DNA of 64,000 nt from Streptomyces sp. AA1529 (lineage in GTDB: Bacteria; Actinomycetota; Actinomycetes; Streptomycetales; Streptomycetaceae): positions 1-64,000 of the forward strand of contig NZ_ALAP01000063.1 of assembly GCF_000280905.1 (NCBI RefSeq). The letters are read 5' to 3'. Shown here in pieces: positions 1-64,000 of this stretch. The position numbers and the translations under genes were made by a program. Each line of letters begins with the position of its first letter. The stretch's first letter is position 1. The notes under the pieces are model-generated. The model made no database searches, was not told the origin of the DNA, and was given only the letters and a program-made list of their open reading frames with translations.

Positions 1-980
1 AGTGCCTGTGCTGCACGAGCACGTTCTTGCAGGTCCGCTGCAATGGGGCGCGTCGTCGCCGGAGGCTGGAACGGAGCGGTCGGGGTCATGGATGACGGGC
101 TCCCGAAGTCCTCGATCACTGCGAGTGCCGTGGCGGGGAGCCAGCTCGCGGCAGCGTGGGGGGTGAACGTCCGGTCCCGATGGTGCCCGAACTCCTCAAA
201 GATCTGACTCAGACTCGGCCGCGCCTCCGTCTCTTTGGCCAGACACCGTCCGACCATGTCAGCCAACTCGCCGGGCAGGCCGCTCAGATTCGGCGGCCGA
301 TACAGCGTCTGTGCCAGGACATCTCCGGCGCTGGGCCCTTCGAACGGTGCGTGCCCCGTCGCCGCGAAGACCATCACCGCACCCAGAGCGAACACGTCAC
401 TGGCGGGCCCGGCGGCTCCCCGGATGTGTTCCGGGGCCATGTACCCCGATGTGCCCATCACGTGAGTCGATGTTGTACTCACCGCATCCAGTGCCTTGAC
501 GATCCCGAAATCGATCACTCGCGGCCCGTCGGTGGTCACCAGCACGTTCGCCGGTTTCAGGTCCCGGTGTACCAACTCTGCACCGTGGAATGACAACAGG
601 GCCTCCGCGATGCCGGCCGCGACCCACCACACGCCTCCCGGCGGCAGTATCCCGGCTCGCTCGATGAGAGTGTCGAGCGGCGGCGCGGCAACGAATGCGA
701 CGGCCATCCAGAGCAGTTCCGCGTCCGGCGGAGACACCTCGACCACTGGCGCGGTGAAGGCTGCACTCACCACCCGAGCCGCTGATGCCTCCCGGATGAA
801 ACGCGCCCGGAATCCGTCTTCGTCCGCAAGATGCGGGCGAATCACCTTGACCGCGTACAACCGCGTGCCCAGGCCGCGAGCCAGGTAGACACGGCCCATT
901 CCGCCCTGTCCCAGTACCCGCAGCACCGTATACGGACCCACCGTCGTCGGGTCCCGATCGTCCAGCGGACTGCCCCACAT
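1..980 (-). CDS. Ser/Thr protein kinase, Hanks type (3' end outside window)
   Basis: Reading the minus strand from an ATG at 980 gives 326 residues still open at the window edge. The N-terminal 270 residues form a complete eukaryotic-type kinase domain: glycine loop GQGGMG (24-29), ATP lysine in YAVKVI (K45), alphaC glutamate E64, catalytic loop HRDLKPAN (D140), DFG (157-159) and MAPE (181-184). All catalytic residues are present, so it should be active and phosphorylate Ser/Thr on partner proteins. After about residue 290 the sequence becomes Pro/Ala/Thr-rich, the usual linker to a sensor or membrane segment, which is not visible here. It points away from the rest of the window and has no obvious operon partner. 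No TM segment is seen in the visible part. Confidence 0.93.
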   Translation of the reverse strand, partial: MWGSPLDDRDPTTVGPYTVLRVLGQGGMGRVYLARGLGTRLYAVKVIRPHLADEDGFRARFIREASAARVVSAAFTAPVVEVSPPDAELLWMAVAFVAAPPLDTLIERAGILPPGGVWWVAAGIAEALLSFHGAELVHRDLKPANVLVTTDGPRVIDFGIVKALDAVSTTSTHVMGTSGYMAPEHIRGAAGPASDVFALGAVMVFAATGHAPFEGPSAGDVLAQTLYRPPNLSGLPGELADMVGRCLAKETEARPSLSQIFEEFGHHRDRTFTPHAAASWLPATALAVIEDFGSPSSMTPTAPFQPPATTRPIAADLQERARAAQA

Positions 981-1159
981 CGGATCCGGCACGAAGCTCC
1001 CCTCACGTCACGCGAACTGGCCCTCGCCAGAGCATCATTGCCGAGTCCAAGAGATCACCGCCACCGCCGTATACGAGTACTTCGCATGTCCTACAAGCGG
1101 AACTGACCCTGCCCACAGGAACAGCGGCGGCGCCTCGTGCCGGGGGCGGACCCGAAGGC

Positions 1160-2446
1160 TCAGGTCGACGTCCGGCTGGTGCGGACCGGGCGGCGGTCGC
1201 GGGGGCGTTGCAGCGCCGCGAAGTCGTCGAACCAGGCCGTGGTGTGGCCGGTTGCGCCGTCCTCGTGGGCGCGGACGGTGCGGGTGGCGTACACGCTGTT
1301 GAGGAGCCAGGGCTGCTTGTCGGGGCCGATGTCGCGGACCATGGCGTCCGCCTGGGCGACTCCGTAGGTGGCCACGGCGAGCTTCCCGGTGTCGCGGAAC
1401 CGCTGGACCTGGTCCCGCACGTAGTGCCGGTTCTTGTGGAACCAGGGGCTGAGGGACAGGAAGGCGTCCCATTTCTCCTGGGGGAACGGGGTGTCCACCG
1501 CGGTCTTCAGGAGCTGCCAGACCCGGGTGTCCGGAGCGATGTCGTAGCGGCGGGCGAAGCGGGGCGGGATGCGGTCCCGCAGGTGGGCCCGCCAGTGGCG
1601 GACGAGGGAGAACTCGGTCGCGAGGAACTTCTGGTCGGAGCGCAGGTGGGGGACCACATAGTCCAGGTACTGCTGGGCGGCGTCGAGGGAGGTCACGTGC
1701 GGGTGGATGTCGACGCCCTCGATCTCCGGAGCGCCGTGGACGAAGTCGAGCCAGCGGCGGGTGGCCGGTGTTCGCTCGGCGGGGTTGTCGAGGTGGTTGA
1801 GGGCGCCCATGTACAGGCGGGTGCGGCAGCCGTCGGGGAAGTGCTTCCTGCGGTAGGTGACGACGTGCTCGGCCACGTGCTCGTAGAAGGTGTTGAGGGC
1901 CGGGCCTTCGCGGTCGGCGCGTCGGCTCTCCAGGAACGGCTCGTTGCCGATCACCAGGATGTCGACCTTTCCCAGCACCGCGCGGGCCGCCTTCTCCACC
2001 CGGGCCAGCTCGGCCTCCATCGCCCGGCTTCCCGGAGCGGGCAGCGCCCGCTGCCGGTAGGGGAACTTCAGCGACAGCACGGTGCCGTAGTGCTGCTCGT
2101 GCGCGGCCAGCAGGGCGGCCACCGCGCGCTGTTCGCGGACCGGGCCCCGGTCGGCCTGCGGCATCGGCAGGAAGCCCCGCACCCAGCTCGCGGAGACGCC
2201 CCGCAGCCGGGCGAAGCTGACCTCCCCGGGGTCCTCGTTGAAGTTGGCGCCCAGGATGCCGCTGGGCGCCGCTGCCGGGCGCTGCGCGGAGCCGCCGCCC
2301 TGGTGTCCGCCGTCCCCGTCGCCCTCCGCGCTGCATCCGGCCGCCAGCAGCGCTGCGGCGGACGCGCCGAGCAGCAGGCGGCGGCGCGGCATTCCGGGGC
2401 TCCCCGGATGCGGCGTACACGGATCCGACGGGGGCAGACGGTGCAT
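1160..2446 (-). CDS. Lipoprotein with glycoside-hydrolase-like TIM-barrel fold
   Basis: 428 aa. The ATG at 2446 is preceded by a good Shine-Dalgarno (GAAGGAGGG); an ATG at 2392 (MPRRRLLLG) is the alternative. An RRR-hydrophobic signal ends in the lipobox LAAGC (C38), so the protein is exported and lipid-anchored, possibly by Tat. The mature part resembles clan-A glycosidase barrels: GNEP (E169) sits where the acid/base Glu lies after strand 4, and ATEFS (E278) where the nucleophile lies after strand 7. Family and substrate cannot be named from the sequence alone. Visible strand motifs include the DIHPH segment near residue 246. It is monocistronic between a kinase and the WXG-like cassette. 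Confidence 0.75.
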   Translation of the reverse strand: MHRLPPSDPCTPHPGSPGMPRRRLLLGASAAALLAAGCSAEGDGDGGHQGGGSAQRPAAAPSGILGANFNEDPGEVSFARLRGVSASWVRGFLPMPQADRGPVREQRAVAALLAAHEQHYGTVLSLKFPYRQRALPAPGSRAMEAELARVEKAARAVLGKVDILVIGNEPFLESRRADREGPALNTFYEHVAEHVVTYRRKHFPDGCRTRLYMGALNHLDNPAERTPATRRWLDFVHGAPEIEGVDIHPHVTSLDAAQQYLDYVVPHLRSDQKFLATEFSLVRHWRAHLRDRIPPRFARRYDIAPDTRVWQLLKTAVDTPFPQEKWDAFLSLSPWFHKNRHYVRDQVQRFRDTGKLAVATYGVAQADAMVRDIGPDKQPWLLNSVYATRTVRAHEDGATGHTTAWFDDFAALQRPRDRRPVRTSRTST

Positions 2447-2918
2447 CGGGGCCCTCCTTCGCGGGGTGCCGGGTTCTCCTGCCCTCCGACAACGCGAGTA
2501 CACGGCCTGACGTTCACGGCCGGGGTTGCGGAGAGAGCAGGCTGCGGCCGACCGACATGGCCCAGCCATGGCCAACGCCCCGATCTGTCCACCACTCGAT
2601 CCCGCAACGCGCTGGCTCCATCGCTGAACGACATGCCCACCGACCTGCCAGGGGAAGGAAGAGGAACGGTCGGCCGGCGTCGACGTACGCCCATGCGTCG
2701 GGAAGGCGCACCGTGTCTCCGAGGGCCCGCGCCCGGTGACGGGAATGCTGAGGGACTGATTGGGGCTGATTCGCCGGACTCTGTCAGCTCAGTTCGGATC
2801 TGGGTGGACGTGGGACCAGTCGCACGGGCGTGACCAAGAACTCGGAGGTTATGGTCACCCAACTGGCTGGGTAGGGGCCTGTAATTGCTTCGGCGCAACC
2901 GGTTGCAGGAGGGGGAGA
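2447..2918. other. 472-bp divergent intergenic region with two inverted repeats
   Basis: No convincing gene lies here. It separates the lipoprotein (minus) from the WXG-like cassette (plus). Close to the cassette are an ACCCA/TGGGT inverted repeat (2857-2872, 6-nt spacer) and a perfect 12-bp palindrome GCAACCGGTTGC (2895-2906) that lies immediately before the ribosome-binding site AGGAGGGGGAG. No standard -35/-10 pair is compelling. Confidence 0.5.
2895..2906. promoter_or_regulatory. Perfect 12-bp palindrome just upstream of the WXG-like cassette
   Basis: GCAACCGGTTGC is fully self-complementary and ends a few bases before the Shine-Dalgarno of the gene starting at 2919. Its position suits a repressor site overlapping the transcript start or a small RNA hairpin near the ribosome-binding site. 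No cognate regulator is encoded next to it. Confidence 0.4.
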
Positions 2919-3377
2919 ATGCAAGCTCACACTGACGGTTCGAGCACTCCGGAAGTCACTGCCGTCGAAGGCGGCGGAGTAGGGATGCAGCTAGACCATG
3001 CGCTGCCACCCGACGGTGCTAACGGTAGACAGAAAGACCTGGTTGTTCACGACGACGAGTTGGGCGCACTCGGCAACATGGCCTACACCCTGCACTCTAA
3101 GTTGTCGACCACAGGGGACCAGGCTCGACAAAACACGTTCGACGCAGCAGTCCAGTTGTTCAATGACGGACTGGAATCGGGTTCTGCCCTGACGACCCTG
3201 CACGACGCCTGGAACACCAAGCTGGGGACGATAAAGGAGGCGTGCGCACACATCTCCAATCACCTGGACTACTCCAAGGCGAAACACGCAAAGGACGAGC
3301 AGGACATCGAGACGACCATGCAGAACGCAGCAGGAAAGCCTATGACGGTTTCCCGTATATACGACTACATAAAATAA
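2919..3377 (+). CDS. Small helical WXG100-like protein, first gene of cassette
   Basis: 152 aa from the ATG at 2919, which follows a strong AGGAGGGGGAG; upstream in-frame starts lack one. The protein is hydrophilic and mostly alpha-helical, with no signal peptide or TM segment. The C-terminal half holds two helices around HDAWNTKLGTIKEA, similar in size and pattern to WXG100/ESAT-6 type hairpins, although Gly is replaced and I cannot see a clean YxxxD/E secretion tag. The family is not named with certainty; Streptomyces genomes carry many such proteins beside large WXG-type partners. Base composition is clearly more A/T-rich than in the flanking genes, with ATA and AAA codons. The next gene starts 42 nt downstream, so the two probably form one transcript. 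Confidence 0.72.
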   Translation: MQAHTDGSSTPEVTAVEGGGVGMQLDHALPPDGANGRQKDLVVHDDELGALGNMAYTLHSKLSTTGDQARQNTFDAAVQLFNDGLESGSALTTLHDAWNTKLGTIKEACAHISNHLDYSKAKHAKDEQDIETTMQNAAGKPMTVSRIYDYIK

Positions 3378-3419
3378 CGGCAGTTCGGGCCCATCCACCG
3401 GAATCGCAATAGGGGAGAC

Positions 3420-5849
3420 ATGGTCACCTTTCGCCAGCTTCACGATCTTCGACTAGGGACCCTGAAGAAGGCAGTTGCCGACTGGAAGAAAATGGTCGAT
3501 GACCTGGTCGAACTGATTGGTGAAGACGGGAAAGCGCAAGGCACAAGCAGCACAGGACTCACGAGAAGGGCGCAGAAGGCAGACTGGGTGGGGGAAAATG
3601 CAGACGTGACAAAGAAATTCGTCACCAAAACGGCTGACGAGTTCCATGACGTGCTTGCAACAGCCCGGAGCGTGCACACGATTCTGGACGGGCTGCACAC
3701 CAAGATGAAGAAACACAAGGAAGACCTCAATGAGGTGGTCGCGAACGCGGACAAAGGAGTTCACATCACGCAGAACGGTACCGTGGAACCACGGAAAGAC
3801 GCCGATCCCAAGCCCACCCAGAAGCAGATCGACGCCGCCGCCGAAGAAATACATAAGGTCCTTAAAGCCGCAAAAATAACGGATAAGGGCGCTGCAGAAT
3901 CACTACGCCACGAAGCGAAGGACAAATACAACTTCCTCGCTTCGCGCGTCACCGATTTCGAAAAGACACGTCAGGCGGTCAGAGATGCGGATGCCGTACT
4001 CAAGCTAGCCAAAAAGGACCCCAGCGAACTCAGCAACACCCAGTTGAACCGTCTCGACGACTGGCTGCAACGTAGCGGGAAGGATCCTGTCTTCGCGGAA
4101 AGAGTCGCCACCGAGATGGGGCCGAAGAAGTCCCTTGCTTTCTTTGCCAAAGCCATGGATCTCGACAAATGGGAGTCCGACGGAGCGGGGAGCGGTCAGA
4201 GGAATTTCAGCGAGCACAAGAAAATGCTGGAAGTGCGGAAGAAGTTGCTGGGTCGACTCGAGACCGGACTGGGAACGACGTTGGCAACGGCCTCCCGATC
4301 CGAGTCCAGCGACATGGCGGCGTGGAAGAAACAGGCGATTCAGGTGGGAGATGAGCCGGTCTCAGGGACAGCTTCCCATAAGCCGATCTATGGGTTCCAG
4401 GCCATGAGTAACCTGATGCGGCACGGAAAGTACGACGGAGATTTTCTCAACAACTATGGCGATGCGCTCGTCGACTACGAGAAAAAGCATACAAGCGATG
4501 TGAAAGACCCTGGGCCAGGCGGTCGGACACGGGAAGATGTGCTGCCGTGGGACCGGCTGCCTTCCTACGCCCAGCAGGATGAGATGCGTTTCGGGCCGGG
4601 CAACGACGAGGATGCCGGGGTGGATCCGATGACTGGCCTCATGAAGGCCCTGTCACACAACCCCGAAGCCTCGACGGACTTCTTCGGTCATCCGGAAGAA
4701 GACAACGAGGGGGAACAGTCCCACTTCGACTACCTTTTCAAGGACCGCGAATGGGGCTCGCTTCCCGGATCTGCAGGCGGGAAGCCAGGGCGCGATGCGA
4801 TGGCCGAAGCTCTTGAGGCTGGGGCGACCGGCCACGTCGCAGGAGCGGAACCCGACTCGCTGGTCCACACCTCCGCCCAGGCACGAATCATGGAGGAAGT
4901 CGTCAAGGCCGTCTCGGACGAGCCATCCCGTCTCACCGGGAACCTGGAAATGGGCGACAGCTTGGGGCGGATGAGCCGTGAATATATGCCCGACATATAC
5001 CGGGGCCTGGAGAGCGGTGAACCGCCGAAACCAGAAATGGATGATCTACCGGAGACTCGGCGACATAACGTGCTCGAGCGACTTTTCCCTATTGCCGGGG
5101 AACCTGCGGTGTTCGGAAAATCTGGAGAGGGAGAGTCGGATTTGGCTAGATTCTTGATATCTCTCGGGCAGAGCCCGGAGGGCTACCAGGAAGTCCTCGC
5201 CGGGCAAAAACTCTACGGTGACGCAGTCCTGAAACACAATCTGGACCCCGAAATACAGGCACAACTTCCGCAGTATGAACGGTTCGAAGGATCCGAGACA
5301 GACGTCAAGGACCGGGCACAGGATGTTGTGGAGCGGGTCAGCCAGCAGTCAGGATACGTCACAGGCGCGTTGACGCTTGGCCGGCAAGAAGCCGTCGTGG
5401 CAGAGGGGCTCGCGCACGACGCCGCATACGAGAAGGCGCAGGCACGTGTAGGGACATGGGGCTACGGTGCGGGTGCCACAGCCACCAATGTGCTGTTGGC
5501 ACAGGGCGGGGTCAAACCTGTCGCAAGCGCGGTCATCTCAGGCTTGACAGGCTCCGGTCTCTTCGTCGGGCCGAGTGAGTGGAACATGGCCAACGACCAC
5601 AACGAGGGGGCAGAAAAGGCTCAATTGACCTCGGACTACTGGTCGCACGCCAAAGCAGACGACATCACCTCAACCAATAAGCTTTACAACAGCTACGGTG
5701 GCGAGGAGTTCGGTCCAGGCCAGTGGGATACATGGGTGCGTAACGGTTCGAACGCCGGGTTCAATGAGGCGCTGAGCTCGGGGCAGACGATGGCCACCGA
5801 GCTCACCAGTGGCGACCAGGTGAAGACCTTGAAGACGTCGGGGAAATAA
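3420..5849 (+). CDS. Large 809-aa protein with WXG-like N-terminal domain
   Basis: ATG at 3420 follows AGGGGAGAC. Residues 1-125 are two long helices flanking a WVG turn (W56-G58), the layout of WXG/LXG N-termini that mark type VII secretion clients or partners. Residues 130-260 are helical and Lys/Glu-rich. The middle (about 330-620) is acidic and globular and holds the repeated local motif F(G/L)..DRE(W). Near residues 675-715 is a Gly/Ala-rich hydrophobic stretch (GYGAGATATNVLLAQ and following) that could enter a membrane. No catalytic motif is recognised. It resembles large uncharacterised actinobacterial proteins found in several paralogous copies per genome. A/T-richer codon use matches both neighbours. 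The stop overlaps the next start (TAATG), so translation is coupled. Function unknown; secretion is an inference. Confidence 0.78.
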   Translation: MVTFRQLHDLRLGTLKKAVADWKKMVDDLVELIGEDGKAQGTSSTGLTRRAQKADWVGENADVTKKFVTKTADEFHDVLATARSVHTILDGLHTKMKKHKEDLNEVVANADKGVHITQNGTVEPRKDADPKPTQKQIDAAAEEIHKVLKAAKITDKGAAESLRHEAKDKYNFLASRVTDFEKTRQAVRDADAVLKLAKKDPSELSNTQLNRLDDWLQRSGKDPVFAERVATEMGPKKSLAFFAKAMDLDKWESDGAGSGQRNFSEHKKMLEVRKKLLGRLETGLGTTLATASRSESSDMAAWKKQAIQVGDEPVSGTASHKPIYGFQAMSNLMRHGKYDGDFLNNYGDALVDYEKKHTSDVKDPGPGGRTREDVLPWDRLPSYAQQDEMRFGPGNDEDAGVDPMTGLMKALSHNPEASTDFFGHPEEDNEGEQSHFDYLFKDREWGSLPGSAGGKPGRDAMAEALEAGATGHVAGAEPDSLVHTSAQARIMEEVVKAVSDEPSRLTGNLEMGDSLGRMSREYMPDIYRGLESGEPPKPEMDDLPETRRHNVLERLFPIAGEPAVFGKSGEGESDLARFLISLGQSPEGYQEVLAGQKLYGDAVLKHNLDPEIQAQLPQYERFEGSETDVKDRAQDVVERVSQQSGYVTGALTLGRQEAVVAEGLAHDAAYEKAQARVGTWGYGAGATATNVLLAQGGVKPVASAVISGLTGSGLFVGPSEWNMANDHNEGAEKAQLTSDYWSHAKADDITSTNKLYNSYGGEEFGPGQWDTWVRNGSNAGFNEALSSGQTMATELTSGDQVKTLKTSGK

Positions 5850-6448
5850 TGGGATTCAGTGTTGACCGCAGGCAACCGGTGATCTGGCTGATTGTTGCCG
5901 TAGCTGTACTCCTGATCGCAGTGATCACCCTTTCCGCAGCATTGATCTCCCATGACAACGACAGTCCGGGCAAGTCCTTCGGATCCGCAGAAGCGGACTG
6001 TTCCTCGGTCACGGGGACAAGCAATATCGCCGAGTTGCGCCGCATCGTCCCGGATGCCTCCTCCTATGCAGTGACATCTGAGAAGATTGTGGATGAGAAA
6101 TCCGCCAAGTTGCGGTGTGAGGTGCGCGCCGACGACCAGGTAGCGGTGAGGTTTCTGGTGAAAGAAACAGCAGGGGACCGAGATGACTGGGAAAAATACA
6201 TCACGCGCAACGAAATCGAGTGGTCTCCCGATCGGCACCGCGTGGACCGGTACGGCGGCGGCTTCTCCGACACGCACGCAGCAGCGCTCTTCCTGCCCTG
6301 TCCTGGACGAAAGGCGGCGATGGGGGCAAACGAGGGCCTGAGCCTGACCGTTACGACCCCATCGGGCAGCGACCACGAGAAAGATCTCCTCAGGCTCGCC
6401 GAGCGCACTGCGGACCGCGCCGTGGAACTGGTGGGATGCGAGAAGTAG
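5849..6448 (+). CDS. Membrane-anchored extracytoplasmic protein, third gene of cassette
   Basis: 199 aa. Its ATG shares one base with the TAA of the preceding gene, a strong sign of obligate co-expression. Residues 1-11 are cytoplasmic and charged, 12-33 (VIWLIVAVAVLLIAVITLSA and following) form a single TM anchor without a lipobox, and the remaining 165 residues would be outside the cell. That part has four cysteines (three well separated, one near the C-terminus) able to form disulfides, and the layout of a small binding domain. No family is recognised. It is a candidate surface partner of the 809-aa protein. The cassette ends here; 240 bp later is a convergent TetR gene. Confidence 0.72.
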   Translation: MGFSVDRRQPVIWLIVAVAVLLIAVITLSAALISHDNDSPGKSFGSAEADCSSVTGTSNIAELRRIVPDASSYAVTSEKIVDEKSAKLRCEVRADDQVAVRFLVKETAGDRDDWEKYITRNEIEWSPDRHRVDRYGGGFSDTHAAALFLPCPGRKAAMGANEGLSLTVTTPSGSDHEKDLLRLAERTADRAVELVGCEK

Positions 6449-6662
6449 CGGAGGGCGAGGTGACGGCCCAGGTGCGCTGCGGTCGCCCACCCGCGACAGG
6501 TACGGGTCAGCCCACGAGACGCCCTCAACGCCCTGGCAGACGACCGAGCAGATGATGCCGTCTGGCGCACTGCCAGTCGTGCCACCGAGGCAGGCGAGCC
6601 GGCCGAAGGGGGGCGAGGCGCCTCGGGCCGCAACGGTGATGACGAACACGAGGCCGCGGACA

Positions 6663-6684
6663 GGGGCGCCGGACCAGGTGCCCC
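6663..6684. terminator. Hairpin between convergent cassette and TetR operon
   Basis: GGGGCGCC, a 6-nt loop, then GGTGCCCC: an 8-bp stem with one G-U pair. It lies 6 nt beyond the stop of the minus-strand TetR gene and about 215 nt after the plus-strand cassette, so it mainly terminates the catabolic operon. Confidence 0.55.
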
Positions 6685-6689
6685 GAGGC

Positions 6690-7442
6690 TCAGTCCCGCA
6701 GGCTGTCCTCCAGCAGGCGGGCCCACTGGGCCACGACGCGCTCGCGGCGGGCGCTGTCGTCGGTGAGCAGGTTGGCGAGGCCGAGGCCGCGGGCCATGTC
6801 GAGGAGGCCCTGGACGGTCTCGCGGACGCCGGGGCGGCGCTCGTCCACGCCGAGCAGGTCGACGGCCATGCGGTGGGTCTCGCGTCCCATCCGGGCTTCC
6901 AGGTCCGTCACGCGGGGGCCGAGCTGGGGCTCGTTGGAGGCGGCGACCCACAGGTGCAGCGCGGCGCGGAAGAGCGGCCCGGTGTAGAGGGCGACCAGCG
7001 CCTCGACGACGGCACGCGCGCCGGCCGGGGCGGGCAGCTCCCGCAAGGCGCGGGAGCGTTCCTCGGCGACGTATTCGACGGCGGCGGTGAAGAGGTCCTC
7101 GCGGGTGGGGAAGTGGTGCTGGGCCGCGCCGCGGGAGACGCCCGCGTGCTCGGCGACGACGCTGACCGTGCTGCCCGACCAGCCGTGTTCGGCCAGGCAG
7201 GTCACGGCGGACTCCAGCAGGCGCTGCCGGGTGGCGCGGCTGCGGTCCTGCTTGGGCGCCGCGCCCCGGGCGGTACGGTCCTGCCGGGCCGGCGCCGCAC
7301 CCCCGGTCCGGCCCTGCTCAGGTCCGGTCCGGCCCTGCTCAGCCGGCGCCGCGCTCCCGTCGGCGCCCGCGATCCCGGCGGCGCCGCGCGCATCGCCCGC
7401 GCCGCCGGTCGTCGTCCGTTCGCGCCCGGCCCGTGTGTTCAC
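6690..7442 (-). CDS. TetR-family regulator closing the acyl-CoA operon
   Basis: 250 aa if started at the GTG at 7442, which overlaps the hydratase stop as GTGA; an ATG at 7469 would give nine more residues. An Ala/Gly-rich N-terminal tail of about 65 residues contains a duplicated EQGRTGP heptad and precedes a standard TetR HTH (TRQRLLESAVTCLAEHGWSG, then a recognition helix near VSRGAAQHHFPTRED). The C-terminal half is an all-helical ligand domain. As the last gene of a seven-gene catabolic operon it probably represses that operon and is released by an acyl-CoA intermediate; the palindrome at 16026-16039 is the proposed site. The long N-terminal tail is unusual for the family. Confidence 0.88.
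   Translation of the reverse strand: MNTRAGRERTTTGGAGDARGAAGIAGADGSAAPAEQGRTGPEQGRTGGAAPARQDRTARGAAPKQDRSRATRQRLLESAVTCLAEHGWSGSTVSVVAEHAGVSRGAAQHHFPTREDLFTAAVEYVAEERSRALRELPAPAGARAVVEALVALYTGPLFRAALHLWVAASNEPQLGPRVTDLEARMGRETHRMAVDLLGVDERRPGVRETVQGLLDMARGLGLANLLTDDSARRERVVAQWARLLEDSLRD
7303..7344. repeat. 21-bp tandem duplication inside the TetR N-terminal tail
   Basis: Two 21-bp units (19/21 identical) sit head to tail and stay in frame, encoding EQGRTGP twice. The repeat falls in the low-complexity tail, so copy number could vary without harming the DNA-binding domain. Confidence 0.8.
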
Positions 7443-8224
7443 CGCACGGGCGCCTGCCGCACTGCCCATTCGGGCTCCCGTCGTTCGAGAAAGGCCGTCA
7501 TGCCCTCGCGGGCCTCGTCCGACGCGAACAGTCGCGCCGACAGTTCGGCGAGCGTACCGGTGTCCCGGTCGAAGGCGGCCAGCACCTCCCTGGTGACCAG
7601 CCGCTTCGACTCCGCGAGGCCCTGCGGGGAGCCCTGCCGCAGTCCGTCCAGGACGGGCGCCAGTGCCTCGTCCGGGTCGTCGGCGGCCAGCGTGATCAGG
7701 CCGATCCGGGCGGCCTCGGCCGGGCCGAACCGTTCGCCGGTGAGGTAGTAGCGGGACATCGCGCGCGGGTCGGTGCGCGGCAGCACCGGCATGGAGATCA
7801 CCGCCGGGGCCACCCCGATCCGGGCCTCCGTGAAGGCGAACGTCGCCCCCGGACCGGCGACGGAGATGTCGCAGGCCGCCAGCAGCCCGGTGCCGCCCGC
7901 GCGGACGTGGCCGCTGACCCGGGCGACGACGGGCTTGGGGAAGGCCACCACGGTGCGCAGCAGGCGGGCCAGCTCCAGCGGCGCGTCCGTCGGGCCGTCG
8001 TGTGCGCGCGCCTCGCTCAGGTCGGCACCGGCGCAGAAGGTGTTGCCGGTGTGGGCGAGCAGCACGGCGCGGACGCCGGGGTCGGCCTCGGCGCGCTCCA
8101 GTTCCGCGTACAGTTCGGCCACCAGGCGGGTGGAGAGCGCGTTGCGGTTGTGCGGGGAGTCGAGGGTGAGGGTGCGGACGCCGTCTGCGGTGCCGGTCCC
8201 CAGCGTGCTGTCGGGCGCGGCCAT
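7439..8224 (-). CDS. Enoyl-CoA hydratase/isomerase-family protein
   Basis: 261 aa. The ATG at 8224 overlaps the TGA of the dehydrogenase gene (TGATG). Crotonase fold: NRNALST near residue 27, oxyanion-hole segment FCAGADLSE, and the second CoA segment HVRAGGTGLLAACD. Of the two catalytic glutamates of classical hydratases, the first position is Gly (GTGLL instead of GxELA), while the second is kept in FTEARIGVAP. A single-Glu active site fits hydration of a branched, glutaconyl-type CoA rather than ordinary crotonyl-CoA, but this is inference. In the pathway it would hydrate the carboxylated enoyl-CoA made by the upstream carboxylase. Confidence 0.88.
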   Translation of the reverse strand: MAAPDSTLGTGTADGVRTLTLDSPHNRNALSTRLVAELYAELERAEADPGVRAVLLAHTGNTFCAGADLSEARAHDGPTDAPLELARLLRTVVAFPKPVVARVSGHVRAGGTGLLAACDISVAGPGATFAFTEARIGVAPAVISMPVLPRTDPRAMSRYYLTGERFGPAEAARIGLITLAADDPDEALAPVLDGLRQGSPQGLAESKRLVTREVLAAFDRDTGTLAELSARLFASDEAREGMTAFLERREPEWAVRQAPVR

Positions 8225-9390
8225 CAGTAGGACTTCGGCAGGCCGAGGGTCTGGTGGGAGACGTAGTTGAGGATCATCTCCCTGCTGACCGGGGCGATCC
8301 GCGCCACCCGGGACGCGGCGATCATCGCGGCGAGCCCGTACTCGCGGGTGAGCCCGTTGCCGCCGAGGGTGTGCACCGCCTGGTCCACGGCCCGCACACA
8401 TGCCTCTCCCGCGGCGTATTTGGCCATGTTCGCGGCCTCGCCCGCGCCGGTGTCGTCGCCCGCGTCGTAGAGCCGGGCCGCCTTCTGCATCATCAGCCGT
8501 GCGCACTCCACTTCGATGTGCGCCTGGGCCAGCGGGTGGGCGATGGCCTGGTGGGCGCCGATCGGCTCCTTCCACACCTGCCGGGTGCGGGCGTACTCCA
8601 GTGCCCGCTCGATCGACCAGCGGGCCATGCCCAGGGCGAAGGCGGCCGTCATGATGCGTTCGGGGTTGAGTCCGGCGAAGAGCTGGAGCAGCCCGGCGTC
8701 CTCGTCGCCGACCAGCGCGTCGGCCGGGAGGCGCACGTCGTCCAGCACCAGTTCGAACTGCTTCTCCGGTGCGTCGACCGCCATGTCGATCATGTTGTAG
8801 GTGAAGCCGGGGGTGTCGCGGGGGACGACGAACAGGCAGGGCTTGAGCTTCCCCGTCCTGGCGTCCTCGGTGCGGCCGACGATCAGGGTGGCGTCGGCGA
8901 TGTCGACGCCGGAGATGAAGACCTTCCGGCCGGTCAGCAGCCAGTCGCCGGTGGCCGGGTCGCGGCGGGCCGTGGTCGTGATGCGGTGCGAGTTGGAGCC
9001 GGCGTCCGGCTCGGTGATGCCGAAGGCCATCTTCCGGGTGCCGTCGGCCAGTCCGGGCAGCCAGGTGCGCTGCTGCTCCTGGGTGCCGAAGCGGGATATC
9101 ACCGTGCCGCAGATCGCCGGGGAGACCACCAGCATCAGCAGCGGGCAGCCCGCGGCGCCGAGTTCCTCCAGCACGATGGACAGCTCCTGGATGCCGCTGC
9201 CGCCGCCTCCGTACTCCTCGGGGAGGTTGACTCCCAGATAGCCGAGCTTCGCCGCCTCCGCCCACAGCTCGTCGGTGTGCTTGCCGTCCGCGACGACCTG
9301 CGCGAAGTAGTCGCGGCCGTAGCGCTTGCCGAGTGCGGCGACCGATGCGCGCAGTGCGGTGTGCTCCTCGGTTTCGACCGGACCGGTCAT
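8224..9390 (-). CDS. Acyl-CoA dehydrogenase
   Basis: 388 aa, the full family length. FAD-dependent alpha,beta-desaturation of an acyl-CoA. The family signature FGITEPDAGSNSH near residue 130 binds substrate and flavin, and the C-terminal signature HTLGGNGLTREYGLAAM is present. The ATG at 9390 follows an AGGGAGTC-type ribosome-binding sequence. It lies between the biotin carboxylase gene (127-nt gap) and the hydratase gene (1-nt overlap), the order expected for making the enoyl-CoA that is then carboxylated at its gamma carbon. The substrate is probably a methyl-branched or terpenoid acyl-CoA by context. Confidence 0.93.
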   Translation of the reverse strand: MTGPVETEEHTALRASVAALGKRYGRDYFAQVVADGKHTDELWAEAAKLGYLGVNLPEEYGGGGSGIQELSIVLEELGAAGCPLLMLVVSPAICGTVISRFGTQEQQRTWLPGLADGTRKMAFGITEPDAGSNSHRITTTARRDPATGDWLLTGRKVFISGVDIADATLIVGRTEDARTGKLKPCLFVVPRDTPGFTYNMIDMAVDAPEKQFELVLDDVRLPADALVGDEDAGLLQLFAGLNPERIMTAAFALGMARWSIERALEYARTRQVWKEPIGAHQAIAHPLAQAHIEVECARLMMQKAARLYDAGDDTGAGEAANMAKYAAGEACVRAVDQAVHTLGGNGLTREYGLAAMIAASRVARIAPVSREMILNYVSHQTLGLPKSY

Positions 9391-9517
9391 GTGCGACTCC
9401 CTGAGGTTGCTGGCGCGGTTGCGGCTCCGCCCCGGCCACGCGGGCCGCGGGCCAGAGCCCTGTCATGGGTGAGGTCGGCTGGTCGGGATGGTGACGGCTC
9501 GTCGGGATGGCGGCGGC

Positions 9518-11485
9518 TCATGGGGTGGCGGCTGCTGGTGGGGTGACGACGGCGAGCACGGCGCCCACCTCGACCTGCCGGCCGACCGCGACCCGCAGTT
9601 CGGTGACCGTCCCGTCGGCGGGGGCCACCACGCGGTGCTCCATCTTCATCGCCTCCAGCCACAGCAGCGGCTGGCCGGCGGCGACCTCGGCGCCCTCGGC
9701 GATCCCCTCGGCCACCCGGACGACGGTGCCGGGCAGTTGCGCGAGCAGCGAGCCGGGCGCGGTGTCGGCGGCGGGCTCGGCGAGCCGCGGCCGGGCGGTG
9801 AAGGCGTGGCGTCCGGCGAAGACGCGGTCGCCGTGCACCGCGACGTCGAATCCGCGCCGCACCCCGTCCGTCTCCAGGACGACGTGGTCCGCGCGGACGG
9901 CGACGGCCCGCACCCCGGGGTGCGCGGCGGGCTCCGGTGCGACGCCGCCGCGGCCCCACACGTACCGCACCTCGTGCTCGGTGCCGTCGCCGTCGAGGTA
10001 GCGGCGGCTCGCCGGGGCCGAGGGCAGATTGCGCCAGCCGCCGACCCGGGCGGCGAGCCGCGGCCTGCCGGGCGCGTCCCGGACGGCCTCGGCCAGCGCG
10101 GCGGCCAGTACCGCGTGTCCGGCGCCGTCTGGCGTGTCCGCGGGTTCGGGCGCGGTGAGTTCGGCGAGGTGGCGTGCGTAGAAGCCGGTGTCGAGACGGC
10201 CCGCGGCGACGTCGGCGAAGTCGGGGTGGCGCAGCGACCGCACCAGCAGGTCCCGGTTGGTGACCGGCCCGTGCACGGCCGCCTGCTCCAGGGCGCGGGC
10301 GAGTTTCCGTACGGCGGCCTCGCGGGTCGGCGCCCAGGCGACGACCTTGGCGAGCATCGGGTCGTAGTGGATGCCGATCAGGTCGCCGTCCTCGACGCCG
10401 GAGTCGACACGTACCTGTCCGGCCGCGCTGCCCGGTATCGCCAGCCGCCACAGCCGTCCGGTCTGCGGCGCCCAGTCGCGGGCCGGGTCCTCCGCGTACA
10501 GCCGGGCCTCGACCGCGTGGCCGTGCGCGGCGGGCGGGCCCTCGGCGGGGAGGGCCGCGCCCTCGGCGATCCGGATCTGCTGGGCGACCAGGTCGAGGCC
10601 GAACACGGCCTCGGTGACCGGGTGCTCGACCTGGAGGCGGGTGTTCATCTCCAGGAAGGAGGGCTCGCCGCGGTCGGAGACGAGGAACTCGACGGTGCCC
10701 GCGCCCGTGTAGTCGACGGTGCGGGCGACGGCGACGGCCGCCTCCTCCAGGGTCCGGCGCAGCGCGTCGTCCAGTCCGGGTGCGGGTGCCTCCTCCACGA
10801 CCTTCTGGTGGCGCCGCTGGAGCGAGCAGTCCCGGGTGCCCAACGCCCAGACGGTGCCGTGGCCGTCGGCGAGCACCTGCACCTCGACGTGCCGGCCGCG
10901 CTCCAGATAGGGCTCGACGAAGACGTCGCCGTCCCCGAAGGCGGCGGCCGCCTCGGCGCGGGCCGCGGCGAGTTCGCCGGCCAGTGCGGCACGGTCGCGC
11001 ACCACCCGCATGCCGCGGCCGCCGCCGCCCGCCGCGGCCTTGACGAGCACCGGCAGGTCGGCCTCCCGCACCCGGTCCGGCTCCAGCGACGGCGGCAGCG
11101 GCACCCCGGAGCCGGCCAGCAGTTTCTTGGCGGCGGTCTTGGAGGCCATGGCCTCGATCGCGGCGGGCGGCGGCCCGATCCACACCAGTCCGGCGTCCTG
11201 GACGGCGCGGGCGAAGCCGGCGTTCTCGGAGAGGAAGCCGTAGCCGGGGTGGACGGCGTCGGCGCCCGCGGCGAGGGCGGCCCGCACCACGAGGTCGCCG
11301 CGCAGATAGGTGTCGCCGGGGGCGCTGCCGGGCAGCGGCACGGCGGCGTCGGCCTCGCGGACGTGCGGGGCCCCGGCGTCCGCGTCGGAGTGCACGGCGA
11401 CGGTGGCGATGCCCAGTTCGCGGCAGGTGCGGAAGACGCGCCGGGCGATCTCCCCGCGGTTGGCGACGAGGACGGACTGGATCAT
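9518..11485 (-). CDS. Acyl-CoA carboxylase alpha subunit (biotin carboxylase + BCCP)
   Basis: 655 aa. Starts at ATG 11485 (MIQSVLVANRGEIARRVF, the canonical biotin carboxylase N-terminus). ATP-grasp glycine loop GGGGRGMRVV near residue 165, biotin-carboxylase catalytic segments FLEMNTRLQVEHPVTE near 285, then a linker domain, and a C-terminal biotinyl domain with LWLEAMKMEH (biotinylated K614). The enzyme carboxylates its own biotin with ATP and bicarbonate and hands CO2 to the beta subunit encoded just upstream (29-nt gap). The architecture matches methylcrotonyl-, geranyl- and long-chain acyl-CoA carboxylase alpha subunits; a tandem near-repeat of GTCGGGATGG follows the stop. Confidence 0.95.
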   Translation of the reverse strand: MIQSVLVANRGEIARRVFRTCRELGIATVAVHSDADAGAPHVREADAAVPLPGSAPGDTYLRGDLVVRAALAAGADAVHPGYGFLSENAGFARAVQDAGLVWIGPPPAAIEAMASKTAAKKLLAGSGVPLPPSLEPDRVREADLPVLVKAAAGGGGRGMRVVRDRAALAGELAAARAEAAAAFGDGDVFVEPYLERGRHVEVQVLADGHGTVWALGTRDCSLQRRHQKVVEEAPAPGLDDALRRTLEEAAVAVARTVDYTGAGTVEFLVSDRGEPSFLEMNTRLQVEHPVTEAVFGLDLVAQQIRIAEGAALPAEGPPAAHGHAVEARLYAEDPARDWAPQTGRLWRLAIPGSAAGQVRVDSGVEDGDLIGIHYDPMLAKVVAWAPTREAAVRKLARALEQAAVHGPVTNRDLLVRSLRHPDFADVAAGRLDTGFYARHLAELTAPEPADTPDGAGHAVLAAALAEAVRDAPGRPRLAARVGGWRNLPSAPASRRYLDGDGTEHEVRYVWGRGGVAPEPAAHPGVRAVAVRADHVVLETDGVRRGFDVAVHGDRVFAGRHAFTARPRLAEPAADTAPGSLLAQLPGTVVRVAEGIAEGAEVAAGQPLLWLEAMKMEHRVVAPADGTVTELRVAVGRQVEVGAVLAVVTPPAAATP

Positions 11486-11514
11486 TCGCTGCTCCCTCTG
11501 CGACGGTGCGCGGC

Positions 11515-13266
11515 TCACATCCGGAAGATGCCGAAGCCGCCGCGGGCCCCGGCCACCGGCGCGGTGTGGATGGCGGACAGGCAGACGCCGAGGACGGTGC
11601 GGGTGTCGCGCGGGTCGATGACGCCGTCGTCGTAGAGGCGGCCCGAGAGGAACATCGGCAGCGACTCGCTCTCGATCTGCTGCTCGACCATGGCCCGCAG
11701 TCCGGCGTCCGCCTCCTCGTCGAACTCCTTGCCCTTGGCCGCGGCCGACTCGCGCATCACGATCGAGAGCACGCCCGCGAGCTGCTGCGGGCCCATGACC
11801 GCGGACTTGGCGCTGGGCCAGGCGAACAGGAAGCGGGGGTCGTAGGCGCGGCCGCACATCCCGTAGTGGCCGGCGCCGTAGCTGGCGCCCAGCAGCACCG
11901 ACAGGTGCGGCACCTTCGAGTTGGAGACGGCGTTGATCATCATCGAGCCGTGTTTGACGATGCCGCCCTGCTCGTACTCCGTGCCGACCATGTAGCCGGT
12001 GGTGTTGTGCAGGAACAGCAGCGGGATGTCGCGCTGGTTGGCCAACTGGATGAACTGGGTGGCCTTCTGCGACTCCTCGCTGAAGAGCACGCCCTGCGCG
12101 TTGGCGAGGATGCCGACCGGGTAGCCGTGCAGCCGGGCCCAGCCGGTCACCAGGCTCGTCCCGTACAGCGGTTTGAACGCGTCGAATTCCGAGCCGTCCA
12201 CGATCCGGGCGATCACCTCGCGCGGGTCGAACGGCACCTTCAGCTCGCCGGGCACCACCCCCAGCAGCTCCTCGGGGTCGTACAGCGGCTCGCGCACGGT
12301 GGCCGGGTCCGGGTCGGGGTGCGCCTTGCGCCAGTTGAGCCGGGCGACGACGCGGCGGGCGCGGCGCAGCGCGTCGGGTTCGTCGAGCGCGTAGTGGTCG
12401 GCCAGCCCGGAGGTGCGGGCGTGCATGTCGGCGCCGCCCAGCTCCTCGTCGTCGGCCTCCTCGCCGGTGGCCATCTTCACCAGCGGCGGCCCGCCGAGGA
12501 ACACCTTGGCACGGTCCTTGACCATGATGACGTGGTCCGACATGCCGGGGATGTAGGCGCCGCCCGCCGTCGAGTTGCCGAACACCACGGCGATGGTGGG
12601 GATGCCCGCCTCCGAGAGCCGGGTGAGGTCCCGGAAGAGCGCGCCCCCGGGGATGAAGATCTCCTTCTGGCTGGGCAGATCGGCGCCGCCGCTCTCCACC
12701 AGGCTGATGCAGGGCAGCCGGTTGGCGTAGGCGATCTCGTTGGCCCGCAGCGCCTTCTTCATCGTCCACGGGTTGCTGGCGCCGCCCCGGACGGTGGGGT
12801 CGTTCGCGGTGATCAGGCACTCGACGCCCTCGACGACGCCGATCCCGGCCACCAGCGAGGCGCCGGTGGTGTAGTCGCTGCCCCACGCGGCGAGCGGCGA
12901 CAGCTCCAGGAACGGGGTGTCCGGGTCGAGGAGCAGTTCGATCCGCTCGCGGGCCGGGAGCTTGCCGCGTTCGCGGTGCCGGGTCAGATACTTCTCACCG
13001 CCGCCGGCGAGCGCCGCGGCCTGCTCGGTGTCGAGTTCGGCCAGTTTGCCGAGCATCGCGGCGCGGTTGTCGGCGTACTCCGGCGCCGCGGTGTCCAGGG
13101 CGCTGCGGAGGGCCGCCGGGCCGGGCGGTCCCGCGGGCCCGGTGCCGATGCCGGTGCCGGGGCCGGTGCCGGAAGGGGGCCCGGGGGCGGGGCCGGACGC
13201 GGGACCCGGCGCGGACGCGGTGCCGGGTGCGGTGCCGACCGGGCCGGGGCTCGTCGCTGGGCTCAT
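11515..13266 (-). CDS. Acyl-CoA carboxylase beta subunit (carboxyltransferase)
   Basis: 583 aa, ATG at 13266 overlapping the previous stop as ATGA. Carboxyltransferase (crotonase-fold) with MCC-type motifs: GLASVAGIG-like start of the N-domain (TTGASLVAGIG), ESGGADLPSQ, GNSTAGGAYIPGMSD, and in the C-domain YGMCGRAYDPRFLFAWPSAK. The segment following reads VMGPQQLAGVL where methylcrotonyl-CoA carboxylases usually have a GGEQAA-type sequence, hinting at a different acyl chain. The first 50 residues are a Pro/Gly/Ala/Thr/Ser low-complexity tail absent from most homologues; the true start could be internal, but no better ribosome-binding site was seen. Confidence 0.93.
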   Translation of the reverse strand: MSPATSPGPVGTAPGTASAPGPASGPAPGPPSGTGPGTGIGTGPAGPPGPAALRSALDTAAPEYADNRAAMLGKLAELDTEQAAALAGGGEKYLTRHRERGKLPARERIELLLDPDTPFLELSPLAAWGSDYTTGASLVAGIGVVEGVECLITANDPTVRGGASNPWTMKKALRANEIAYANRLPCISLVESGGADLPSQKEIFIPGGALFRDLTRLSEAGIPTIAVVFGNSTAGGAYIPGMSDHVIMVKDRAKVFLGGPPLVKMATGEEADDEELGGADMHARTSGLADHYALDEPDALRRARRVVARLNWRKAHPDPDPATVREPLYDPEELLGVVPGELKVPFDPREVIARIVDGSEFDAFKPLYGTSLVTGWARLHGYPVGILANAQGVLFSEESQKATQFIQLANQRDIPLLFLHNTTGYMVGTEYEQGGIVKHGSMMINAVSNSKVPHLSVLLGASYGAGHYGMCGRAYDPRFLFAWPSAKSAVMGPQQLAGVLSIVMRESAAAKGKEFDEEADAGLRAMVEQQIESESLPMFLSGRLYDDGVIDPRDTRTVLGVCLSAIHTAPVAGARGGFGIFRM

Positions 13267-15071
13267 GGGAGGAACACCTCCGGGATGTCGAGGTGGCGGG
13301 CGCGCAGCCATTCGCCGAGCGCCTTGGCCTGCGGGTCGAACCGGTGCTGCGCGGCCACGCCGTCGCCGAGGATGCCGTCGATCACGAAGTTGAGCGCTGC
13401 GAGGTTGCGGAACTCGTGCCGGGTGACGGACAGCTCCCGCACCTCGGGCAGGAGCACGCGCAGCCGGTCGGTGGTCAGGGACTCCCGCAGCCACGCGTAG
13501 AGGTCCGGGTCCGCGCCGTACGCCCACACCCCGATGTTGGCGCTCCCGCCCTTGTCGCCGCTGCGGGCCCCGGCGACCAGGCCGAGCGGGGCCCGGCGGG
13601 TGGCCGGGGCGCCGGGCGGAGGCACTTCGGACGAGGGATCTTCGGTCGAGGTCGAGGTCGAGGGCGCGGGCTGCGACGCGTCGTCCGGCGGCCCGGACTG
13701 CCCCCCGTCGTCCGGCGATGCGGGCGGCTGCCGCCGGGCGGCGGGGAAGGAGACGTCCAGCCGCGTGCCGTCCGGCAGCACCGCCACGTGCGGCACCGAC
13801 CCCGCGTCCGTGTACGCCGCCTCGAACACGCCGTACGGTGCCCCGCGCGCGGGCGGGGCCGTCACATGGAAGCCGGGGTAGCTCGCGAGCGCCAGTTCGA
13901 TCGCCGGGCCGGAGACGGCGCGGCCGACCGCGCTCTCCTCCGGGTCCCGCACCACCAGCCGCAGCAGCGCGCTGGCCTCCTCCTCGGCCGCGGCGTCGGC
14001 CCGGTCGGTGCGGGCGAGGCTCCAGTCCACCTGGGCCGGGCGCCGCACCCCGGGGCGGGAGAGGGCGGCCTCCAGCTGCTCCCGCACCAGATCCGCCTTG
14101 GCGGGCACGTCGAGCCCGGTCAGCACGAAGGTGACCTCGTTGCGGTAGCCGCCCAGCCGGGTGAGGCCGACCTTCAGGCTCTCCGGGCGGGGCTCGCCGC
14201 GGACGCCCTCGATCCGCACCCGGTCGGTGCCCGCCTGGACGAGCCGCACGGAGTCCAGGCGGGCGGTCACGTCGGGGCCCGGATAGCGCGGCCCCGCGGT
14301 CTCGTAGAGGAGTTGCGCCGTGACGGTGCCGACGGTGACCGCGCCGCCGGTCCCGGGGTGCTTGGTGAGCACCGCGGAGCCGTCCTCCGCGAGTTCCGCG
14401 AGCGGGAATCCGGGGTGGCGCACGTCGATCCCGTCCCGTACGAAGAAGGCGTAGTTGCCGCCGGTCGCCTGCGTCCCGCACTCCAGCACGTGCCCGGCGA
14501 CGACGGCGCCGGCGAGCCGGTCCCAGTCGTCGTCGGCCCAGCCGAAGTGCGCCGCGGCGCAGCCGCTGACCAGCGAGGCGTCGGCCACCCGCCCGGTGAC
14601 GACGACATCGGCACCGGCCCGCAGGCAGGCGCTGATCCCGGCACCGCCCAGGTAGGCGTTGGCCGTCAGCACGCCCTCGCCCCAGTCGCGTGCGGCGAGC
14701 AGGTCGTCGCCCTCCACGTGGGCGACCCGCGCGGGCACGCCGACGCGTTCGCTCAACTCCCGTACCGCGTCGGCGAGGGCCGCCGGGTTGAGGCCGCCCG
14801 CGTTGGTGACGAGGGTGACGCCGCGGTCCCGGGCCAGGCCCAGTCCCGTCTCCAGCTGCCGCAGGAACGTCCTGGCGTAGCCGCGCGCGGGGTCCTTGAG
14901 CCGGGCGCGGCCCAGGATCAGCATGGTCAGCTCGGCGAGGTAGTCGCCGGTGAGGACGTCCAGCGGGCCGCCGGTCAGCATCTCGGTGAGCGCGTCGGCG
15001 CGGTCGCCGTAGAAGCCGGAGGCGTTCCCGATCCGCAGCGGCTCGCGCGGGGCGGGCTCCGGTGCCGTCAT
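13263..15071 (-). CDS. AtuA-like protein of acyclic terpene utilisation (DUF1446)
   Basis: 602 aa. N-terminal AtuA/DUF1446 domain from LRIGNASGFYGDR (about residue 12) to residue 460, with GDYLAELTM, NAGGLNP, and GADVVVTGRVADASL motifs; a Pro/Ser/Asp-rich linker (about 465-500); and a C-terminal small AtuA-associated domain with ARSGDKGGSANIGVWA. The family is required for growth on citronellol and geraniol in Pseudomonas, where its chemistry is still not settled. Starts at ATG 15071 overlapping the preceding TGA (ATGA) and overlaps the carboxyltransferase start in the same way, so three genes are translationally coupled. The fused C-terminal domain is common in actinobacterial homologues. 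Confidence 0.9.
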   Translation of the reverse strand: MTAPEPAPREPLRIGNASGFYGDRADALTEMLTGGPLDVLTGDYLAELTMLILGRARLKDPARGYARTFLRQLETGLGLARDRGVTLVTNAGGLNPAALADAVRELSERVGVPARVAHVEGDDLLAARDWGEGVLTANAYLGGAGISACLRAGADVVVTGRVADASLVSGCAAAHFGWADDDWDRLAGAVVAGHVLECGTQATGGNYAFFVRDGIDVRHPGFPLAELAEDGSAVLTKHPGTGGAVTVGTVTAQLLYETAGPRYPGPDVTARLDSVRLVQAGTDRVRIEGVRGEPRPESLKVGLTRLGGYRNEVTFVLTGLDVPAKADLVREQLEAALSRPGVRRPAQVDWSLARTDRADAAAEEEASALLRLVVRDPEESAVGRAVSGPAIELALASYPGFHVTAPPARGAPYGVFEAAYTDAGSVPHVAVLPDGTRLDVSFPAARRQPPASPDDGGQSGPPDDASQPAPSTSTSTEDPSSEVPPPGAPATRRAPLGLVAGARSGDKGGSANIGVWAYGADPDLYAWLRESLTTDRLRVLLPEVRELSVTRHEFRNLAALNFVIDGILGDGVAAQHRFDPQAKALGEWLRARHLDIPEVFLP

Positions 15072-15919
15072 GCCTCTCCCTCCCGTCCCTCCCGTACCGC
15101 GCGGCCGCCTGCCGCCCGGCCGGCGCCGGGCGGCCCCGCGAACGCCTGCGCGATGCCCAGCCAGCGTTCCGCCTCGGCGCCCTCGGCCCGCAGAGCGGTG
15201 TCGTCGCGGTGCACCCGCTGGGTGGCCAGCAGGCAGAACTCCAGGGCGCTGCCGGTCACCCGCTGCGCCGCGTCCTCGGGGCCGTGGGCCCACACCTGGC
15301 CGCCGGGTCCGGTCACCTCCACGCGGAACGGCTCGGCGGGCGGCCGGAGTCCGTGCGCGGCGTAGCCGAAGTCGCGGGCGCGCACCCCGATACGGACGAT
15401 GTGCCGCAGCCGGGCGGTCGGCTCACGTGCGGCGCCGAGCGCGTCGGCGACGTCGGTGCCGTGCGCCCAGGTCTCCATGAGTCGCGCGGTCGCCATGCTC
15501 GCCGCGCTCATCGACGTCCCGAACCAGGGCAGCCGCGCCCGGGGCGGCTGCGCGGTCGGCACCGCGGCCAGCGCTTCGGCCAGCGCGGTGCGTCCGGTCC
15601 GCCAGCGGGCCAGGATCTCGGCGGGCGGCCGCCGGGCGCCCTCGGCCGCGGTGTCGTCGATGAAGGTGGCCGCCGCGTCGGGGCGGGCCGCCATCTCCTC
15701 CACCCGGCGGCGGAAGGCCGCCGGGTCGGTGGCGGCGAGCAGCGCCTGCTCGTCCGTCCAGGCCAGGTGGGCGATCTGGTGGGCGACCGTCCAGCCGGCG
15801 GCCGGTGTCGCCGCCGTCCAGCGTTCCGGGGGCAGGTCCGCGACCAGCCGGTCCGCCTCCGCGCTCTCGGCGCGCAGATCCGCCAGCACCTCGCCGAGCA
15901 CGTCCGCCGCTGAGGCCAC
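15068..15919 (-). CDS. TIGR03084-type DinB/mycothiol-isomerase-like metal-binding protein
   Basis: 283 aa from a GTG at 15919 preceded by GGAGGGGAGGG. First gene of the operon. Residues 1-150 form the four-helix DinB/maleylpyruvate-isomerase N domain, with the metal histidines in WTVAHQIAHLAWTDEQ and ETWAHGTDV. The C-terminal part is a small beta domain (FRVEVTGPGGQVWAHGPED). Members use a divalent metal and sometimes mycothiol; the exact reaction of this subfamily is unknown, but it recurs beside AtuA-like and carboxylase genes in actinomycetes. The Ala/Gly/Arg-rich tail is species-specific filler. Confidence 0.85.
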   Translation of the reverse strand: MASAADVLGEVLADLRAESAEADRLVADLPPERWTAATPAAGWTVAHQIAHLAWTDEQALLAATDPAAFRRRVEEMAARPDAAATFIDDTAAEGARRPPAEILARWRTGRTALAEALAAVPTAQPPRARLPWFGTSMSAASMATARLMETWAHGTDVADALGAAREPTARLRHIVRIGVRARDFGYAAHGLRPPAEPFRVEVTGPGGQVWAHGPEDAAQRVTGSALEFCLLATQRVHRDDTALRAEGAEAERWLGIAQAFAGPPGAGRAAGGRAVREGREGEA

Positions 15920-16025
15920 AGCCCCGCCCTCCCCTCCACGGTGCGGTCGCCGGGGGTCGCACCGCCCCGCGGACGCGCCCGATCGCCGTCCGTGGCACCG
16001 AGACTGACAGCCGGCTCAAAAACAA

Positions 16026-16039
16026 GCAAGCGTGCTTGC
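16026..16039. promoter_or_regulatory. GCAAGC-GT-GCTTGC palindrome, candidate operator of the acyl-CoA operon
   Basis: A perfect 6+6 inverted repeat with a 2-nt spacer sits in an A/T-rich island (AAAACAAG before, GACTTTTTC after) 107 bp upstream of the first operon gene (minus) and 124 bp upstream of the AraC gene (plus). Size and symmetry fit a TetR dimer, and the operon encodes its own TetR as the last gene. Direct evidence of binding is absent. Confidence 0.5.
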
Positions 16040-16162
16040 ATGACTTTTTCCGGGTGCCCCGCCGATCCCCTCGGGTAGCCCTCGGGCGGACATCCGCGGC
16101 AGACGACCGCACGGCGCGACGCCGCGCCGAGACATCCGGCAGACCGGAAGAGAGGGCGGACC

Positions 16163-17092
16163 GTGGTGGCCACCGACAGCTCCCGACGCGCGCACCGCAC
16201 CATGCCGCTGCACCGCCTGGACGTCCCCGCGCCGCGCCGACTCCCCTTCGCCATCGGCACCTTCGACTCGATCGGCCCGCTCTCCCGCGCCGCCTACCCG
16301 CACCGGCACACCTTCCACGAGATCGCCTACGTCACCGGCGGCAGCGGCACCCACGTCATCGACCTGCGGCGGTGGACCCTGCGTCCACCGCACCTGTGCT
16401 TCATCACGCCCGGCCAGTCGCACCACTGGCAGCAGCACGAACAGGTGCAGGGCTGCGTCGTCCTGTTCGACGAGGCGTTCCTGCTCGCCCACCCCGGCGA
16501 CCGCACCCTGTTGCGCCGGCTCGGTGCGCACCCCTCCCTGCCGCTGTCCCCGCCCGCGGCAGCCCGCGCGGCGGAACTGCTGGCCGGGATGCGCACCGAG
16601 TACGGCCAGGCGCAGCCCGGCATGCGCACCGTCCTCCAGGCGTACCTGCACATCCTGCTCGTCCAGGCCGACCGCCTACCGGCCCAGGAGCACCCCGGAG
16701 GCGCACCGGACGGCGAAGCCGCCTGCTCCCGGCCCGCGGCCGTCGCCGGGCAGTTCGTCCGGCTGCTGGAGCGCCCGGAGGCCGCCGCGGCCCGCACGGT
16801 CGCGGCCTGCGCCGCTGAACTCGGCGTCTCCGTGGGCTATCTGAACACCGCCGTCCGTGCGGGCACCGGGCGGACGCCCGGAGAGCTCATCCGGCACGCC
16901 CACGTGTTGGAGGCCAAGCGGCTGCTGGCCGGAACGGCCATGACGGTGCGCCAGGTGGCGCACGAGGTGGGCTTCGCCGACCCCGCCTACTTCTGCCGCT
17001 TCTTCCGCCGCGAGACCGGCGCCAGCCCGGGCGAGTTCCGCCGCGAGAGCCACGGGAGACCGGACGGCGACGAAAACACCACACTCCGGTAG
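16163..17092 (+). CDS. AraC-family transcriptional regulator
   Basis: 309 aa from the GTG at 16163 after GAGGGCGGA. N-terminal cupin (residues about 25-125: HRHTFHEIAYVTGGSGTHVI and TPGQSHHW) for ligand sensing; C-terminal double HTH (about 205-295) with VSVGYLNTAVRAGTGRTPGE and MTVRQVAHEVGFADPAYFCR. Divergent from the acyl-CoA operon and 116 bp ahead of the intradiol dioxygenase gene, which is the most likely target; it could also act on the operon through the shared upstream region. Confidence 0.9.
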   Translation: MVATDSSRRAHRTMPLHRLDVPAPRRLPFAIGTFDSIGPLSRAAYPHRHTFHEIAYVTGGSGTHVIDLRRWTLRPPHLCFITPGQSHHWQQHEQVQGCVVLFDEAFLLAHPGDRTLLRRLGAHPSLPLSPPAAARAAELLAGMRTEYGQAQPGMRTVLQAYLHILLVQADRLPAQEHPGGAPDGEAACSRPAAVAGQFVRLLERPEAAAARTVAACAAELGVSVGYLNTAVRAGTGRTPGELIRHAHVLEAKRLLAGTAMTVRQVAHEVGFADPAYFCRFFRRETGASPGEFRRESHGRPDGDENTTLR

Positions 17093-17101
17093 CTCCGTCC
17101 A

Positions 17102-17130
17102 TCGACCCCCGCGCACGCCGCCCGTAGCGT
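17102..17130 (+). promoter_or_regulatory. Promoter of the intradiol dioxygenase gene
   Basis: TCGACC (17102-17107), 17-bp spacer, TAGCGT (17125-17130). Transcription would start near 17137, giving a leader of about 70 nt with AGGAGAGCGAGGA before the ATG at 17209. Housekeeping-sigma type spacing. Confidence 0.45.
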
Positions 17131-17208
17131 CGTCCCCACTCGGCCGAACCCGGCCGGACGCGTCCGTCCCCCGCACTTCCCCCCATCCAGGAGAGCGAGG
17201 AACCGACC

Positions 17209-17871
17209 ATGTCCCACACGGACGACGACCAGCCCGCACCCGGCCGCCGCCGCGGAGTGAGCCGCAAGAGCGTGCTGCGGGCCGCGATGGCGGCCGGGCC
17301 CGCGGCGGTACTCGTGGGCGGCGCCGCAGGCGGCACCCCGGCGCTCGCGCGCGACCGGCGCGGGACCGCGGAACAGCTGACCCCGACCCCCTCGTGCGAC
17401 GACGGCGACGACCCGACGCCCCCGCAGACCGAGGGCCCGTACTTCAAGCCCTACTCCCCCGAGCGGGACTCGCTCGTGCCGCCGGGCACCCCGGGAACGC
17501 CGCTGGTCGTCAGCGGCTATGTCTTCGGACGGAACTGCGCCCCGCTGGCGCACGTGCTGCTCGACTGGTGGCAGGCGGACCCGAACGGCGCCTACGACAA
17601 CAGGGGGTACCGGTTCCGGGGCCACCAGTACACCGACGCACAGGGCGCCTTCCGGCTGACCACCCTGCGGCCCGGCCTGTACCCGGGGCGCACCCGGCAT
17701 CTGCACCTCAAGGTGCAGGCGCCCTACCGGCCCGTGCTCACCACCCAGCTCTACTTCCCCGGTGAGCCGCGCAACGGCACGGACACGATCTTCGATGCCC
17801 GGCTGCTGATGGACGTCCGGACCGAGGGCGGCGGACTGGCGGGCTCGTTCGACTTCGTGGTGAACGCCTGA
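17209..17871 (+). CDS. Tat-exported intradiol ring-cleavage dioxygenase
   Basis: 220 aa. RRRGVSRKSVLRAAM then a hydrophobic Ala-rich stretch looks like a twin-arginine signal, so the folded enzyme is probably secreted. The catalytic beta-sandwich contains the ferric-iron ligand set expected of the family: Tyr134 (NRGYRFRG), Tyr158 (GLYPGRT), His164 and His166 (RHLHLKV). It should cleave a catechol-type ring with O2 between the hydroxyls. Extracellular members are thought to attack lignin- or polyphenol-derived catechols; the actual substrate is not evident. Short compared with cytosolic catechol dioxygenases because the helical dimerisation domain is missing. Placed behind an AraC gene, which may regulate it. 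Confidence 0.9.
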   Translation: MSHTDDDQPAPGRRRGVSRKSVLRAAMAAGPAAVLVGGAAGGTPALARDRRGTAEQLTPTPSCDDGDDPTPPQTEGPYFKPYSPERDSLVPPGTPGTPLVVSGYVFGRNCAPLAHVLLDWWQADPNGAYDNRGYRFRGHQYTDAQGAFRLTTLRPGLYPGRTRHLHLKVQAPYRPVLTTQLYFPGEPRNGTDTIFDARLLMDVRTEGGGLAGSFDFVVNA

Positions 17872-17890
17872 GCCCGCGGGCTCGCACGGT

Positions 17891-17927
17891 CCGGCGGGTC
17901 CGGGGCAGCCACCCCCGGACCCGCCGG
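17891..17927. terminator. 15-bp perfect hairpin between convergent genes
   Basis: CCGGCGGGTCCGGGG and its exact complement flank a 7-nt loop. It lies 20 nt after the dioxygenase stop and 5 nt after the stop of the convergent FAD/Fe-S gene, so it can end both transcripts. No U-tract, as usual in Streptomyces. Confidence 0.8.
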
Positions 17928-17931
17928 TACG

Positions 17932-20838
17932 TCACTCCCCGGCGGCCCGCTCCGCGGACGCGTCCGCCGCGGCGGCGGCCGGGCCCGCGGTCAGGCCCTC
18001 GGCCAGCACCTCCGCCAGGTGCCGGCTGCGGAAGCCGCCCAGCTGGTCCATCTGGGTGCGGCAGGAGTAGCCGTCGGCGAGGATCTCGGTGCCCGGCTCC
18101 GCGGCGCGCAGGGCCGGGAGGAGCTGGTCCTCGGCACAGGCCGCGGACACCTCGTAGTGGCCCTTCTCGAAGCCGAAGTTGCCGGCCAGGCCGCAGCAGC
18201 CGCCGCTGAGGTCGCCGGCCAGACCCGCCCGGTCCCGCAGCCGCCGCTCGGCGGCGTCGCCGATGACGGCGTGCTGGTGGCAGTGGGTCTGCCCGGCGAC
18301 CGGCCGGTCGATCCGGGGCGGCTCCCAGTCCGGTGCCTGCTCCTCCAGGGTCTGCGCGAACGTGCGGACGGCTTCCGCCAGCCGCTTCGCGCGGGGGTCG
18401 TCGCCCAGCAGCTCGGGGACGTCCGTCTGCAGCGCCGCCGCGCACGGCGGCTCCAGGACGGCCACCGGCAGGCCCGCGTCCAGGGCCGGTTCCATGACGT
18501 CCAGGGTGCGCCGCATCACCGCGCGGGCCCGGTCGAGCTGGCCCGTGGAGACGTAGGTGAGGCCGCAGCACACCTGCTTCGGCGGCACCACCGGGCGCAG
18601 CCCGGCGTCCCGGAAGACCTGCACGGCGGCCGAGCCGGCCTCGGGGGAGAGGTAGTTGGTGAAGGTGTCCGGCCACAGCACGACCGGCTTGCCGCCGTCG
18701 GCGGCACGGTCGGGCTGCTTGCGCCACCAGTGGGTGAAGGGCGTGCGGGGCAGCGCCGGGATGTCCCGCTCCGGCGCCAGCCCGCCCAGCCGCTTGGCGA
18801 GGGCGGCCAGCGGCGGCACCTTGGCGCCCGCGTTCAGCAGCGGCACGGTGCGGGTGGCGGCGGCCAGCCGCAGCCAGCGCGGCAGCCAGCCCATCGAGTA
18901 GTGCGCCATCGGCCGGCGCTTGCCCGGAGTGCCGGACGCGGCGTCGCCCTCGTAGTAGTGGTGCATGAACTCGGCCTTGTAGGTGGCCATGTCGACGCCC
19001 ACCGGGCAGTCGCTGCGGCAGCCCTTGCACGACAGGCACAGGTCGAGCGCGTCGTGCACCTCCTCGGACTGCCAGCCGTCGGTGACGACCTCCCCGGCGA
19101 GCATCTCGTGCAGCAGCCGGGCCCGTCCGCGGGTGGAGTGCTTCTCCTCGCCGGTGGCGCGGAAGGACGGGCACATCACGCTCGCCCCGGCCGACTCGTT
19201 CCGGCACTTGGCGACGCCCACGCAGCGGCGGACGGCGGCGGAGAAGTCACCGCCGTCGTGCGGATAGCCGAACTCGACGTCGACGGGCTTGCGCGGCAGC
19301 GGCGCGAACCGCAGGTTGGCGTCCAGCGGATCCGGCCGGACGAGCACACCCGGGTTGAGGCCGGCCGCCGGGTCCCACAGGTCCTTGAACCGGCCGAAGA
19401 GCCCGACCATCTCCTCGCCGTACATCCGAGTCAGCAGCTCGGCGCGGGCCAGACCGTCGCCGTGCTCGCCGGAGAGCGAGCCGCCGTGCGCCACCACGAC
19501 GTCGGCGAGCGCGGTGGAGAAGTCCCGGAACTTCGCGATGCCCGCCTCGCCCAGCAGGTCGAAGTCGATCCGCACATGGATGCAGCCGTCCCCGAAGTGC
19601 CCGTAGGGCAGTCCGCGCAGCCCGTACTCGCCCAGCAGCTTGCGGAAGTCCCGCAGATACGCGCCGAGCCGGGCCGGGGGGACGGCGCAGTCCTCCCAGC
19701 CGGGCCACGCCTCCGCCCCGTCCGGCATCCGGGTCGCGGTGCCCGAGGCGTCCTCGCGCACCCGCCACAGCGCACGCTGCCCGGCCGGTTCGGTGACCAG
19801 CGTGTGGTCGGTGGTGCCCTCGCGCGCCGCACGGCACAGCTGTTCGGCGTTGGCCCTGGCCTGCGCCGCGTCGTCGCCGCCGACCTCCACGAACAGCCAG
19901 GCGCCGCCCCTGGGAAGCGAGGCCCGCGCCGCGTCGCCCACCAGGTCGTTGGCCATCCCCTCGACGGTCAGCGGACCGTAGGGCAGCAGCCCGGCGGCGG
20001 CCTCGGCCGCCGCGGACTCGTCCGCGTAGCCGAGCACCGCCAGCACCCGTGCGCCGGGGGTCGGCACCAGCTTGACGGTGGCCCGGGTGAGCACGCCCAG
20101 GGTGCCCTCGCTGCCGGTGAAGGCGCGCGCCCAGTCCTCGCCCTTCTCGGGCAGCAGCTCGTCGAGCGCGTAGCCGGAGATCCGGCGCGGCAGCTCGGGG
20201 AACCCGGTGCGCAGCCGGGCCAGTTCGCCCTGGACCAGGGAGGACGCTCCGGCGCGCAGCCGCTCGGGTACCCCGGAGCCGCCCCGCGCGAGCCGGGCCC
20301 GCTCGCCGCCGTAGGTGAGGACCTCCAGCTCGTGCACGTTGTCGGCGGTGGTGCCCCAGGCGACCGAGTGGGAGCCGCACGAGTTGTTGCCGATCATCCC
20401 GCCGAGCGTGCAGCGCGCGTGCGTCGAGGGGTCGGGTCCGAAGGTGAGCCCGTGGGCTCCGGCGGCCCCGCGCAGGTCGTCCAGGATGACGCCGGGGCGC
20501 ACGACAGCGGTGCGGGCCTCCGGATCGAGGTGCTCGATGGTGCGTTGGTGCCGGGTGAAGTCCAGCACGACGCCGAGTCCGGTCGCCTGCCCGGCGATGG
20601 AGGTGCCCGCGCCGCGCGCCACCACGGGCACGCCCTGCTCGCGGCAGACGGCCAGCACGGCCGCCACGTCGTCGTCGTCCTTCGGCGCCACCACGCCCAG
20701 CGGCACCCGCCGGTAGTTGGAGGCGTCCATCGTCATGAGTGCTCTGTCCTGGGCGCCGAACTCCACCTCACCACCGCGCACCGCGGCGCGCAGCGCCCGC
20801 TCCAGCTCCTGTGCGTCTGCCCTACGTGCGTCTCCCAT
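17932..20838 (-). CDS. FAD-linked oxidase / Fe-S dehydrogenase fusion (D-lactate/glycolate dehydrogenase type)
   Basis: 968 aa from ATG 20838 (a GTG at 20853 is in frame; neither has a strong Shine-Dalgarno). Residues about 30-250 are the FAD-binding type 4 domain (VPVVARGAGTSIAGQATGLG), about 260-500 the FAD oxidase C-terminal cap, about 530-660 a ferredoxin-like region with LCLSCKGCRSDCPVGVDM, and the C-terminus has two CCG-type domains (PPKQVCCGL and GGCCGLAGNFG) that bind a further cluster. The fusion of GlcD-like and GlcF-like parts is typical of membrane-associated 2-hydroxyacid (D-lactate or glycolate-like) dehydrogenases passing electrons to quinone. Single gene; substrate uncertain. 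Confidence 0.9.
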   Translation of the reverse strand: MGDARRADAQELERALRAAVRGGEVEFGAQDRALMTMDASNYRRVPLGVVAPKDDDDVAAVLAVCREQGVPVVARGAGTSIAGQATGLGVVLDFTRHQRTIEHLDPEARTAVVRPGVILDDLRGAAGAHGLTFGPDPSTHARCTLGGMIGNNSCGSHSVAWGTTADNVHELEVLTYGGERARLARGGSGVPERLRAGASSLVQGELARLRTGFPELPRRISGYALDELLPEKGEDWARAFTGSEGTLGVLTRATVKLVPTPGARVLAVLGYADESAAAEAAAGLLPYGPLTVEGMANDLVGDAARASLPRGGAWLFVEVGGDDAAQARANAEQLCRAAREGTTDHTLVTEPAGQRALWRVREDASGTATRMPDGAEAWPGWEDCAVPPARLGAYLRDFRKLLGEYGLRGLPYGHFGDGCIHVRIDFDLLGEAGIAKFRDFSTALADVVVAHGGSLSGEHGDGLARAELLTRMYGEEMVGLFGRFKDLWDPAAGLNPGVLVRPDPLDANLRFAPLPRKPVDVEFGYPHDGGDFSAAVRRCVGVAKCRNESAGASVMCPSFRATGEEKHSTRGRARLLHEMLAGEVVTDGWQSEEVHDALDLCLSCKGCRSDCPVGVDMATYKAEFMHHYYEGDAASGTPGKRRPMAHYSMGWLPRWLRLAAATRTVPLLNAGAKVPPLAALAKRLGGLAPERDIPALPRTPFTHWWRKQPDRAADGGKPVVLWPDTFTNYLSPEAGSAAVQVFRDAGLRPVVPPKQVCCGLTYVSTGQLDRARAVMRRTLDVMEPALDAGLPVAVLEPPCAAALQTDVPELLGDDPRAKRLAEAVRTFAQTLEEQAPDWEPPRIDRPVAGQTHCHQHAVIGDAAERRLRDRAGLAGDLSGGCCGLAGNFGFEKGHYEVSAACAEDQLLPALRAAEPGTEILADGYSCRTQMDQLGGFRSRHLAEVLAEGLTAGPAAAAADASAERAAGE

Positions 20839-21107
20839 GGGCACAGCGTGCACGTTGGAGCCCGCCCCGCGCTGCCCTTGCGGGATCTTTCGTGTCTGTG
20901 GTCCGCGTCACGCTGCCGCCTCCTCGCCGAAACGGGCCCCACCTGGGGAAAGACCGGTTTTTGTCAGCCTGCCGATCTGGCCGAGAGGCGGCTGCGGAGC
21001 TGTCCACCCCGGCCATTGAAGAGCGGCCGGGAGACAGTGGGTACCGCGCCGTACGGGACTCGCCCCCCGCCCGGTGCGGTGGGCTCTTCCCTCGTACGGG
21101 TCGCGGC

Positions 21108-22714
<1,607 letters not shown>

Positions 22715-22734
22715 CGACCTCCGGGCTCCGGAGC

Positions 22735-22765
22735 GCCGGACGGGCTACGCGGTAGCCCGTCCGGC
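22735..22765 (+). terminator. 14-bp perfect hairpin after serC
   Basis: GCCGGACGGGCTAC and its exact complement are separated by only three bases and begin 20 nt after the serC stop. Confidence 0.85.
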
Positions 22766-22820
22766 GTTCGCATGCGGCCGCGGGGCATCCCCGCGCCCGC
22801 GATCGGGTACGGGATGCCGC

Positions 22821-23213
22821 ATGAGCACTCCCAGCACCGGTTTTCAGCTGTTCGCCCGGGAACGGCGGGTACGGCTGACGACCTACGAGAGGGAAGGCAC
22901 GCCCTTCGGGCACGGCGCGCAGATCGCCGTCGAGGGGGACCGTGCGTATGTGCGCACGCACGCCAGGGCCCGGCAGCGGGAGCACATCGAGCGCTACCCG
23001 GAAGTGGAGCTGGCCGCCGCCACCCTGACCGGCACCCCCGCCGGGGCGCCGATGAAGGCCCGGGTGCGGGAGCTGCGGGACAGCGAGGCGCGGCACGCCG
23101 CGGCCCAGCTCGCCCGCAGACACCCGCTCACCCAGGGCTTCCTGGTGCCGCTCGGCTACCGGCTGATGTTCGACCGGCCGGTCCACTACGAGCTGCGGCT
23201 GGTCGGCGAGTAG
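22821..23213 (+). CDS. PPOX-class (F420-dependent type) small oxidoreductase
   Basis: 130 aa. Split-barrel flavin/F420 fold: RVRLTTYEREGTPFGHGAQIAVEGDRAYVRTHA corresponds to the first strands of pyridoxamine-phosphate-oxidase-like proteins, followed by VELAAATLTGTPAGAPMKARVR. Mycobacterial and Streptomyces homologues are annotated as F420-dependent reductases; the substrate is unknown. Monocistronic after the serC terminator; ATG at 22821 follows a weak purine stretch (GGGATG is close). Confidence 0.8.
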   Translation: MSTPSTGFQLFARERRVRLTTYEREGTPFGHGAQIAVEGDRAYVRTHARARQREHIERYPEVELAAATLTGTPAGAPMKARVRELRDSEARHAAAQLARRHPLTQGFLVPLGYRLMFDRPVHYELRLVGE

Positions 23214-23233
23214 CCGCGCGGCTGCCGGGCGTC

Positions 23234-23254
23234 GGCCACCCGCCGGGGTGGGCC
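23234..23254. terminator. Hairpin between convergent PPOX and ABC genes
   Basis: GGCCACCC, 4-nt loop, GGGTGGGCC with one bulged G. It lies 21 nt past the plus-strand stop and 38 nt past the minus-strand stop. Confidence 0.5.
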
Positions 23255-23291
23255 GTTCACCTGCCAGGTTCCGTCCGCCGGGTGCTGCCCG

Positions 23292-24122
23292 TCAGCTGCC
23301 GAGGCGCTGGAACCTGCAGACGGCCAGTGGCAGGAAGACGGCCGTCAGCGCCAGCGGCCACACCACCGCCATCAGCTCCGCGTGCTCCTCGATCCAGCTT
23401 CCTCCGCTGGGCAGCGGGTTGCCGTACAGCTCGCGGACGGCGTTCGCGGTGGCCGAGACGGGGTTCCACATGGCGACCGTGCCCAGCCAGTCCGGCATGG
23501 CGGAGGGCGGGGTGAAGACGCTGGAGACCATGCCGAAGGGGAAGGCGACGGCGAACAGGTTGCCCGCCGACTCCTGGTTCCTGGCGAGCAGGCCGAGCAG
23601 CACACCGATCCAGATCAGGGAGAAGCGCAGCAGGAGCAGCAGCGCGAACGCCCAGAGCGTACTGAGCAGCCCGCCGTCCGAACGCCAGCCGATGACCAGC
23701 GCGATCGCCGCCATCACGGCCAGGTCGAGCGCCGCGTGCAGGACATCGGAGGCCCCGCGCCCGGTCACCACGGCGGAGGGCGCCATCGGCATGGAGCGGA
23801 AGCGGTCGGTGACACCGCGCTCCTTGTCCACGACGACGGTCATCGCCGTGTTCATGAAGCCGAACGCCATGGTCATGGCGAACATCCCCGGCATGGCGTA
23901 GTCCTTGTAGTCCACTCCCTCGCCGACATCCATCGCACTGCCGAAGACATAGACGAACAGCAGCACGGAGACGAGGGGGAAGCCGAGCTGCCAGGCGATG
24001 ATGGACGGCTGCTTCGCCAGGTGGGTCAGGTCGCGGCGGACGATCGTCCAGCAGTCGGCCACCGCCCAGTACAGCCGCTGCCCGGCGTTCTGCCGCTCCG
24101 CGGGCGGCGCGACGACACTCAT
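23292..24122 (-). CDS. ABC-2 type exporter permease (DrrB-like)
   Basis: 276 aa, starting at ATG 24122 in an ATGA overlap with the ATPase gene. Six predicted TM segments, with the ABC-2 signature region ([21 protein letters not shown]) near the C-terminus and a cytosolic N-terminus. It pairs with the ATPase encoded upstream as a DrrAB-type drug or antibiotic exporter. Neighbouring divergent TetR probably controls it. Confidence 0.92.
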
Positions 24123-25132
24123 ACGGCGGCCTCCAGGTGTTCCGCGCTCTCCCGCTGCTCGCCGCCGGATCTGCCGGTCAGGGCGAGGAAGACCTCGTCC
24201 AGCGTGGGCCGGCGCAGGCCGATGTCGGCCACCACCACGCCCTCGTCCTGAAGGCCACGCACCACCTCGGTGAGCGCGGGGACCCCCGCCGAGACGGGCG
24301 CGTGGACGCGTAGTTCGGCGGTGTCGCTCTCCGGCTCGGCACCTCGCAGCGCGACGCGGGCGACGGCGGCGGTCACGACGGGCAGATCCCGGGCCTCGGC
24401 GGCGACGACCTCGATGCGGTCGCCACCGATGGCCCGCTTGAGTCCGGCCGGGGTGTCCTCGGTGACGTTGCGGCCGCGGTCGATGACGGCGATCCGGTCG
24501 GAGAGCTTGTCGGCCTCGTCCAGGTAGTGGGTCGTCAGGACGACGGTGGTGCCCTGCTGGGTCAGGCCGCGCACCGCCTCCCACACCTCGCTGCGCCCGC
24601 GCGGGTCGAGCCCGGTGGTCGGCTCGTCCAGGAAGAGCACCTCCGGGGCCAGGATCATGCTGGAGGCCAGGTCGAGGCGGCGGCGCATACCGCCGCTGAA
24701 GCCCTGCGGCTGCTTGTCCGCCGCCTCGGTGAGCCCGAACCGGTCGAGCAGTTCGGCTGCCCGGCGCCGGGCGTGTGCCGCACCGAGGTGGAAGAGGCGG
24801 CCGAACATCTCCAGGTTCTGCCGCGCGGTGATGATCTGGTCGACGGCGGCGTGCTGCCCGGTGAGACCGATCCTGCGGCGCACGGCACGGGGGTCGCGGC
24901 GCACGTCGTACCCGCCGACGGTGGCGCGGCCGCCGTCGAGCCGGACGAGGGTGGACAGGGCGCGTACGGCGGTGGTCTTGCCGGCCCCGTTGGGTCCCAG
25001 CAGTCCGAAGACGGTGCCGCGCGGCACGGCCAGATCGAGGCCGTCGAGCGCGTGTCCGTCGGCTTTGCCGCCGTACGTCTTGCGGAGTCCCTCGGCCACG
25101 ACGGAGTACTGGTCCGGTGGTGGTGCGGACAT
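24119..25132 (-). CDS. ABC exporter ATPase (DrrA-like)
   Basis: 337 aa. Walker [11 protein letters not shown]-loop, signature [13 protein letters not shown], Walker [13 protein letters not shown] and H-loop [12 protein letters not shown] are intact. The C-terminal ~100 residues are the DrrA-type extension that ends in an LTGRSG-containing tail. Upstream ATG at 25132 is close to two inverted repeats (25151-25192) shared with the divergent TetR gene. Confidence 0.95.
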
Positions 25133-25150
25133 ACATCCCCTCCTTTGGAT

Positions 25151-25192
25151 CTGGGTACGCCGTACTCAGATAAAACAGCGTACAACCTACGC
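25151..25192. promoter_or_regulatory. Two inverted repeats between ABC exporter and TetR gene
   Basis: CTGGGTAC-GCC-GTACTCAG (25151-25169, one mismatched pair) and GCGTA-CAACC-TACGC (25178-25192, perfect). Both lie in the 97-bp divergent spacer, where a TetR dimer pair would block both promoters. The TACGAT at 25216-25221 is a possible -10 of the TetR gene, just ahead of its ATG. Confidence 0.55.
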
Positions 25193-25229
25193 AGATGTCG
25201 GCAAGGGGATTTCCTACGATGGCCCGACC

Positions 25230-26018
25230 ATGACGAGCAACCACCCGCGCACGGACTCCGCGGACCCCGGCCCCGACGGACTCACCCGGCTCGTCCGCAG
25301 CCTCGACCTGCTGTGGGGGCGGACGGGACGGCACCGCCCCGCGCGCGGCCCCAAGCCCGGGCTGACCCTCGCGCAGATCGTGACCGCCGCCGTCGGCCTC
25401 GCCGACCGCGAGGGCCTGACCGCCCTCTCCATGCGTCGCGTCGCCACCGAACTGGGCGTCGGCACCATGTCCCTGTACCGCTACGTGCCGGGCAAGGACG
25501 AACTCATCGCCCTGATGTGCGACCAGGTCGCCCTACCGCCGGGCGACCTCGAGCAGTGGCGCGGCAAGAACTGGCGCGAGACGCTGGAACTGATCACCGA
25601 GGCATCGTGGGAGCTCTACACCACCCACACCTGGCTGCTCCAGGTCAACCAGGCCCGCCCGGTCCTGGGCCCGCACTCCATGGCCAACCTCGACTTCGCC
25701 CTGGGAGCGCTGGAGGACCTCCCCTTCACCGGCCAGGAGAAGATGACCATCCTGATCGCCCTCGACAATCTCGTCATGGGCGCCGCCCGCTCCCTCGTCC
25801 TGTACCAGCAGGCAGCCCAGCAATCGGGCGTCACCGACGAGGAGTTCTGGCGCACCCAAGAGCCCTACATCGTGCGCGGCATGGAAGAGGGCGACCTCTC
25901 CCACATGGCCGCCCTCCCCGACGACGCCTTCTCCGCCGACCCGGCCGACAGTACCCGCTTCGCCGTCCGCGCCCTCCTGGACGGCCTCCAGCACCTGCTG
26001 GAGCAGCGCGGCACCTGA
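25230..26018 (+). CDS. TetR/AcrR regulator with TetR_C type ligand domain
   Basis: 262 aa from ATG 25230. HTH in residues about 50-95 ([20 protein letters not shown], then [15 protein letters not shown]). The C-terminal domain is the long TetR_C class seen in regulators of efflux pumps. It is divergent from the DrrAB-like exporter, so it most likely represses the exporter and itself until the exported compound binds. GPKPGLT before the HTH is a normal N-terminal extension. Confidence 0.92.
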
Positions 26019-26120
26019 CCACCGGCCTGGCCGCCGGCCCCGGACCGAGAACCGGACCCTGGCGCACACGGACAGGATGCCGACCGCGCACCGCACCGCG
26101 GCCGACGGCGCCGGAGGCGG

Positions 26121-27143
26121 TCAGTCGCGGCGGCGGCCGAAGAGGCGGCGCAGGCCGAACCAGACGACCAGGGCCGCGACGAAGGTCCCGGCACCCAGCG
26201 CCAGGTTGCGGTCGTCGTCCGCCGAGGAGTCCTCGCCGCCGCCCTTCCCGTCGGACGCGGAGTCCGCGGAGTCCTCCTCGCGCGCGGCGGGCGGCACCGC
26301 CTCGCCCTCCAGACGTGCGGGCTGGACACCGCTGTTCGTGCCCTCGGAGCCGTACATCAGCGTCCGTCCGTCGTTCGCGAAGGTGACCGACTCGCCCTGG
26401 CGCTGCAACGGCACCGGAACGGAACCGATCTTCTCCGGCCTGCCGTTCCGCCAGGTGTAGCCGTAGGCGCTGAAGTAGCCGCGCAGCACCAGCCGGGTGC
26501 CGTCCGGGGAGAAGGCGCCGTCCGTCGCCTCGAAGTCGATTTTCGCCACCCGCGAGAAGGTGTTCACGCCGTTCGGGTCGAGCTTCTCGGGTCCGGCGTA
26601 GACGCCGCCCTTGCCCTTCGCGCTCTTGCTCGCGATGTAGACGCGCCCCGTCTTGGGATGGACCATCAGCGACTCCGCGTTCCGCGGGCCGCCGTCGTAG
26701 CGGACGGTGTAGCGGGTGGGGGTCACCGTCACCTCCCCGCGCAGTTCCTTCGGTTCGGGGAAGCGGTAGATCCACACCTCGGGCCAGGTGCCGTCCAGGT
26801 TGTCGCCGATGTCGCCGACGTAGAGGTCGCCGTCCGGGCCGAGGGAGATCGCCTCGACGTCGCGGGGCTCGATACCGCTGAGCGTCACGCGGCAGACGGT
26901 CTTGCCGGTGGAGCTGTCGACCGCGTACACGTACGGGCCGTCGTCGGAGTCGTTGTGCGTCCAGTAGACGCCCTTGTGGGCGCGGCTGGCCGCGAGGCCG
27001 CTGGACTCGGTGATGCGGGAGTCGCGGATGGTGAAACCCTCCGGGCCGTCCGCGGCGGCGGCGACGCCCGGGGACGCCGTCATCGCGCCCAACACCACGG
27101 CGACCGCCGCCCCGACCCCGACCCCACGCATACGCACAGACAT
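26121..27143 (-). CDS. Secreted, C-terminally membrane-anchored beta-propeller protein
   Basis: 340 aa. N-terminal signal peptide (MSVRMRGVGVGAAVAVVLGA, cleavage near ASPGVAAAA). Residues 35-270 contain repeated four-stranded blades (DGDLYVGDIGDN, TGRVYIASKSAKG, FSPDGTRLVLRGY, FANDGRTLMYGS) of an SMP-30/WD-like propeller. An acidic Ser/Asp-rich linker (about 285-315) leads to a C-terminal TM helix (LALGAGTFVAALVVWFGL) and an RRLFGRRRD stop-transfer tail, so the propeller is held outside the membrane. Function unknown; sugar- or lactone-related enzymes share the fold. Confidence 0.82.
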   Translation of the reverse strand: MSVRMRGVGVGAAVAVVLGAMTASPGVAAAADGPEGFTIRDSRITESSGLAASRAHKGVYWTHNDSDDGPYVYAVDSSTGKTVCRVTLSGIEPRDVEAISLGPDGDLYVGDIGDNLDGTWPEVWIYRFPEPKELRGEVTVTPTRYTVRYDGGPRNAESLMVHPKTGRVYIASKSAKGKGGVYAGPEKLDPNGVNTFSRVAKIDFEATDGAFSPDGTRLVLRGYFSAYGYTWRNGRPEKIGSVPVPLQRQGESVTFANDGRTLMYGSEGTNSGVQPARLEGEAVPPAAREEDSADSASDGKGGGEDSSADDDRNLALGAGTFVAALVVWFGLRRLFGRRRD

Positions 27144-27201
27144 GGCACCCAGTGTCCAGCATCACGGTGCGGGGCGAGTCGGCATCCCGGAGGATATGCG
27201 G

Positions 27202-27876
27202 ATGCGCGTTCTCTTCGTCGGCGACTCCATGACGATCGGCGCGCCCGGCGCCCACACCTGGCGCTACCGGATGTGGCAGCACCTCACCCGCACCGTGCCC
27301 GACGGCGGCTGGTCGATCGTCGGCCCGCGTACGGCACTGCACGGCGGCGGCGACGGCTACGCCGATCCGCGGTTCCCGCCGCACGCGCGGGCCCATCTCG
27401 CGGAGTGGGGTGCGGGGTGGGTGCACATGGCGCCGGTCGTGGAGGAGGCGGTCGCGGCCCATGGCGCGGACACGCTGCTGGTCTCGCTCGGGCTGATAGA
27501 CCTCGGGTTCTACACGGATCCGGCGCAGACGCTGGAGAACGTCGAACTGTTCCTGGCCCGGGCGCGGGCCGCCGACCCCGCGCTCCGCGCGGTGCTGCTG
27601 CCGGTCCTGCCCAACATCCGTGCGGTGACCGACGCCGGATTCGCCGCCGCCTGCGCGCACTTCAACACGCTGCTGGCCAAGGCGGTGGCGGAGCGGTCGG
27701 AGCCGCGGTCGCCGCTGCTGCTGGCCTCGGCACCGCAGGACTGGTGCCCGCGGCGGGACACCTACGACGGCACCCACCCCTCGGCCGCGGGCGAGCACCG
27801 GATGGCCGCCGCCTTCGCCGAGGCGCTGCACCAGGCGTGGGGTGTGGGAGGCCGCTACCGCGCCGGAGCGGCATGA
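27202..27876 (+). CDS. SGNH/GDSL hydrolase
   Basis: 224 aa from ATG 27202, eight nt after GGAGG; the ATG at 27196 is too close to it. GDSMTIG (block I, catalytic Ser9), LLVSLGLIDLGF where the block III N is replaced by LID, and DGTHPSAAGE (block V with Asp and His). Cytoplasmic, no signal. Esterase or acyl-hydrolase of unknown substrate; loss of the usual GxND asparagine in block III is unusual. Confidence 0.85.
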   Translation: MRVLFVGDSMTIGAPGAHTWRYRMWQHLTRTVPDGGWSIVGPRTALHGGGDGYADPRFPPHARAHLAEWGAGWVHMAPVVEEAVAAHGADTLLVSLGLIDLGFYTDPAQTLENVELFLARARAADPALRAVLLPVLPNIRAVTDAGFAAACAHFNTLLAKAVAERSEPRSPLLLASAPQDWCPRRDTYDGTHPSAAGEHRMAAAFAEALHQAWGVGGRYRAGAA

Positions 27877-27957
27877 GGCACGGCCGGGCCGGACGGAGCA
27901 GTCGGAGCGGCCGGGCGGCCGGGGGGCAGGGGGCGAAGGGAGCGCACGACCGCGAAC

Positions 27958-27979
27958 CGCGCGGTGCGCGCACCGCGCG
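27958..27979. terminator. 22-bp perfect palindrome, probable terminator of the SGNH gene
   Basis: CGCGCGGTGCG followed directly by its exact complement, 82 nt after the stop. It could equally be a protein-binding palindrome; the distance makes either reading possible. Confidence 0.45.
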
Positions 27980-28007
27980 TGAGAGTACGGCGACACCCGT
28001 ACACATA

Positions 28008-28037
28008 CGTCAAGATCCGTCAAGTACGGTCAAGTGC
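28008..28037. repeat. Three head-to-tail 10-bp repeats, (C/G)GTCAAG(N)2C
   Basis: CGTCAAGATC, CGTCAAGTAC and GGTCAAGTGC follow each other without gaps, so identical faces recur every helical turn. Layout suggests cooperative binding of an activator with a direct-repeat recognition mode, about 240 bp before the TetR gene. Confidence 0.6.
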
Positions 28038-28184
28038 GGCAATATCCAGCCAGGAGCCGTAACTTTCGCGTCGGAACCTGCCACAGGCCGACACGCAGTG
28101 CGCCATCAGGGGGGCCTCTGGGCCAGACTGGCTCCTTGTGTGCCGCGAACACCCCGAGTGCGATGGTTTGGACCATTACACGGG

Positions 28185-28221
28185 GCGCTCGCGGCATCCC
28201 CCGACTAATGCACGCGAGCGC
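28185..28221. promoter_or_regulatory. Stable 13-bp stem-loop ahead of the TetR gene at 28277
   Basis: GCGCTCGCGGCAT pairs with ATGC-A-CGCGAGCGC; one bulged A and a 10-nt loop. As RNA it could terminate upstream transcription or act in the leader; as DNA it could be an operator. Confidence 0.45.
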
Positions 28222-28276
28222 GCACTAAGTGTTCGGAACAGTAATCGGAATCCCAGCCTCGACGCAACGCGGAGCC

Positions 28277-28951
28277 ATGACTCCCCCAGAACCGCAGGAA
28301 TCCGGCCGGCCGCCGGAGCAGCCGAGGGCGCACGGTGCCACCCGCCCCGGCGGGCGCACAGCACGCACCCGGGCAGCGGTACTCGCCGCGGCCTGGGACG
28401 AGCTGGGCACCCAGGACCTCGCCTCGCTCACCGTCGAGCGGATCGCCCAGCGCTCAGGAGTGCACGCCGCCACGATCCGGCGGCGCTGGCGGACGGTCGA
28501 GGGCGTCATCAGCGACCTGCTGAGCCGCAGCGGCGGAACGATCCCGGTGCCCGACACCGGCAGCCTGCGCCAGGACCTGCACGCCCTGGCACGCTCCCTC
28601 GCCGACTTCTACACCGACCCGCGCAACCAGCGGCTGGTCGAGGCCATCGTGACGGCCGCGACCCGCGATCCCGGCGCCGCCGAGGTGCTGAAGACCGTCT
28701 TCGGGGGCCGCGTCCGGCACGTCGCCTCCCTGGTGGACCGGGCCGCGGAACGCGGCGAGGTCGCACCCGACACGGACGGCTTCGAGGTGATCGCCGCGCT
28801 CGGCGGGCCGTTCTACTACCGGCTGCTGATGCTCCGCCGCCCCGTCGACGCGAACCTGGCCCGCACCAGCGCCGAGACCGCCTACCTCGCGGCGGTCGAG
28901 GGCGTCTTCCGTACCGGCGACGGGGCGGAAGAGGGGGCCGGACGCGGCTAG
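28277..28951 (+). CDS. TetR-family regulator
   Basis: 224 aa from ATG 28277 (GCGGAGCC lies rather close; a GTG at 28229 is the other option). N-terminal HTH: RTRAAVLAAAWDELGTQDLASLTVERIAQRSGVHAATIRRRW (split here by eye into helices 1-3), with RRRW where YYHF/YRYF usually stands. C-terminal all-helical domain. Directly upstream of an aldo/keto reductase gene that has its own promoter, so its target may be elsewhere, possibly its own complex leader. Confidence 0.85.
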   Translation: MTPPEPQESGRPPEQPRAHGATRPGGRTARTRAAVLAAAWDELGTQDLASLTVERIAQRSGVHAATIRRRWRTVEGVISDLLSRSGGTIPVPDTGSLRQDLHALARSLADFYTDPRNQRLVEAIVTAATRDPGAAEVLKTVFGGRVRHVASLVDRAAERGEVAPDTDGFEVIAALGGPFYYRLLMLRRPVDANLARTSAETAYLAAVEGVFRTGDGAEEGAGRG

Positions 28952-28966
28952 TCGGCCGTGTACGCC

Positions 28967-28997
28967 TTGCTTCGAGTGCGCTCCAGGTGGCTAGCGT
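28967..28997 (+). promoter_or_regulatory. Promoter of the aldo/keto reductase gene (leaderless)
   Basis: TTGCTT (28967-28972) and TAGCGT (28992-28997) with a 19-bp spacer. The -10 ends six nt before the ATG at 29004, placing the transcript start at or next to the start codon. Confidence 0.55.
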
Positions 28998-29003
28998 GTC
29001 GGC

Positions 29004-30005
29004 ATGGAGTACACGCAGCTCGGACGCACCGGCCTGAAGGTCAGCAGGCTCGTTCTCGGCACCATGAACTTCGGACCGCAGACGAACGAGCCCGACAGCC
29101 ACGCGATCATGGACGCCGCCCTGGCGGCGGGCGTCAACCTTTTCGACACCGCGAACGTCTACGGCTGGGGCGAGAACAAGGGCCGCACCGAGGAGATCGT
29201 CGGGAGCTGGTTCGCCAAGGGCGGCGGCCGCCGCGACAAGACCGTGCTGGCCACCAAGGGCTACGCCAACATGGCGCCCGACGGCGAGGCGCCCTGGCCC
29301 AACCACGACAAGCTCTCCGCACTGAACATCCGCCGCTCGGTGGAGGCCAGCCTGCGCCGCCTGGGCACCGACCACATCGACCTGTACCAGTTCCACCACG
29401 TCGACCGGGCGACGCCGTGGGACGAGATCTGGCAGGCCATGGACGTCCTGGTGCAGCAGGGCAAGGTGCTCTACGTGGGCTCCAGCAACCACGCGGGCTG
29501 GCACCTCGCCCAGGCCAACGAGACCGCGGCCCGGCGCGGCTCCCTCGGGCTGGTCAGCGAGCAGTGCCTCTACAACCTCGCCGAGCGGCGCGCCGAGATG
29601 GAGGTCATCCCGGCCGCTCAGGACTACGGACTCGGCGTCATCCCCTGGTCCCCGCTGCACGGCGGGCTGCTGGGCGGCGCGCTGCGCAAGGAACGGGAGG
29701 GCGGCGGCAGCGGCCGCACCGCCTCCGGGCGCGCGGCCAGCACGCTCGCCGACCCGGCGGTCCGGGCACAGCTGGAGGCGTACGAGAACCTCGTCGCCGA
29801 GCACGGGCTGGAACCCGGCGAGGTCGCGCTCGCCTGGCTGCTGTCCCGGCCGGGCGTCACCGGACCCATCGTCGGGCCCCGCACGGCCGGGCAGCTCGAC
29901 TCCGCACTCCGCGCCGTCGAGCTGCGGCTGGGCGACGAGCTGCTCGGGGCGCTGGACGAGATCTTCCCCGGGCCGGGCCCCTCCCCGGAGGCCTTCGCCT
30001 GGTAG
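29004..30005 (+). CDS. Aldo/keto reductase
   Basis: 333 aa. NAD(P)H-dependent reductase of the AKR11/12-like subgroup. Catalytic tetrad: Asp and Tyr in LFDTANVYGWG, Lys in VLATKGYAN, His in YQFHHVD. C-terminal cofactor segment GPRTAGQLDSALRA. The sequence YGWGENKGRTEEIVG and the internal VIPWSPLHGGLLGG are typical of Streptomyces proteins of this subgroup. Probably reduces small aldehydes or keto sugars; substrate not clear. No ribosome-binding site, consistent with a leaderless mRNA. Confidence 0.93.
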   Translation: MEYTQLGRTGLKVSRLVLGTMNFGPQTNEPDSHAIMDAALAAGVNLFDTANVYGWGENKGRTEEIVGSWFAKGGGRRDKTVLATKGYANMAPDGEAPWPNHDKLSALNIRRSVEASLRRLGTDHIDLYQFHHVDRATPWDEIWQAMDVLVQQGKVLYVGSSNHAGWHLAQANETAARRGSLGLVSEQCLYNLAERRAEMEVIPAAQDYGLGVIPWSPLHGGLLGGALRKEREGGGSGRTASGRAASTLADPAVRAQLEAYENLVAEHGLEPGEVALAWLLSRPGVTGPIVGPRTAGQLDSALRAVELRLGDELLGALDEIFPGPGPSPEAFAW

Positions 30006-30024
30006 CCCTGCCCGCGGCCGGGGA

Positions 30025-30117
30025 TCAGCGACCGCCCAGGGCCGAGGCCAGGACGACGACGAGGAAGAGCACCACCAGCACACCCGTCACGATGCGCATT
30101 CTGGTCTTAGCGTTCAC
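30025..30117 (-). CDS. 30-aa single-pass membrane peptide
   Basis: VNAKTRMRIVTGVLVVLFLV followed by VVLASALGGR: a short basic N-terminus and one TM helix. The GTG at 30117 has no Shine-Dalgarno, but TACCGT stands seven nt upstream, so a leaderless transcript is likely. Charge distribution predicts N-in/C-out. It lies only 20 nt from the convergent reductase stop. Such miniature membrane proteins are usually missed by gene finders; whether it is conserved cannot be tested here. Confidence 0.5.
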   Translation of the reverse strand: MNAKTRMRIVTGVLVVLFLVVVLASALGGR

Positions 30118-30124
30118 GGCGACA

Positions 30125-30130
30125 ACGGTA
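30125..30130 (-). promoter_or_regulatory. -10 box for the 30-aa membrane peptide
   Basis: TACCGT on the minus strand, seven nt before the GTG at 30117, matching the leaderless pattern seen at several other genes here. Confidence 0.4.
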
Positions 30131-30164
30131 ACCGGGGCCGGCGGCGCTGCGGGAAGCGGCTCCG

Positions 30165-30764
30165 TCACCGCCCCGGGCCGCCGCCCAGCGGCCACCGGGC
30201 CAGCGGCTCGTAGTACGGCTGCTCACCCGGGACTCCGCCGGTCGGGGGCACGCTGCGGATCAGCAGCAGCTCCCCGGCCCACCAGCCGGAGCCGCGGAAC
30301 GGCTCCAGCCCGGCCACGAAGGGGCGCAGGTCGACGCCCGGCCCGCGGCCCCTGGCGCGGGCCAGGGTGAGGTGCGGGCGGAAGGAGGGCGGCGCGTCGG
30401 CGGGCAGCAGGCCCGCGCGGCGGCCCGCTGCGGTGGTGGCCGCGGCCAGCCTCCGGAGCGCGTCGCGCTCCGGTGACTCCTGCCGGATCCCGGTCCACAG
30501 GGTGTGGCCGCCGAAGCGGCCGCCGCCGGCCAGCCGCATCGGGACGGGTCCGCCCGCCCGGTGCGCCGCCCGGCCCAGCCGGGCGGCGAGGTCGGCTCGT
30601 GCCCGCTCGTCCGCCTCCCCGTAGAAGCTCAGCGTGATGTGCCGGTTCGCGGGCCGCGTCCAGCGCAGCGCGACCGCGTCGGGGAGCTCCCGGAGGGCGG
30701 CCACCTCCCGGTCCAGCTCTTCCACCGCGGCCGGCGGGGGCCACAGTGCGGCGAACAGTCTCAT
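30165..30764 (-). CDS. thpR: RNA 2',3'-cyclic phosphodiesterase (2H phosphoesterase)
   Basis: 199 aa from ATG 30764 (MRLFAALWPP, the family N-terminus; an ATG at 30782 is six codons longer). Two HxT catalytic motifs, HITLSF (about residue 43) and HLTLAR (about 135), define the 2H fold that hydrolyses 2',3'-cyclic phosphates on RNA ends (LigT/ThpR). Length is normal. Convergent with the reductase gene region and co-directional with the MFS gene upstream. Confidence 0.9.
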   Translation of the reverse strand: MRLFAALWPPPAAVEELDREVAALRELPDAVALRWTRPANRHITLSFYGEADERARADLAARLGRAAHRAGGPVPMRLAGGGRFGGHTLWTGIRQESPERDALRRLAAATTAAGRRAGLLPADAPPSFRPHLTLARARGRGPGVDLRPFVAGLEPFRGSGWWAGELLLIRSVPPTGGVPGEQPYYEPLARWPLGGGPGR

Positions 30765-30795
30765 GGGCGAGCAGCCTGCCACGGCCGCGCCCCGG

Positions 30796-32319
30796 TCACG
30801 CCGGCTCGGTGACCGCTTCGCGGGTCTCGCGGGTCCCGGGGGTGTCGTCGGGCTCGCGGGTCCCGGGGTTCTCGCGGGGGACGAAGCGGACGTAGCGGCG
30901 GCCCTTGCGGAGGCTGACCGCCGGGCGCAGCCCGGCGAGGCGGCCCAGGACGAGGGCGACCCCGACCGCCGCCGCGGCCGAGATGAGGCCGCCCGCGAGG
31001 AAGCCGGTGCGGGGGCCCCAGGTGTCGGTGATCCAGCCCATGATCGGGCCGCCGATGGGGGTGCCGCCCACGAACACCATCATGAACAGGCTCATCACCC
31101 GGCCGCGCATCGCCGGGTCGGAGGCGAGCTGGACGCTGGAGTTCGCGGTGACGTTGAAGGTCAGCCCGGCGAGCCCGATCGGTGCCATGAGTGCGGCGAA
31201 CAGCCAGTACGAGGGTGACAGCGCGGCGGCGAGTTCCAGTACGCCGAAGGCCAGCGCGGCACCGGCCATCAGCCGCATCCGCGACTGCCCGCGCCGGGCG
31301 GCCAGCAGTGCTCCGGCCACCGAGCCGACCGCCATCAGGAAGTTGAGGATGCCGTAGGTGCCGGCCCCCGCGTCGAACACATCGCTGGTGAAGGCGGTGA
31401 GCCAGATGGGGAAGTTGAATCCGAAGGTCCCGATGAAGCCGACCAGCACGATCGGCCACAGCAGTTCCGGGTGGCCGCCCACGTAGCGCAGGCCCTCCCG
31501 CAACTGGCCCTTGCCGCGCTGCACCCGCTTGCCGGTGTGGAGTTCGGCGCCGCGCATCAGCAGCAGCCCGAGCAGCGGGGCGCCGAAGGACAGGCCGTTG
31601 ATCAGGAACGCCCAGCCGCCGCCGACCGCGGAGATCAGCACTCCCGCGACGGCCGGGCCGACGAGCCGGGCGCTCTGGAAGTTCGCGGAGTTGAGCGAGA
31701 CGGCGTTGCGTATCTGGGTGGGGCCGACCATCTCCGAGACGAAGGTCTGCCGGGTGGGGTTGTCCACGACGGTGACCAGACCGAGCGCGAAGGCGAGCAC
31801 GTAGACGTGCATGACCTGCACGTTTCCGCTGAGTGTGAGCGCTGCCAGCACCAGGCCGATGACGCCCATCGTGGCCTGGGTGACGAACAGCAGCCGGCGC
31901 TTGGAGCAGCGGTCGGCGATGACGCCGCCGTACAGCCCGAACAGCAGCATGGGCAGGAACTGCAGGGCCGTGGTGATGCCGACGGCGGTGGAGGAGCCGG
32001 TGAGGCTGTGCACCAGCCAGTCCTGGGCGATGCGCTGCATCCAGGTGCCGGTGTTGGAGACGACCTGGCCCATCGCGAAGAGGCGGTAGTTGCGGATCCG
32101 CAGCGAGCTGAACATCGAGGGCTTCACGGGGGCGCCGGGCGCGGGCACGCCGGGCGCCGCGGTGGAGGCCGGCACGCCGGGCGAGGGCGCGGATGCGGCG
32201 GGCGCGGGGTCCGGGCCGCGGGCGGGGTCCGGGCCGCGGGCGTGGCGGGGCTGCTGCGGGGTGGTGTGGTCGGCTGCGGATGGTGCGGGTGCGGAGTCTG
32301 CTCCGTGGCCCGTACTCAA
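30796..32319 (-). CDS. MFS transporter (EntS-like, 12 TM)
   Basis: 507 aa from a TTG at 32319, ten nt after AGGAGG. The first 65 residues are a Pro/Ala-rich cytosolic tail with a PDPARGPDPA duplication. Then twelve TM segments with MFS loop signature GGVIADRCSKRR between TM2 and TM3 (motif A). Resembles enterobactin/multidrug exporters of the EntS type. The stop of the MarR gene is 34 nt upstream, so the two form one transcript and the MarR protein probably controls export. Confidence 0.9.
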   Translation of the reverse strand: MSTGHGADSAPAPSAADHTTPQQPRHARGPDPARGPDPAPAASAPSPGVPASTAAPGVPAPGAPVKPSMFSSLRIRNYRLFAMGQVVSNTGTWMQRIAQDWLVHSLTGSSTAVGITTALQFLPMLLFGLYGGVIADRCSKRRLLFVTQATMGVIGLVLAALTLSGNVQVMHVYVLAFALGLVTVVDNPTRQTFVSEMVGPTQIRNAVSLNSANFQSARLVGPAVAGVLISAVGGGWAFLINGLSFGAPLLGLLLMRGAELHTGKRVQRGKGQLREGLRYVGGHPELLWPIVLVGFIGTFGFNFPIWLTAFTSDVFDAGAGTYGILNFLMAVGSVAGALLAARRGQSRMRLMAGAALAFGVLELAAALSPSYWLFAALMAPIGLAGLTFNVTANSSVQLASDPAMRGRVMSLFMMVFVGGTPIGGPIMGWITDTWGPRTGFLAGGLISAAAAVGVALVLGRLAGLRPAVSLRKGRRYVRFVPRENPGTREPDDTPGTRETREAVTEPA

Positions 32320-32352
32320 AGCGGCGTCGCCTCCTGTTCTGGGTCGTGCTCC

Positions 32353-32889
32353 TTACAGATGTGCCAGCTTCTCCAGCACCGGCGCGGCGGCGCGCAGCGT
32401 CGCCCGGTCCTCCTCGTCCAGTTCCTGGACGAGCTCGGTCAGCCAGGCGTTCCGTTTGGCGCGGGCGGCGGCGAGCATGGATTCGGCCTGCTCGGTCTGG
32501 GTGACCACCTTCTGCCGCCGGTCCTCGGGGTGCGCGTCCAGCCGGACCAGGCCCTTGGCCTCCAGCATCGCGACGATGCGGGTCATCGACGGCGGCTGCA
32601 CATGTTCCTTGCGGGCCAGTTCGCTGGGGGTGGCGGAGCCGCAGCGGGCGAGGGTGCCGAGCACGGACATCTCCGTGGGGCTCAGCGACTCGTCCACGCG
32701 CTGGTGCTTGAGCCGCCTGGAGAGCCGCATCACCGCGGCGCGGAGGGCGTTGACGGCTTCCTTGTCGAGCTCGGCGAGGTCCTGGTCGCCCTCGTCGGGC
32801 GGCACGGGCCGGTCCGGCCCGGCGAGCTGATCGACCGCGCCCGGTGCGGGCCCGTCCGCGTAGCGCGGCGCGGGGAGCTGTTCCGACAT
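32353..32889 (-). CDS. MarR-family regulator
   Basis: 178 aa. N-terminal 45 residues are an acidic tail; the winged helix covers about 60-150 (LSPTEMSVLGTLARCG, TPSELARKEHVQPPSMTRIV, then the wing LDAHPEDRRQKVV). Divergent promoter region carries an imperfect TTAG...CTAA inverted repeat over the -10, suiting autorepression. First gene of the MarR-MFS operon. Confidence 0.92.
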   Translation of the reverse strand: MSEQLPAPRYADGPAPGAVDQLAGPDRPVPPDEGDQDLAELDKEAVNALRAAVMRLSRRLKHQRVDESLSPTEMSVLGTLARCGSATPSELARKEHVQPPSMTRIVAMLEAKGLVRLDAHPEDRRQKVVTQTEQAESMLAAARAKRNAWLTELVQELDEEDRATLRAAAPVLEKLAHL

Positions 32890-32896
32890 GGTCCTT

Positions 32897-32927
32897 AGCT
32901 TAACTCATTACTCGCCCTAAAGACCAA
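32897..32927 (-). promoter_or_regulatory. Promoter/operator of the MarR-MFS operon
   Basis: On the minus strand TTGGTC (32922-32927) and TAAGCT (32897-32902), spacer 19 bp; the -10 ends seven nt before the ATG. CTTTAG near 32920 and CTAAG at 32894-32898 form outer arms of an imperfect inverted repeat covering the -10. Confidence 0.5.
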
Positions 32928-33015
32928 GGGGTTTACCCGCAGTGGCTCACACGTACGAGTGAGTCCACACACGTTCGCCGGACAGCGGGCCGGGTCGGTT
33001 CGCGACCGTTGTCGT

Positions 33016-33267
33016 ATGAGCAGCCTGACTTCGCCGTGCGCCGGCGACCCTCACGAGCAGTCCGACTCCCAGGTTCTCAGCCTGCGGATAGAGGCCGCCC
33101 TCTTCGAGCGGCTGAACGATCATGCCGCGAAGCGCGGGATGAGCGTCCAGGACTATGTGGTCCGCACGCTCGTCCGCGACGACTTCGACGAGCGCTTCAA
33201 GGCGTCCGTCGAACGGACCGAGCAGTTCTACGGCCCCTCGCCGCAGGGCAGCAGAGGCCTCGCCTGA
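33016..33267 (+). CDS. Ribbon-helix-helix-like small protein
   Basis: 83 aa. The core QVLSLRIEAALFERLNDHAAKRGMSVQDYVVRTLVRD has the strand-helix-helix pattern of Arc/MetJ-type proteins, followed by a short helix and a Gly/Ser tail. Start ATG 33016 lacks a clear ribosome-binding site. No toxin partner next to it: downstream is a convergent permease. Could be a stand-alone DNA-binding protein. Confidence 0.72.
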   Translation: MSSLTSPCAGDPHEQSDSQVLSLRIEAALFERLNDHAAKRGMSVQDYVVRTLVRDDFDERFKASVERTEQFYGPSPQGSRGLA

Positions 33268-33358
33268 GCCCTCCGCCCACGCCGATCGCCCGGCCCGCGA
33301 ACACCCCGCCCGCGGACCTCCGACCAGCGGACCTGCCGCCCCGGAAGGGCGCCGGACC

Positions 33359-34837
33359 CTACGAGACGCCGAGCAGCTGCTCGATCGGATTCAGCAGGAA
33401 GTAGACCAGGAAGCACAGCCCCACCACGTTCAGCAGCCACGGCGTCTCCCGCGCGCGCCCGGCGGCGGCCCGCAGCACGATGAAGGCGATCACGCCCATG
33501 CCGATGCCGTTGGTGATGCTGTAGGTGAACGGCATCGAGACGATGGTGAGGAAGGCCGGGATGGCGACGGTGGAGTCGGCCCACTCGATCTCCCGCACAT
33601 TGGACGCCATGATCAGAAAGCCCACGACCAGCAGCGCGGGGGTCGCCGCCTGGGAGGGCACCACCTTCGCGAGCGGGGTGAAGATCAGGGCCAGCAGGAA
33701 GAGCCCGCCCGTCAGCACGTTGGCCAGGCCGGTGCGCGCGCCCTCGCCGACCCCGGCGGTGGACTCCACGAAGCAGGTGTTGGCCGAGCAGGAGCCGACT
33801 CCGCCGGCGGCCACCCCGACACCGTCCATGAACAGGATGCGTCCCATCCGCGGAAGCTGTCCGTGCGCGCGGTCGTCGGCCAGTCCGCTCTCCTCGCCCA
33901 CGCCGATGATGGTGCCCATCGCGTCGAAGAAGCCCGACAGCAGCACCGTGAAGACGAAGAGGCAGCCGGTCAGCCACCCGACCTCATGGAAGCCGCCGAA
34001 CAGGCTGATCTCGCCGATCAGCCCGAAGTCCGGGCTGCCCACCACCGAGTCCGGCAGCTTCGGCACCGACAGGCCCCAGGCGGCGTCCGGGATGTCGGCC
34101 ACGGCGTTGATCACGATGGCGACGACGGCCATGGTCACGATGCCGATGAGGATGGCGCCCCGCGTCTTGCGCACCAGCAGCACGTACATCAGCACCAGGC
34201 CCAGCACGAACACCAGCACGGGCCAGCCCTGGAGCTGGCCGCCCGTCCCGAGACCGAGCGGAACGGTGGTGTCGGCCTTGTCCGGGTTGCGCGAGACGAA
34301 GCCGGAGTCGACCAGGCCGATCAGCGAGATGAACAGGCCGATCCCGATGGCGATGGCGCGGCGCAGCCCGTTCGGGATGGCGTCCATCACCCGCTGCCGG
34401 AGCCCGGAGGCCACCAGGATCATCAGCACGATCCCGGCGAGCACCACCATGCCCATGGCGTCGGGCCAGCTCATCTTGGGGGCGAGCTGGAGCGCCACGA
34501 CGGCGTTGATGCCCAGGCCGGCGGCGAGCGCGATGGGCACATTGCCGATGACGCCCATGAGGAGAGTGGTGAGCCCGGCCATCAGCGCGGTGGCCGTCAC
34601 GAGCTGGCCGTTGTCGAGGTGCTGGTGGAACTTGTCCTCGCCGGCCCCGAGGATGATCGGGTTCAGCACGATGATGTAGGCCATCGCGAAGAAGGTGGCA
34701 AGTCCGCCCCGGAGCTCACGGCTGACGGTCGAGCCGCGCTGCGAGATCTGGAAGAAGCGGTCCAGTGCGGACGGGGCGGCGGGCGGGGTTCCCTGCGGGG
34801 AGTCCCCGGAATCGACCGGGCTGGCCGAAGCGGACAT
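33359..34837 (-). CDS. NCS2-family purine permease
   Basis: 492 aa from ATG 34837. About 12-14 TM segments. AzgA-type motifs: LATFFAMAYIIVLNPIIL (N-terminus) and GVGSCSANTCFVESTAGVGEGARTGLA (central half-helix and substrate site). Proton-coupled uptake of adenine, guanine or hypoxanthine is the known role of this group. Divergent from a DUF2530 gene, a pairing common in Streptomyces. Confidence 0.92.
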   Translation of the reverse strand: MSASASPVDSGDSPQGTPPAAPSALDRFFQISQRGSTVSRELRGGLATFFAMAYIIVLNPIILGAGEDKFHQHLDNGQLVTATALMAGLTTLLMGVIGNVPIALAAGLGINAVVALQLAPKMSWPDAMGMVVLAGIVLMILVASGLRQRVMDAIPNGLRRAIAIGIGLFISLIGLVDSGFVSRNPDKADTTVPLGLGTGGQLQGWPVLVFVLGLVLMYVLLVRKTRGAILIGIVTMAVVAIVINAVADIPDAAWGLSVPKLPDSVVGSPDFGLIGEISLFGGFHEVGWLTGCLFVFTVLLSGFFDAMGTIIGVGEESGLADDRAHGQLPRMGRILFMDGVGVAAGGVGSCSANTCFVESTAGVGEGARTGLANVLTGGLFLLALIFTPLAKVVPSQAATPALLVVGFLIMASNVREIEWADSTVAIPAFLTIVSMPFTYSITNGIGMGVIAFIVLRAAAGRARETPWLLNVVGLCFLVYFLLNPIEQLLGVS

Positions 34838-35052
34838 GCGTGACCTCGGATACGTGCTGGTGCGTGCGGGCGGGCGGGCGGACTGCGGCCTTGGAATCAG
34901 ATTGGACAATCCGACGAAAAGATCCGGCCACAAGCAGCCCGGTTCAGTATGAACAACCGAACGGGTTGATCGCCAACTCCGGCTGCGGCCTCCCCGCACC
35001 CCCTCGCTAGGCTGGAGCCGGGGAACAGGCGACAGACGAGGGAGCCAGGGCG

Positions 35053-35328
35053 ATGAGCCTCATGGACAGGTGGACCAGCGGCGAGCGCGAGGCGCCCGAG
35101 CCGCTGGAGGGCAACGTCACCGCCACCGTCGTCACCGGCACGCTGCTGTGGCTCGCCCTGTTCCTGGTGCAGCTCCCCTTCTACGGCTGGTTCGCCGACC
35201 ACGACCGCACCTGGTGGCTGTGGACCTGCGCCGCGGGTGCCGCCCTGGGCTGTGTGGGGATCTGGTACGTCCGGGCCCGCGAGAAGGCCATCCGCCAAGC
35301 AGCGTCCCAGGAGACCCAGGACGGCTGA
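35053..35328 (+). CDS. DUF2530 two-TM membrane protein
   Basis: 91 aa. Acidic N-terminus, then two TM helices (TLLWLALFLVQLPFYGWF and WWLWTCAAGAALGCVGIWYV) separated by a short DHDRT loop, then a charged tail. Matches the DUF2530 size and pattern as I know it; role unknown. ATG at 35053 follows GAGGGAGCCAGGGCG. Confidence 0.8.
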   Translation: MSLMDRWTSGEREAPEPLEGNVTATVVTGTLLWLALFLVQLPFYGWFADHDRTWWLWTCAAGAALGCVGIWYVRAREKAIRQAASQETQDG

Positions 35329-35393
35329 CCCGCTGTGTCCGTCCCCCGTTCGGCAGGGCCGGGTGCCTAGCCTCGGCCACGGGCCCGTGCGCT

Positions 35394-35419
35394 GACCGGT
35401 CACCGCGAGTGGACCGGTC
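35394..35419. promoter_or_regulatory. Two GACCGGTC palindromes upstream of the P-type ATPase
   Basis: Identical 8-bp palindromes at 35394-35401 and 35412-35419, centres 18 bp apart, just downstream of a TAGCCT -10-like box (35368-35373). A dimeric repressor bound there would block early elongation. No regulator gene is adjacent. Confidence 0.4.
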
Positions 35420-35466
35420 CCCGGCAGCGGGCCGAGACGTGCCACCGCGACGGACAGGGAGGCGGG

Positions 35467-35517
35467 ATGGGTGATCCGGGTGTCGAGGTGCGCCCCGCCG
35501 GGCCGGCCGCCGGGTGA
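35467..35517 (+). CDS. 16-codon upstream ORF coupled to the P-type ATPase
   Basis: ATG 35467 follows GGGAGGCGGG and encodes MGDPGVEVRPAGPAAG, ending in TGA that overlaps the ATPase GTG (GTGA at 35514-35517). The ATPase start itself has no purine-rich ribosome-binding site, so ribosomes may arrive from this ORF. It could be a leader peptide or simply a coupling device. Confidence 0.45.
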   Translation: MGDPGVEVRPAGPAAG

Positions 35518-37982
35518 GCGCCCGGGTCCGTGCGCAGGGGCTCACCGGCGCCGAGGTGGCGGAACGGACCGCGCGCGGGGAGGTCAACGACGTCCCGCCG
35601 CGCAACAGCAGGTCGGCGGCCGACATCGTGCGCGCCAACGTCTTCACCCGGTTCAACGCGATCATCGGCGTGCTCTTCCTGATCATCCTGGCCGTGGGGC
35701 CGATCCAGGACAGCCTCTTCGGCTTCGTGATCATCGCCAACACCGGCATCGGCATCGTCCAGGAACTGCGGGCCAAGCGGACCCTGGAGAGTCTGGCCGT
35801 CCTCGGTGAGACCCGGCCCCGCGTGCGGCGCGACGGCCGCAGCACCGAGGTCCCCACCGAGCGGATCGTCCTCGGCGACCTGGTGGAGCTGCGGACCGGC
35901 GACAAGTGCGTGGTCGACGGCGAGCTCGCGGAGGCGGACGGCCTGGAGGTGGACGAGTCGCTGCTCACCGGGGAGGCCGACCCGGTGCTCAAACACCCCG
36001 GCGACCCGGTGATGTCCGGCAGTTTCGTGGTGGCGGGCAGCGGCGCCTTCACCGCGACCCGGGTGGGAGGCGCGGCGTACGCGGCCCGGCTCGCCGAGGA
36101 GGCCAGCCGCTTCACCCTCGTCCGCTCCGAACTGCGCGGCGGCATCAGCACCCTGCTGAAGTACATCACCTGGATGATGGTCCCGGCCGCCATCGGACTG
36201 ATCCTCAGTCAGCTCGTGGTCGAGCACAGCGACCCCGCGGAAGCCGTCCGCCGCATGGTGGCCGGCATCGTGCCGATGGTCCCCGAGGGGCTGGTGCTGC
36301 TGACCTCCGTGGCCTTCGCCATCGGCGTCGTCCGGCTGGGCCGCAAGCACTGCCTGGTCCAGGAGCTGCCCGCCATCGAGGGCCTGGCGCGGGTGAGCGT
36401 CGTCTGCCTGGACAAGACCGGCACCCTCACCGAGGGCGGCATGGACGTCGCGGACGTGCGGCCGCTGGACGGGACCGACCCGGCACGGATCGCCCAGGTG
36501 CTGCGGGCCCTCGGCGGCGCCGAACCGCATCCGAACGCCAGCCTCCGGGCGATCGTCGAGGCGTATCCGCCGCCGCCGGAGGGCGCCGGAAGCTGGCGGA
36601 CCACCGCCACCCTGCCCTTCTCCTCGGCACGCAAGTACAGCGGCGCCGCCTTCGCCGAGCCCGGCGGGGAGCACAGCACCTGGCTGCTGGGGGCACCCGA
36701 CGTACTGCTCGCGGACGGCGACGGGGCACTCGCCGAGGCGGCCCGGCTGGACCGCGAGGGCCTGCGGGTGCTGCTGCTGGCCCGGGCAGCCGACCAACCG
36801 GACGGGCTGTACGGGCCGGACGGGCCCGCACCACCGAACGGCTCAGAAGGCCCGGAAGGCGCGGAGCGCCGGAACGGCCCGAGGGCGCCCGGCGGGCTGG
36901 AGGCGGCGGACGGGGGGCCGCCCGAAGCCCGGCCCGCCGCGCTCGTCGTCCTCGAACAGCGGCTGCGCCCGGACGCCACCGAGACCCTCGGCTACTTCGC
37001 CCAGCAGCACGTGGCCACCAAGGTGATCTCCGGCGACAACGCGGTCTCGGTGGGCGCCGTCGCCGCGAAGCTGGGCCTGCCCGGAGCCGAACTCCCCCTC
37101 GACGCCCGCGCGCTGCCCGCGGACCGGCCCGAGCGGGCCCGGCAGGTGGCCGACGGCACCGTCTTCGGCCGCGTCAGCCCGCAGCAGAAGCAGGAGATGG
37201 TCGGCGACCTCCAGGCGGCCGGGCACACCGTGGCGATGACCGGGGACGGCGTCAACGACGTACTCGCGCTCAAGGACGCCGACATCGGCGTGTGCATGGG
37301 CTCGGGCTCGGAGGCGACCAAGGCCGTCGCCCAGATCGTGCTGCTGGACGACAGCTTCGCCACCCTGCCGTCGGTGGTCGCCGAGGGCCGCCGGGTCATC
37401 GGCAACATCGAGCGGGTCGCCACCCTGTTCCTCACCAAGACCGTCTACTCGGTCCTGCTGGCGCTGCTGGTCGTCAGCTGGCAGGTCCCCTACCCGTTCC
37501 TGCCCCGCCATCTGACCCTGCTGTCCTCGCTCACCATCGGCATCCCCGCCTTCTTCCTGGCGCTGGCGCCCAACCGGGAGCGGGCCAGACCGCACTTCGT
37601 GCGGCGCGTGCTGCACTACGCGCTGCCGTCCGGACTCATCGCGAGCGCGGCCACCTTCGGCACCTATCTGCTGGCACGGCACCACTACAGCGGGCCCGGC
37701 TCGCTCACCGCCGAGACCAGCGCGGCGACCCTGACGCTGTTCCTGGTCGCCATGTGGGTGCTGGCCATCGTGGCGCGGCCCTGGACCTGGTGGCGGGTGG
37801 CGCTCGTGCTGACGATGGGGGCGGCCTTCCTGACCGTCCTGGCCGCACCACCCCTCCAGCACTTCTTCGCACTGAACCTGGTCGGCGCGGCGGTGCCCTG
37901 GACGGCGGTGGCGGTGGCCGGGGTGGCGGGCCTCCTCCTGGAGGTGGCGTGGCGCCGGGTGGCCGCGGCGCTCCCCGGCTGA
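35514..37982 (+). CDS. P-type cation-transport ATPase of the PEGL type
   Basis: 822 aa, GTG start overlapping the upstream ORF stop. Phosphorylation motif DKTGTLT (Asp300), actuator motif LTGEADP, hinge MTGDGVNDVLALKDADIG, and TM4 motif VPEGLVLL (PEGL rather than PEGA or CPC). The PEGL group is typified by Mycobacterium CtpE, linked to calcium uptake and cell-surface integrity. About ten TM helices are visible. A Gly/Pro/Ala low-complexity insert in the nucleotide-binding domain (about 425-475) is not usual. Possible calcium or magnesium-type importer; ion specificity is inferred. Confidence 0.9.
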   Translation: MSARVRAQGLTGAEVAERTARGEVNDVPPRNSRSAADIVRANVFTRFNAIIGVLFLIILAVGPIQDSLFGFVIIANTGIGIVQELRAKRTLESLAVLGETRPRVRRDGRSTEVPTERIVLGDLVELRTGDKCVVDGELAEADGLEVDESLLTGEADPVLKHPGDPVMSGSFVVAGSGAFTATRVGGAAYAARLAEEASRFTLVRSELRGGISTLLKYITWMMVPAAIGLILSQLVVEHSDPAEAVRRMVAGIVPMVPEGLVLLTSVAFAIGVVRLGRKHCLVQELPAIEGLARVSVVCLDKTGTLTEGGMDVADVRPLDGTDPARIAQVLRALGGAEPHPNASLRAIVEAYPPPPEGAGSWRTTATLPFSSARKYSGAAFAEPGGEHSTWLLGAPDVLLADGDGALAEAARLDREGLRVLLLARAADQPDGLYGPDGPAPPNGSEGPEGAERRNGPRAPGGLEAADGGPPEARPAALVVLEQRLRPDATETLGYFAQQHVATKVISGDNAVSVGAVAAKLGLPGAELPLDARALPADRPERARQVADGTVFGRVSPQQKQEMVGDLQAAGHTVAMTGDGVNDVLALKDADIGVCMGSGSEATKAVAQIVLLDDSFATLPSVVAEGRRVIGNIERVATLFLTKTVYSVLLALLVVSWQVPYPFLPRHLTLLSSLTIGIPAFFLALAPNRERARPHFVRRVLHYALPSGLIASAATFGTYLLARHHYSGPGSLTAETSAATLTLFLVAMWVLAIVARPWTWWRVALVLTMGAAFLTVLAAPPLQHFFALNLVGAAVPWTAVAVAGVAGLLLEVAWRRVAAALPG

Positions 37983-38016
37983 GGAGCATCGGGACGAAAT
38001 CCGGTGCCGGGAGAGC

Positions 38017-38037
38017 GTCTGACCAGTGTTCAGACGG
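38017..38037. terminator. Small hairpin between P-type ATPase and SDR genes
   Basis: CGTCTGA, 7-nt loop, TCAGACG. Lies 35 nt after the ATPase stop and about 75 nt beyond the SDR stop. Moderate 7-bp stem, so only a tentative terminator. Confidence 0.4.
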
Positions 38038-38112
38038 ATACCAGTGGCATGCCCGTGTCGATTCGGGGCCGGCTCCTGATCTCAGTGCGGCGTGGCCTTG
38101 CCCGTCGGCCGG

Positions 38113-38862
38113 TCACTTCGCCTGGGAGAGCGAAACCGCGTCGGGGCCGGCGGGGAATCGCAGCTGGCCGGTCGTGTCGTGCACGGCTCGCCACACCGTC
38201 TCGGCGACGTCGCTCTCCTTGGTGAAGAGATCCTGGCCCGTGAAGTCGCCCATGGCCTTCTCCGCCCATGGTACGTAGGGCGCCGGGACCAACTCGTCCA
38301 GCGAGGCGCCCTTCGTCGCGTTGGCCGCGAAGTTCGTCGTCAGGCAGGCACCCGGCTGGACCGTCTTGGCCTGCACGCCGAAGGGCGCGAGTTCGAGCGC
38401 GAGGGAGGCGGTGAACCCCTCGATGGCCATTTTGCTGGCCTTGTAGACGGCCGAGAGCGGCATGTGGCCCAGCACCACGCTGGAGGTCACGTTGACCACC
38501 ACGCCGGAGCCCCGCTCGCGGAACTGGGGCAGCACCGCCTGCGTCGTCGCCAGCACGCCGAATGTGTTGGTTTCGAGGACTTCCCGCACTCGGGCCATGG
38601 GGGTGCCTTCGAACACGCCGATCGACGGCACCCCCGCGTTGTTGACCAGGACATCGACGGGGCCCGCCGCCTCGAACGCGGCGGTGATGCTTTCGGGCTC
38701 GGTGACGTCGAGCCCGACGACGCGGAGCCGGTCCGACTCGGGGAGGACTTCCGGACGCGGTGTCCGCATCGTGGCGATGACGTTCCATCCCTGCGCGTGG
38801 AAGTGGCGGGCGGTCTCCCGGCCGTAGCCGGAGGAGGTACCGGTGATCAGAACGGTCTTCAT
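38113..38862 (-). CDS. Short-chain dehydrogenase/reductase
   Basis: 249 aa from ATG 38862 (MKTVLITGTSSGYGRETA; GAAGGGG precedes). Classical SDR: TGxxxGxG nucleotide loop, NNAG at about residue 80, and catalytic Ser-Tyr-Lys in SSVVLGHMPLSAVYKASK. NADPH-type acidic/basic pattern is not decisive. Probable reductase of aldehydes or ketones. It lies 71 nt downstream of the first copy of a 64-bp element also found before the alpha/beta hydrolase gene, so both are likely under the AraC regulator encoded between them. Confidence 0.92.
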   Translation of the reverse strand: MKTVLITGTSSGYGRETARHFHAQGWNVIATMRTPRPEVLPESDRLRVVGLDVTEPESITAAFEAAGPVDVLVNNAGVPSIGVFEGTPMARVREVLETNTFGVLATTQAVLPQFRERGSGVVVNVTSSVVLGHMPLSAVYKASKMAIEGFTASLALELAPFGVQAKTVQPGACLTTNFAANATKGASLDELVPAPYVPWAEKAMGDFTGQDLFTKESDVAETVWRAVHDTTGQLRFPAGPDAVSLSQAK

Positions 38863-38933
38863 GGTCTGCCCCTTCTGCGATGGGATCCACCCGGACGGAC
38901 AGGCATTTTCCTGCCTCACCGGAGAACCAGTAG

Positions 38934-38997
38934 TTCCATTGAACCGCTTTGACCTGCGAAGACAGTAGAATTATCCTCGCCACTTCTTGCACGATCC
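38934..38997 (-). promoter_or_regulatory. 64-bp AraC-linked box, copy 1 (upstream of SDR)
   Basis: Read on the minus strand it starts GGATCGTGCAAG, contains TTCGCAGGTCA and ends AATGGAA. It matches the plus-strand copy at 39970-40033 at 49 of 64 positions, with the three blocks fully conserved (12, 11 and 7 nt) and divergent bases between them. Ends 71 nt before the SDR start. Likely holds the AraC-type activator sites plus the core promoter. Confidence 0.72.
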
Positions 38998-39017
38998 TCC
39001 CATTCGCTCTGTCCGGC

Positions 39018-39923
39018 TCACGGCATGACACCGGTCGGCACCTGCCCGGCCTGACGCAGGCGGACGGCGTCCTGACTGGGGGGCGCGCCGAACTGGCGGC
39101 GGTACTCCCGGCTGAACTGGGACAGGCTGTCGTAGCCGACGCGGAGGCCGACCCCGGTGACGTCCCCGGGACGGGTGGCGAGCAGCAGCCGGGCCTCCTG
39201 GAGCCGGATCTGCTTCTGGAACCGGATGGGACTCATCGCGGTCACCGCTTGGAAGTTGCGGTAGAAGGCGGAGACGCTCATGCCGGACTGCCGCGCCACG
39301 TCCTCGACGCGGAAGGGCTGCGCGTAGTGCTCACGGATCCAGCGCACGGCCCGCGAGACGTGGCTGAGGCTGCTGTCGGCCAAGCCGAGCTGGCGCACCG
39401 TCGCCCCCTGCTCGCCGGTGATCAGCCGCCAAAGGATCTCGCGCTTGACCAGCGGGGCCAGCACGGCCCGGTCACGGGGCTCGTCGAGCAGACGCAGCAA
39501 CCGGACCACCGCGTCCAGCAGTGCGGCCGGGGCGTCGCTGACGGCGATCCCCGACGGCGCGCCCCCGCCGCGGCGGGGGGCGTCCCCGTGCCCGGCCTCC
39601 AGCAGCAGCTCGGCGATGGCGGACGGTTCCAGGACGAGGCCGAAACCCAGCGCCGGCCGCTCGGGGTCGGCCTGGAGGAACTGCCCCGTGACAGGCAGGT
39701 CGACCGATGCGACCAGGTACTGCCCGGCGCCGTACGTGTAGACCCGGTCGCCCAGCGCGAGGCGTTTGGCGCCCTGGGCGATGACCGCGAGCACCGTGCC
39801 GGACATCGAGGGCGCCGGCGGATCCGGCCGGTCGACCTTGGAGATGAGGACGCCGTCGATGGCGGTGGTCCAGTCGGGCCGGACATGTCGGGCCAGCAAG
39901 GTGCGGAGCTCTTCGAGGTGCAT
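39018..39923 (-). CDS. AraC-family activator (AraC_N type, YqhC-like)
   Basis: 301 aa from ATG 39923. The N-terminal half is an AraC_N cupin (SKVDRPDPPAPSMSGTVLAVIAQGAKRLALGDRVYTYGAGQYLV), the sensor type of E. coli YqhC, which controls aldehyde reductases; the C-terminal half has both HTHs (FRVEDVARQSGMSVSAFYR and DVTGVGLRVGYDSLSQFSRE). It is flanked by two copies of a 64-bp element, one ahead of each neighbouring enzyme gene, which makes a shared regulon very likely. Confidence 0.9.
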   Translation of the reverse strand: MHLEELRTLLARHVRPDWTTAIDGVLISKVDRPDPPAPSMSGTVLAVIAQGAKRLALGDRVYTYGAGQYLVASVDLPVTGQFLQADPERPALGFGLVLEPSAIAELLLEAGHGDAPRRGGGAPSGIAVSDAPAALLDAVVRLLRLLDEPRDRAVLAPLVKREILWRLITGEQGATVRQLGLADSSLSHVSRAVRWIREHYAQPFRVEDVARQSGMSVSAFYRNFQAVTAMSPIRFQKQIRLQEARLLLATRPGDVTGVGLRVGYDSLSQFSREYRRQFGAPPSQDAVRLRQAGQVPTGVMP

Positions 39924-39969
39924 GCCTCCATTGCAGCACCGCCCTGGGCTGCGACTCCCGTCCTCACGA

Positions 39970-40033
39970 GGATCGTGCAAGTACCAGCGAGCATCGGTCT
40001 AACATTTTCGCAGGTCACAGCGTTTGAATGGAA
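39970..40033 (+). promoter_or_regulatory. 64-bp AraC-linked box, copy 2 (upstream of hydrolase)
   Basis: Plus-strand copy: GGATCGTGCAAG, TTCGCAGGTCA and AATGGAA in the same order and spacing as copy 1. It ends 34 nt before a 25-codon ORF (40068) and 205 nt before the hydrolase ATG. It also overlaps the promoter region of the AraC gene, so autoregulation is possible. Confidence 0.72.
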
Positions 40034-40067
40034 ACAGTTCACTCCATCGACGCGGACGAGAGACGCC

Positions 40068-40145
40068 ATGATTGCCACATACGGCTTCACCGCCGCCCGG
40101 ACCGCCCGGCCCGGAACGGCCGACCGCGGCAAAGCCGCCTGCTGA
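40068..40145 (+). CDS. 25-codon ORF between AraC box and hydrolase
   Basis: ATG 40068, preceded by GACGAGAGACGCC, encodes MIATYGFTAARTARPGTADRG plus a few residues and ends in TGA. It is the first start downstream of box copy 2. The N-terminus resembles the beginning of a dehydrogenase, so it may be a gene remnant, or a leader peptide. No independent evidence that it is made. Confidence 0.3.
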   Translation: MIATYGFTAARTARPGTADRGKAAC

Positions 40146-40238
40146 CCGCCCCCGCACCGCGGCCTCTGCCGCTCCGGTGCCCGCCGAGGCGGCCCCGGGC
40201 CCACCGCTCCGCCACACCACCCACGAAAGGCGACGACC

Positions 40239-41207
40239 ATGACCGCAACGCGCCCCGCCCTCGACCCCGAACTGCGGGAACTCCTGGCCGGCACGCCGCT
40301 GATGTCCCAGCTCGGCCCGGAACTGCTGGCGCGGATACGCCCCTGCTCCTCGGCGCCCGTCGAGCCGCTGCTCGAAGGCCGCGCGATCGACCGGCGCGAG
40401 GTCACCGCCGCGAGCCCGGACGGCACCCCGATCCCGATGTCCGTCTTCAGCCCCGCGAACACCGCTCGCACCACCGCCGCGCCCTGCTTCTACTGGATGC
40501 ACGGCGGCGGGATGGTCATGGGCGACCGCTTCTCACAGCTCGACATCCCGCTGGAGTGGCTCGACGAGTTCGGCGCCGTCGTGGTCTCCGTCGACTACCG
40601 GCTCGCGCCCGAGGCCACCGGCACCATCCCGGTCGACGACTGCTACCGGGGACTGCTCTGGATCGCCGAACACTCCGAAGAACTGGGCATCGACCCCGCC
40701 CGGATCATCGTCGCAGGCGCCAGCGCGGGCGGCGGACTCGCCGCCGGCGTCACCCTGCTGGCCCGGGACCTCGGCACCCCGGCGATCGCCGCCCAAGTCC
40801 TGATCGGCCCCATGCTCGACCACCGCAACGCCACCACCTCCAGTCTCCAGTACTCGAACGGGCCCGGCGTCTGGACCCGCGAGATGAACGGATTCGGATG
40901 GCGCTGCCTCCTCGGCGACCGCACCGGGGACGAGGTACCCGCACACGTCTCACCAGCAGTGGCCGACGACCTCGCGGGCCTGCCGACCACCTACATCGAC
41001 ACCGGCTCCGCCGAAGTCTTCCGGGACGAGGACGCCGACTACGCCACCCGCATCTGGGCGGCGGGCGGCCAGGCCGAACTCCACGTCTGGGCAGGCGGCT
41101 TCCACGGATTCGACGCCCTGTACCCGCAGGCACACCTCTCGGCCACAGCCCGCCGGACCCGCACCGACTGGCTCGCCCGACTCCTGGCCACGAACCCCGC
41201 CGCATAG
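40239..41207 (+). CDS. Alpha/beta hydrolase of the hormone-sensitive-lipase family
   Basis: 322 aa. Oxyanion motif HGGG (WMHGGGMVMGD), nucleophile Ser in GASAGGG, catalytic Asp in the DEDADY/GSAEVF segment and His in GGFHGFD. The N-terminal cap (residues 1-70) is typical of HSL-type esterases, which cleave short acyl or aryl esters. Upstream box copy 2 links it to the AraC gene and to the SDR. Confidence 0.93.
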   Translation: MTATRPALDPELRELLAGTPLMSQLGPELLARIRPCSSAPVEPLLEGRAIDRREVTAASPDGTPIPMSVFSPANTARTTAAPCFYWMHGGGMVMGDRFSQLDIPLEWLDEFGAVVVSVDYRLAPEATGTIPVDDCYRGLLWIAEHSEELGIDPARIIVAGASAGGGLAAGVTLLARDLGTPAIAAQVLIGPMLDHRNATTSSLQYSNGPGVWTREMNGFGWRCLLGDRTGDEVPAHVSPAVADDLAGLPTTYIDTGSAEVFRDEDADYATRIWAAGGQAELHVWAGGFHGFDALYPQAHLSATARRTRTDWLARLLATNPAA

Positions 41208-41442
41208 GCGAAGTCGACGCGTTCCGGTCGTACGCTTCAGCTGCGGCCAAGACCTCGGCGTCCGTCGTCCCCGGGCGCGAGCGGGACCGCGACCTCGGCC
41301 CTCGCCTCCGCCGAGGGGCGGAAGCAGGGCCGTAGGTTCTCCCGCAGCTCTCCCCCGGCCCCCGCGGCCCTCCCGCCCCGGCCCGGCGCGGACGCCCCGG
41401 GCCGTCCCACGCCGCGGCCCCGGATTCGGGACGGGCGCCCGC

Positions 41443-41477
41443 GCCGCGCCCGCGGGTTCAGGCCGGGCGGGCGCGGC
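41443..41477. terminator. 11-bp perfect hairpin between hydrolase and zinc-protein genes
   Basis: GCCGCGCCCGC and its complement around a 13-nt loop. It begins 13 nt after the stop of the minus-strand zinc protein and is the strongest structure in the 282-bp convergent spacer. Confidence 0.6.
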
Positions 41478-41489
41478 ACGCCACCGGGC

Positions 41490-41726
41490 TCACGGCGCGC
41501 TGTCGGCCAGCTCGGTGCGCCCCTGCGCACGGGCGCAGTGCGCACAGCAGTAGTAGTGCCCCTCCGACTCCATGCCGTGGCCCAGGATGCGGCAGCCGCA
41601 GTTCTCGCACACGGGCGCCATCTTGTGCGCCGCGCACTCCAGGCAGTCGAAGACGTGCACCTGCCCCGCCGCACGGACTTCGAACGTGTGCGGGTAGTCG
41701 TTGTCGCAGACCTCGCAGACGGGCAT
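41490..41726 (-). CDS. Cys-rich zinc-ribbon protein
   Basis: 78 aa from ATG 41726, preceded by AAGGAGA. Ten cysteines: CxxC at 4/7, CxxC at 28/31, CxxCxC at 40/43/45 and CCxxC at 60/61/64, plus His residues at 24, 34, 50, 57 and 63. The pattern (VCEVCDND and VCENCGCRILGHG then YYCCAHCA) resembles the prokaryotic-metallothionein-like zinc-binding family; I cannot confirm the family. Likely stores or senses Zn or forms a nucleic-acid-binding zinc fold. Convergent with the hydrolase gene. Confidence 0.75.
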   Translation of the reverse strand: MPVCEVCDNDYPHTFEVRAAGQVHVFDCLECAAHKMAPVCENCGCRILGHGMESEGHYYCCAHCARAQGRTELADSAP

Positions 41727-41843
41727 GGGCTCTCCTTGGATCGGGTGCGGAAGCGAGCACATCGTTACCCCGCGAACCGCACCCCGGACCCCGTCTCAGT
41801 CGGCCGGGCGCACCCGTTGGAGGGGCGCACCGCACCACGGCCG

Positions 41844-41878
41844 CGGCTGCCGGGGGCCCGCGGCCCGTCCGGCAGCCG
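41844..41878 (-). terminator. 10-bp hairpin after the sacsin-like gene
   Basis: CGGCTGCCGG and CCGGCAGCCG around a 15-nt loop, 9 nt after the stop of the minus-strand 1062-aa gene. Confidence 0.6.
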
Positions 41879-41887
41879 GCGCGGTGC

Positions 41888-44800
41888 TCAGTCGAACCAG
41901 CGGGCCGCCGCCAGTTCCGCCGCCCGCTCGGGGTCCTCCAGCAGGGCGGTGACCTCGAACCGGCGCGGCCAGGCCCCGGCCGCCCAGGCCAGCGCGGAGG
42001 CCAGCCCCTCCAGGGTGGCGGCGTGCAGGGTGCCGTCGGGGGTGCGGCGCCAGTCCAGTTCGACACCCGCGATCCGCAGCTCCTCGTGCTCCCGGTAGTA
42101 CGCCGGGACGCCGGGCAGCAGCTCCCGTACGGCGGCGGGCACCTCGCGCTCGGTCCCCGCCTCCTCGGGCACCAGCCCGGCGGCCGCCTCCCCCGCCGGG
42201 CGCACCTCCAGCAGCGCGGCCAGCTCCGCGGCGTACCGCGGCGCCACCGGCAGCAGCGGCCGCTCCCCCACCAGGGGAAGGGCGTCGGGCGCGTCCGCGA
42301 CCAGCGCCTCGGCGGCGTCCACGACGACGGTGCCGCCCGCGCGCACCGCACGCAGCTCCTCCGGCAGCGTGACCTCGGCGGGGTCCAGGCCCGCGGCGGC
42401 CAGCAGAGTGTGCAGCCCGTGGAGTTGGGCCGGGTCGACGGGGCGGTCCGGGTCGGCCAGCCCGCGCAGCAGCTCCGCCGGGCCGCCCGGCTCCGCGAGC
42501 AGAGCGGCGGCCGTCGTACGGACGCCGAGCGCGCGCAGCACCCGCTCGTCGGTGACCTCCCCGGGGTCGGCCTCCTCGTACAGGCCGCGCAGCAGTGGAT
42601 CGCCCCCGGCAGCGCGCAGCCCGGCCGGTCGGCGGCCGTCCAGGACCGGGTGGCCGCGCAGCCACCAGGCGGTGTACGGGCGGACGTCGGTGACCGTGCC
42701 GTCGCCCAGCCGCACCCGCACCGGGGCGGTCAGCGCGTCCCGCAGCGGCGGCCGGGCCAGCATCGCCAGGGCCTCGGGCCAGTGCGCGTCGTCCACCAGG
42801 TCCAGGTCGCGCACCGCGAGGAACTCGACCGCGACCGGCGGCACCGCCGACGCGGCGTCCCCGCCGTCCGCCGCCACCTGGTCCAGTACGTCCTCGCACC
42901 ACACGTCCACGGCGTCCAGCAGCCCGGGGTCGTCCGGCTCCGGGTAGTCGCCCTCACGCGGTTCGAAGCCGTCCGGGTCGAGCACCACGTCCTCGGCCCG
43001 CACCAGCGCGAAGTCCGCCTGGACCCCGACCGCCGTCAGCGGCTGCTCGCCCCAGCGTTCGGCCAGCTGCGCGTCGCACCCGGCCAGTTCGCCCGCGCGC
43101 AGCACCCGCGCGAAAGCGGAGCCGGGGTAGACCAGCTCGGCGGCGGGCGCGGGCTCGCCGTCCTCGTCGGGCAGCGCGAGCGCGCCCAGCCACGGCTCGT
43201 CGCCGGGCGCGAGATGTGCGTCGCGGACCAGGCCGAGGACGGTCTCGGCGAGTTCCTCGGGGTCGGGACCGGCGGCTTCCACTCCGTCGTCCCACGCCTC
43301 CTCCGCCTCCAGCGAGCCGGCGACGGCGGCCCGCACCTGCGGGGTCGTCAGCACGGCACGCGGAGTGGCGGGCGTGGCGCCCAGCTTCTCCAGCAGCGGG
43401 TGCACGGCGTCCGGGTGCGCGGCCTTCAGCCCGAGCCGGGCCAGCCGCTCGGGGGGCACGGCGCCGTCCGGCTGCGGCAGCAGCACATGCCGCGGCCCGA
43501 CCGCGGTGCGGCCGTCGGCCAGCGGCACCGGCAGCCCCGTCAGCCGCTCGGGGTCGACACCCGCGAGCGAGCTGTAGAGCCGCCACCACCAGTCCGGCTC
43601 CCGCTCGACACCGGTGAGCCGGTCCACGGCCTCGCCCAGCGGGACGCGCGGGACCTCCAGCACCCGCAGCTCGGTGCGGCGTTCGAGCCCGGCGGGCAGC
43701 AGTCCGGGGAACAGTTCGGCCAGCACCTCGACCGTCGCCGCGCCCGCGCCCTCGACGATCTCGGCGTCGCGGGGACGCAGCGCATACGGCTCGTCCGGGC
43801 CGGGAGCCTCCTCCAGCCCCTCCCCGGAGTCCTCGCCGACGCCGCGGGAGACGGCGCTCGCCAGGAACGAAACCTCCGGCAGCCGCTCCAGCACCAGCGC
43901 GCGCAGCTCACCGTCCAGCTCGCCCGCGCCCAGCGGCCCGGGCACCAGGTCCACGGTGCTGGTGGCCACCGGCCGCCAGTCGCGCAGCAGCGCGGCGTAG
44001 GCGTCGGCGGCGCGGGCCAGCAGAAAGCGGGTCAGCGGACCGGGCGCCACATGGCGCCGGGTGGGCTCCAGCGGGAAGGAGGCCAGCAGCAGCGCCGGGA
44101 AGCCCAGCGGCTCGTCGGTGGGGGTCGGCGCGTGCAGGCACGCGGCGGTACGCGGCTTGCGGGGCGCGCCCTCGGCGTCCACCGGCACCGCCCAGGTCAC
44201 CGTCCAGCCGGGCCGGGCCCGCTCCTCCACCGGCCGGTCGGCCAGCAGCTCGGGCCCGGCCAGGCCGCTGTCGCCCGCCAGCCGCCACCGGGTGGCGCCC
44301 GCGGCGGAGTCCTCGATCCGGACGTAGGGACCTTCCTGATGCCGGGTCAGGGTGCGGACCGGGCCGTCGCCGGTCTCGATGACGACTTCGGCGAGCCCGG
44401 GCAGCGCCAGCAGCAGCGCGTCGTCCACGGCGGCCAGCAGCCGCCGGGCCAGCGACTCGGCCGCCTCGTCCCGCAGCGGGAGCAGCACGGCGGTGTCGTA
44501 GCCCGCCGGGACGACGGAGGCGTCGTACGGCGCGGGGAGCGGCAGCCGCAGCAGTGGTACATGTCCCTCGCGCCGGTCGAGTTCGGCCGCGAGCCCGGGT
44601 TCGGCGGCGGCTGCCTGCCGGGTCAGCTCGCGGGCCTCGGCCAGCGACCAGCGCACGCCTTCGGCGGCGTCCGGCGCGGCTGCGGCGCGGGTGACCACCG
44701 CGGGTTCGTCGCTGACCGCGAGTACGGCGGAGAAACCGACGCCGAAGCGGCCCACCGCGCCCTCGTCGGCACCGTCCCGCTTGGCGGAGGCGCGCAGCGT

Positions 44801-45076
44801 CGAGAGCGATTCGACGCCCGCGGCGTCCAGCGGCTGCCCGGTGTTGGCGGCGGTCAGCGTGCCGTCCGCCAGGACCAGCCGGAGCCGGCCGTCCGCACCG
44901 GCGCGGGCCGCGGCGTCCGCGGCGTTCTGCGCCAGTTCCACGACCAGCCGGTCCCGGTAGCCGCCCAGCGCCAGGTCCTGCTCGGCGTTGGCGTCCTCCC
45001 GGAACCGGGCCGCGGACGCCGTCCACGCGTCCAGCACGCTCCGGCGCAACCCTTCGGTTCCGAACGTGTCCCTCAC
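41888..45076 (-). CDS. Sacsin/Hsp90-like GHKL ATPase protein
   Basis: 1062 aa from GTG 45076 (GAGGAGG at nine nt; the longer reading frame from 45301 lacks support). The first 150 residues form an Hsp90/sacsin N-terminal ATPase fold: N-box with E47, N51 and D54 (VVELAQNAADAAARAG), and the glycine lid GAVGRFGVGFSA (106-117). The remaining 900 residues carry no recognised domain and are rich in Ala, Leu, Glu and Pro. Streptomyces genomes often pair this gene with a DUF3027 gene, as here (gap about 300 bp). Function unknown; the protein lacks the Hsp90 middle and C-terminal domains. Confidence 0.85.
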   Translation of the reverse strand: MRDTFGTEGLRRSVLDAWTASAARFREDANAEQDLALGGYRDRLVVELAQNAADAAARAGADGRLRLVLADGTLTAANTGQPLDAAGVESLSTLRASAKRDGADEGAVGRFGVGFSAVLAVSDEPAVVTRAAAAPDAAEGVRWSLAEARELTRQAAAAEPGLAAELDRREGHVPLLRLPLPAPYDASVVPAGYDTAVLLPLRDEAAESLARRLLAAVDDALLLALPGLAEVVIETGDGPVRTLTRHQEGPYVRIEDSAAGATRWRLAGDSGLAGPELLADRPVEERARPGWTVTWAVPVDAEGAPRKPRTAACLHAPTPTDEPLGFPALLLASFPLEPTRRHVAPGPLTRFLLARAADAYAALLRDWRPVATSTVDLVPGPLGAGELDGELRALVLERLPEVSFLASAVSRGVGEDSGEGLEEAPGPDEPYALRPRDAEIVEGAGAATVEVLAELFPGLLPAGLERRTELRVLEVPRVPLGEAVDRLTGVEREPDWWWRLYSSLAGVDPERLTGLPVPLADGRTAVGPRHVLLPQPDGAVPPERLARLGLKAAHPDAVHPLLEKLGATPATPRAVLTTPQVRAAVAGSLEAEEAWDDGVEAAGPDPEELAETVLGLVRDAHLAPGDEPWLGALALPDEDGEPAPAAELVYPGSAFARVLRAGELAGCDAQLAERWGEQPLTAVGVQADFALVRAEDVVLDPDGFEPREGDYPEPDDPGLLDAVDVWCEDVLDQVAADGGDAASAVPPVAVEFLAVRDLDLVDDAHWPEALAMLARPPLRDALTAPVRVRLGDGTVTDVRPYTAWWLRGHPVLDGRRPAGLRAAGGDPLLRGLYEEADPGEVTDERVLRALGVRTTAAALLAEPGGPAELLRGLADPDRPVDPAQLHGLHTLLAAAGLDPAEVTLPEELRAVRAGGTVVVDAAEALVADAPDALPLVGERPLLPVAPRYAAELAALLEVRPAGEAAAGLVPEEAGTEREVPAAVRELLPGVPAYYREHEELRIAGVELDWRRTPDGTLHAATLEGLASALAWAAGAWPRRFEVTALLEDPERAAELAAARWFD

Positions 45077-45306
45077 GCCACCGGCCTCCTCGGCACTCGC
45101 ATCCCGCCCCTTTGTCGCGCTTGTCCCGCTCCCCCGTTCGCGGAGGGGCGGGCGGACCCGCCGCCTCCAGCGGCGAGAGGGAAGGTTACGGCACGCGGGC
45201 CCGGGCCCCGCTCCGCGCCAGGGCTCGGCCCGCGGCCGCGAAGCTGCGGGAGACCGGCCGCCGGCCTGCTGCCGGCCGGCCGCGACGGGGTGGTCCGGCA
45301 CCGTCC

Positions 45307-45353
45307 GGGGCCTGCTCCCGGGCCGGCCGGCCGCCGGCCCGGGAGCAGGCCCC
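45307..45353 (-). terminator. 18-bp perfect hairpin after the DUF3027 gene
   Basis: GGGGCCTGCTCCCGGGCC and its exact complement flank an 11-nt loop. It begins 30 nt after the DUF3027 stop and stands well upstream of the sacsin-like gene, so the latter needs its own promoter. Among the most stable structures in the window. Confidence 0.8.
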
Positions 45354-45382
45354 GCGTACGGCGGAGCGGCGGGAGGCCTGCC

Positions 45383-46273
45383 TCAGCCCTGCTCGCGCCG
45401 GGCGGGCGCGGACTCTTGCGAGGACGGTTCCGACTCCCGCCCCAGGCCGAAGGGGTCGCTCACGGTCTCGTCGACGACGGGGGGCGGCGGCTGCGGGGTG
45501 CGGGGCATGACGGCCGCCTCCGAGTGGCCGCCGCAGCCGAAGGCCAGGGAGACGACGTGGCCGTCGGCGGGGCTGTACTCGTTGGCGCAGACTCCGAACG
45601 CCTGCCGCAGCGAACCCGCCAACGGCACCAGGAAACCGCAGCTCATGCAGTTGGCCGGGGCCGCCTGCGCCATCGGCGACTTGGGGCCGTAGGACTCCTC
45701 CCAGCGGTCGGCCGCCGCATGCAGCCCGTACCGGGAGAGCACCCGCGGGCGCTCCATGCCGATCTCCTCGGCGACCCCGCCGATGGTGGCCCGGAAGGGG
45801 CCCCGCGCTTCGGGCTGCTCGTCGGAGACGGGCGAGTCGGGCGGCGGCTCGTCCGCACCCGAGTAGCCCGGCTCCAGCCGCAGATCCTCGGCGTCGGTGG
45901 GCAGCAGGTCGCCGGGGCCCAGGTCACCGGGGCGCAGCCGCTCGCTCCAGGGCACCCACTCGGGGGCCAGCAGCGCGTCCGGGCCCGGCATCAGGACGGA
46001 CTCGTCGACGGTGACGTTCTTGGCACGGGAGGCCCGCGCCACGGTCACCGCCCAGCGCCAGCCCCGGTAGCCGGGTTCCTGCGCCTCGAAGAGGTGGGTG
46101 ACCACCCGGTCCGCGCCCGGGTCGGCGACGGCCTCCAGCCACGGCCCGACCGAACCGGGCGCCGCCGCTTCCTCGGCCGCGGCCCTGGCCTGCTCGACGG
46201 CCTCGGCACACAGTCTGTCGGGGGCGCGCCGGCTCCGCGCGCCACGGCTCGTACTCCGCGTCGCGGCACTCAT
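45383..46273 (-). CDS. DUF3027 zinc-binding-type protein
   Basis: 296 aa. Family features: a RGWRWAVTVARASRAKNVTVDE block near residue 70, then WVPWSERLRPGDLGPGDLLP, and the C-terminal half with a CMSCGF motif followed by C...CGGHSEA (likely a metal knuckle). An acidic Pro-rich tail ends the protein. DUF3027 is widespread in actinobacteria; function unknown. ATG 46273 has AGGAGAG at some distance (about 25 nt) and is divergent from the MFS gene. Confidence 0.82.
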   Translation of the reverse strand: MSAATRSTSRGARSRRAPDRLCAEAVEQARAAAEEAAAPGSVGPWLEAVADPGADRVVTHLFEAQEPGYRGWRWAVTVARASRAKNVTVDESVLMPGPDALLAPEWVPWSERLRPGDLGPGDLLPTDAEDLRLEPGYSGADEPPPDSPVSDEQPEARGPFRATIGGVAEEIGMERPRVLSRYGLHAAADRWEESYGPKSPMAQAAPANCMSCGFLVPLAGSLRQAFGVCANEYSPADGHVVSLAFGCGGHSEAAVMPRTPQPPPPVVDETVSDPFGLGRESEPSSQESAPARREQG

Positions 46274-46601
46274 GCAGCACTCACAAGAATCGTCTCTCCT
46301 ACGCCGTCGCGCCGTTGTCGGCGTGCGCTGCCCGTACGGCCACGAGTGGAGGGGCGGGATCGGGGACGGAGCGGCACCGGATGGCCGCTGCGACGTCCGC
46401 GCCCGCGCTCAAAGGCCCTACGGTGCGCACCGTTCACCCACGCTACCCCACGGGGTCACCCGAAGAATCCGCAGCCAGCCTTCCCCGCACCCGCCGGGGG
46501 CGGCCGCAGCAGCCGGGGGCGGCCCGGAATCGGACCGCAGGGGGGCCGGGAGGCGGCCGGGAAGAACGGGAGAAGCGGTGCGAAGGAGGGAACTGAACGG
46601 C
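46274..46601. other. 328-bp divergent spacer between DUF3027 and MFS genes
   Basis: No gene or clear operator seen. It is GC-rich with an AAGGAGGG Shine-Dalgarno at 46583-46590 for the MFS gene and no compelling -10 boxes. Confidence 0.5.
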
Positions 46602-48125
46602 GTGTTTCGGGGCACACTGACGTGCGTGCCTGTCGACAAGCCCGGCAAACCCCGCACACGCGGCGAACCCAGCGCCATGGGACGGGCGGCGCGCGCGCTG
46701 CGCCGCCCCCCGGCGGCGCTGGCCCGCCGCGTCCGGCGCGCCACGCACGCGGAGGGCGCGGGCGAGTCCGGGCTCGGCAAACTGATCGAACTGCACGCCG
46801 TCAACTCCGCGGGCGACATGCTCATCACCGTGGCGCTCGCCTCCACCGTCTTCTTCTCGGTCCCCACCGGCGAGGCCCGCGGACGCGTGGCGCTGTACCT
46901 GGCGGTGACGATGGCGCCGTTCGCGCTCCTCGCACCGGTGATCGGCCCGCTGCTGGACCGCGTCCCGCACGGCCGGCGCGCCGCGATGGCGGCGGCGATG
47001 CTGGCCAGGGCGCTGCTGGCGCTGACCATGGCGGGCGCCGTGGCGACCGGCGGGCTGGAGCTCTATCCGGCGGCGCTGGGGGTGCTGGTCTCCTCCAAGG
47101 CGTACGGGGTCATCCGCTCCGCCGTGGTGCCGCGGCTGCTCCCCCCGCGGATCTCCCTGGTCAAGGCCAACTCCCGGGTGACGCTGGCGGGGTTGCTCGC
47201 CACCGGTCTGGCGGCACCGGCCGGCGCCGGGCTGCATCTGCTGGGTGAGAAATGGCCGCTGTACGCCGCCTGCGCGGTGTTCCTCGCGGGGACGTTGCTG
47301 TCCTTCTCGCTCGCCCCCAAGGTCGACTCCGCCAAGGGCGAACGCCCGGCGCGGCTGGCCCCCGCGGCCGCGGTACTGCCCGTGCCCGGCGGCCTGCCGC
47401 CGGGGCACCGGTCCGCGGCACCGCTGCCGCCCGGCCCGGAGCAGTCCGCCGGGGAACGGCCCGGCCGGGAGCGACCCGGTCCGGAGGGGTCGGCTCGGGA
47501 CCGGTCCGGCGCGGAGCAGCGGTCGCGTCCGGGGCTGCGCACCGTCGGCGCCTCGGTGCTCAGCGCGCTGTTCGCGAACTCCGCGCTGCGCGCCCTCTCG
47601 GGGTTCCTCACCTTCTTCCTCGCCTTCCTGCTCCGCGAGCACCCCTTCGACGGACTCGGAGCCGCCGTCTCGCTCGGTCTGGCCGGTGTCGCGGCGGGCG
47701 GCGGCAACGCGCTGGGCACCGCCATCGGCGCCTGGCTGCGGGCCCGCGGACCCGAGGTGATCATCACCTGCGTACTGTTCTGTGCCCTCGCGGCAGCGGT
47801 CACCGCCGCCGCGCTGTACGGCACCGTCACGGTCACGGTCCTCGCCGCCACCGCCGGGATCGTGCAGGCCCTCGGCAAGCTGTCGCTGGACGCGCTCATC
47901 CAGCGCGACGTCCCCGAGGAGGTGCGCACCTCGGCCTTCGCCCGCTCCGAGACGCTGATGCAGATGTCCTGGGTCGCCGGCGGCGCCGTGGCCATGGCGC
48001 TGCCGCTGGTCGGATGGCTGGGGATGACGGTCGCGGCCGCCGTGGTCGCCACCGGGGTGCTCACCGCCGTCCGCGGGCTGCTGGGCGCGGCCCGGCGCGG
48101 AGCGGCCCGCCCCCGGGTCGCCTGA
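46602..48125 (+). CDS. MFS-type transporter
   Basis: About 507 aa from GTG 46602, 11 nt after GGAGGG; other in-frame starts (GTG 46578, GTG 46626, ATG 46677) are possible. A basic cytosolic N-terminus (RAARALRRPPAALARRVRR) precedes twelve TM segments; the usual loop motif reads PLLDRVPHGRRAA. A Gly/Pro/Arg-rich loop (about residues 255-300) sits between the two halves. No substrate clue. It is the first of a plus-strand run leading to DUF2771, mqnB and mqnD, but has its own terminator. Confidence 0.82.
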   Translation: MFRGTLTCVPVDKPGKPRTRGEPSAMGRAARALRRPPAALARRVRRATHAEGAGESGLGKLIELHAVNSAGDMLITVALASTVFFSVPTGEARGRVALYLAVTMAPFALLAPVIGPLLDRVPHGRRAAMAAAMLARALLALTMAGAVATGGLELYPAALGVLVSSKAYGVIRSAVVPRLLPPRISLVKANSRVTLAGLLATGLAAPAGAGLHLLGEKWPLYAACAVFLAGTLLSFSLAPKVDSAKGERPARLAPAAAVLPVPGGLPPGHRSAAPLPPGPEQSAGERPGRERPGPEGSARDRSGAEQRSRPGLRTVGASVLSALFANSALRALSGFLTFFLAFLLREHPFDGLGAAVSLGLAGVAAGGGNALGTAIGAWLRARGPEVIITCVLFCALAAAVTAAALYGTVTVTVLAATAGIVQALGKLSLDALIQRDVPEEVRTSAFARSETLMQMSWVAGGAVAMALPLVGWLGMTVAAAVVATGVLTAVRGLLGAARRGAARPRVA

Positions 48126-48139
48126 CGCACGCGGCTCGC

Positions 48140-48193
48140 TCCGGAGGGGCGCCGGGCCCGCACCGGGCCGGCAGCCGTCCCGCCCCGTCCGGA
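48140..48193 (+). terminator. Large bulged hairpin after the MFS gene
   Basis: TCCGGAGGGGCG pairs with CGCCCCGTCCGGA (one bulged G) and encloses a second smaller stem; starts 15 nt after the stop. Confidence 0.6.
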
Positions 48194-48277
48194 AGGCGCC
48201 CGGCGGCCGGACAGGTACGCCGCCCGCACGACGCGCGGCACGCCGTACCCCCACGTCGCACAGCGGTGCGGGCCCGA

Positions 48278-48283
48278 TAGCCT
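48278..48283 (+). promoter_or_regulatory. -10 box for leaderless DUF2771 gene
   Basis: TAGCCT six nt before the ATG at 48290; no Shine-Dalgarno. Same leaderless arrangement as serC. Confidence 0.45.
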
Positions 48284-48289
48284 GCCCGC

Positions 48290-48817
48290 ATGAGCAAGCT
48301 CGCGCGGCAGGGCCGCATGTCGTCACAGTCGCCGCGGGGTGTGCGCACCGCCGCCGCCCTCGGTGCCGCCTCGCTCGGCCTTCTCGCCCTCAGCGGGTGC
48401 GAGCAGCCGCGCCCGATGGCCACCGCGACGGTCGGCGGTGACTCGGTCTCCACCGAGGCCTCCTGCTACAACGACGGGAAGACCATCCCGAAGGACGAGC
48501 TGCGCAAGTGCCTGAGCAAGGCACCCAGCAAGACGATCTCCGTCGACGCGGCCGAGAAGGTCCGCATCGGCGTTCCCCCGGAGACGGCTGACGCGGGCTG
48601 GCAGATCTTCGCCGACGGCGACCCGATGCTCTCCGAGACGCTGAAGAAGACCTACTACTCCTTCGTGGGCGAGGTGTTCTTCCAGTCCCGGTCCCAGCAG
48701 CCGGGCGAGAAGCCCTCCGGCCCGAAGAAGAGCATCAACCTGACCCTGGTGCAGACCTCCGGCGGCGACTTCAAGGGCGTCTGGCACTTCACCCTGAAGA
48801 ACACGGCGGGCGAGTAG
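48290..48817 (+). CDS. DUF2771 lipoprotein
   Basis: 175 aa. Signal ending in the lipobox LALSGC (Cys37). The mature part is about 135 residues with a Cys pair (ASCYNDGK...LRKC) typical of the family. Gene order DUF2771-mqnB-mqnD is common in Streptomyces, though no link with menaquinone is established. Ends 90 nt before mqnB. Confidence 0.8.
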   Translation: MSKLARQGRMSSQSPRGVRTAAALGAASLGLLALSGCEQPRPMATATVGGDSVSTEASCYNDGKTIPKDELRKCLSKAPSKTISVDAAEKVRIGVPPETADAGWQIFADGDPMLSETLKKTYYSFVGEVFFQSRSQQPGEKPSGPKKSINLTLVQTSGGDFKGVWHFTLKNTAGE

Positions 48818-48907
48818 GCGGCCGTCCCCGCGCGACCGCCCCGGAAGGCCACCGGCGCCGCTCCGGGGCACGGCTCACGGCGATCCATCCGACCAGGAGG
48901 CGGTGCA

Positions 48908-49585
48908 GTGCTGTCGGCGTTGTCGGCGTACCGGCGAGTGCTGGTGGTCGCGGCGGTCCCGGCGGAGCGGGAGGCCGTCCTCGCCGCCACCGGCGGCGCC
49001 CCGCAGCTCGACGTGCTGGCCGGCGGGGTGGGCCCGGCCGCGGCCGCGGCGGCGACCGCGACCGCGCTGGTGACCGCCGCCGAACGGGCGCACCCCTACG
49101 ACCTGGTGGTGTCCACCGGCATCGGCGGCGGCTTCGCGGAGAACGGCGTGCAGGTCGGTGACACCGTGCTCGCCGACCGCATCGTCGCCGCCGACCTGGG
49201 CGCCCGGACCCCGGACGGCTTCGCCTCGGTGGCGGAGCTGGGGTTCGGCACCGCCGAACACACCCCGCCCCCGCACCCGGTGCGGGCAGCGGCCGAGGCG
49301 ACCGGCGCCCGCATCGGCGCGGTGCTCAGCGTCTCCACGGTCACCGGCACCCGGGAGCGCGCCGAGGAGCTGCTGGCCCGGCATCCGGATGCGGCAGCGG
49401 AAGCGATGGAGGGCTTCGGCGTCGCGCAGGCCGCGGCGGCGCACGCGGCGGCTCGCGGCACCGTGCTGCCGGTGCTCGAACTCCGTACCGTCTCCAATGC
49501 CGTCGGCCCCCGGGACCGGGCGGCCTGGCGCATCCCGGACGCACTGGCGGCGCTCACCGCCGCCTTCGGCAAGCTGGTCACCTAG
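48908..49585 (+). CDS. mqnB: Futalosine hydrolase
   Basis: 225 aa from GTG 48908 behind AGGAGG. Nucleosidase of the PNP/UDP family: VLAGGVGPAAAAAATATAL and VVSTGIGGGFAEN form the phosphate/ribose sites, and EAMEGFGVAQAAAAHAA carries the family glutamate region. Cleaves futalosine to hypoxanthine and DHFL in the alternative menaquinone pathway (SCO4327 in S. coelicolor, as known from the literature). Directly upstream of mqnD. Confidence 0.93.
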   Translation: MLSALSAYRRVLVVAAVPAEREAVLAATGGAPQLDVLAGGVGPAAAAAATATALVTAAERAHPYDLVVSTGIGGGFAENGVQVGDTVLADRIVAADLGARTPDGFASVAELGFGTAEHTPPPHPVRAAAEATGARIGAVLSVSTVTGTRERAEELLARHPDAAAEAMEGFGVAQAAAAHAAARGTVLPVLELRTVSNAVGPRDRAAWRIPDALAALTAAFGKLVT

Positions 49586-49594
49586 CACTCACCA

Positions 49595-49669
49595 GCACCG
49601 CAGGACCCGCAGGCCCCCGGAACCGCACCGCAGGACTCCCGGAACCGCGCCGCAGGACCCCCCGGAACC
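49595..49669. repeat. Imperfect triple repeat between mqnB and mqnD
   Basis: Three units sharing GC(A/G)CCGCAGGACYC and ending CCCGGAACC occur at 49595-49624, 49625-49646 and 49647-49669. Lengths 30, 22 and 23 nt. Non-coding. Confidence 0.7.
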
Positions 49670-49711
49670 GGTCCGGGCCGGCGCCCGGCACCGCACAGAA
49701 GGGCTTCCCCC

Positions 49712-50614
49712 ATGGACACGAACGCCATAGCAGCGCCGCTCTCCCTCGCCTTCTCGCCCTGCCCCAACGACACCTTCGTCTTCGACGCCTGGGTGCACGG
49801 GCGGGTGCCGGACGCGGTGCCGCCCGAGGTGACGTTCGCGGACATCGACGTCACCAACGGCATGGCCGAGCGGGGCGAGCTGGACGCGCTGAAGGTCTCC
49901 TACGCGGTCCTGCCCTGGGTTCTGGAGGAGTACGCGCTGCTGCCCTGCGGCGGGGCGCTGGGCCGGGGCTGCGGGCCGCTCGTGCTCACCCGGCCCGCAG
50001 CCGCGGACGGCGGCGCGGCGGGCGACGGGGGCGCGGCGGGCGCCGCGGCGCTGAGCGGCAGGCGGGTGGCGGTGCCGAGCGAGCGGTCGACGGCGTATCT
50101 GCTCTTCCGGCTGTGGGCCGCGGCCGAGGTGCCGGGCGGCGTGGGCGAGATCGTGGTGCTGCCGTTCCACGAGATCATGCCCGCGGTGCGGGACGGCAAG
50201 GTGGACGCGGGCCTGGTCATCCACGAAGCCCGGTTCACCTACCAGGACTACGGGCTGCACAGCCTCGCCGACCTGGGCGAGCACTGGGAGGCCACGACCG
50301 GACTGCCGATCCCGCTGGGCGCGATCATCGCGAAGCGGTCGCTGGGCGCGCCGACACTGCGCGCGCTGGCCGCGACGATCAGCGCCTCGGTGCGGGCGGC
50401 CTGGCAGGACCCGGCCGCCTCCCGGCCGTATGTGCTGGAGCACGCGCAGGAGATGGACCCGGCGGTGGCCGAGCAGCACATCGGCCTGTACGTCAACGAG
50501 TTCACCGCGGAACTGGGCCCGGACGGCCATGCCGCCGTGCGCGGGCTGCTCGAACGGGCAGCGGCCGAAGGGCTCGTACCGGTGGTGGCACCGGAGGCAC
50601 TGGCCTTCCCGTGA
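49712..50614 (+). CDS. mqnD: 1,4-dihydroxy-6-naphthoate synthase
   Basis: 300 aa. Periplasmic-binding-like fold of the MqnA/MqnD family: LAFSPCPNDTFVFDAWVHG at the N-terminus is the diagnostic block, followed by DVTNGMAERGELDALKVSYA. Converts cyclic DHFL to 1,4-dihydroxy-6-naphthoate (SCO4326 in S. coelicolor). A Gly/Ala insert (about residues 97-112, DGGAAGDGGAAGAA) is local expansion. Co-directional with mqnB, 126 nt apart. Confidence 0.94.
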   Translation: MDTNAIAAPLSLAFSPCPNDTFVFDAWVHGRVPDAVPPEVTFADIDVTNGMAERGELDALKVSYAVLPWVLEEYALLPCGGALGRGCGPLVLTRPAAADGGAAGDGGAAGAAALSGRRVAVPSERSTAYLLFRLWAAAEVPGGVGEIVVLPFHEIMPAVRDGKVDAGLVIHEARFTYQDYGLHSLADLGEHWEATTGLPIPLGAIIAKRSLGAPTLRALAATISASVRAAWQDPAASRPYVLEHAQEMDPAVAEQHIGLYVNEFTAELGPDGHAAVRGLLERAAAEGLVPVVAPEALAFP

Positions 50615-50631
50615 AGCGGTTCGGCGAGGCG

Positions 50632-50691
50632 GTTCCGGCGGGCGGATTTCCGGCGGGCGGGGTTCCGGCGGGCGGATTTCCGGCGGAGCCG
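50632..50691. repeat. Four 15-bp tandem repeats after mqnD
   Basis: Alternating GTTCCGGCGGGCGGA and TTTCCGGCGGGCGGG units (50632-50676 exact, fourth unit partly decayed). Lies in the convergent spacer between mqnD and the cold-shock gene. A slippage-prone array, not coding in any accepted gene. Confidence 0.85.
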
Positions 50692-50765
50692 CGCCGCGAG
50701 GCCGCAGCCGGCCGGGCGCGGACCGGGCGCGGCACCCGGCGGGTCCGCACCCGGGACCGTCCGGG

Positions 50766-51149
50766 TCAGACGTCGAGCTGGTCGGCGACCGCGCGCAGCA
50801 TGCCCGCGATCTTCCGGCCGTGCTGCTTGTCGGGGTAGCGGCCGCGCTCCAGCGACTGCGAGACGCCGTCCAGCAGCGTCGTCAGGTCCTGCACGATGGA
50901 GGCCAGCTCGTCCGGCTTGCGGCGCTGCGCCGCCGCCACGGAGGGTGCGGGGTCCAGCAGGGTCACGGAGAGCGCCTGGTCGCCGCGCTGTCCGGCGACG
51001 ACGCCGAACTCCACCCGCTGACCCGGTTTGAGCGCCTCGACGCCGTCCGGGAGCACCGACGAGTGCACGAAGACGTCACCGCCGTCGTCGCGGGAGAGAA
51101 AGCCGAAGCCCTTCTCGCTGTTGAACCACTTGACCTTGCCGGTAGGCAC
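50766..51149 (-). CDS. Cold-shock-domain protein with C-terminal extension
   Basis: 127 aa from GTG 51149 (AGGAC upstream). Residues 1-67 are a CSD with RNP1 (KGFGFLSRDD) and RNP2 (DVFVHSSVL): single-stranded nucleic-acid binding. The extra 60 residues (about 68-127) are helical and not present in the 67-aa CspA-type proteins; a KPDELASIVQDLTTLLDGVS helix stands out. Such long CSD proteins recur next to mqnD in Streptomyces. Confidence 0.9.
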   Translation of the reverse strand: MPTGKVKWFNSEKGFGFLSRDDGGDVFVHSSVLPDGVEALKPGQRVEFGVVAGQRGDQALSVTLLDPAPSVAAAQRRKPDELASIVQDLTTLLDGVSQSLERGRYPDKQHGRKIAGMLRAVADQLDV

Positions 51150-51438
51150 GTCTGTCCTCGTCCTCGTACTCGTCCGGATGCACCGGGCTGCGGCTGCTGG
51201 AAACTGGCTGGTCCTGCTGCGTCGAGGCGGTGTCCGCGCCCCGAGATCTTCCCCGTACCCGACCCCCGATCCCCCGGAACAGCAGTCGGGCGGGCCGTAG
51301 GACCCGCCGCCACCAAGGTTAATGGCCCGGGGCACCGTGGCAAGGTGCCACCGGAGGCGGGGTGCCGTCGGGTGGCTCCCGGCCGGGAAGGCTCCGGGCG
51401 GCCCGAGTGCCCGCTGGGTGGGCACTCGCTCCCGGACC

Positions 51439-51444
51439 TACCCT
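51439..51444 (+). promoter_or_regulatory. -10 box for leaderless two-TM protein gene
   Basis: TACCCT followed by six nt and then the GTG at 51451. Confidence 0.4.
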
Positions 51445-51450
51445 GTGTGG

Positions 51451-51687
51451 GTGAACACTGAAACTCCGACCGCCGGTGATCTTCTCGTGCGTATCGGCGG
51501 CATCGTCTTCCTGGTCGGCGCGGTGGCCACGCTGGTCACGGTCGCCCCGCTGTTCCTGGGCACCGACCCGTTCCCGGCGCCCGCCTACTTCGTCTGCATG
51601 CTGATGGGACTCGGTTTCCTGCTGGCGGGTGCCGGGGTGGTACGCACCGCGGTCGCGCAGCGGCGCCGGGCCGCACGGCACGTCTGA
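51451..51687 (+). CDS. Two-TM small membrane protein
   Basis: 78 aa from GTG 51451 (VNTETPTAGDLLVRIGG). Two hydrophobic segments, VFLVGAVATLVTVAPLFLG and AYFVCMLMGLGFLLAGAGVV, then an Arg-rich cytosolic tail. Not a recognised domain. Leaderless start; convergent with the HAD gene. Confidence 0.72.
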   Translation: MNTETPTAGDLLVRIGGIVFLVGAVATLVTVAPLFLGTDPFPAPAYFVCMLMGLGFLLAGAGVVRTAVAQRRRAARHV

Positions 51688-51760
51688 CGCCGCGCAGCCA
51701 TGCCGCACGGCGCCGCTGACCTCGGCACTCCGCCGGGCGGCGGCAGCACGCCGGGCGGCG

Positions 51761-52477
51761 TCAGCTCAGCTGCCCGGCGCCCGAGGGGTGCGGCGGGCGC
51801 CCGCCGGGCGCCTCCCCGCGGGTGAAGGCGGCGAGCCAGGACGGGAAGGCCGTCAGGTCGGGCAGCACCACGTCGGCGCCCGCCGCGGCCAGCTCGGCCT
51901 CGGGGCAGGGCCCGGTCGCGACCGCCACGGACCGCGCGCCCGCCGTCCGCGCGCCCCGCACATCGCCCACGTGGTCGCCCACATAGGCGGCGGCCCCGTG
52001 CGCGGTCAGCGCCTCCGCCTTGCCCTCCGCCCACAGCTCGCCGACCAGCACGTCGGGGACGAGGCCGAGGTGGTCCAGATGCAGCGCGGCGCTGGGGCGG
52101 TGCTTGGCGGTGACGACCAGCGTGCGCCCGCCCGCGGCCCGTACGGCGTCCAGCGCCGCGCGGGCGCCCGGCAGCGCGGTGGTCGGCGCGATGGCGTGGT
52201 CCGGGTAGAGGGCGCGGTAGCGCGCCGCCATCGCCGGGATCTCCTCCTCGGGGAACCAGTACGCCAGCTCCTGGGCGAGCGGCGGGCCGAGCCGGGTGAC
52301 GACCAGATCCGCGTCGATGCGTACGCCCGTCTCGGCCGCCAGCCGCCGCCAGGTGGCGTGGATACCGGGGCGGGAGTCGATCAGCGTCATGTCGAGATCG
52401 AAGCCCACGGTGGGGCCGGTCCCGGTGCGCGGCGGCGCCGGGGCGGGTGGCGGGACGGGCGTATCCATACCGCTCAT
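51761..52477 (-). CDS. HAD-superfamily hydrolase (phosphoglycolate-phosphatase-like)
   Basis: 238 aa; ATG 52477 preferred over ATG 52468. Motif I FDLDMTLIDSR with nucleophile Asp and the +2 Asp, motif II VVTAKHRPS, motif III Lys in AEGKAEAL, motif IV YVGDHVGDVRGA. C1-cap of the PGP type. Phosphatase, substrate unknown. Monocistronic, tail-to-tail with the two-TM gene. Confidence 0.9.
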   Translation of the reverse strand: MSGMDTPVPPPAPAPPRTGTGPTVGFDLDMTLIDSRPGIHATWRRLAAETGVRIDADLVVTRLGPPLAQELAYWFPEEEIPAMAARYRALYPDHAIAPTTALPGARAALDAVRAAGGRTLVVTAKHRPSAALHLDHLGLVPDVLVGELWAEGKAEALTAHGAAAYVGDHVGDVRGARTAGARSVAVATGPCPEAELAAAGADVVLPDLTAFPSWLAAFTRGEAPGGRPPHPSGAGQLS

Positions 52478-52532
52478 TGTGCCCGGCTCCGTACCGGTCC
52501 GCGTGCTTGGGCCGCGACTCGGAGCCGGCGGC

Positions 52533-53129
52533 TCAGGACGACGTCGGGGACTTGCTGGCCGTGGAGACCTGGCAGGAGTAGACGAACCGCTGGTTGTTGG
52601 AGTACGAGGCGTGCACCGAGACCGTGCGGTCGGCACCGCCGCGCACCGTCACGGTCTTGAAGCTGGTGCCGACGGTGCGGGTGGCGATCGTTGAGCTGGG
52701 CGAGGAACCGACCTTGAACCGCACCGTGAAGCTGTAGCGGAACGCCTGGTCGGCCGAGGCGTTCTGGATCTTCACCTGGTAGCTGATCCGGCCGCTCGAC
52801 CGGGAGTAGTCGCAGCTCTCGCCGTCGACTTCGCCGACGGCGCTCGGATTGTAGGTCGGCGGCGCGGACACGGTCGGCGTGGGACTGCTGCCGCCGGTCA
52901 GGCCGCCGGAGTCGGACCCGCTGCCGGAGCCCCCGCTGTAGCCGCCCGAGCTGAGCCCCGGGCTGCCGGAGGGCGAGGGGAACGACGGCGCGGACGGCGC
53001 CGAGGGCATGTCGTCCAGGTCCCCCAGGCCGCCGAACGCCTTGTCCTTCGGGTCGTCGGCGCAGCCCGCGAGGACGGCCGTACTGGCAAGGACGAGACTG
53101 GCGGCGCCGATGGCGCGGCGTGTACGCAT
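52533..53129 (-). CDS. Lipoprotein with Ser/Gly linker and beta domain
   Basis: 198 aa from ATG 53129 (GGGGGATCAC upstream). Lipobox LAGC near residue 23. Residues about 40-95 are a Pro/Ser/Gly spacer (SGGYSGGSGSGSDSGG and similar), and the C-terminal 105 residues form a beta-rich domain (CDYSRSSGRISYQVKIQN, two Cys likely bridged). Homologous to no family I can name. Surface-exposed. Confidence 0.72.
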   Translation of the reverse strand: MRTRRAIGAASLVLASTAVLAGCADDPKDKAFGGLGDLDDMPSAPSAPSFPSPSGSPGLSSGGYSGGSGSGSDSGGLTGGSSPTPTVSAPPTYNPSAVGEVDGESCDYSRSSGRISYQVKIQNASADQAFRYSFTVRFKVGSSPSSTIATRTVGTSFKTVTVRGGADRTVSVHASYSNNQRFVYSCQVSTASKSPTSS

Positions 53130-53341
53130 GTGATCCCCCGGTGTGCGTGAGCGCGTGGACTGGACAGCCCTGTCCAAGCTTGTACTGGAACACCGTGCCA
53201 CCGTCATGGCCGTTGCGAGTTCATGACAGTCTCGGTGCACTGGGGCGGAAGAGTAACCGACGGGGTACGCCTCGGACTCCGCTGCCACCGGGGGCCTTCC
53301 GCGCCCGGGCGCCTTGGGTATTTTGGGCCACCAGAGCTCAG

Positions 53342-53381
53342 CTCGGCCGGCGCTTCACGCACTCGGCCGACGCTTCACACA
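53342..53381. repeat. 20-bp direct repeat in the 5' region of the 53394 gene
   Basis: CTCGGCCGGCGCTTCACGCA followed at once by a copy differing at two positions. Sits between a TATTTT box at 53319-53324 and the Shine-Dalgarno; may hold paired operator sites. Confidence 0.7.
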
Positions 53382-53393
53382 CGGGGGAACGAG

Positions 53394-53975
53394 ATGAGTC
53401 AGCCCTGGCCGCCGCAGCAGCCCATGCAGCCGATGCCGCCCGCGCCGCCGTCCATGCAGCCGATGCAGCCCATGCAGCCCATGCAGCCCGGCTATCCGTA
53501 CCACCCCGGCCCGCCCGGCTTCCCGCCGCAGCGCCGCGGCAGCGGGGTCAAGGCGTTCCTGTTCGGCTGGCTCATCTCCGGCGCCGGAGCGACGGTGTTC
53601 GCCGTGCTGCTCCTCGCCAGCTACGAGGACCTCTCGAAGGTCGGCCTGCGGATCATGTACGTGGTCTTCGCGCTGGGGCTCGCCCTGCTCGTGGGCGGCG
53701 TGGCCGGCAAGGTGGGCGGGCCCAACCCCGCCGCGTACGTCGTCCCGGCGCTGTTCGCCATGCTCGCGGTCTTCCTGGGCACCACCAACGGCTTCGTGTT
53801 CGTGATCCTCAACGCGGGCGGCAGCGAGGTGTTCGAGTCGATGATGGAGAACGACCCCGGCGCCCCGGCCGAGTTCTGGTGGAAGGGCCTCAAGGGCGGT
53901 ATCGCGCTGCTCGGGCTCGCCGCCGCCGGAGGCGGCACCTTCGGAATGGCCTCCCTCGTCGGCCGCCGCCGCTGA
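53394..53975 (+). CDS. Membrane protein with Pro/Met/Gln-rich N-terminus
   Basis: 193 aa. The cytosolic first 50 residues contain MQP repeats (SMQPMQPMQPMQPGYPYHP), common in actinobacterial membrane proteins. Then four TM segments (FLFGWLISGAGATVFAVLLL, IMYVVFALGLALLVGGVAG, YVVPALFAMLAVFLGTTNGF, GGIALLGLAAAGGGTFGMAS). No family recognised. Divergent from the lipoprotein gene. Confidence 0.78.
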   Translation: MSQPWPPQQPMQPMPPAPPSMQPMQPMQPMQPGYPYHPGPPGFPPQRRGSGVKAFLFGWLISGAGATVFAVLLLASYEDLSKVGLRIMYVVFALGLALLVGGVAGKVGGPNPAAYVVPALFAMLAVFLGTTNGFVFVILNAGGSEVFESMMENDPGAPAEFWWKGLKGGIALLGLAAAGGGTFGMASLVGRRR

Positions 53976-54015
53976 GCGCGTCCCGCGGCGCACGCACACT
54001 CCCCGACCCGCTGCC

Positions 54016-54051
54016 GTCCGGCGTCCGGAACGCGGATCCCGCCCGCCGGAC
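54016..54051. terminator. 8-bp hairpin between convergent membrane-protein genes
   Basis: GTCCGGCG and CGCCGGAC around a 20-nt loop, 41 nt past the plus-strand stop and 22 nt past the minus-strand stop. Confidence 0.45.
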
Positions 54052-54073
54052 GACTCGCCCGGCCGCGGGGCTC

Positions 54074-55153
54074 TCACTCCGGCGCCGACCGCCGGGCGCG
54101 CCACACCAGATAGAGGGCACTGGCCACCGCCGCCAGGCGCAGCAGCACCGGAAAGGCGTCACCGATCGCTCCGCTCAGGGCCTCGCTGCCCTCGGCGAGC
54201 GGCTCGCCCCACCGGCCGTCCGCCCGGCCCCAGAGCCACACCCCCGTACCGGCCACCACCAGACCCGGCATGCCCAGAGCAGCCCACTTGCCCTCGTTGC
54301 TGCTCAGCTTGGGCGACCACCAGGCCGCCAGCCAACCCAGGGCCAGCGGGATCAGGGAACCGAGCACGGCACCCGCCACCAGCAGCACCACGGCGGCCCA
54401 CTCGACCACGCCGCCCCGCACCGGGCCGCCCTTGCCGCGCAGCCGCCGCCCCAGCAGCACGGCCACGCCCAGCCCGGGAGCGGTCGCCGGAGCCGGCTCG
54501 GCGGGCGGAGCCCCCTGCGGGGCCGCCGGGACCTGCCCGGCCGGTCCGGGCGCGCCCGGCGCCTCCGGGGCGTCCCCCGGCGGGGGCTTGAGGACCTCCG
54601 GCAGTTCGATCCCGCCGACGAAACCGGGCACCGGCTCCCCCGCCGCCACGGCGTTGGTGCCGCCGGGACCGGTGCCGAAGGGGCTGGGGTCCACCCGCCA
54701 CCAGTCGGGGTCGGAATCCTCCGGGCCCAGTTCGTCGAGGCTCGCGAGGTGCGGCGAGGAGGCGCCGAACGCGGCGGTGGGGGTTCCGCCGCCGGTGCGC
54801 TGGGCGGGCAGCGAGGGCACCGACGGCTCCGCTCCGGAGGTCCGCGGCACCTGCGGGCCCGCGCCGCTCCCACCGCCCGCCGCCGCCTCGGACGGCGTCG
54901 GCGCCGCGGGCCGGGGGCCCTCACCGCCGTTCGCGGAGGCCACCACGTCCTCGGGGCGGCCGAACCGGTCCAGGATCTTCCGCACGGCGGCCTTGGTCAC
55001 CGCGCCGCCCTCGGCGGCCCGCGCCCGGTCGATCTCGCCGCGCAACCCGCCGACGAGCTTGGCCCGTTCGGCAGCCGTCATCCGCGTACTGTGCGCCAGG
55101 TCCCCGACCCGGCTCAGATAGTCGAAGACAAGCTGATCGCTCTCGATCCCCAC
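54074..55153 (-). CDS. HAAS-like N-terminal membrane protein
   Basis: 359 aa from GTG 55153 (GGGGACTTG upstream). The first 75 residues are a helical signalling-type domain (LVFDYLSRVGDLAHSTRMTAAERAKLVGGLRGEIDR, HAAS/DUF1700 pattern). Residues about 80-240 are Pro/Gly/Ala/Ser low-complexity. The C-terminal 125 residues hold about four TM segments. Known actinobacterial proteins of this kind sit upstream of helicase genes. Function unknown. Confidence 0.75.
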   Translation of the reverse strand: MGIESDQLVFDYLSRVGDLAHSTRMTAAERAKLVGGLRGEIDRARAAEGGAVTKAAVRKILDRFGRPEDVVASANGGEGPRPAAPTPSEAAAGGGSGAGPQVPRTSGAEPSVPSLPAQRTGGGTPTAAFGASSPHLASLDELGPEDSDPDWWRVDPSPFGTGPGGTNAVAAGEPVPGFVGGIELPEVLKPPPGDAPEAPGAPGPAGQVPAAPQGAPPAEPAPATAPGLGVAVLLGRRLRGKGGPVRGGVVEWAAVVLLVAGAVLGSLIPLALGWLAAWWSPKLSSNEGKWAALGMPGLVVAGTGVWLWGRADGRWGEPLAEGSEALSGAIGDAFPVLLRLAAVASALYLVWRARRSAPE

Positions 55154-55360
55154 CAAGTCCCCGCAGCCCACTAGCCCTTCAAGCCTGTTCAGGCCCTCCG
55201 CACCGACGGTACCGCGCGAACCCGCCCGGAAGGGAGTACCGGCCGGTGCGGCACCCGCCGTTCGGCGGAACGTCCCGCTCCGCCCCGGGGACGCGGCCCC
55301 GGGGCACCCGTCAGCCCGCCCGGCCGAAGCGGCACCCGGCCCGGCGGAGCCGCGTGCCGC

Positions 55361-55366
55361 TACCGT
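55361..55366 (+). promoter_or_regulatory. -10 box for leaderless helicase-companion gene
   Basis: TACCGT followed by seven nt and then the ATG at 55374. The GGGGAGG directly abutting the ATG is too close to act as Shine-Dalgarno. Confidence 0.45.
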
Positions 55367-55373
55367 GGGGAGG

Positions 55374-58025
55374 ATGAGCAGTGAGCACAACGGGGGCTCT
55401 TCCGCACGGCCGGACGCACCGCCGGGGACGTCGGCGTCCGGGCCCCGCACCCTCGCGGAGGACCTCCGCGCGCGGGACGACAGCGCGCTCGCCGCGCTGC
55501 TGCATGCCCGTCCCGACCTCCTCTCCCCCGTTCCCGGCGACCTCACCCAGCTCGCCACCCGGGCGGGCACCCGCGCCTCCGTCGTCCGGGCGCTGGAACA
55601 CCTGGACCGGTTCACGCTGCAGACGGCCGAAGCGCTGGCGGTCGCCCCCGGCGCTCCCCCGCCGCCCGGGGCGGCACCCCAGGAGGGCCCGGCCGCGGCC
55701 GAGGCGGCGCTGGCACGGCTGCTCCCCGGCGCGGAGGCGGCCGCACGGCTGCGCCCGGCGCTCGACGAGCTGCGGGCCCGCGCCCTGGTGTGGGGCCCTC
55801 CGGACCGGCCGCGACTCGTGCGCACCGCGCGGGAACTGCTCACCTCGCCCTCGCCCACCGGCCTGGGACCCACGCTCGCGGAGGCGGTGGCGGCCGCCGG
55901 ACCGGCCAAGCCCGCGCCCTCCCGGCTGCAGGAGATGCTGACCGCGGCCGGGCTGGCGGCCACCCACGACCCGGTCAGCGCACTGGCCGCGCTGACGGCG
56001 CTGTTCGACGATCCCGACCGGATGGCGGAGCTGCTCGCCGGGGCCCCCGAGGGGGCCGAGGCGGTGCTGCGGAAGCTGGAGTGGGGGCCGCCCTACGGCA
56101 CGGTCGACCTGGAGGCACCGCCACCGGCGGTCCGCTGGCTGCTGGACCGCGCCCTGCTGGTACCCACCGGCGCCGAGCCGGGCGGCGGCTCCGGCGCGCC
56201 CGGCAGTGTCGTGCTGCCCCGGGAGGTCGCCCTGCACCTGCGCGGCGGCCGGGCGCACCGGGCGCTGGAGCCGACCGCGCCGCAGGTCGAGGTGGCGCGG
56301 ACGTACGAGCCGGCGACCGTGGACGCCACGGCGGCCGGGCAGGCGATGGCCGCGGTGGCGACCGTCGAGGAGCTGCTGGGGCTCTGGGAGGCGGAGCCGC
56401 CGCCGGTGCTGCGCGCGGGCGGACTGGGCGTCCGCGACCTGAAGCGCACCGCCGCCGCGCTGGATGTGTCCGAACCGGCCGCCGCGGGCTGGATCGAGCT
56501 GGCGTACGTGGCCGGGCTGGTCGCCTCGGACGGCGAGGCCGACGAGGTGTACGCGCCGACCCCCGCCTACGACGACTGGCTCCGCGCCGCGCCCGCCGAA
56601 CGGTGGGCGGCGCTCGCCGCGGCCTGGTACGCGGCGACCCGCACGGCCGGGCTGGTGGGCGAGCGGGATCCGCGGGGCCGGAACCTGGCGCCGCTGGGTC
56701 CCGGACTGGACCGCGGCCCGGCCCCCGAGGTGCGGCAGCGCGCCCTCGCCCGGCTCGCCGAACTGGCGCCCGGCTCCGCCCCGGACCGGGACACGCTGCG
56801 CGACCGGCTGCGCTGGGAGCGCCCCCTGCTCGGCAACCGGGCGGCTGCCCGCGCGGGCCGGCCCGCGGGGCAGCCGCCGGGGCAGCCTTCGGCAGCGGCG
56901 GCCGGAGCGGGCGAGGGCGACGGCGGACGCCGGTTGCGGTCCCGGCTGCTCGACTGGGCCCTGGACGAGGCGGAGACCCTGGGGGTGACCGGCCGGGGCG
57001 CCCTCGCCTCCTACGTACGCCCCCTGCTGGTCGCGGAGCAGGACGGCGGGGCGGCGCACCGAACACCCGGCGCCACCGGCGAGGCCGTGCGGGCCGTCGC
57101 CGCGCAGCTCACCCCGCACCTCCCCGAACCCCTGACCCAGGTCCTGCTGCAGGCGGACCTGACCGCCGTGGCACCCGGGCCGCTGGAGCGCGAGCTCGCG
57201 GCGTTCCTGGCCGTGCTGGCGGACGTGGAGTCCAAGGGCGGGGCCACGGTCTACCGCTTCACGCCCGGTTCGGTGCGCCGCGCCCTGGACACCGGACGCA
57301 CCGCCGCCGACCTGCACTCCTTCCTCGCCGAGCACTCCAGTACGCCGGTGCCACAGCCGCTGACCTACCTGGTCGACGACGTGGCCCGCCGACACGGACA
57401 GGTCCGGGTGGGGGCCGCCTCCTCGTACGTACGCTGCGACGACGACGCCCTGCTCAGCGAGCTCCTCGCCGACCGCCGCTCGGCACCGCTGCGGCTGCGC
57501 CGGCTCGCCCCCACGGTGCTGGCCTCGCCCGCGCCGCCGGACCAGCTCCTGGCGAGGCTGCGGGAGGCCGGGTACGCGCCCGCGGCCGAGTCCGCCGAGG
57601 GCGATGTACTGCTGGCGCGCCCGGACGCGCACCGCGCACCACCCCGCACCGCACCCGAACCGGTGCCGGAGGGCCCGCCCCCGCCCGACGGGTCGCTGCT
57701 GGCGGCCGCCGTCCGCGCCATCCGGGCCGGCGACCACGCCGCCACCCTGACCCACAAGCCGAAGGCCCCCGCCGCCGCACCGCCCGAGGGCGGCCCGCCG
57801 CGCACCGTCATGGCCGAGACGCTCGCCACGATGCAGTCCGCCACCCTCTCCGGCACCCCGGTGTGGATCGGCTACGTCAACGCCGACGGCGCCGCCTCGC
57901 AGCGCGTCATCGCCCCGGTGAAGGTCGAGGGCGGCTTCGTCACCGGCTACGACCACACGGCGGAGGAGGTCCGCACCTACCCCTTGCACCGCATCACCGG
58001 TGTCGCGGAGGTGGCGGAGGGCTGA
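55374..58025 (+). CDS. Helicase-associated protein with C-terminal WYL-like domain
   Basis: 883 aa. The N-terminal half is a helical winged region (residues 20-130, RTLAEDLRARDDSALAALLH). The middle (about 580-790) matches the XPB/Ssl2-N-type helicase C-terminal domain family (Helicase_C_3), with VLLQADLTAVAPGPLERELA and a FLAEHSSTPVPQPLTYLVDDVARRHG block. The last ~60 residues (VWIGYVNADGAASQRVIAPV, then VTGYDHTAEEVRTYPLHRITG) have a WYL-like pattern. No Walker A or DEAD box, so it is not an ATPase itself. It precedes the XPB gene by 140 bp, a conserved pairing in actinobacteria. It may present DNA damage signals to XPB; the role is unproven. Confidence 0.82.
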   Translation: MSSEHNGGSSARPDAPPGTSASGPRTLAEDLRARDDSALAALLHARPDLLSPVPGDLTQLATRAGTRASVVRALEHLDRFTLQTAEALAVAPGAPPPPGAAPQEGPAAAEAALARLLPGAEAAARLRPALDELRARALVWGPPDRPRLVRTARELLTSPSPTGLGPTLAEAVAAAGPAKPAPSRLQEMLTAAGLAATHDPVSALAALTALFDDPDRMAELLAGAPEGAEAVLRKLEWGPPYGTVDLEAPPPAVRWLLDRALLVPTGAEPGGGSGAPGSVVLPREVALHLRGGRAHRALEPTAPQVEVARTYEPATVDATAAGQAMAAVATVEELLGLWEAEPPPVLRAGGLGVRDLKRTAAALDVSEPAAAGWIELAYVAGLVASDGEADEVYAPTPAYDDWLRAAPAERWAALAAAWYAATRTAGLVGERDPRGRNLAPLGPGLDRGPAPEVRQRALARLAELAPGSAPDRDTLRDRLRWERPLLGNRAAARAGRPAGQPPGQPSAAAAGAGEGDGGRRLRSRLLDWALDEAETLGVTGRGALASYVRPLLVAEQDGGAAHRTPGATGEAVRAVAAQLTPHLPEPLTQVLLQADLTAVAPGPLERELAAFLAVLADVESKGGATVYRFTPGSVRRALDTGRTAADLHSFLAEHSSTPVPQPLTYLVDDVARRHGQVRVGAASSYVRCDDDALLSELLADRRSAPLRLRRLAPTVLASPAPPDQLLARLREAGYAPAAESAEGDVLLARPDAHRAPPRTAPEPVPEGPPPPDGSLLAAAVRAIRAGDHAATLTHKPKAPAAAPPEGGPPRTVMAETLATMQSATLSGTPVWIGYVNADGAASQRVIAPVKVEGGFVTGYDHTAEEVRTYPLHRITGVAEVAEG

Positions 58026-58165
58026 CCGCCGCCGGAGCCGGGAGCAGGGGCCCGGGCGTCCGGTGCTCGGCGGGTGAGCTGCGCCGCACGACGGGACGGT
58101 CCGCCGCCGGGCTGAGGCACACTGGACGTTTGGCCCGCAGAACCGGAACGTCGAAAGGGTGACGC

Positions 58166-59878
58166 GTGAACGGTGGCCCCCTGATCGTGCAGAGTGACAA
58201 GACACTACTGCTCGAAGTCGATCACGAGCTGGCCGAGGCGTGCCGGAGGGCCATCGCGCCGTTCGCGGAGCTGGAGCGGGCTCCGGAGCACATGCACACC
58301 TACCGGGTGACGCCGCTGGGGCTGTGGAACGCGCGGGCCGCCGGGCACGACGCCGAGCAGGTGGTGGACGCGCTGGTGGAGTACGCGCGCTACCCGGTGC
58401 CGCACGCGCTGCTGGTGGACATCGCCGAGACGATGGCCCGGTACGGCAGGCTCTCGCTCAGCAAGCACCCCACGCACGGCCTGGTGCTGACGAGCACCGA
58501 CCGGCCGGTGCTGGAGGAGGTGCTGCGCTCGAAGAAGATCCAGCCGCTGGTGGGCGAGCGGATCGACCCGGACTCGGTGGCCGTGCACCCGTCCGAGCGC
58601 GGGCAGATCAAGCAGGTGCTGCTGAAGCTGGGCTGGCCCGCCGAGGACCTGGCCGGGTACGTGGACGGCGAGGCGCACCGCATCGAGCTGGCGGAGGACG
58701 GCTGGTCGCTGCGCCCCTACCAGCAGCAGGCCGTCGAGGGCTTCTGGCACGGCGGCTCCGGGGTCGTCGTGCTGCCGTGCGGTGCCGGTAAGACCCTGGT
58801 GGGCGCCGGGGCGATGGCCAAGGCGCAGGCGACGACGCTGATCCTGGTCACCAACACGGTCTCGGCCCGCCAGTGGAAGCACGAGCTGGTGCGGCGCACC
58901 TCGCTGACCGAGGACGAGATCGGCGAGTACAGCGGGACGCGGAAGGAGATCCGCCCCGTCACCATCGCCACCTACCAGGTGATCACCACGAAGCGGAAGG
59001 GCGTCTACCCGCATCTGGAGCTGTTCGACTCCCGGGACTGGGGCCTGGTCGTCTACGACGAGGTGCACCTGCTGCCGGCGCCGGTCTTCAAGTTCACCGC
59101 CGACCTCCAGGCCCGCCGCCGGCTCGGGCTGACGGCGACGCTGGTGCGGGAGGACGGGCGCGAGTCCGACGTGTTCTCGCTCATCGGCCCCAAGCGGTTC
59201 GACGCGCCCTGGAAGGAGATCGAGAACCAGGGCTACATCGCCCCCGCCGACTGCGTCGAGGTCCGCGTCAGCCTCACCGACTCCGAACGGCTGGCCTACG
59301 CGACGGCGGAGCCGGAGGAGAAGTACCGCTTCTGCGCGACCACCGACTCCAAGCGGCGGGTGACCGAGGCGCTGGTGCGGCGGCACGCGGGCGAGCAGAC
59401 GCTGGTCATCGGCCAGTACATCGACCAGCTCGACGAGTTGGGCGAGCACATCGGAGCACCGGTCATCAAGGGCGACACCACCAACGCGCAGCGCGAGAAG
59501 CTCTTCGACGCGTTCCGCGCGGGCGAGCTGACCTGCCTGGTCGTCTCGAAGGTCGCCAACTTCTCCATCGATCTGCCCGAGGCGACCGTGGCCATACAGG
59601 TCTCGGGGACCTTCGGCTCCCGGCAGGAGGAGGCCCAGCGGCTGGGCCGGGTACTGCGGCCGAAGGCGGACGGGCACGAGGCCCGCTTCTACTCGGTGGT
59701 CGCCCGCGACACCATCGACCAGGACTTCGCCGCCCACCGCCAGCGCTTCCTCGCCGAGCAGGGGTACGCCTACCGGATCGTGGACTCGGTCGACCTGCTG
59801 GCCCCGGGCCCGGAGGGCGGCGGGAGCGCGGGCAGCGGCGGGAGCGCGGGCGGCGCCGAGAAGCCGGACGGAGTGTAG
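58166..59878 (+). CDS. Bacterial XPB-type DNA helicase
   Basis: 570 aa from GTG 58166. SF2 helicase with Walker A PCGAGKTLVGAG, DEVH box VVYDEVHLLP, motif III LGLTATLVRE, and motif VI QRLGRVLRPK. The N-terminal damage-recognition region (residues 1-170) and the RED-type motif (REDGRES) match XPB. 3'-5' unwinding for repair is the family role; actinobacterial XPB function remains less clear. Gly/Ser tail is low complexity. Confidence 0.94.
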   Translation: MNGGPLIVQSDKTLLLEVDHELAEACRRAIAPFAELERAPEHMHTYRVTPLGLWNARAAGHDAEQVVDALVEYARYPVPHALLVDIAETMARYGRLSLSKHPTHGLVLTSTDRPVLEEVLRSKKIQPLVGERIDPDSVAVHPSERGQIKQVLLKLGWPAEDLAGYVDGEAHRIELAEDGWSLRPYQQQAVEGFWHGGSGVVVLPCGAGKTLVGAGAMAKAQATTLILVTNTVSARQWKHELVRRTSLTEDEIGEYSGTRKEIRPVTIATYQVITTKRKGVYPHLELFDSRDWGLVVYDEVHLLPAPVFKFTADLQARRRLGLTATLVREDGRESDVFSLIGPKRFDAPWKEIENQGYIAPADCVEVRVSLTDSERLAYATAEPEEKYRFCATTDSKRRVTEALVRRHAGEQTLVIGQYIDQLDELGEHIGAPVIKGDTTNAQREKLFDAFRAGELTCLVVSKVANFSIDLPEATVAIQVSGTFGSRQEEAQRLGRVLRPKADGHEARFYSVVARDTIDQDFAAHRQRFLAEQGYAYRIVDSVDLLAPGPEGGGSAGSGGSAGGAEKPDGV

Positions 59879-59956
59879 GAGTCCCCGCGGAGGCCGGGCG
59901 GAGGCCGGGCGGAGACCCCCTGCCGCCGGTCCCGGCACCGGCGGGGCACCGCACGA

Positions 59957-59985
59957 GCGGGCCCCGCAGCGGCGGCGGGGCCCGC
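59957..59985. terminator. 11-bp perfect hairpin between XPB and ligase-like gene
   Basis: GCGGGCCCCGC and GCGGGGCCCGC around a 7-nt loop. The right arm overlaps the first unit of an 18-bp triple repeat (59977-60030), so the left arm can pair with more than one copy. Serves both convergent transcripts. Confidence 0.7.
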
Positions 59986-60030
59986 GGCGTCAGCGGGGCC
60001 CGCGGCGTCAGCGGGGCCCGCGGCGTCAGC
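59977..60030. repeat. Three exact 18-bp tandem repeats spanning a stop codon
   Basis: GGGGCCCGCGGCGTCAGC three times without a mismatch (59977-59994, 59995-60012, 60013-60030). On the minus strand each unit contains a TGA in the frame of the ligase-like gene, and the TGA of the last unit (60026-60028) ends that gene. Confidence 0.92.
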
Positions 60031-61339
60031 GGCCGTCCGGCGAGGGCCCCTCGGGGGACTTCATCGCGACCCGGCCGTCCGGGGTGATCGCCGCCGTCTC
60101 GCCGGTGCGCAGCCAGCCCTCGTGCAGCGGCGCCGCGTCCTCGACATAGCAGGCGGTGATCCACGGGCCGCGCAGCAGCAGTTCGCCCTCGGACTGCCCG
60201 TCCCAGGGCAGCGGCATCCGGTCGGGCCCGGTGACGCCGTACTCCACCGAGGCGGGGAAGCGGTAGTGACCGGCGGCGGGCCGGGCCACGCACGCCGGGG
60301 AGAGCGTCTCGGGCGCCCCCCAGGCCGCCGCCGCGCTGATGCCGTGCCGCCAGCGCAGCTCCTGCGCCAGCAGCGGCCCGCCGGGCTCCGCGCCGGGGCC
60401 GCCCACCACCACGGCCTCCCGCAGCGAGGACAGGTCCCGGGGGTGGGCGGCCAGCTCCTCCAGCATGCCGTCCCACACGGCCGGGTCGGCGACCGCGAGC
60501 GTGGGCCGCTCCCGCTCGGCCATCTCGGCGAGCGGCGCGGGCTGGTCGTAGGTGCCGGGCAGCAGCAGCGAGGCGCCGCCGGCGAACGCGGCGTAGGGGA
60601 GCCCCCAGGCCAGCATCCGGGACATCGGCACGACGGGCAGCACCAGATCGTCCTCGCCGATGCCGTACGCCTGCGGGGTCTGCGCCTGGAGGGCGTGCAG
60701 ATAGAGGGCGCGGTGGCTGTAGGCGACGCCGCGCGGTGCGGTGCCGTCCCCGGACACGGCGTGGCAGAGCACCGCCGCGTCGCGCTCGTCGATCGCGGGC
60801 CAGTCGTAGTGGCTGCGCCGGTCGGTGATCAGCTCCTCGTAGTCGTGGACCTCGGCGCCGTAGGCGGTGCCGCCGCTGACGACGGCCGCGGAGTCGCTGC
60901 CGCCGGCGACGATCACGTGCCGCAGGTGGCCGAGCCGGGGCAGCACGGAGGCCAGCGGCGCGAGCCCCGTCGGGTCGGTGATCAGCACCCGTGCGTCGCC
61001 GCGCACCGCGGCGGCGACGAGCTGGTCGGCGGGCAGCCACGGGTCGAGGGTGTGCAGGACGGCGCCCATCGAGGGCACGGCCAGATACGCCTCCAGATGG
61101 TCGGCGGTGTTGGCCATCAGCGTGGCGACGGTGTCCCCGGGCGCGACCCCGAAGTCGTCGTGCAGGGCGGCGGCGAGCTGGACGGCGCGGACGCCCGTGT
61201 CGAGGAACGTGCGGCGGTCGGGCTCGGCACCACCCGTGGTCCCCGTCCAGGTGGTCACCCGGGCGGTCCCGTGCGCGAACGCGCCGTGCACGAGGAGTCG
61301 GTTCACGGTCAGCGGGATGTCCTGCATGGTGCTTCGCAC
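60026..61339 (-). CDS. Acyl-CoA ligase-like protein lacking the C-terminal domain
   Basis: 437 aa from GTG 61339 (GGAGG five nt upstream; ATG 61327 is the alternative). The N-terminal domain of AMP-forming ligases is recognisable: PLTVNRLLVHGA start, then VLCHAVSGDGTAPRGVAYSH at the P-loop position (usual form SGTTGxPKG), and GAPETLSPA at the A5 position. In the A7 region the sequence reads WLRTGETAAITPDG, with Glu where Asp binds ribose, and the protein ends 17 residues later at the hinge. The 110-residue C-terminal domain with the catalytic lysine is absent, and only 147 bp separate it from the XPB gene. Likely a degraded or repurposed ligase. Confidence 0.78.
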   Translation of the reverse strand: MRSTMQDIPLTVNRLLVHGAFAHGTARVTTWTGTTGGAEPDRRTFLDTGVRAVQLAAALHDDFGVAPGDTVATLMANTADHLEAYLAVPSMGAVLHTLDPWLPADQLVAAAVRGDARVLITDPTGLAPLASVLPRLGHLRHVIVAGGSDSAAVVSGGTAYGAEVHDYEELITDRRSHYDWPAIDERDAAVLCHAVSGDGTAPRGVAYSHRALYLHALQAQTPQAYGIGEDDLVLPVVPMSRMLAWGLPYAAFAGGASLLLPGTYDQPAPLAEMAERERPTLAVADPAVWDGMLEELAAHPRDLSSLREAVVVGGPGAEPGGPLLAQELRWRHGISAAAAWGAPETLSPACVARPAAGHYRFPASVEYGVTGPDRMPLPWDGQSEGELLLRGPWITACYVEDAAPLHEGWLRTGETAAITPDGRVAMKSPEGPSPDGR

Positions 61340-62130
61340 ACCGGCCTCCTCGGGCCTCTTCACACTCTGGTCGGCGGCCGTCCCGGCGCCTGTCGGCGGG
61401 GTGCCTGTCGGCGGGACCGGCCGGAGGGCTGTCCGTCGTACCCGTGCTGCCCCTGCCACCCGTCGGTCCTCCGGTCTCCGGGGGCTGCTCCTGCGGGGTC
61501 GTCGTCCCCGGTCCGTACCGGCGTGGGGCTCTGCCGGGCGGACGGTCGGCGGCTCGGTCCGGCCGCCCCTGCTGATTCTTGCCCGGCGGGAGCGCGGTGT
61601 CAGCGGTCCGGAGCGGTCCGGCGCCGCCGCGCCCGGCACCGGGGGGCCGGACGGGTACGGTCCGGGCGGCGCGGCGGCACGGGTACGGTCCGGGCGGGCG
61701 GCGCCGGCCGGTGCGCGGGCGGGCGGCGGCAGTACGGCCGCGGCACGCGGAGAGGCGGGACGGGCACATCCGGCACGCAGCCGGGCGCATGCCGCGAGGG
61801 GACGGGCCCGTACGGCGCGGCGGGGTGGGTGGCGGACGGCGCGCGGGGCGGGCCGCACGGCCTCGGGTGGCGCGGCGGAGCGCACGCCTGCGGCGGCGGG
61901 TCCCGGGGGCGGGTTCGCGGCGTGCGCGGGCCCGGTACGCGGGGCGCCGCTGCCAGTCACCCGTGCCGCCTCCTCGCCACCGGGAGGACGGGCCGTCCCG
62001 GATCGCCGTTGATTGCCGCCGGGCGTCGACCCTAATCGAGTCACCGCCCGGAGACCGAAACGGCTCCGCCCGCGCCGCCGCCGGACAGCACGCGGAACCG
62101 TCCGCTCCCGGGTGCCCGCTGCCGGGTCCC

Positions 62131-62156
62131 GGACCCGGACCCGGACCCGGACCCGG
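62131..62156. repeat. GGACCC hexanucleotide repeat
   Basis: Four exact GGACCC units followed by GG, then AAAAAGG. Together with the preceding GGGTCC it forms a perfect hairpin. A slippage-prone microsatellite about 315 bp before HelD. Confidence 0.85.
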
Positions 62157-62187
62157 AAAAAGGATCGCCCGCTCGTCGGCCGGTGGC

Positions 62188-62193
62188 TACAAT
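62188..62193 (+). promoter_or_regulatory. TACAAT -10-like box upstream of HelD
   Basis: A near-consensus -10 element; no clear -35 at 16-18 bp. It would give a leader of about 270 nt before the HelD ATG at 62472. Confidence 0.4.
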
Positions 62194-62471
62194 CCCCGGT
62201 CTGCCCCCTCGGCGCCCTTCTCGGCACGAGGCGCCCGCCGCACGGAAACCGGTCGGGCTCACGCGTGGACCCGTACCCGGATCCGTGTCCGCGGATCCGC
62301 GGGCGGTGCCGCGCAGACCTGTCCGTCCGTACGCCCGTGCCCGCGTGCCGAGCCCGTGCGTCCTGCCTCCTCCGGTCCCGTCCGGGACGCGCGCCCGTCG
62401 GGCCGCGGGGGCCGGCCACGTGCTGCCCGGCGTGCGGTTCGCGGGCGCCCGTGCTTCTCGGAGGCCGCCCG

Positions 62472-64000
62472 ATGAACGACAGATCCGCACCCGGGCCCGG
62501 ACCCGGCGACGTACCCGATGCCGGCGACGTACCCGATGCCGTTGCCGGGACCGGGCCCGGCGACCGGCCGCCCGGCGGTGGTCCCGCGTCCGGCGGCCCG
62601 CTCGCACGTGAGCGGGCCCATCTGGCGGCCTCGCGTGCCGCGCTGCGTGCCATGCGGGCCGACGCCGAGGCGCTCGACATCCGCGACGTGACCGCGAACT
62701 GGGTGAACGCCGAGGCGCTCGCCGCGGGGATCGAGGCCCGGATCGCGGCGCTGGCCGATCTCGCGCACACGCCGCTGTTCTTCGGCCGGCTGGACCACAC
62801 GGACGGGCAGGCCTTCCACATCGGCCGGCGGCATGTGCACGACACGGACGGCGACCCCATGGTCATCGACTGGCGGGCCCCGGTCTCGCAGCCCTTCTAC
62901 CGCGCCTCCCCCACCGACCCGCAGGGCGTGGCGCTGCGGCGCCGCTTCGGGTACACGGGCGGTGAGCTGACCGCCTACGAGGACGAGCGGCTCGCCGCGC
63001 CGCCGAGCACCGCCGGACCGCAGCCGGACGTGCCGGAGCAGGGCACGCCGGGGGCGCGACGGACCAGCGCGCTGCTCCAGGCCGAGATCGAGCGCCCCCG
63101 GGTGGGGCCCATGCGGGACATCGTCGCGACGATCCAGCCCGAGCAGGACGAGATCGTCCGGGCCGGGATCGACGGGACGGTGTGCGTGCAGGGCGCCCCG
63201 GGGACGGGCAAGACGGCGGTCGGTCTGCACCGCGTCGCCTATCTGCTGTACGCGCACCGCGAGCAACTGGCCCGCACCGGCACGCTGGTGATCGGCCCGA
63301 ACGACTCCTTCCTGCGCTACATCGAGCAGGTTCTGCCCGCGCTGGGCGAAGTGGCCGTGCGGCAGACGACGGTGGAGGCGCTGGTGGCGCGGCCCGACGT
63401 CCCCGTGCGGGCGGTCGACGATGCGGAGGCCGCCCGGATCAAGGGCGACGCGCGGATGGCCGGGGTCGTGCGCCGGGCGGTGCGCGCGGGGGTGCGTCCG
63501 CTTCCGGCGGAGCCGTGCGTGGTGGTGCGCGGCTCGCGGCGCTGGCGGATTCCCGCGCACGAGATCGCGGAGCTGGTCGAGGAGTTGCTGGGGCGCGGCC
63601 TGCGGTACGGGGCGGGCCGGGAGGCGCTGCCGCAGCGGATCGCGCACGCCGTGCTGGTGCGGATGGAGCGGTCCGGGGAGGCGCCCGACGACCGGGTGCA
63701 GGACGCGGTGGCGCGGAACGCCGCCGTGAAGGCGGTGGTGCGCCAGGTGTGGCCGCCCGTCGATCCGGCCAGGATCGTGCTGCGGCTGCTGTCCGACGCG
63801 GAGTTCCTCGCCGAGCAGGCGGAGGGGCTGCTGACCGCCGAGGAGCAGCGGGCGATCCGGTGGGAGAAGGCGCCGCGCGGTGTCCGGAGCGCCCGCTGGT
63901 CGGCGGCGGACGCGGTACTGGTGGACGAGGCCGCGGACGCCGTGCAGCGGACGCCCTCGCTGGGGCATGTGGTGCTGGACGAGGCCCAGGACCTCTCCGC
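62472..64000 (+). CDS. HelD-like RNA-polymerase-associated ATPase (3' end outside window)
   Basis: 509 codons visible from ATG 62472. After a Gly/Pro/Asp tail with an 18-bp duplication (GDVPDA twice), a helical segment (residues about 40-80, HLAASRAALRAMRADAEALDI) resembles the N-terminal HelD coiled-coil that enters the polymerase secondary channel. The 1A domain follows with Walker A QGAPGTGKTAVGLH (K247), and VLDEAQDLS near the last residues is Walker B (motif II). Known HelD/HelR proteins release stalled RNA polymerase, and some give rifampicin tolerance. I did not find the rifamycin-associated inverted repeat in the leader. Confidence 0.88.
   Translation, partial: MNDRSAPGPGPGDVPDAGDVPDAVAGTGPGDRPPGGGPASGGPLARERAHLAASRAALRAMRADAEALDIRDVTANWVNAEALAAGIEARIAALADLAHTPLFFGRLDHTDGQAFHIGRRHVHDTDGDPMVIDWRAPVSQPFYRASPTDPQGVALRRRFGYTGGELTAYEDERLAAPPSTAGPQPDVPEQGTPGARRTSALLQAEIERPRVGPMRDIVATIQPEQDEIVRAGIDGTVCVQGAPGTGKTAVGLHRVAYLLYAHREQLARTGTLVIGPNDSFLRYIEQVLPALGEVAVRQTTVEALVARPDVPVRAVDDAEAARIKGDARMAGVVRRAVRAGVRPLPAEPCVVVRGSRRWRIPAHEIAELVEELLGRGLRYGAGREALPQRIAHAVLVRMERSGEAPDDRVQDAVARNAAVKAVVRQVWPPVDPARIVLRLLSDAEFLAEQAEGLLTAEEQRAIRWEKAPRGVRSARWSAADAVLVDEAADAVQRTPSLGHVVLDEAQDLS
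62505..62540. repeat. Exact 18-bp duplication in the HelD N-terminal tail
   Basis: GGCGACGTACCCGATGCC twice, head to tail, in frame, encoding GDVPDA repeated. It lies in a disordered tail ahead of the coiled-coil. Confidence 0.85.

Follow-up and report, generated by a model that had tools for sequence, protein, structure and literature searches.

Twin promoter-like boxes flanking an AraC_N regulator gene in Streptomyces sp. AA1529 and a predicted operator of the YqhC family

The locus described here raises the question of why a gene for an AraC-type regulator has closely similar sequences on both of its sides, each facing a different enzyme gene, and whether the regulator reads both. The window that we analyzed is a stretch of 64,000 nucleotides from Streptomyces sp. 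AA1529 (contig NZ_ALAP01000063.1). A first-pass annotation had aligned minus-strand positions 38997-38934 with plus-strand positions 39970-40033 by hand and counted 49 identities in 64 positions, and our recount returned the same 49/64. Extended by two bases, the two sequences, which we call box A (38934..38999, minus strand) and box B (39968..40033, plus strand), were identical at 51 of 66 positions. The pair is the longest inverted repeat within positions 36000-43000 of the window (66 nt, 77%). The best ungapped 64-mer match between both intergenic gaps was 49, in comparison to a mean of 29.2 and a maximum of 35 in dinucleotide shuffles of both gaps (1000 pairs). The three conserved blocks pointed out in the hand alignment are identical and in register between the two boxes.

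The boxes and the genes around them

Pfam matches supported the gene identities assigned earlier, with the AraC gene lying between an SDR gene and an alpha/beta hydrolase gene and a box facing each. Box A is the predicted regulated promoter of the SDR-family oxidoreductase (adh_short) gene (38113..38862, minus strand), its proposed target, the product of which matched PF00106 at E=1.9e-43 and has TGTSSGYG and YKASK motifs. A P-type cation ATPase gene (E1-E2_ATPase, 35514-37982, plus strand) is convergent with the SDR gene and ends ~130 bp from the SDR stop, and no box was observed in the gap between these two genes in the scans made. Box B lies in the divergent gap upstream of the AraC gene and is the predicted regulated promoter of the unit that contains the alpha/beta hydrolase gene (40239..41207, plus strand). 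The hydrolase is of the hormone-sensitive-lipase type (PF07859, E=2.1e-51; HGGG and GASAG motifs), and its best NCBIfam match, LipP1, reached 177 bits, below the cut-off of 350.

Between box B and the hydrolase gene there is a further feature that was absent from the first-pass annotation, a 25-codon in-frame remnant (40068..40145, plus strand) of an ABM-domain (antibiotic biosynthesis monooxygenase) gene, recognized by alignment to the relatives L040 and L052. A 240-nt deletion has left about the first 18 and the last 7 codons of the gene, joined in frame. Relatives have, after the hydrolase-side box, a 105-aa ABM gene and then the hydrolase gene; the intact ABM gene of L040 matched PF03992 at E=6.7e-9, and 62 of 80 relatives have an ABM gene of near full length. 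No ABM gene was detectable in four of the 64 loci with the hydrolase (the window, L078, L086, and L116). Judged from these alignments, box B originally faced an ABM (monooxygenase-like) gene. The ABM gene has been reduced to a remnant, and the esterase is therefore probably now the first functional gene of the box B unit. Of the regulon originally proposed, a reductase plus an esterase, the SDR on one side stands; on the other side the relatives have ABM plus esterase, with ABM broken here.

The gene between the boxes (39018..39923, minus strand) encodes an AraC_N transcription regulator, the proposed reader of both boxes, which matched PF06719 at 168.3 bits (cut-off 24.2). HTH_18 and HTH_AraC were both above cut-off at its C-terminus, as expected of an AraC_N member of the AraC/XylS family. 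No other PF06719 match was present in the genome. The regulator itself had weak matches (38 bits at best) at thirteen other AraC-like places, nearly all of them confined to the helix-turn-helix part, although one of the 13 spans residues 43-284. Cysteine-based sensing by the window regulator was ruled out, as it has no cysteines (among the 80 relatives 62 have none and 18 have one), and any sensing would therefore be by ligand binding or other residues. Some relatives have broken-looking AraC copies, with one in-frame stop each in G191 and G088 and two overlapping pieces in G122.

Each box is composed of a pair of 14-bp half-sites with a spacing of exactly 21 bp, followed by a GCAGGTCA block and a -10-like hexamer, TTNAAT. 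In box A, on the minus strand, the distal half-site GAGGATCGTGCAAG is at 38986..38999 and the proximal half-site GAGGATAATTCTAC, 21 bp from the distal one and overlapping the predicted -35, is at 38965..38978. The GCAGGTCA element (38950..38957) lies in the -35/-10 spacer, and the predicted -10, TTCAAT (38938..38943), is separated from the -35 register by 17 bp, a distance that E. coli yqhD also has. Box B, on the plus strand, has the distal half-site GAGGATCGTGCAAG (39968..39981), the proximal half-site GAGCATCGGTCTAA (39989..40002), the GCAGGTCA element (40010..40017), and a predicted -10, TTGAAT (40024..40029). Both distal half-sites were assigned from the sequence logo and the register, the proximal ones from autocorrelation and register (for box B from the logo also), the GCAGGTCA element of box B from the logo and its information content, and its -10 from the promoter register. 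The three blocks of the hand alignment correspond to the distal half-site, the element in the spacer, and the -10-like hexamer together with bases downstream of it; the proximal half-site is more divergent between the two boxes and for that reason was not among them.

The logo comprises 120 unique sites from 78 of 81 related loci, chosen by four or fewer mismatches to TCGTGCAAG-N25-TTCGCAGGTCA. Its half-sites, GAGGATCGTGCAAG and GAGnATnGtTCTA, are exactly 21 bp apart and are followed by GCAGGTCA and TTNAATGG, and the top shift in column autocorrelation was 21 for either box type. On the hydrolase side and the SDR side, respectively, half-site 1 had 1.87 and 1.81 bits per column and GCAGGTCA had 1.80 and 1.78 (1.8 for the element in box A), but conservation of the picked columns, GCAGGTCA included, is inflated because sites were chosen by similarity to the first and third blocks. 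Free of this bias are half-site 2 (1.59/1.67), the -10-like columns (1.59/1.61), and the flanks. The linker between the half-sites had 0.67/0.50 bits, the seven columns after the -10-like hexamer 1.47/1.50, the following eleven (columns 64-74) 1.06/1.07, and the upstream nine 0.83/0.35. The GCAGGTCA element is absent from the aldo/keto-reductase boxes of L146 and L148, is degenerate in L039, and is shifted one base against the half-sites in L058, L085, L107, and L110; perhaps a second protein is its reader. A third half-site at +42 was ruled out, with just 4-5 matches in 14 positions, as was an opposite-strand promoter in the boxes, for which the -35/-10 spacing was not sensible when judged by eye.

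Distribution of boxes, targets, and regulator

The conserved core had been offered as a motif for finding further targets, but scans of this genome returned only the two known boxes. Across 7.28 Mb (108 contigs), no box beyond these was found by three different scans, which used the shared positions from TCGTGCAAG to GGTCA with three or fewer mismatches, the half-site pair with three or fewer mismatches, and a sequence profile at E up to 10, in which the third match was 20 nt long with E 0.93.

Species genomes were scanned with the AraC protein, and the best 80 of 260 loci (85-91% identity), which came from Streptomyces, Kitasatospora, Actinacidiphila, Embleya, Nonomuraea, Actinomadura, Saccharothrix, Rhodococcus, and Prescottella, were analyzed along with the window as 81 loci. 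A box was called when, on the expected strand, a half-site pair differed at three or fewer of 18 positions (the best wrong-strand match had five mismatches), and an ABM or hydrolase orthologue was considered in place at 60% or higher identity over 40 residues. All 66 loci with ABM and/or hydrolase in place had a box on that side, as did 8 of the 15 without these genes. An SDR-side box was present in 58/58 loci with the SDR in place and in 4/23 without it there. Scoring by the half-site pair only, as in these counts, tolerates slip behind the pair and asks the SDR to lie in place; with a stricter matrix, boxes were found in 62/66 and 57/59 loci with the target. One locus, L102, was counted among those without ABM/hydrolase, but its contig stops 148 nt upstream. 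Fisher's tests gave 1.9e-6 for the ABM/hydrolase side and 5.8e-15 for the SDR side, although these values, like the hypergeometric and binomial ones below, are not true probabilities because the loci are related by descent or transfer.

Several loci serve as natural experiments. The SDR gene of L109 is inverted and lies further off than usual (about 4040-4850, minus strand), and there is a box 30 nt before its frame. A different SDR is faced by the box in L069, L088, and L112, and in L053 and L072 the box faces a gene with a weak, below-cut-off methyltransferase match. These inversion and replaced-gene loci tie each box to the gene that it faces. This is a clean case of a promoter and an enzyme gene kept together, in that the box is present whenever the gene is and moves with it in the inversion, and it often faces another gene once the usual one is gone.

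The regulator follows the boxes as well. In a sample of 200 family genomes, the AraC gene was called at E up to 1e-40 and the box by a sequence-only profile at E up to 0.001; some of the species scanned (e.g., L040/G063) had also supplied sites to the profile. The AraC gene was found in 41 of the 200 genomes and the box in 27, all 27 being among the 41 (hypergeometric 1.8e-23, for related loci). In the other 14 of the 41 no box was found at E 0.001, and for most of these the match to AraC is more distant or partial. Within 1 kb of an AraC_N gene lay 38 of the 40 listed box matches. One outlying match, in G030, is partial and weak (E 8.8e-4). The other, in G032 (L146 1500-1570), lies 163 nt before an aldo/keto reductase gene (PF00248, E 3.8e-73) on a contig other than that of the AraC gene, and no AraC gene was found within its 3-kb locus. 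That the AraC_N protein reads both boxes, as the first-pass annotation had suggested, is thus likely, given their co-occurrence with targets and regulator and the similar half-sites at distant AraC_N genes.

The AraC protein is 85-90% identical to that of the window in five other genera, in comparison to 77.5-85.6% for RpoB over about 1030 residues (for Nonomuraea, one of two rpoB copies was compared). The regulator was more conserved than RpoB in 5/5 comparisons and its distribution is patchy (41/200), which points to transfer between genera, and the cassette therefore probably moves between them. One copy, alongside ABM, hydrolase, and SDR-family genes, is carried by a linear Streptomyces plasmid of 898 kb, and AraC copies at 80-90% identity were found in 8 plasmid records.

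Promoter register and proposed regulation

The promoter of E. coli yqhD is described with a -35 of TTGAGA and a -10 of CACAAT (PMC6115493). The yqhD half-site pair GAGAAATAGGCAAG / CAGAAATGAGCATT overlaps that -35 by two bases and is followed by a 17-bp spacer to CACAAT, and Salmonella yqhD has the same register of TTGAGA, 17 bp, and CACAAT. Placed in the yqhD register, boxes A and B have -35 hexamers of ACTGTC and AACATT, respectively, a 17-bp spacer, and -10 hexamers of TTCAAT and TTGAAT. An exact actinobacterial pair had no match at E. coli yqhD (8-9 mismatches); a wide matrix built without E. coli ranks the -35-overlapping pair top there, while the strict actinobacterial matrix picks another 21-bp pair. 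The analogy to YqhC drawn at first therefore holds for the promoter register, which is that of the yqhD pair, but not for the targets, which are SDR, ABM, and esterase.

The boxes have the layout of class II promoters, with direct-repeat half-sites ~21 bp apart and the proximal one over the -35, which was assigned by register. Their -35 hexamers match TTGACA poorly, and such a poor match would be expected only of promoters that need an activator. The shared half-site/-35/-10 register thus supports class II activation, with a weak -35 helped by the regulator. We consider it probable (roughly 0.82) that boxes A and B are copies of a single regulated promoter, both of them activated by the AraC_N protein, which would be a class II activator resembling YqhC.

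We infer that the AraC_N protein binds and activates the boxes in the following way. It would bind the two 14-bp half-sites, which lie 21 bp, or two helical turns, apart on the same face. With an inducer present it would activate as a class II activator, the proximal half-site lying over the weak -35 and the -10 lying 17 bp further on. Box A would drive the SDR gene and box B the (here broken) ABM gene and the esterase, giving a closed local regulon of the YqhC type. Judged by the boxes, of which the three genome scans returned only these two, the regulon is local, and one target is an esterase. The enzymes (SDR, ABM, and esterase, with AKR elsewhere) and the YqhC and CmrA relatives suggest a response to electrophiles or esters; by analogy, the inducer may be an electrophile, such as an aldehyde or quinone, or an ester.

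Other readings of the boxes have to be considered. A proximal half-site over the -35 register would also fit occlusion, that is, an AraC_N protein that is a repressor, or both repressor and activator, covering the -35 without inducer and leaving with it. We consider this unlikely: the weak -35 hexamers point to the need of an activator, and the homologue YqhC is described as an activator of yqhD (PMC6115493) and is named a transcriptional activator in the MG1655 record. The boxes might instead be read by another, unlinked factor with the AraC gene a mere neighbor, and the GCAGGTCA element, which is well conserved, lies outside the half-site repeat, and may be read by a second protein, gives this some ground. 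However, boxes were found only in genomes with the AraC_N gene (27/27), nearly all of the listed matches were under 1 kb from it, and half-sites of this kind are present at many distant AraC_N genes, so that such a factor seems very improbable.

A recent duplication or a repeat element without regulatory function could also produce two similar boxes. The cassette has apparently been transferred between genera, so part of the conservation reflects recency, and columns 64-74, just downstream of the box, also keep ~1.1 bits. Against this, conservation is strong in half-site 2 and in the -10-like columns but not in the half-site linker, and the side-specific sequences of the two boxes are kept across relatives, so the boxes had separated before those lineages. 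A mere duplication is thus largely refuted, and we give it hardly any credence. Activation of both boxes by the AraC_N protein remains the reading that we prefer.

A predicted family-wide operator and known systems

The half-site spacing was compared in 33 distant AraC_N loci, namely 24 plasmid records, E. coli yqhC, and 8 of the 10 loci of a PF06719 set (the window and the close relative G033 were left out). The plasmid loci came from 60 rows spread over 491 records, from which 25 were selected to give variety, H1 (an 88% relative) then being excluded; for loci without an annotated neighbor, about 250-300 bp before the regulator was used. With a matrix trained on the boxes of actinobacterial loci, spacings of 14-32 bp (19 in total) were compared. 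A spacing of 21 bp was the best of the 19 in 22/33 loci, and all 22 pairs face away from the regulator (binomial 8e-21 if the loci were independent, which they are not fully). E. coli is among the 22, with the matrix choosing a pair other than the one that overlaps the -35. These 22 loci are from Pseudomonadota, one Planctomycete (L181), and the phylum of the window (Actinomycetota). The other 11 were Devosia (AraC 71% identical), Burkholderia, Priestia (rank 4), Azotobacter (rank 2), Pantoea, R702, Pararhizobium (rank 2), Sinorhizobium americanum, Roseibium, Nostoc, and the actinobacterial L161; 21 bp was not ranked first in the single Bacillota and Cyanobacteriota loci. In control windows inside or behind genes, 21 bp was best in 10/165, with 8.7 expected; controls for L155, L157, L158, and L161 used unoriented starts, so that a few of these windows could coincide with real sites, an error that could only increase the count in the controls. 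Held-out loci gave 21 bp in 10/14 with either matrix. The recognition-helix stretches are also alike in the window protein and YqhC (MSVSAF and SQFSRE).

On this evidence from sequences, it is fairly probable that the AraC_N (YqhC) family reads one operator across phyla, with half-sites near GCAGGATYRKGCAAG that have a spacing of exactly 21 bp and face the divergent neighbor, the proximal half-site lying on the -35. If so, sequence would suffice to predict the regulons of uncharacterised AraC_N regulators, and the operator of yqhD would turn out to be a 21-bp direct repeat and not the published palindrome or SoxS-like site. A hand-made alignment would then have led to a testable, predictive operator for a widespread regulator family. 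Among the open-licence PMC matches listed, none describes the motif or a common AraC_N operator in its title or the start of its abstract, and neither was present in the available text of PMC13052891, PMC8262776, or PMC9723621.

The yqhD control region is published as a SoxS-like sequence and a 24-bp palindrome, and YqhC responds to aldehydes and is in use as an aldehyde biosensor (PMC6115493). By genomic SELEX, YqhC has a single binding site, in the yqhC/yqhD spacer (PMC8249747). As in the window, the E. coli system of YqhC and yqhD-dkgA has an AraC-type regulator adjoining oxidoreductase genes, and the window protein shares 35% identity with the regulator encoded next to yqhD in Salmonella. 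Unlike the window, with its two flanking promoters, YqhC and yqhD have one divergent promoter. YqhC targets aldehyde reductases, whereas the proposed targets here are SDR, ABM, and esterase; lacking yqhD-dkgA targets, the window regulator does not qualify as a YqhC orthologue. YqhC also has 6 cysteines and the window regulator none. In the layout of its half-sites the window resembles araBAD, where AraC at I1-I2 has direct-repeat half-sites ~21 bp apart with the proximal one over the -35; that AraC has another N-terminal domain and another half-site sequence.

A second comparison is offered by CmrA of P. aeruginosa, an AraC-type regulator adjacent to PA2048 that is not known to have twin boxes or SDR/esterase targets. 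CmrA controls PA2048, a putative quinol monooxygenase, in an electrophile response (PMC10269722 and PMC11762671). By description this monooxygenase-like target resembles the ABM gene of the window's relatives; unlike the window system, CmrA acts on MexEF-OprN expression.

The plasmid AraC_N regulators of other phyla are often divergent from an oxidoreductase gene, which is an SDR gene in L164, L170, L173, L176, L179, and L183 (with an ABM gene following in L173), a flavin oxidoreductase gene in L172, and yqhD in L186. Elsewhere the neighbor is an MFS transporter (L180 and L184), a VOC protein (L171), a 2Fe-2S protein (L166), or limonene epoxide hydrolase (L178), and many of these loci have 21-bp pairs; L165, L167, L174, L175, L177, L182, and L185 were without usable annotation in this survey. 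In L172 (plasmid R702, IncP) the AraC_N regulator, flavin oxidoreductase, and an aldo/keto reductase lie beside tetracycline resistance genes. L186 (NZ_LN868944.1), a 728-kb Salmonella plasmid record, has metC, yghB, the AraC regulator, and yqhD arranged as they are on the chromosome of E. coli and may be mislabelled. Set beside these systems, the two-promoter local regulon of the window is well supported but of an ordinary, familiar kind, and the likely family-wide operator code is the notable part.
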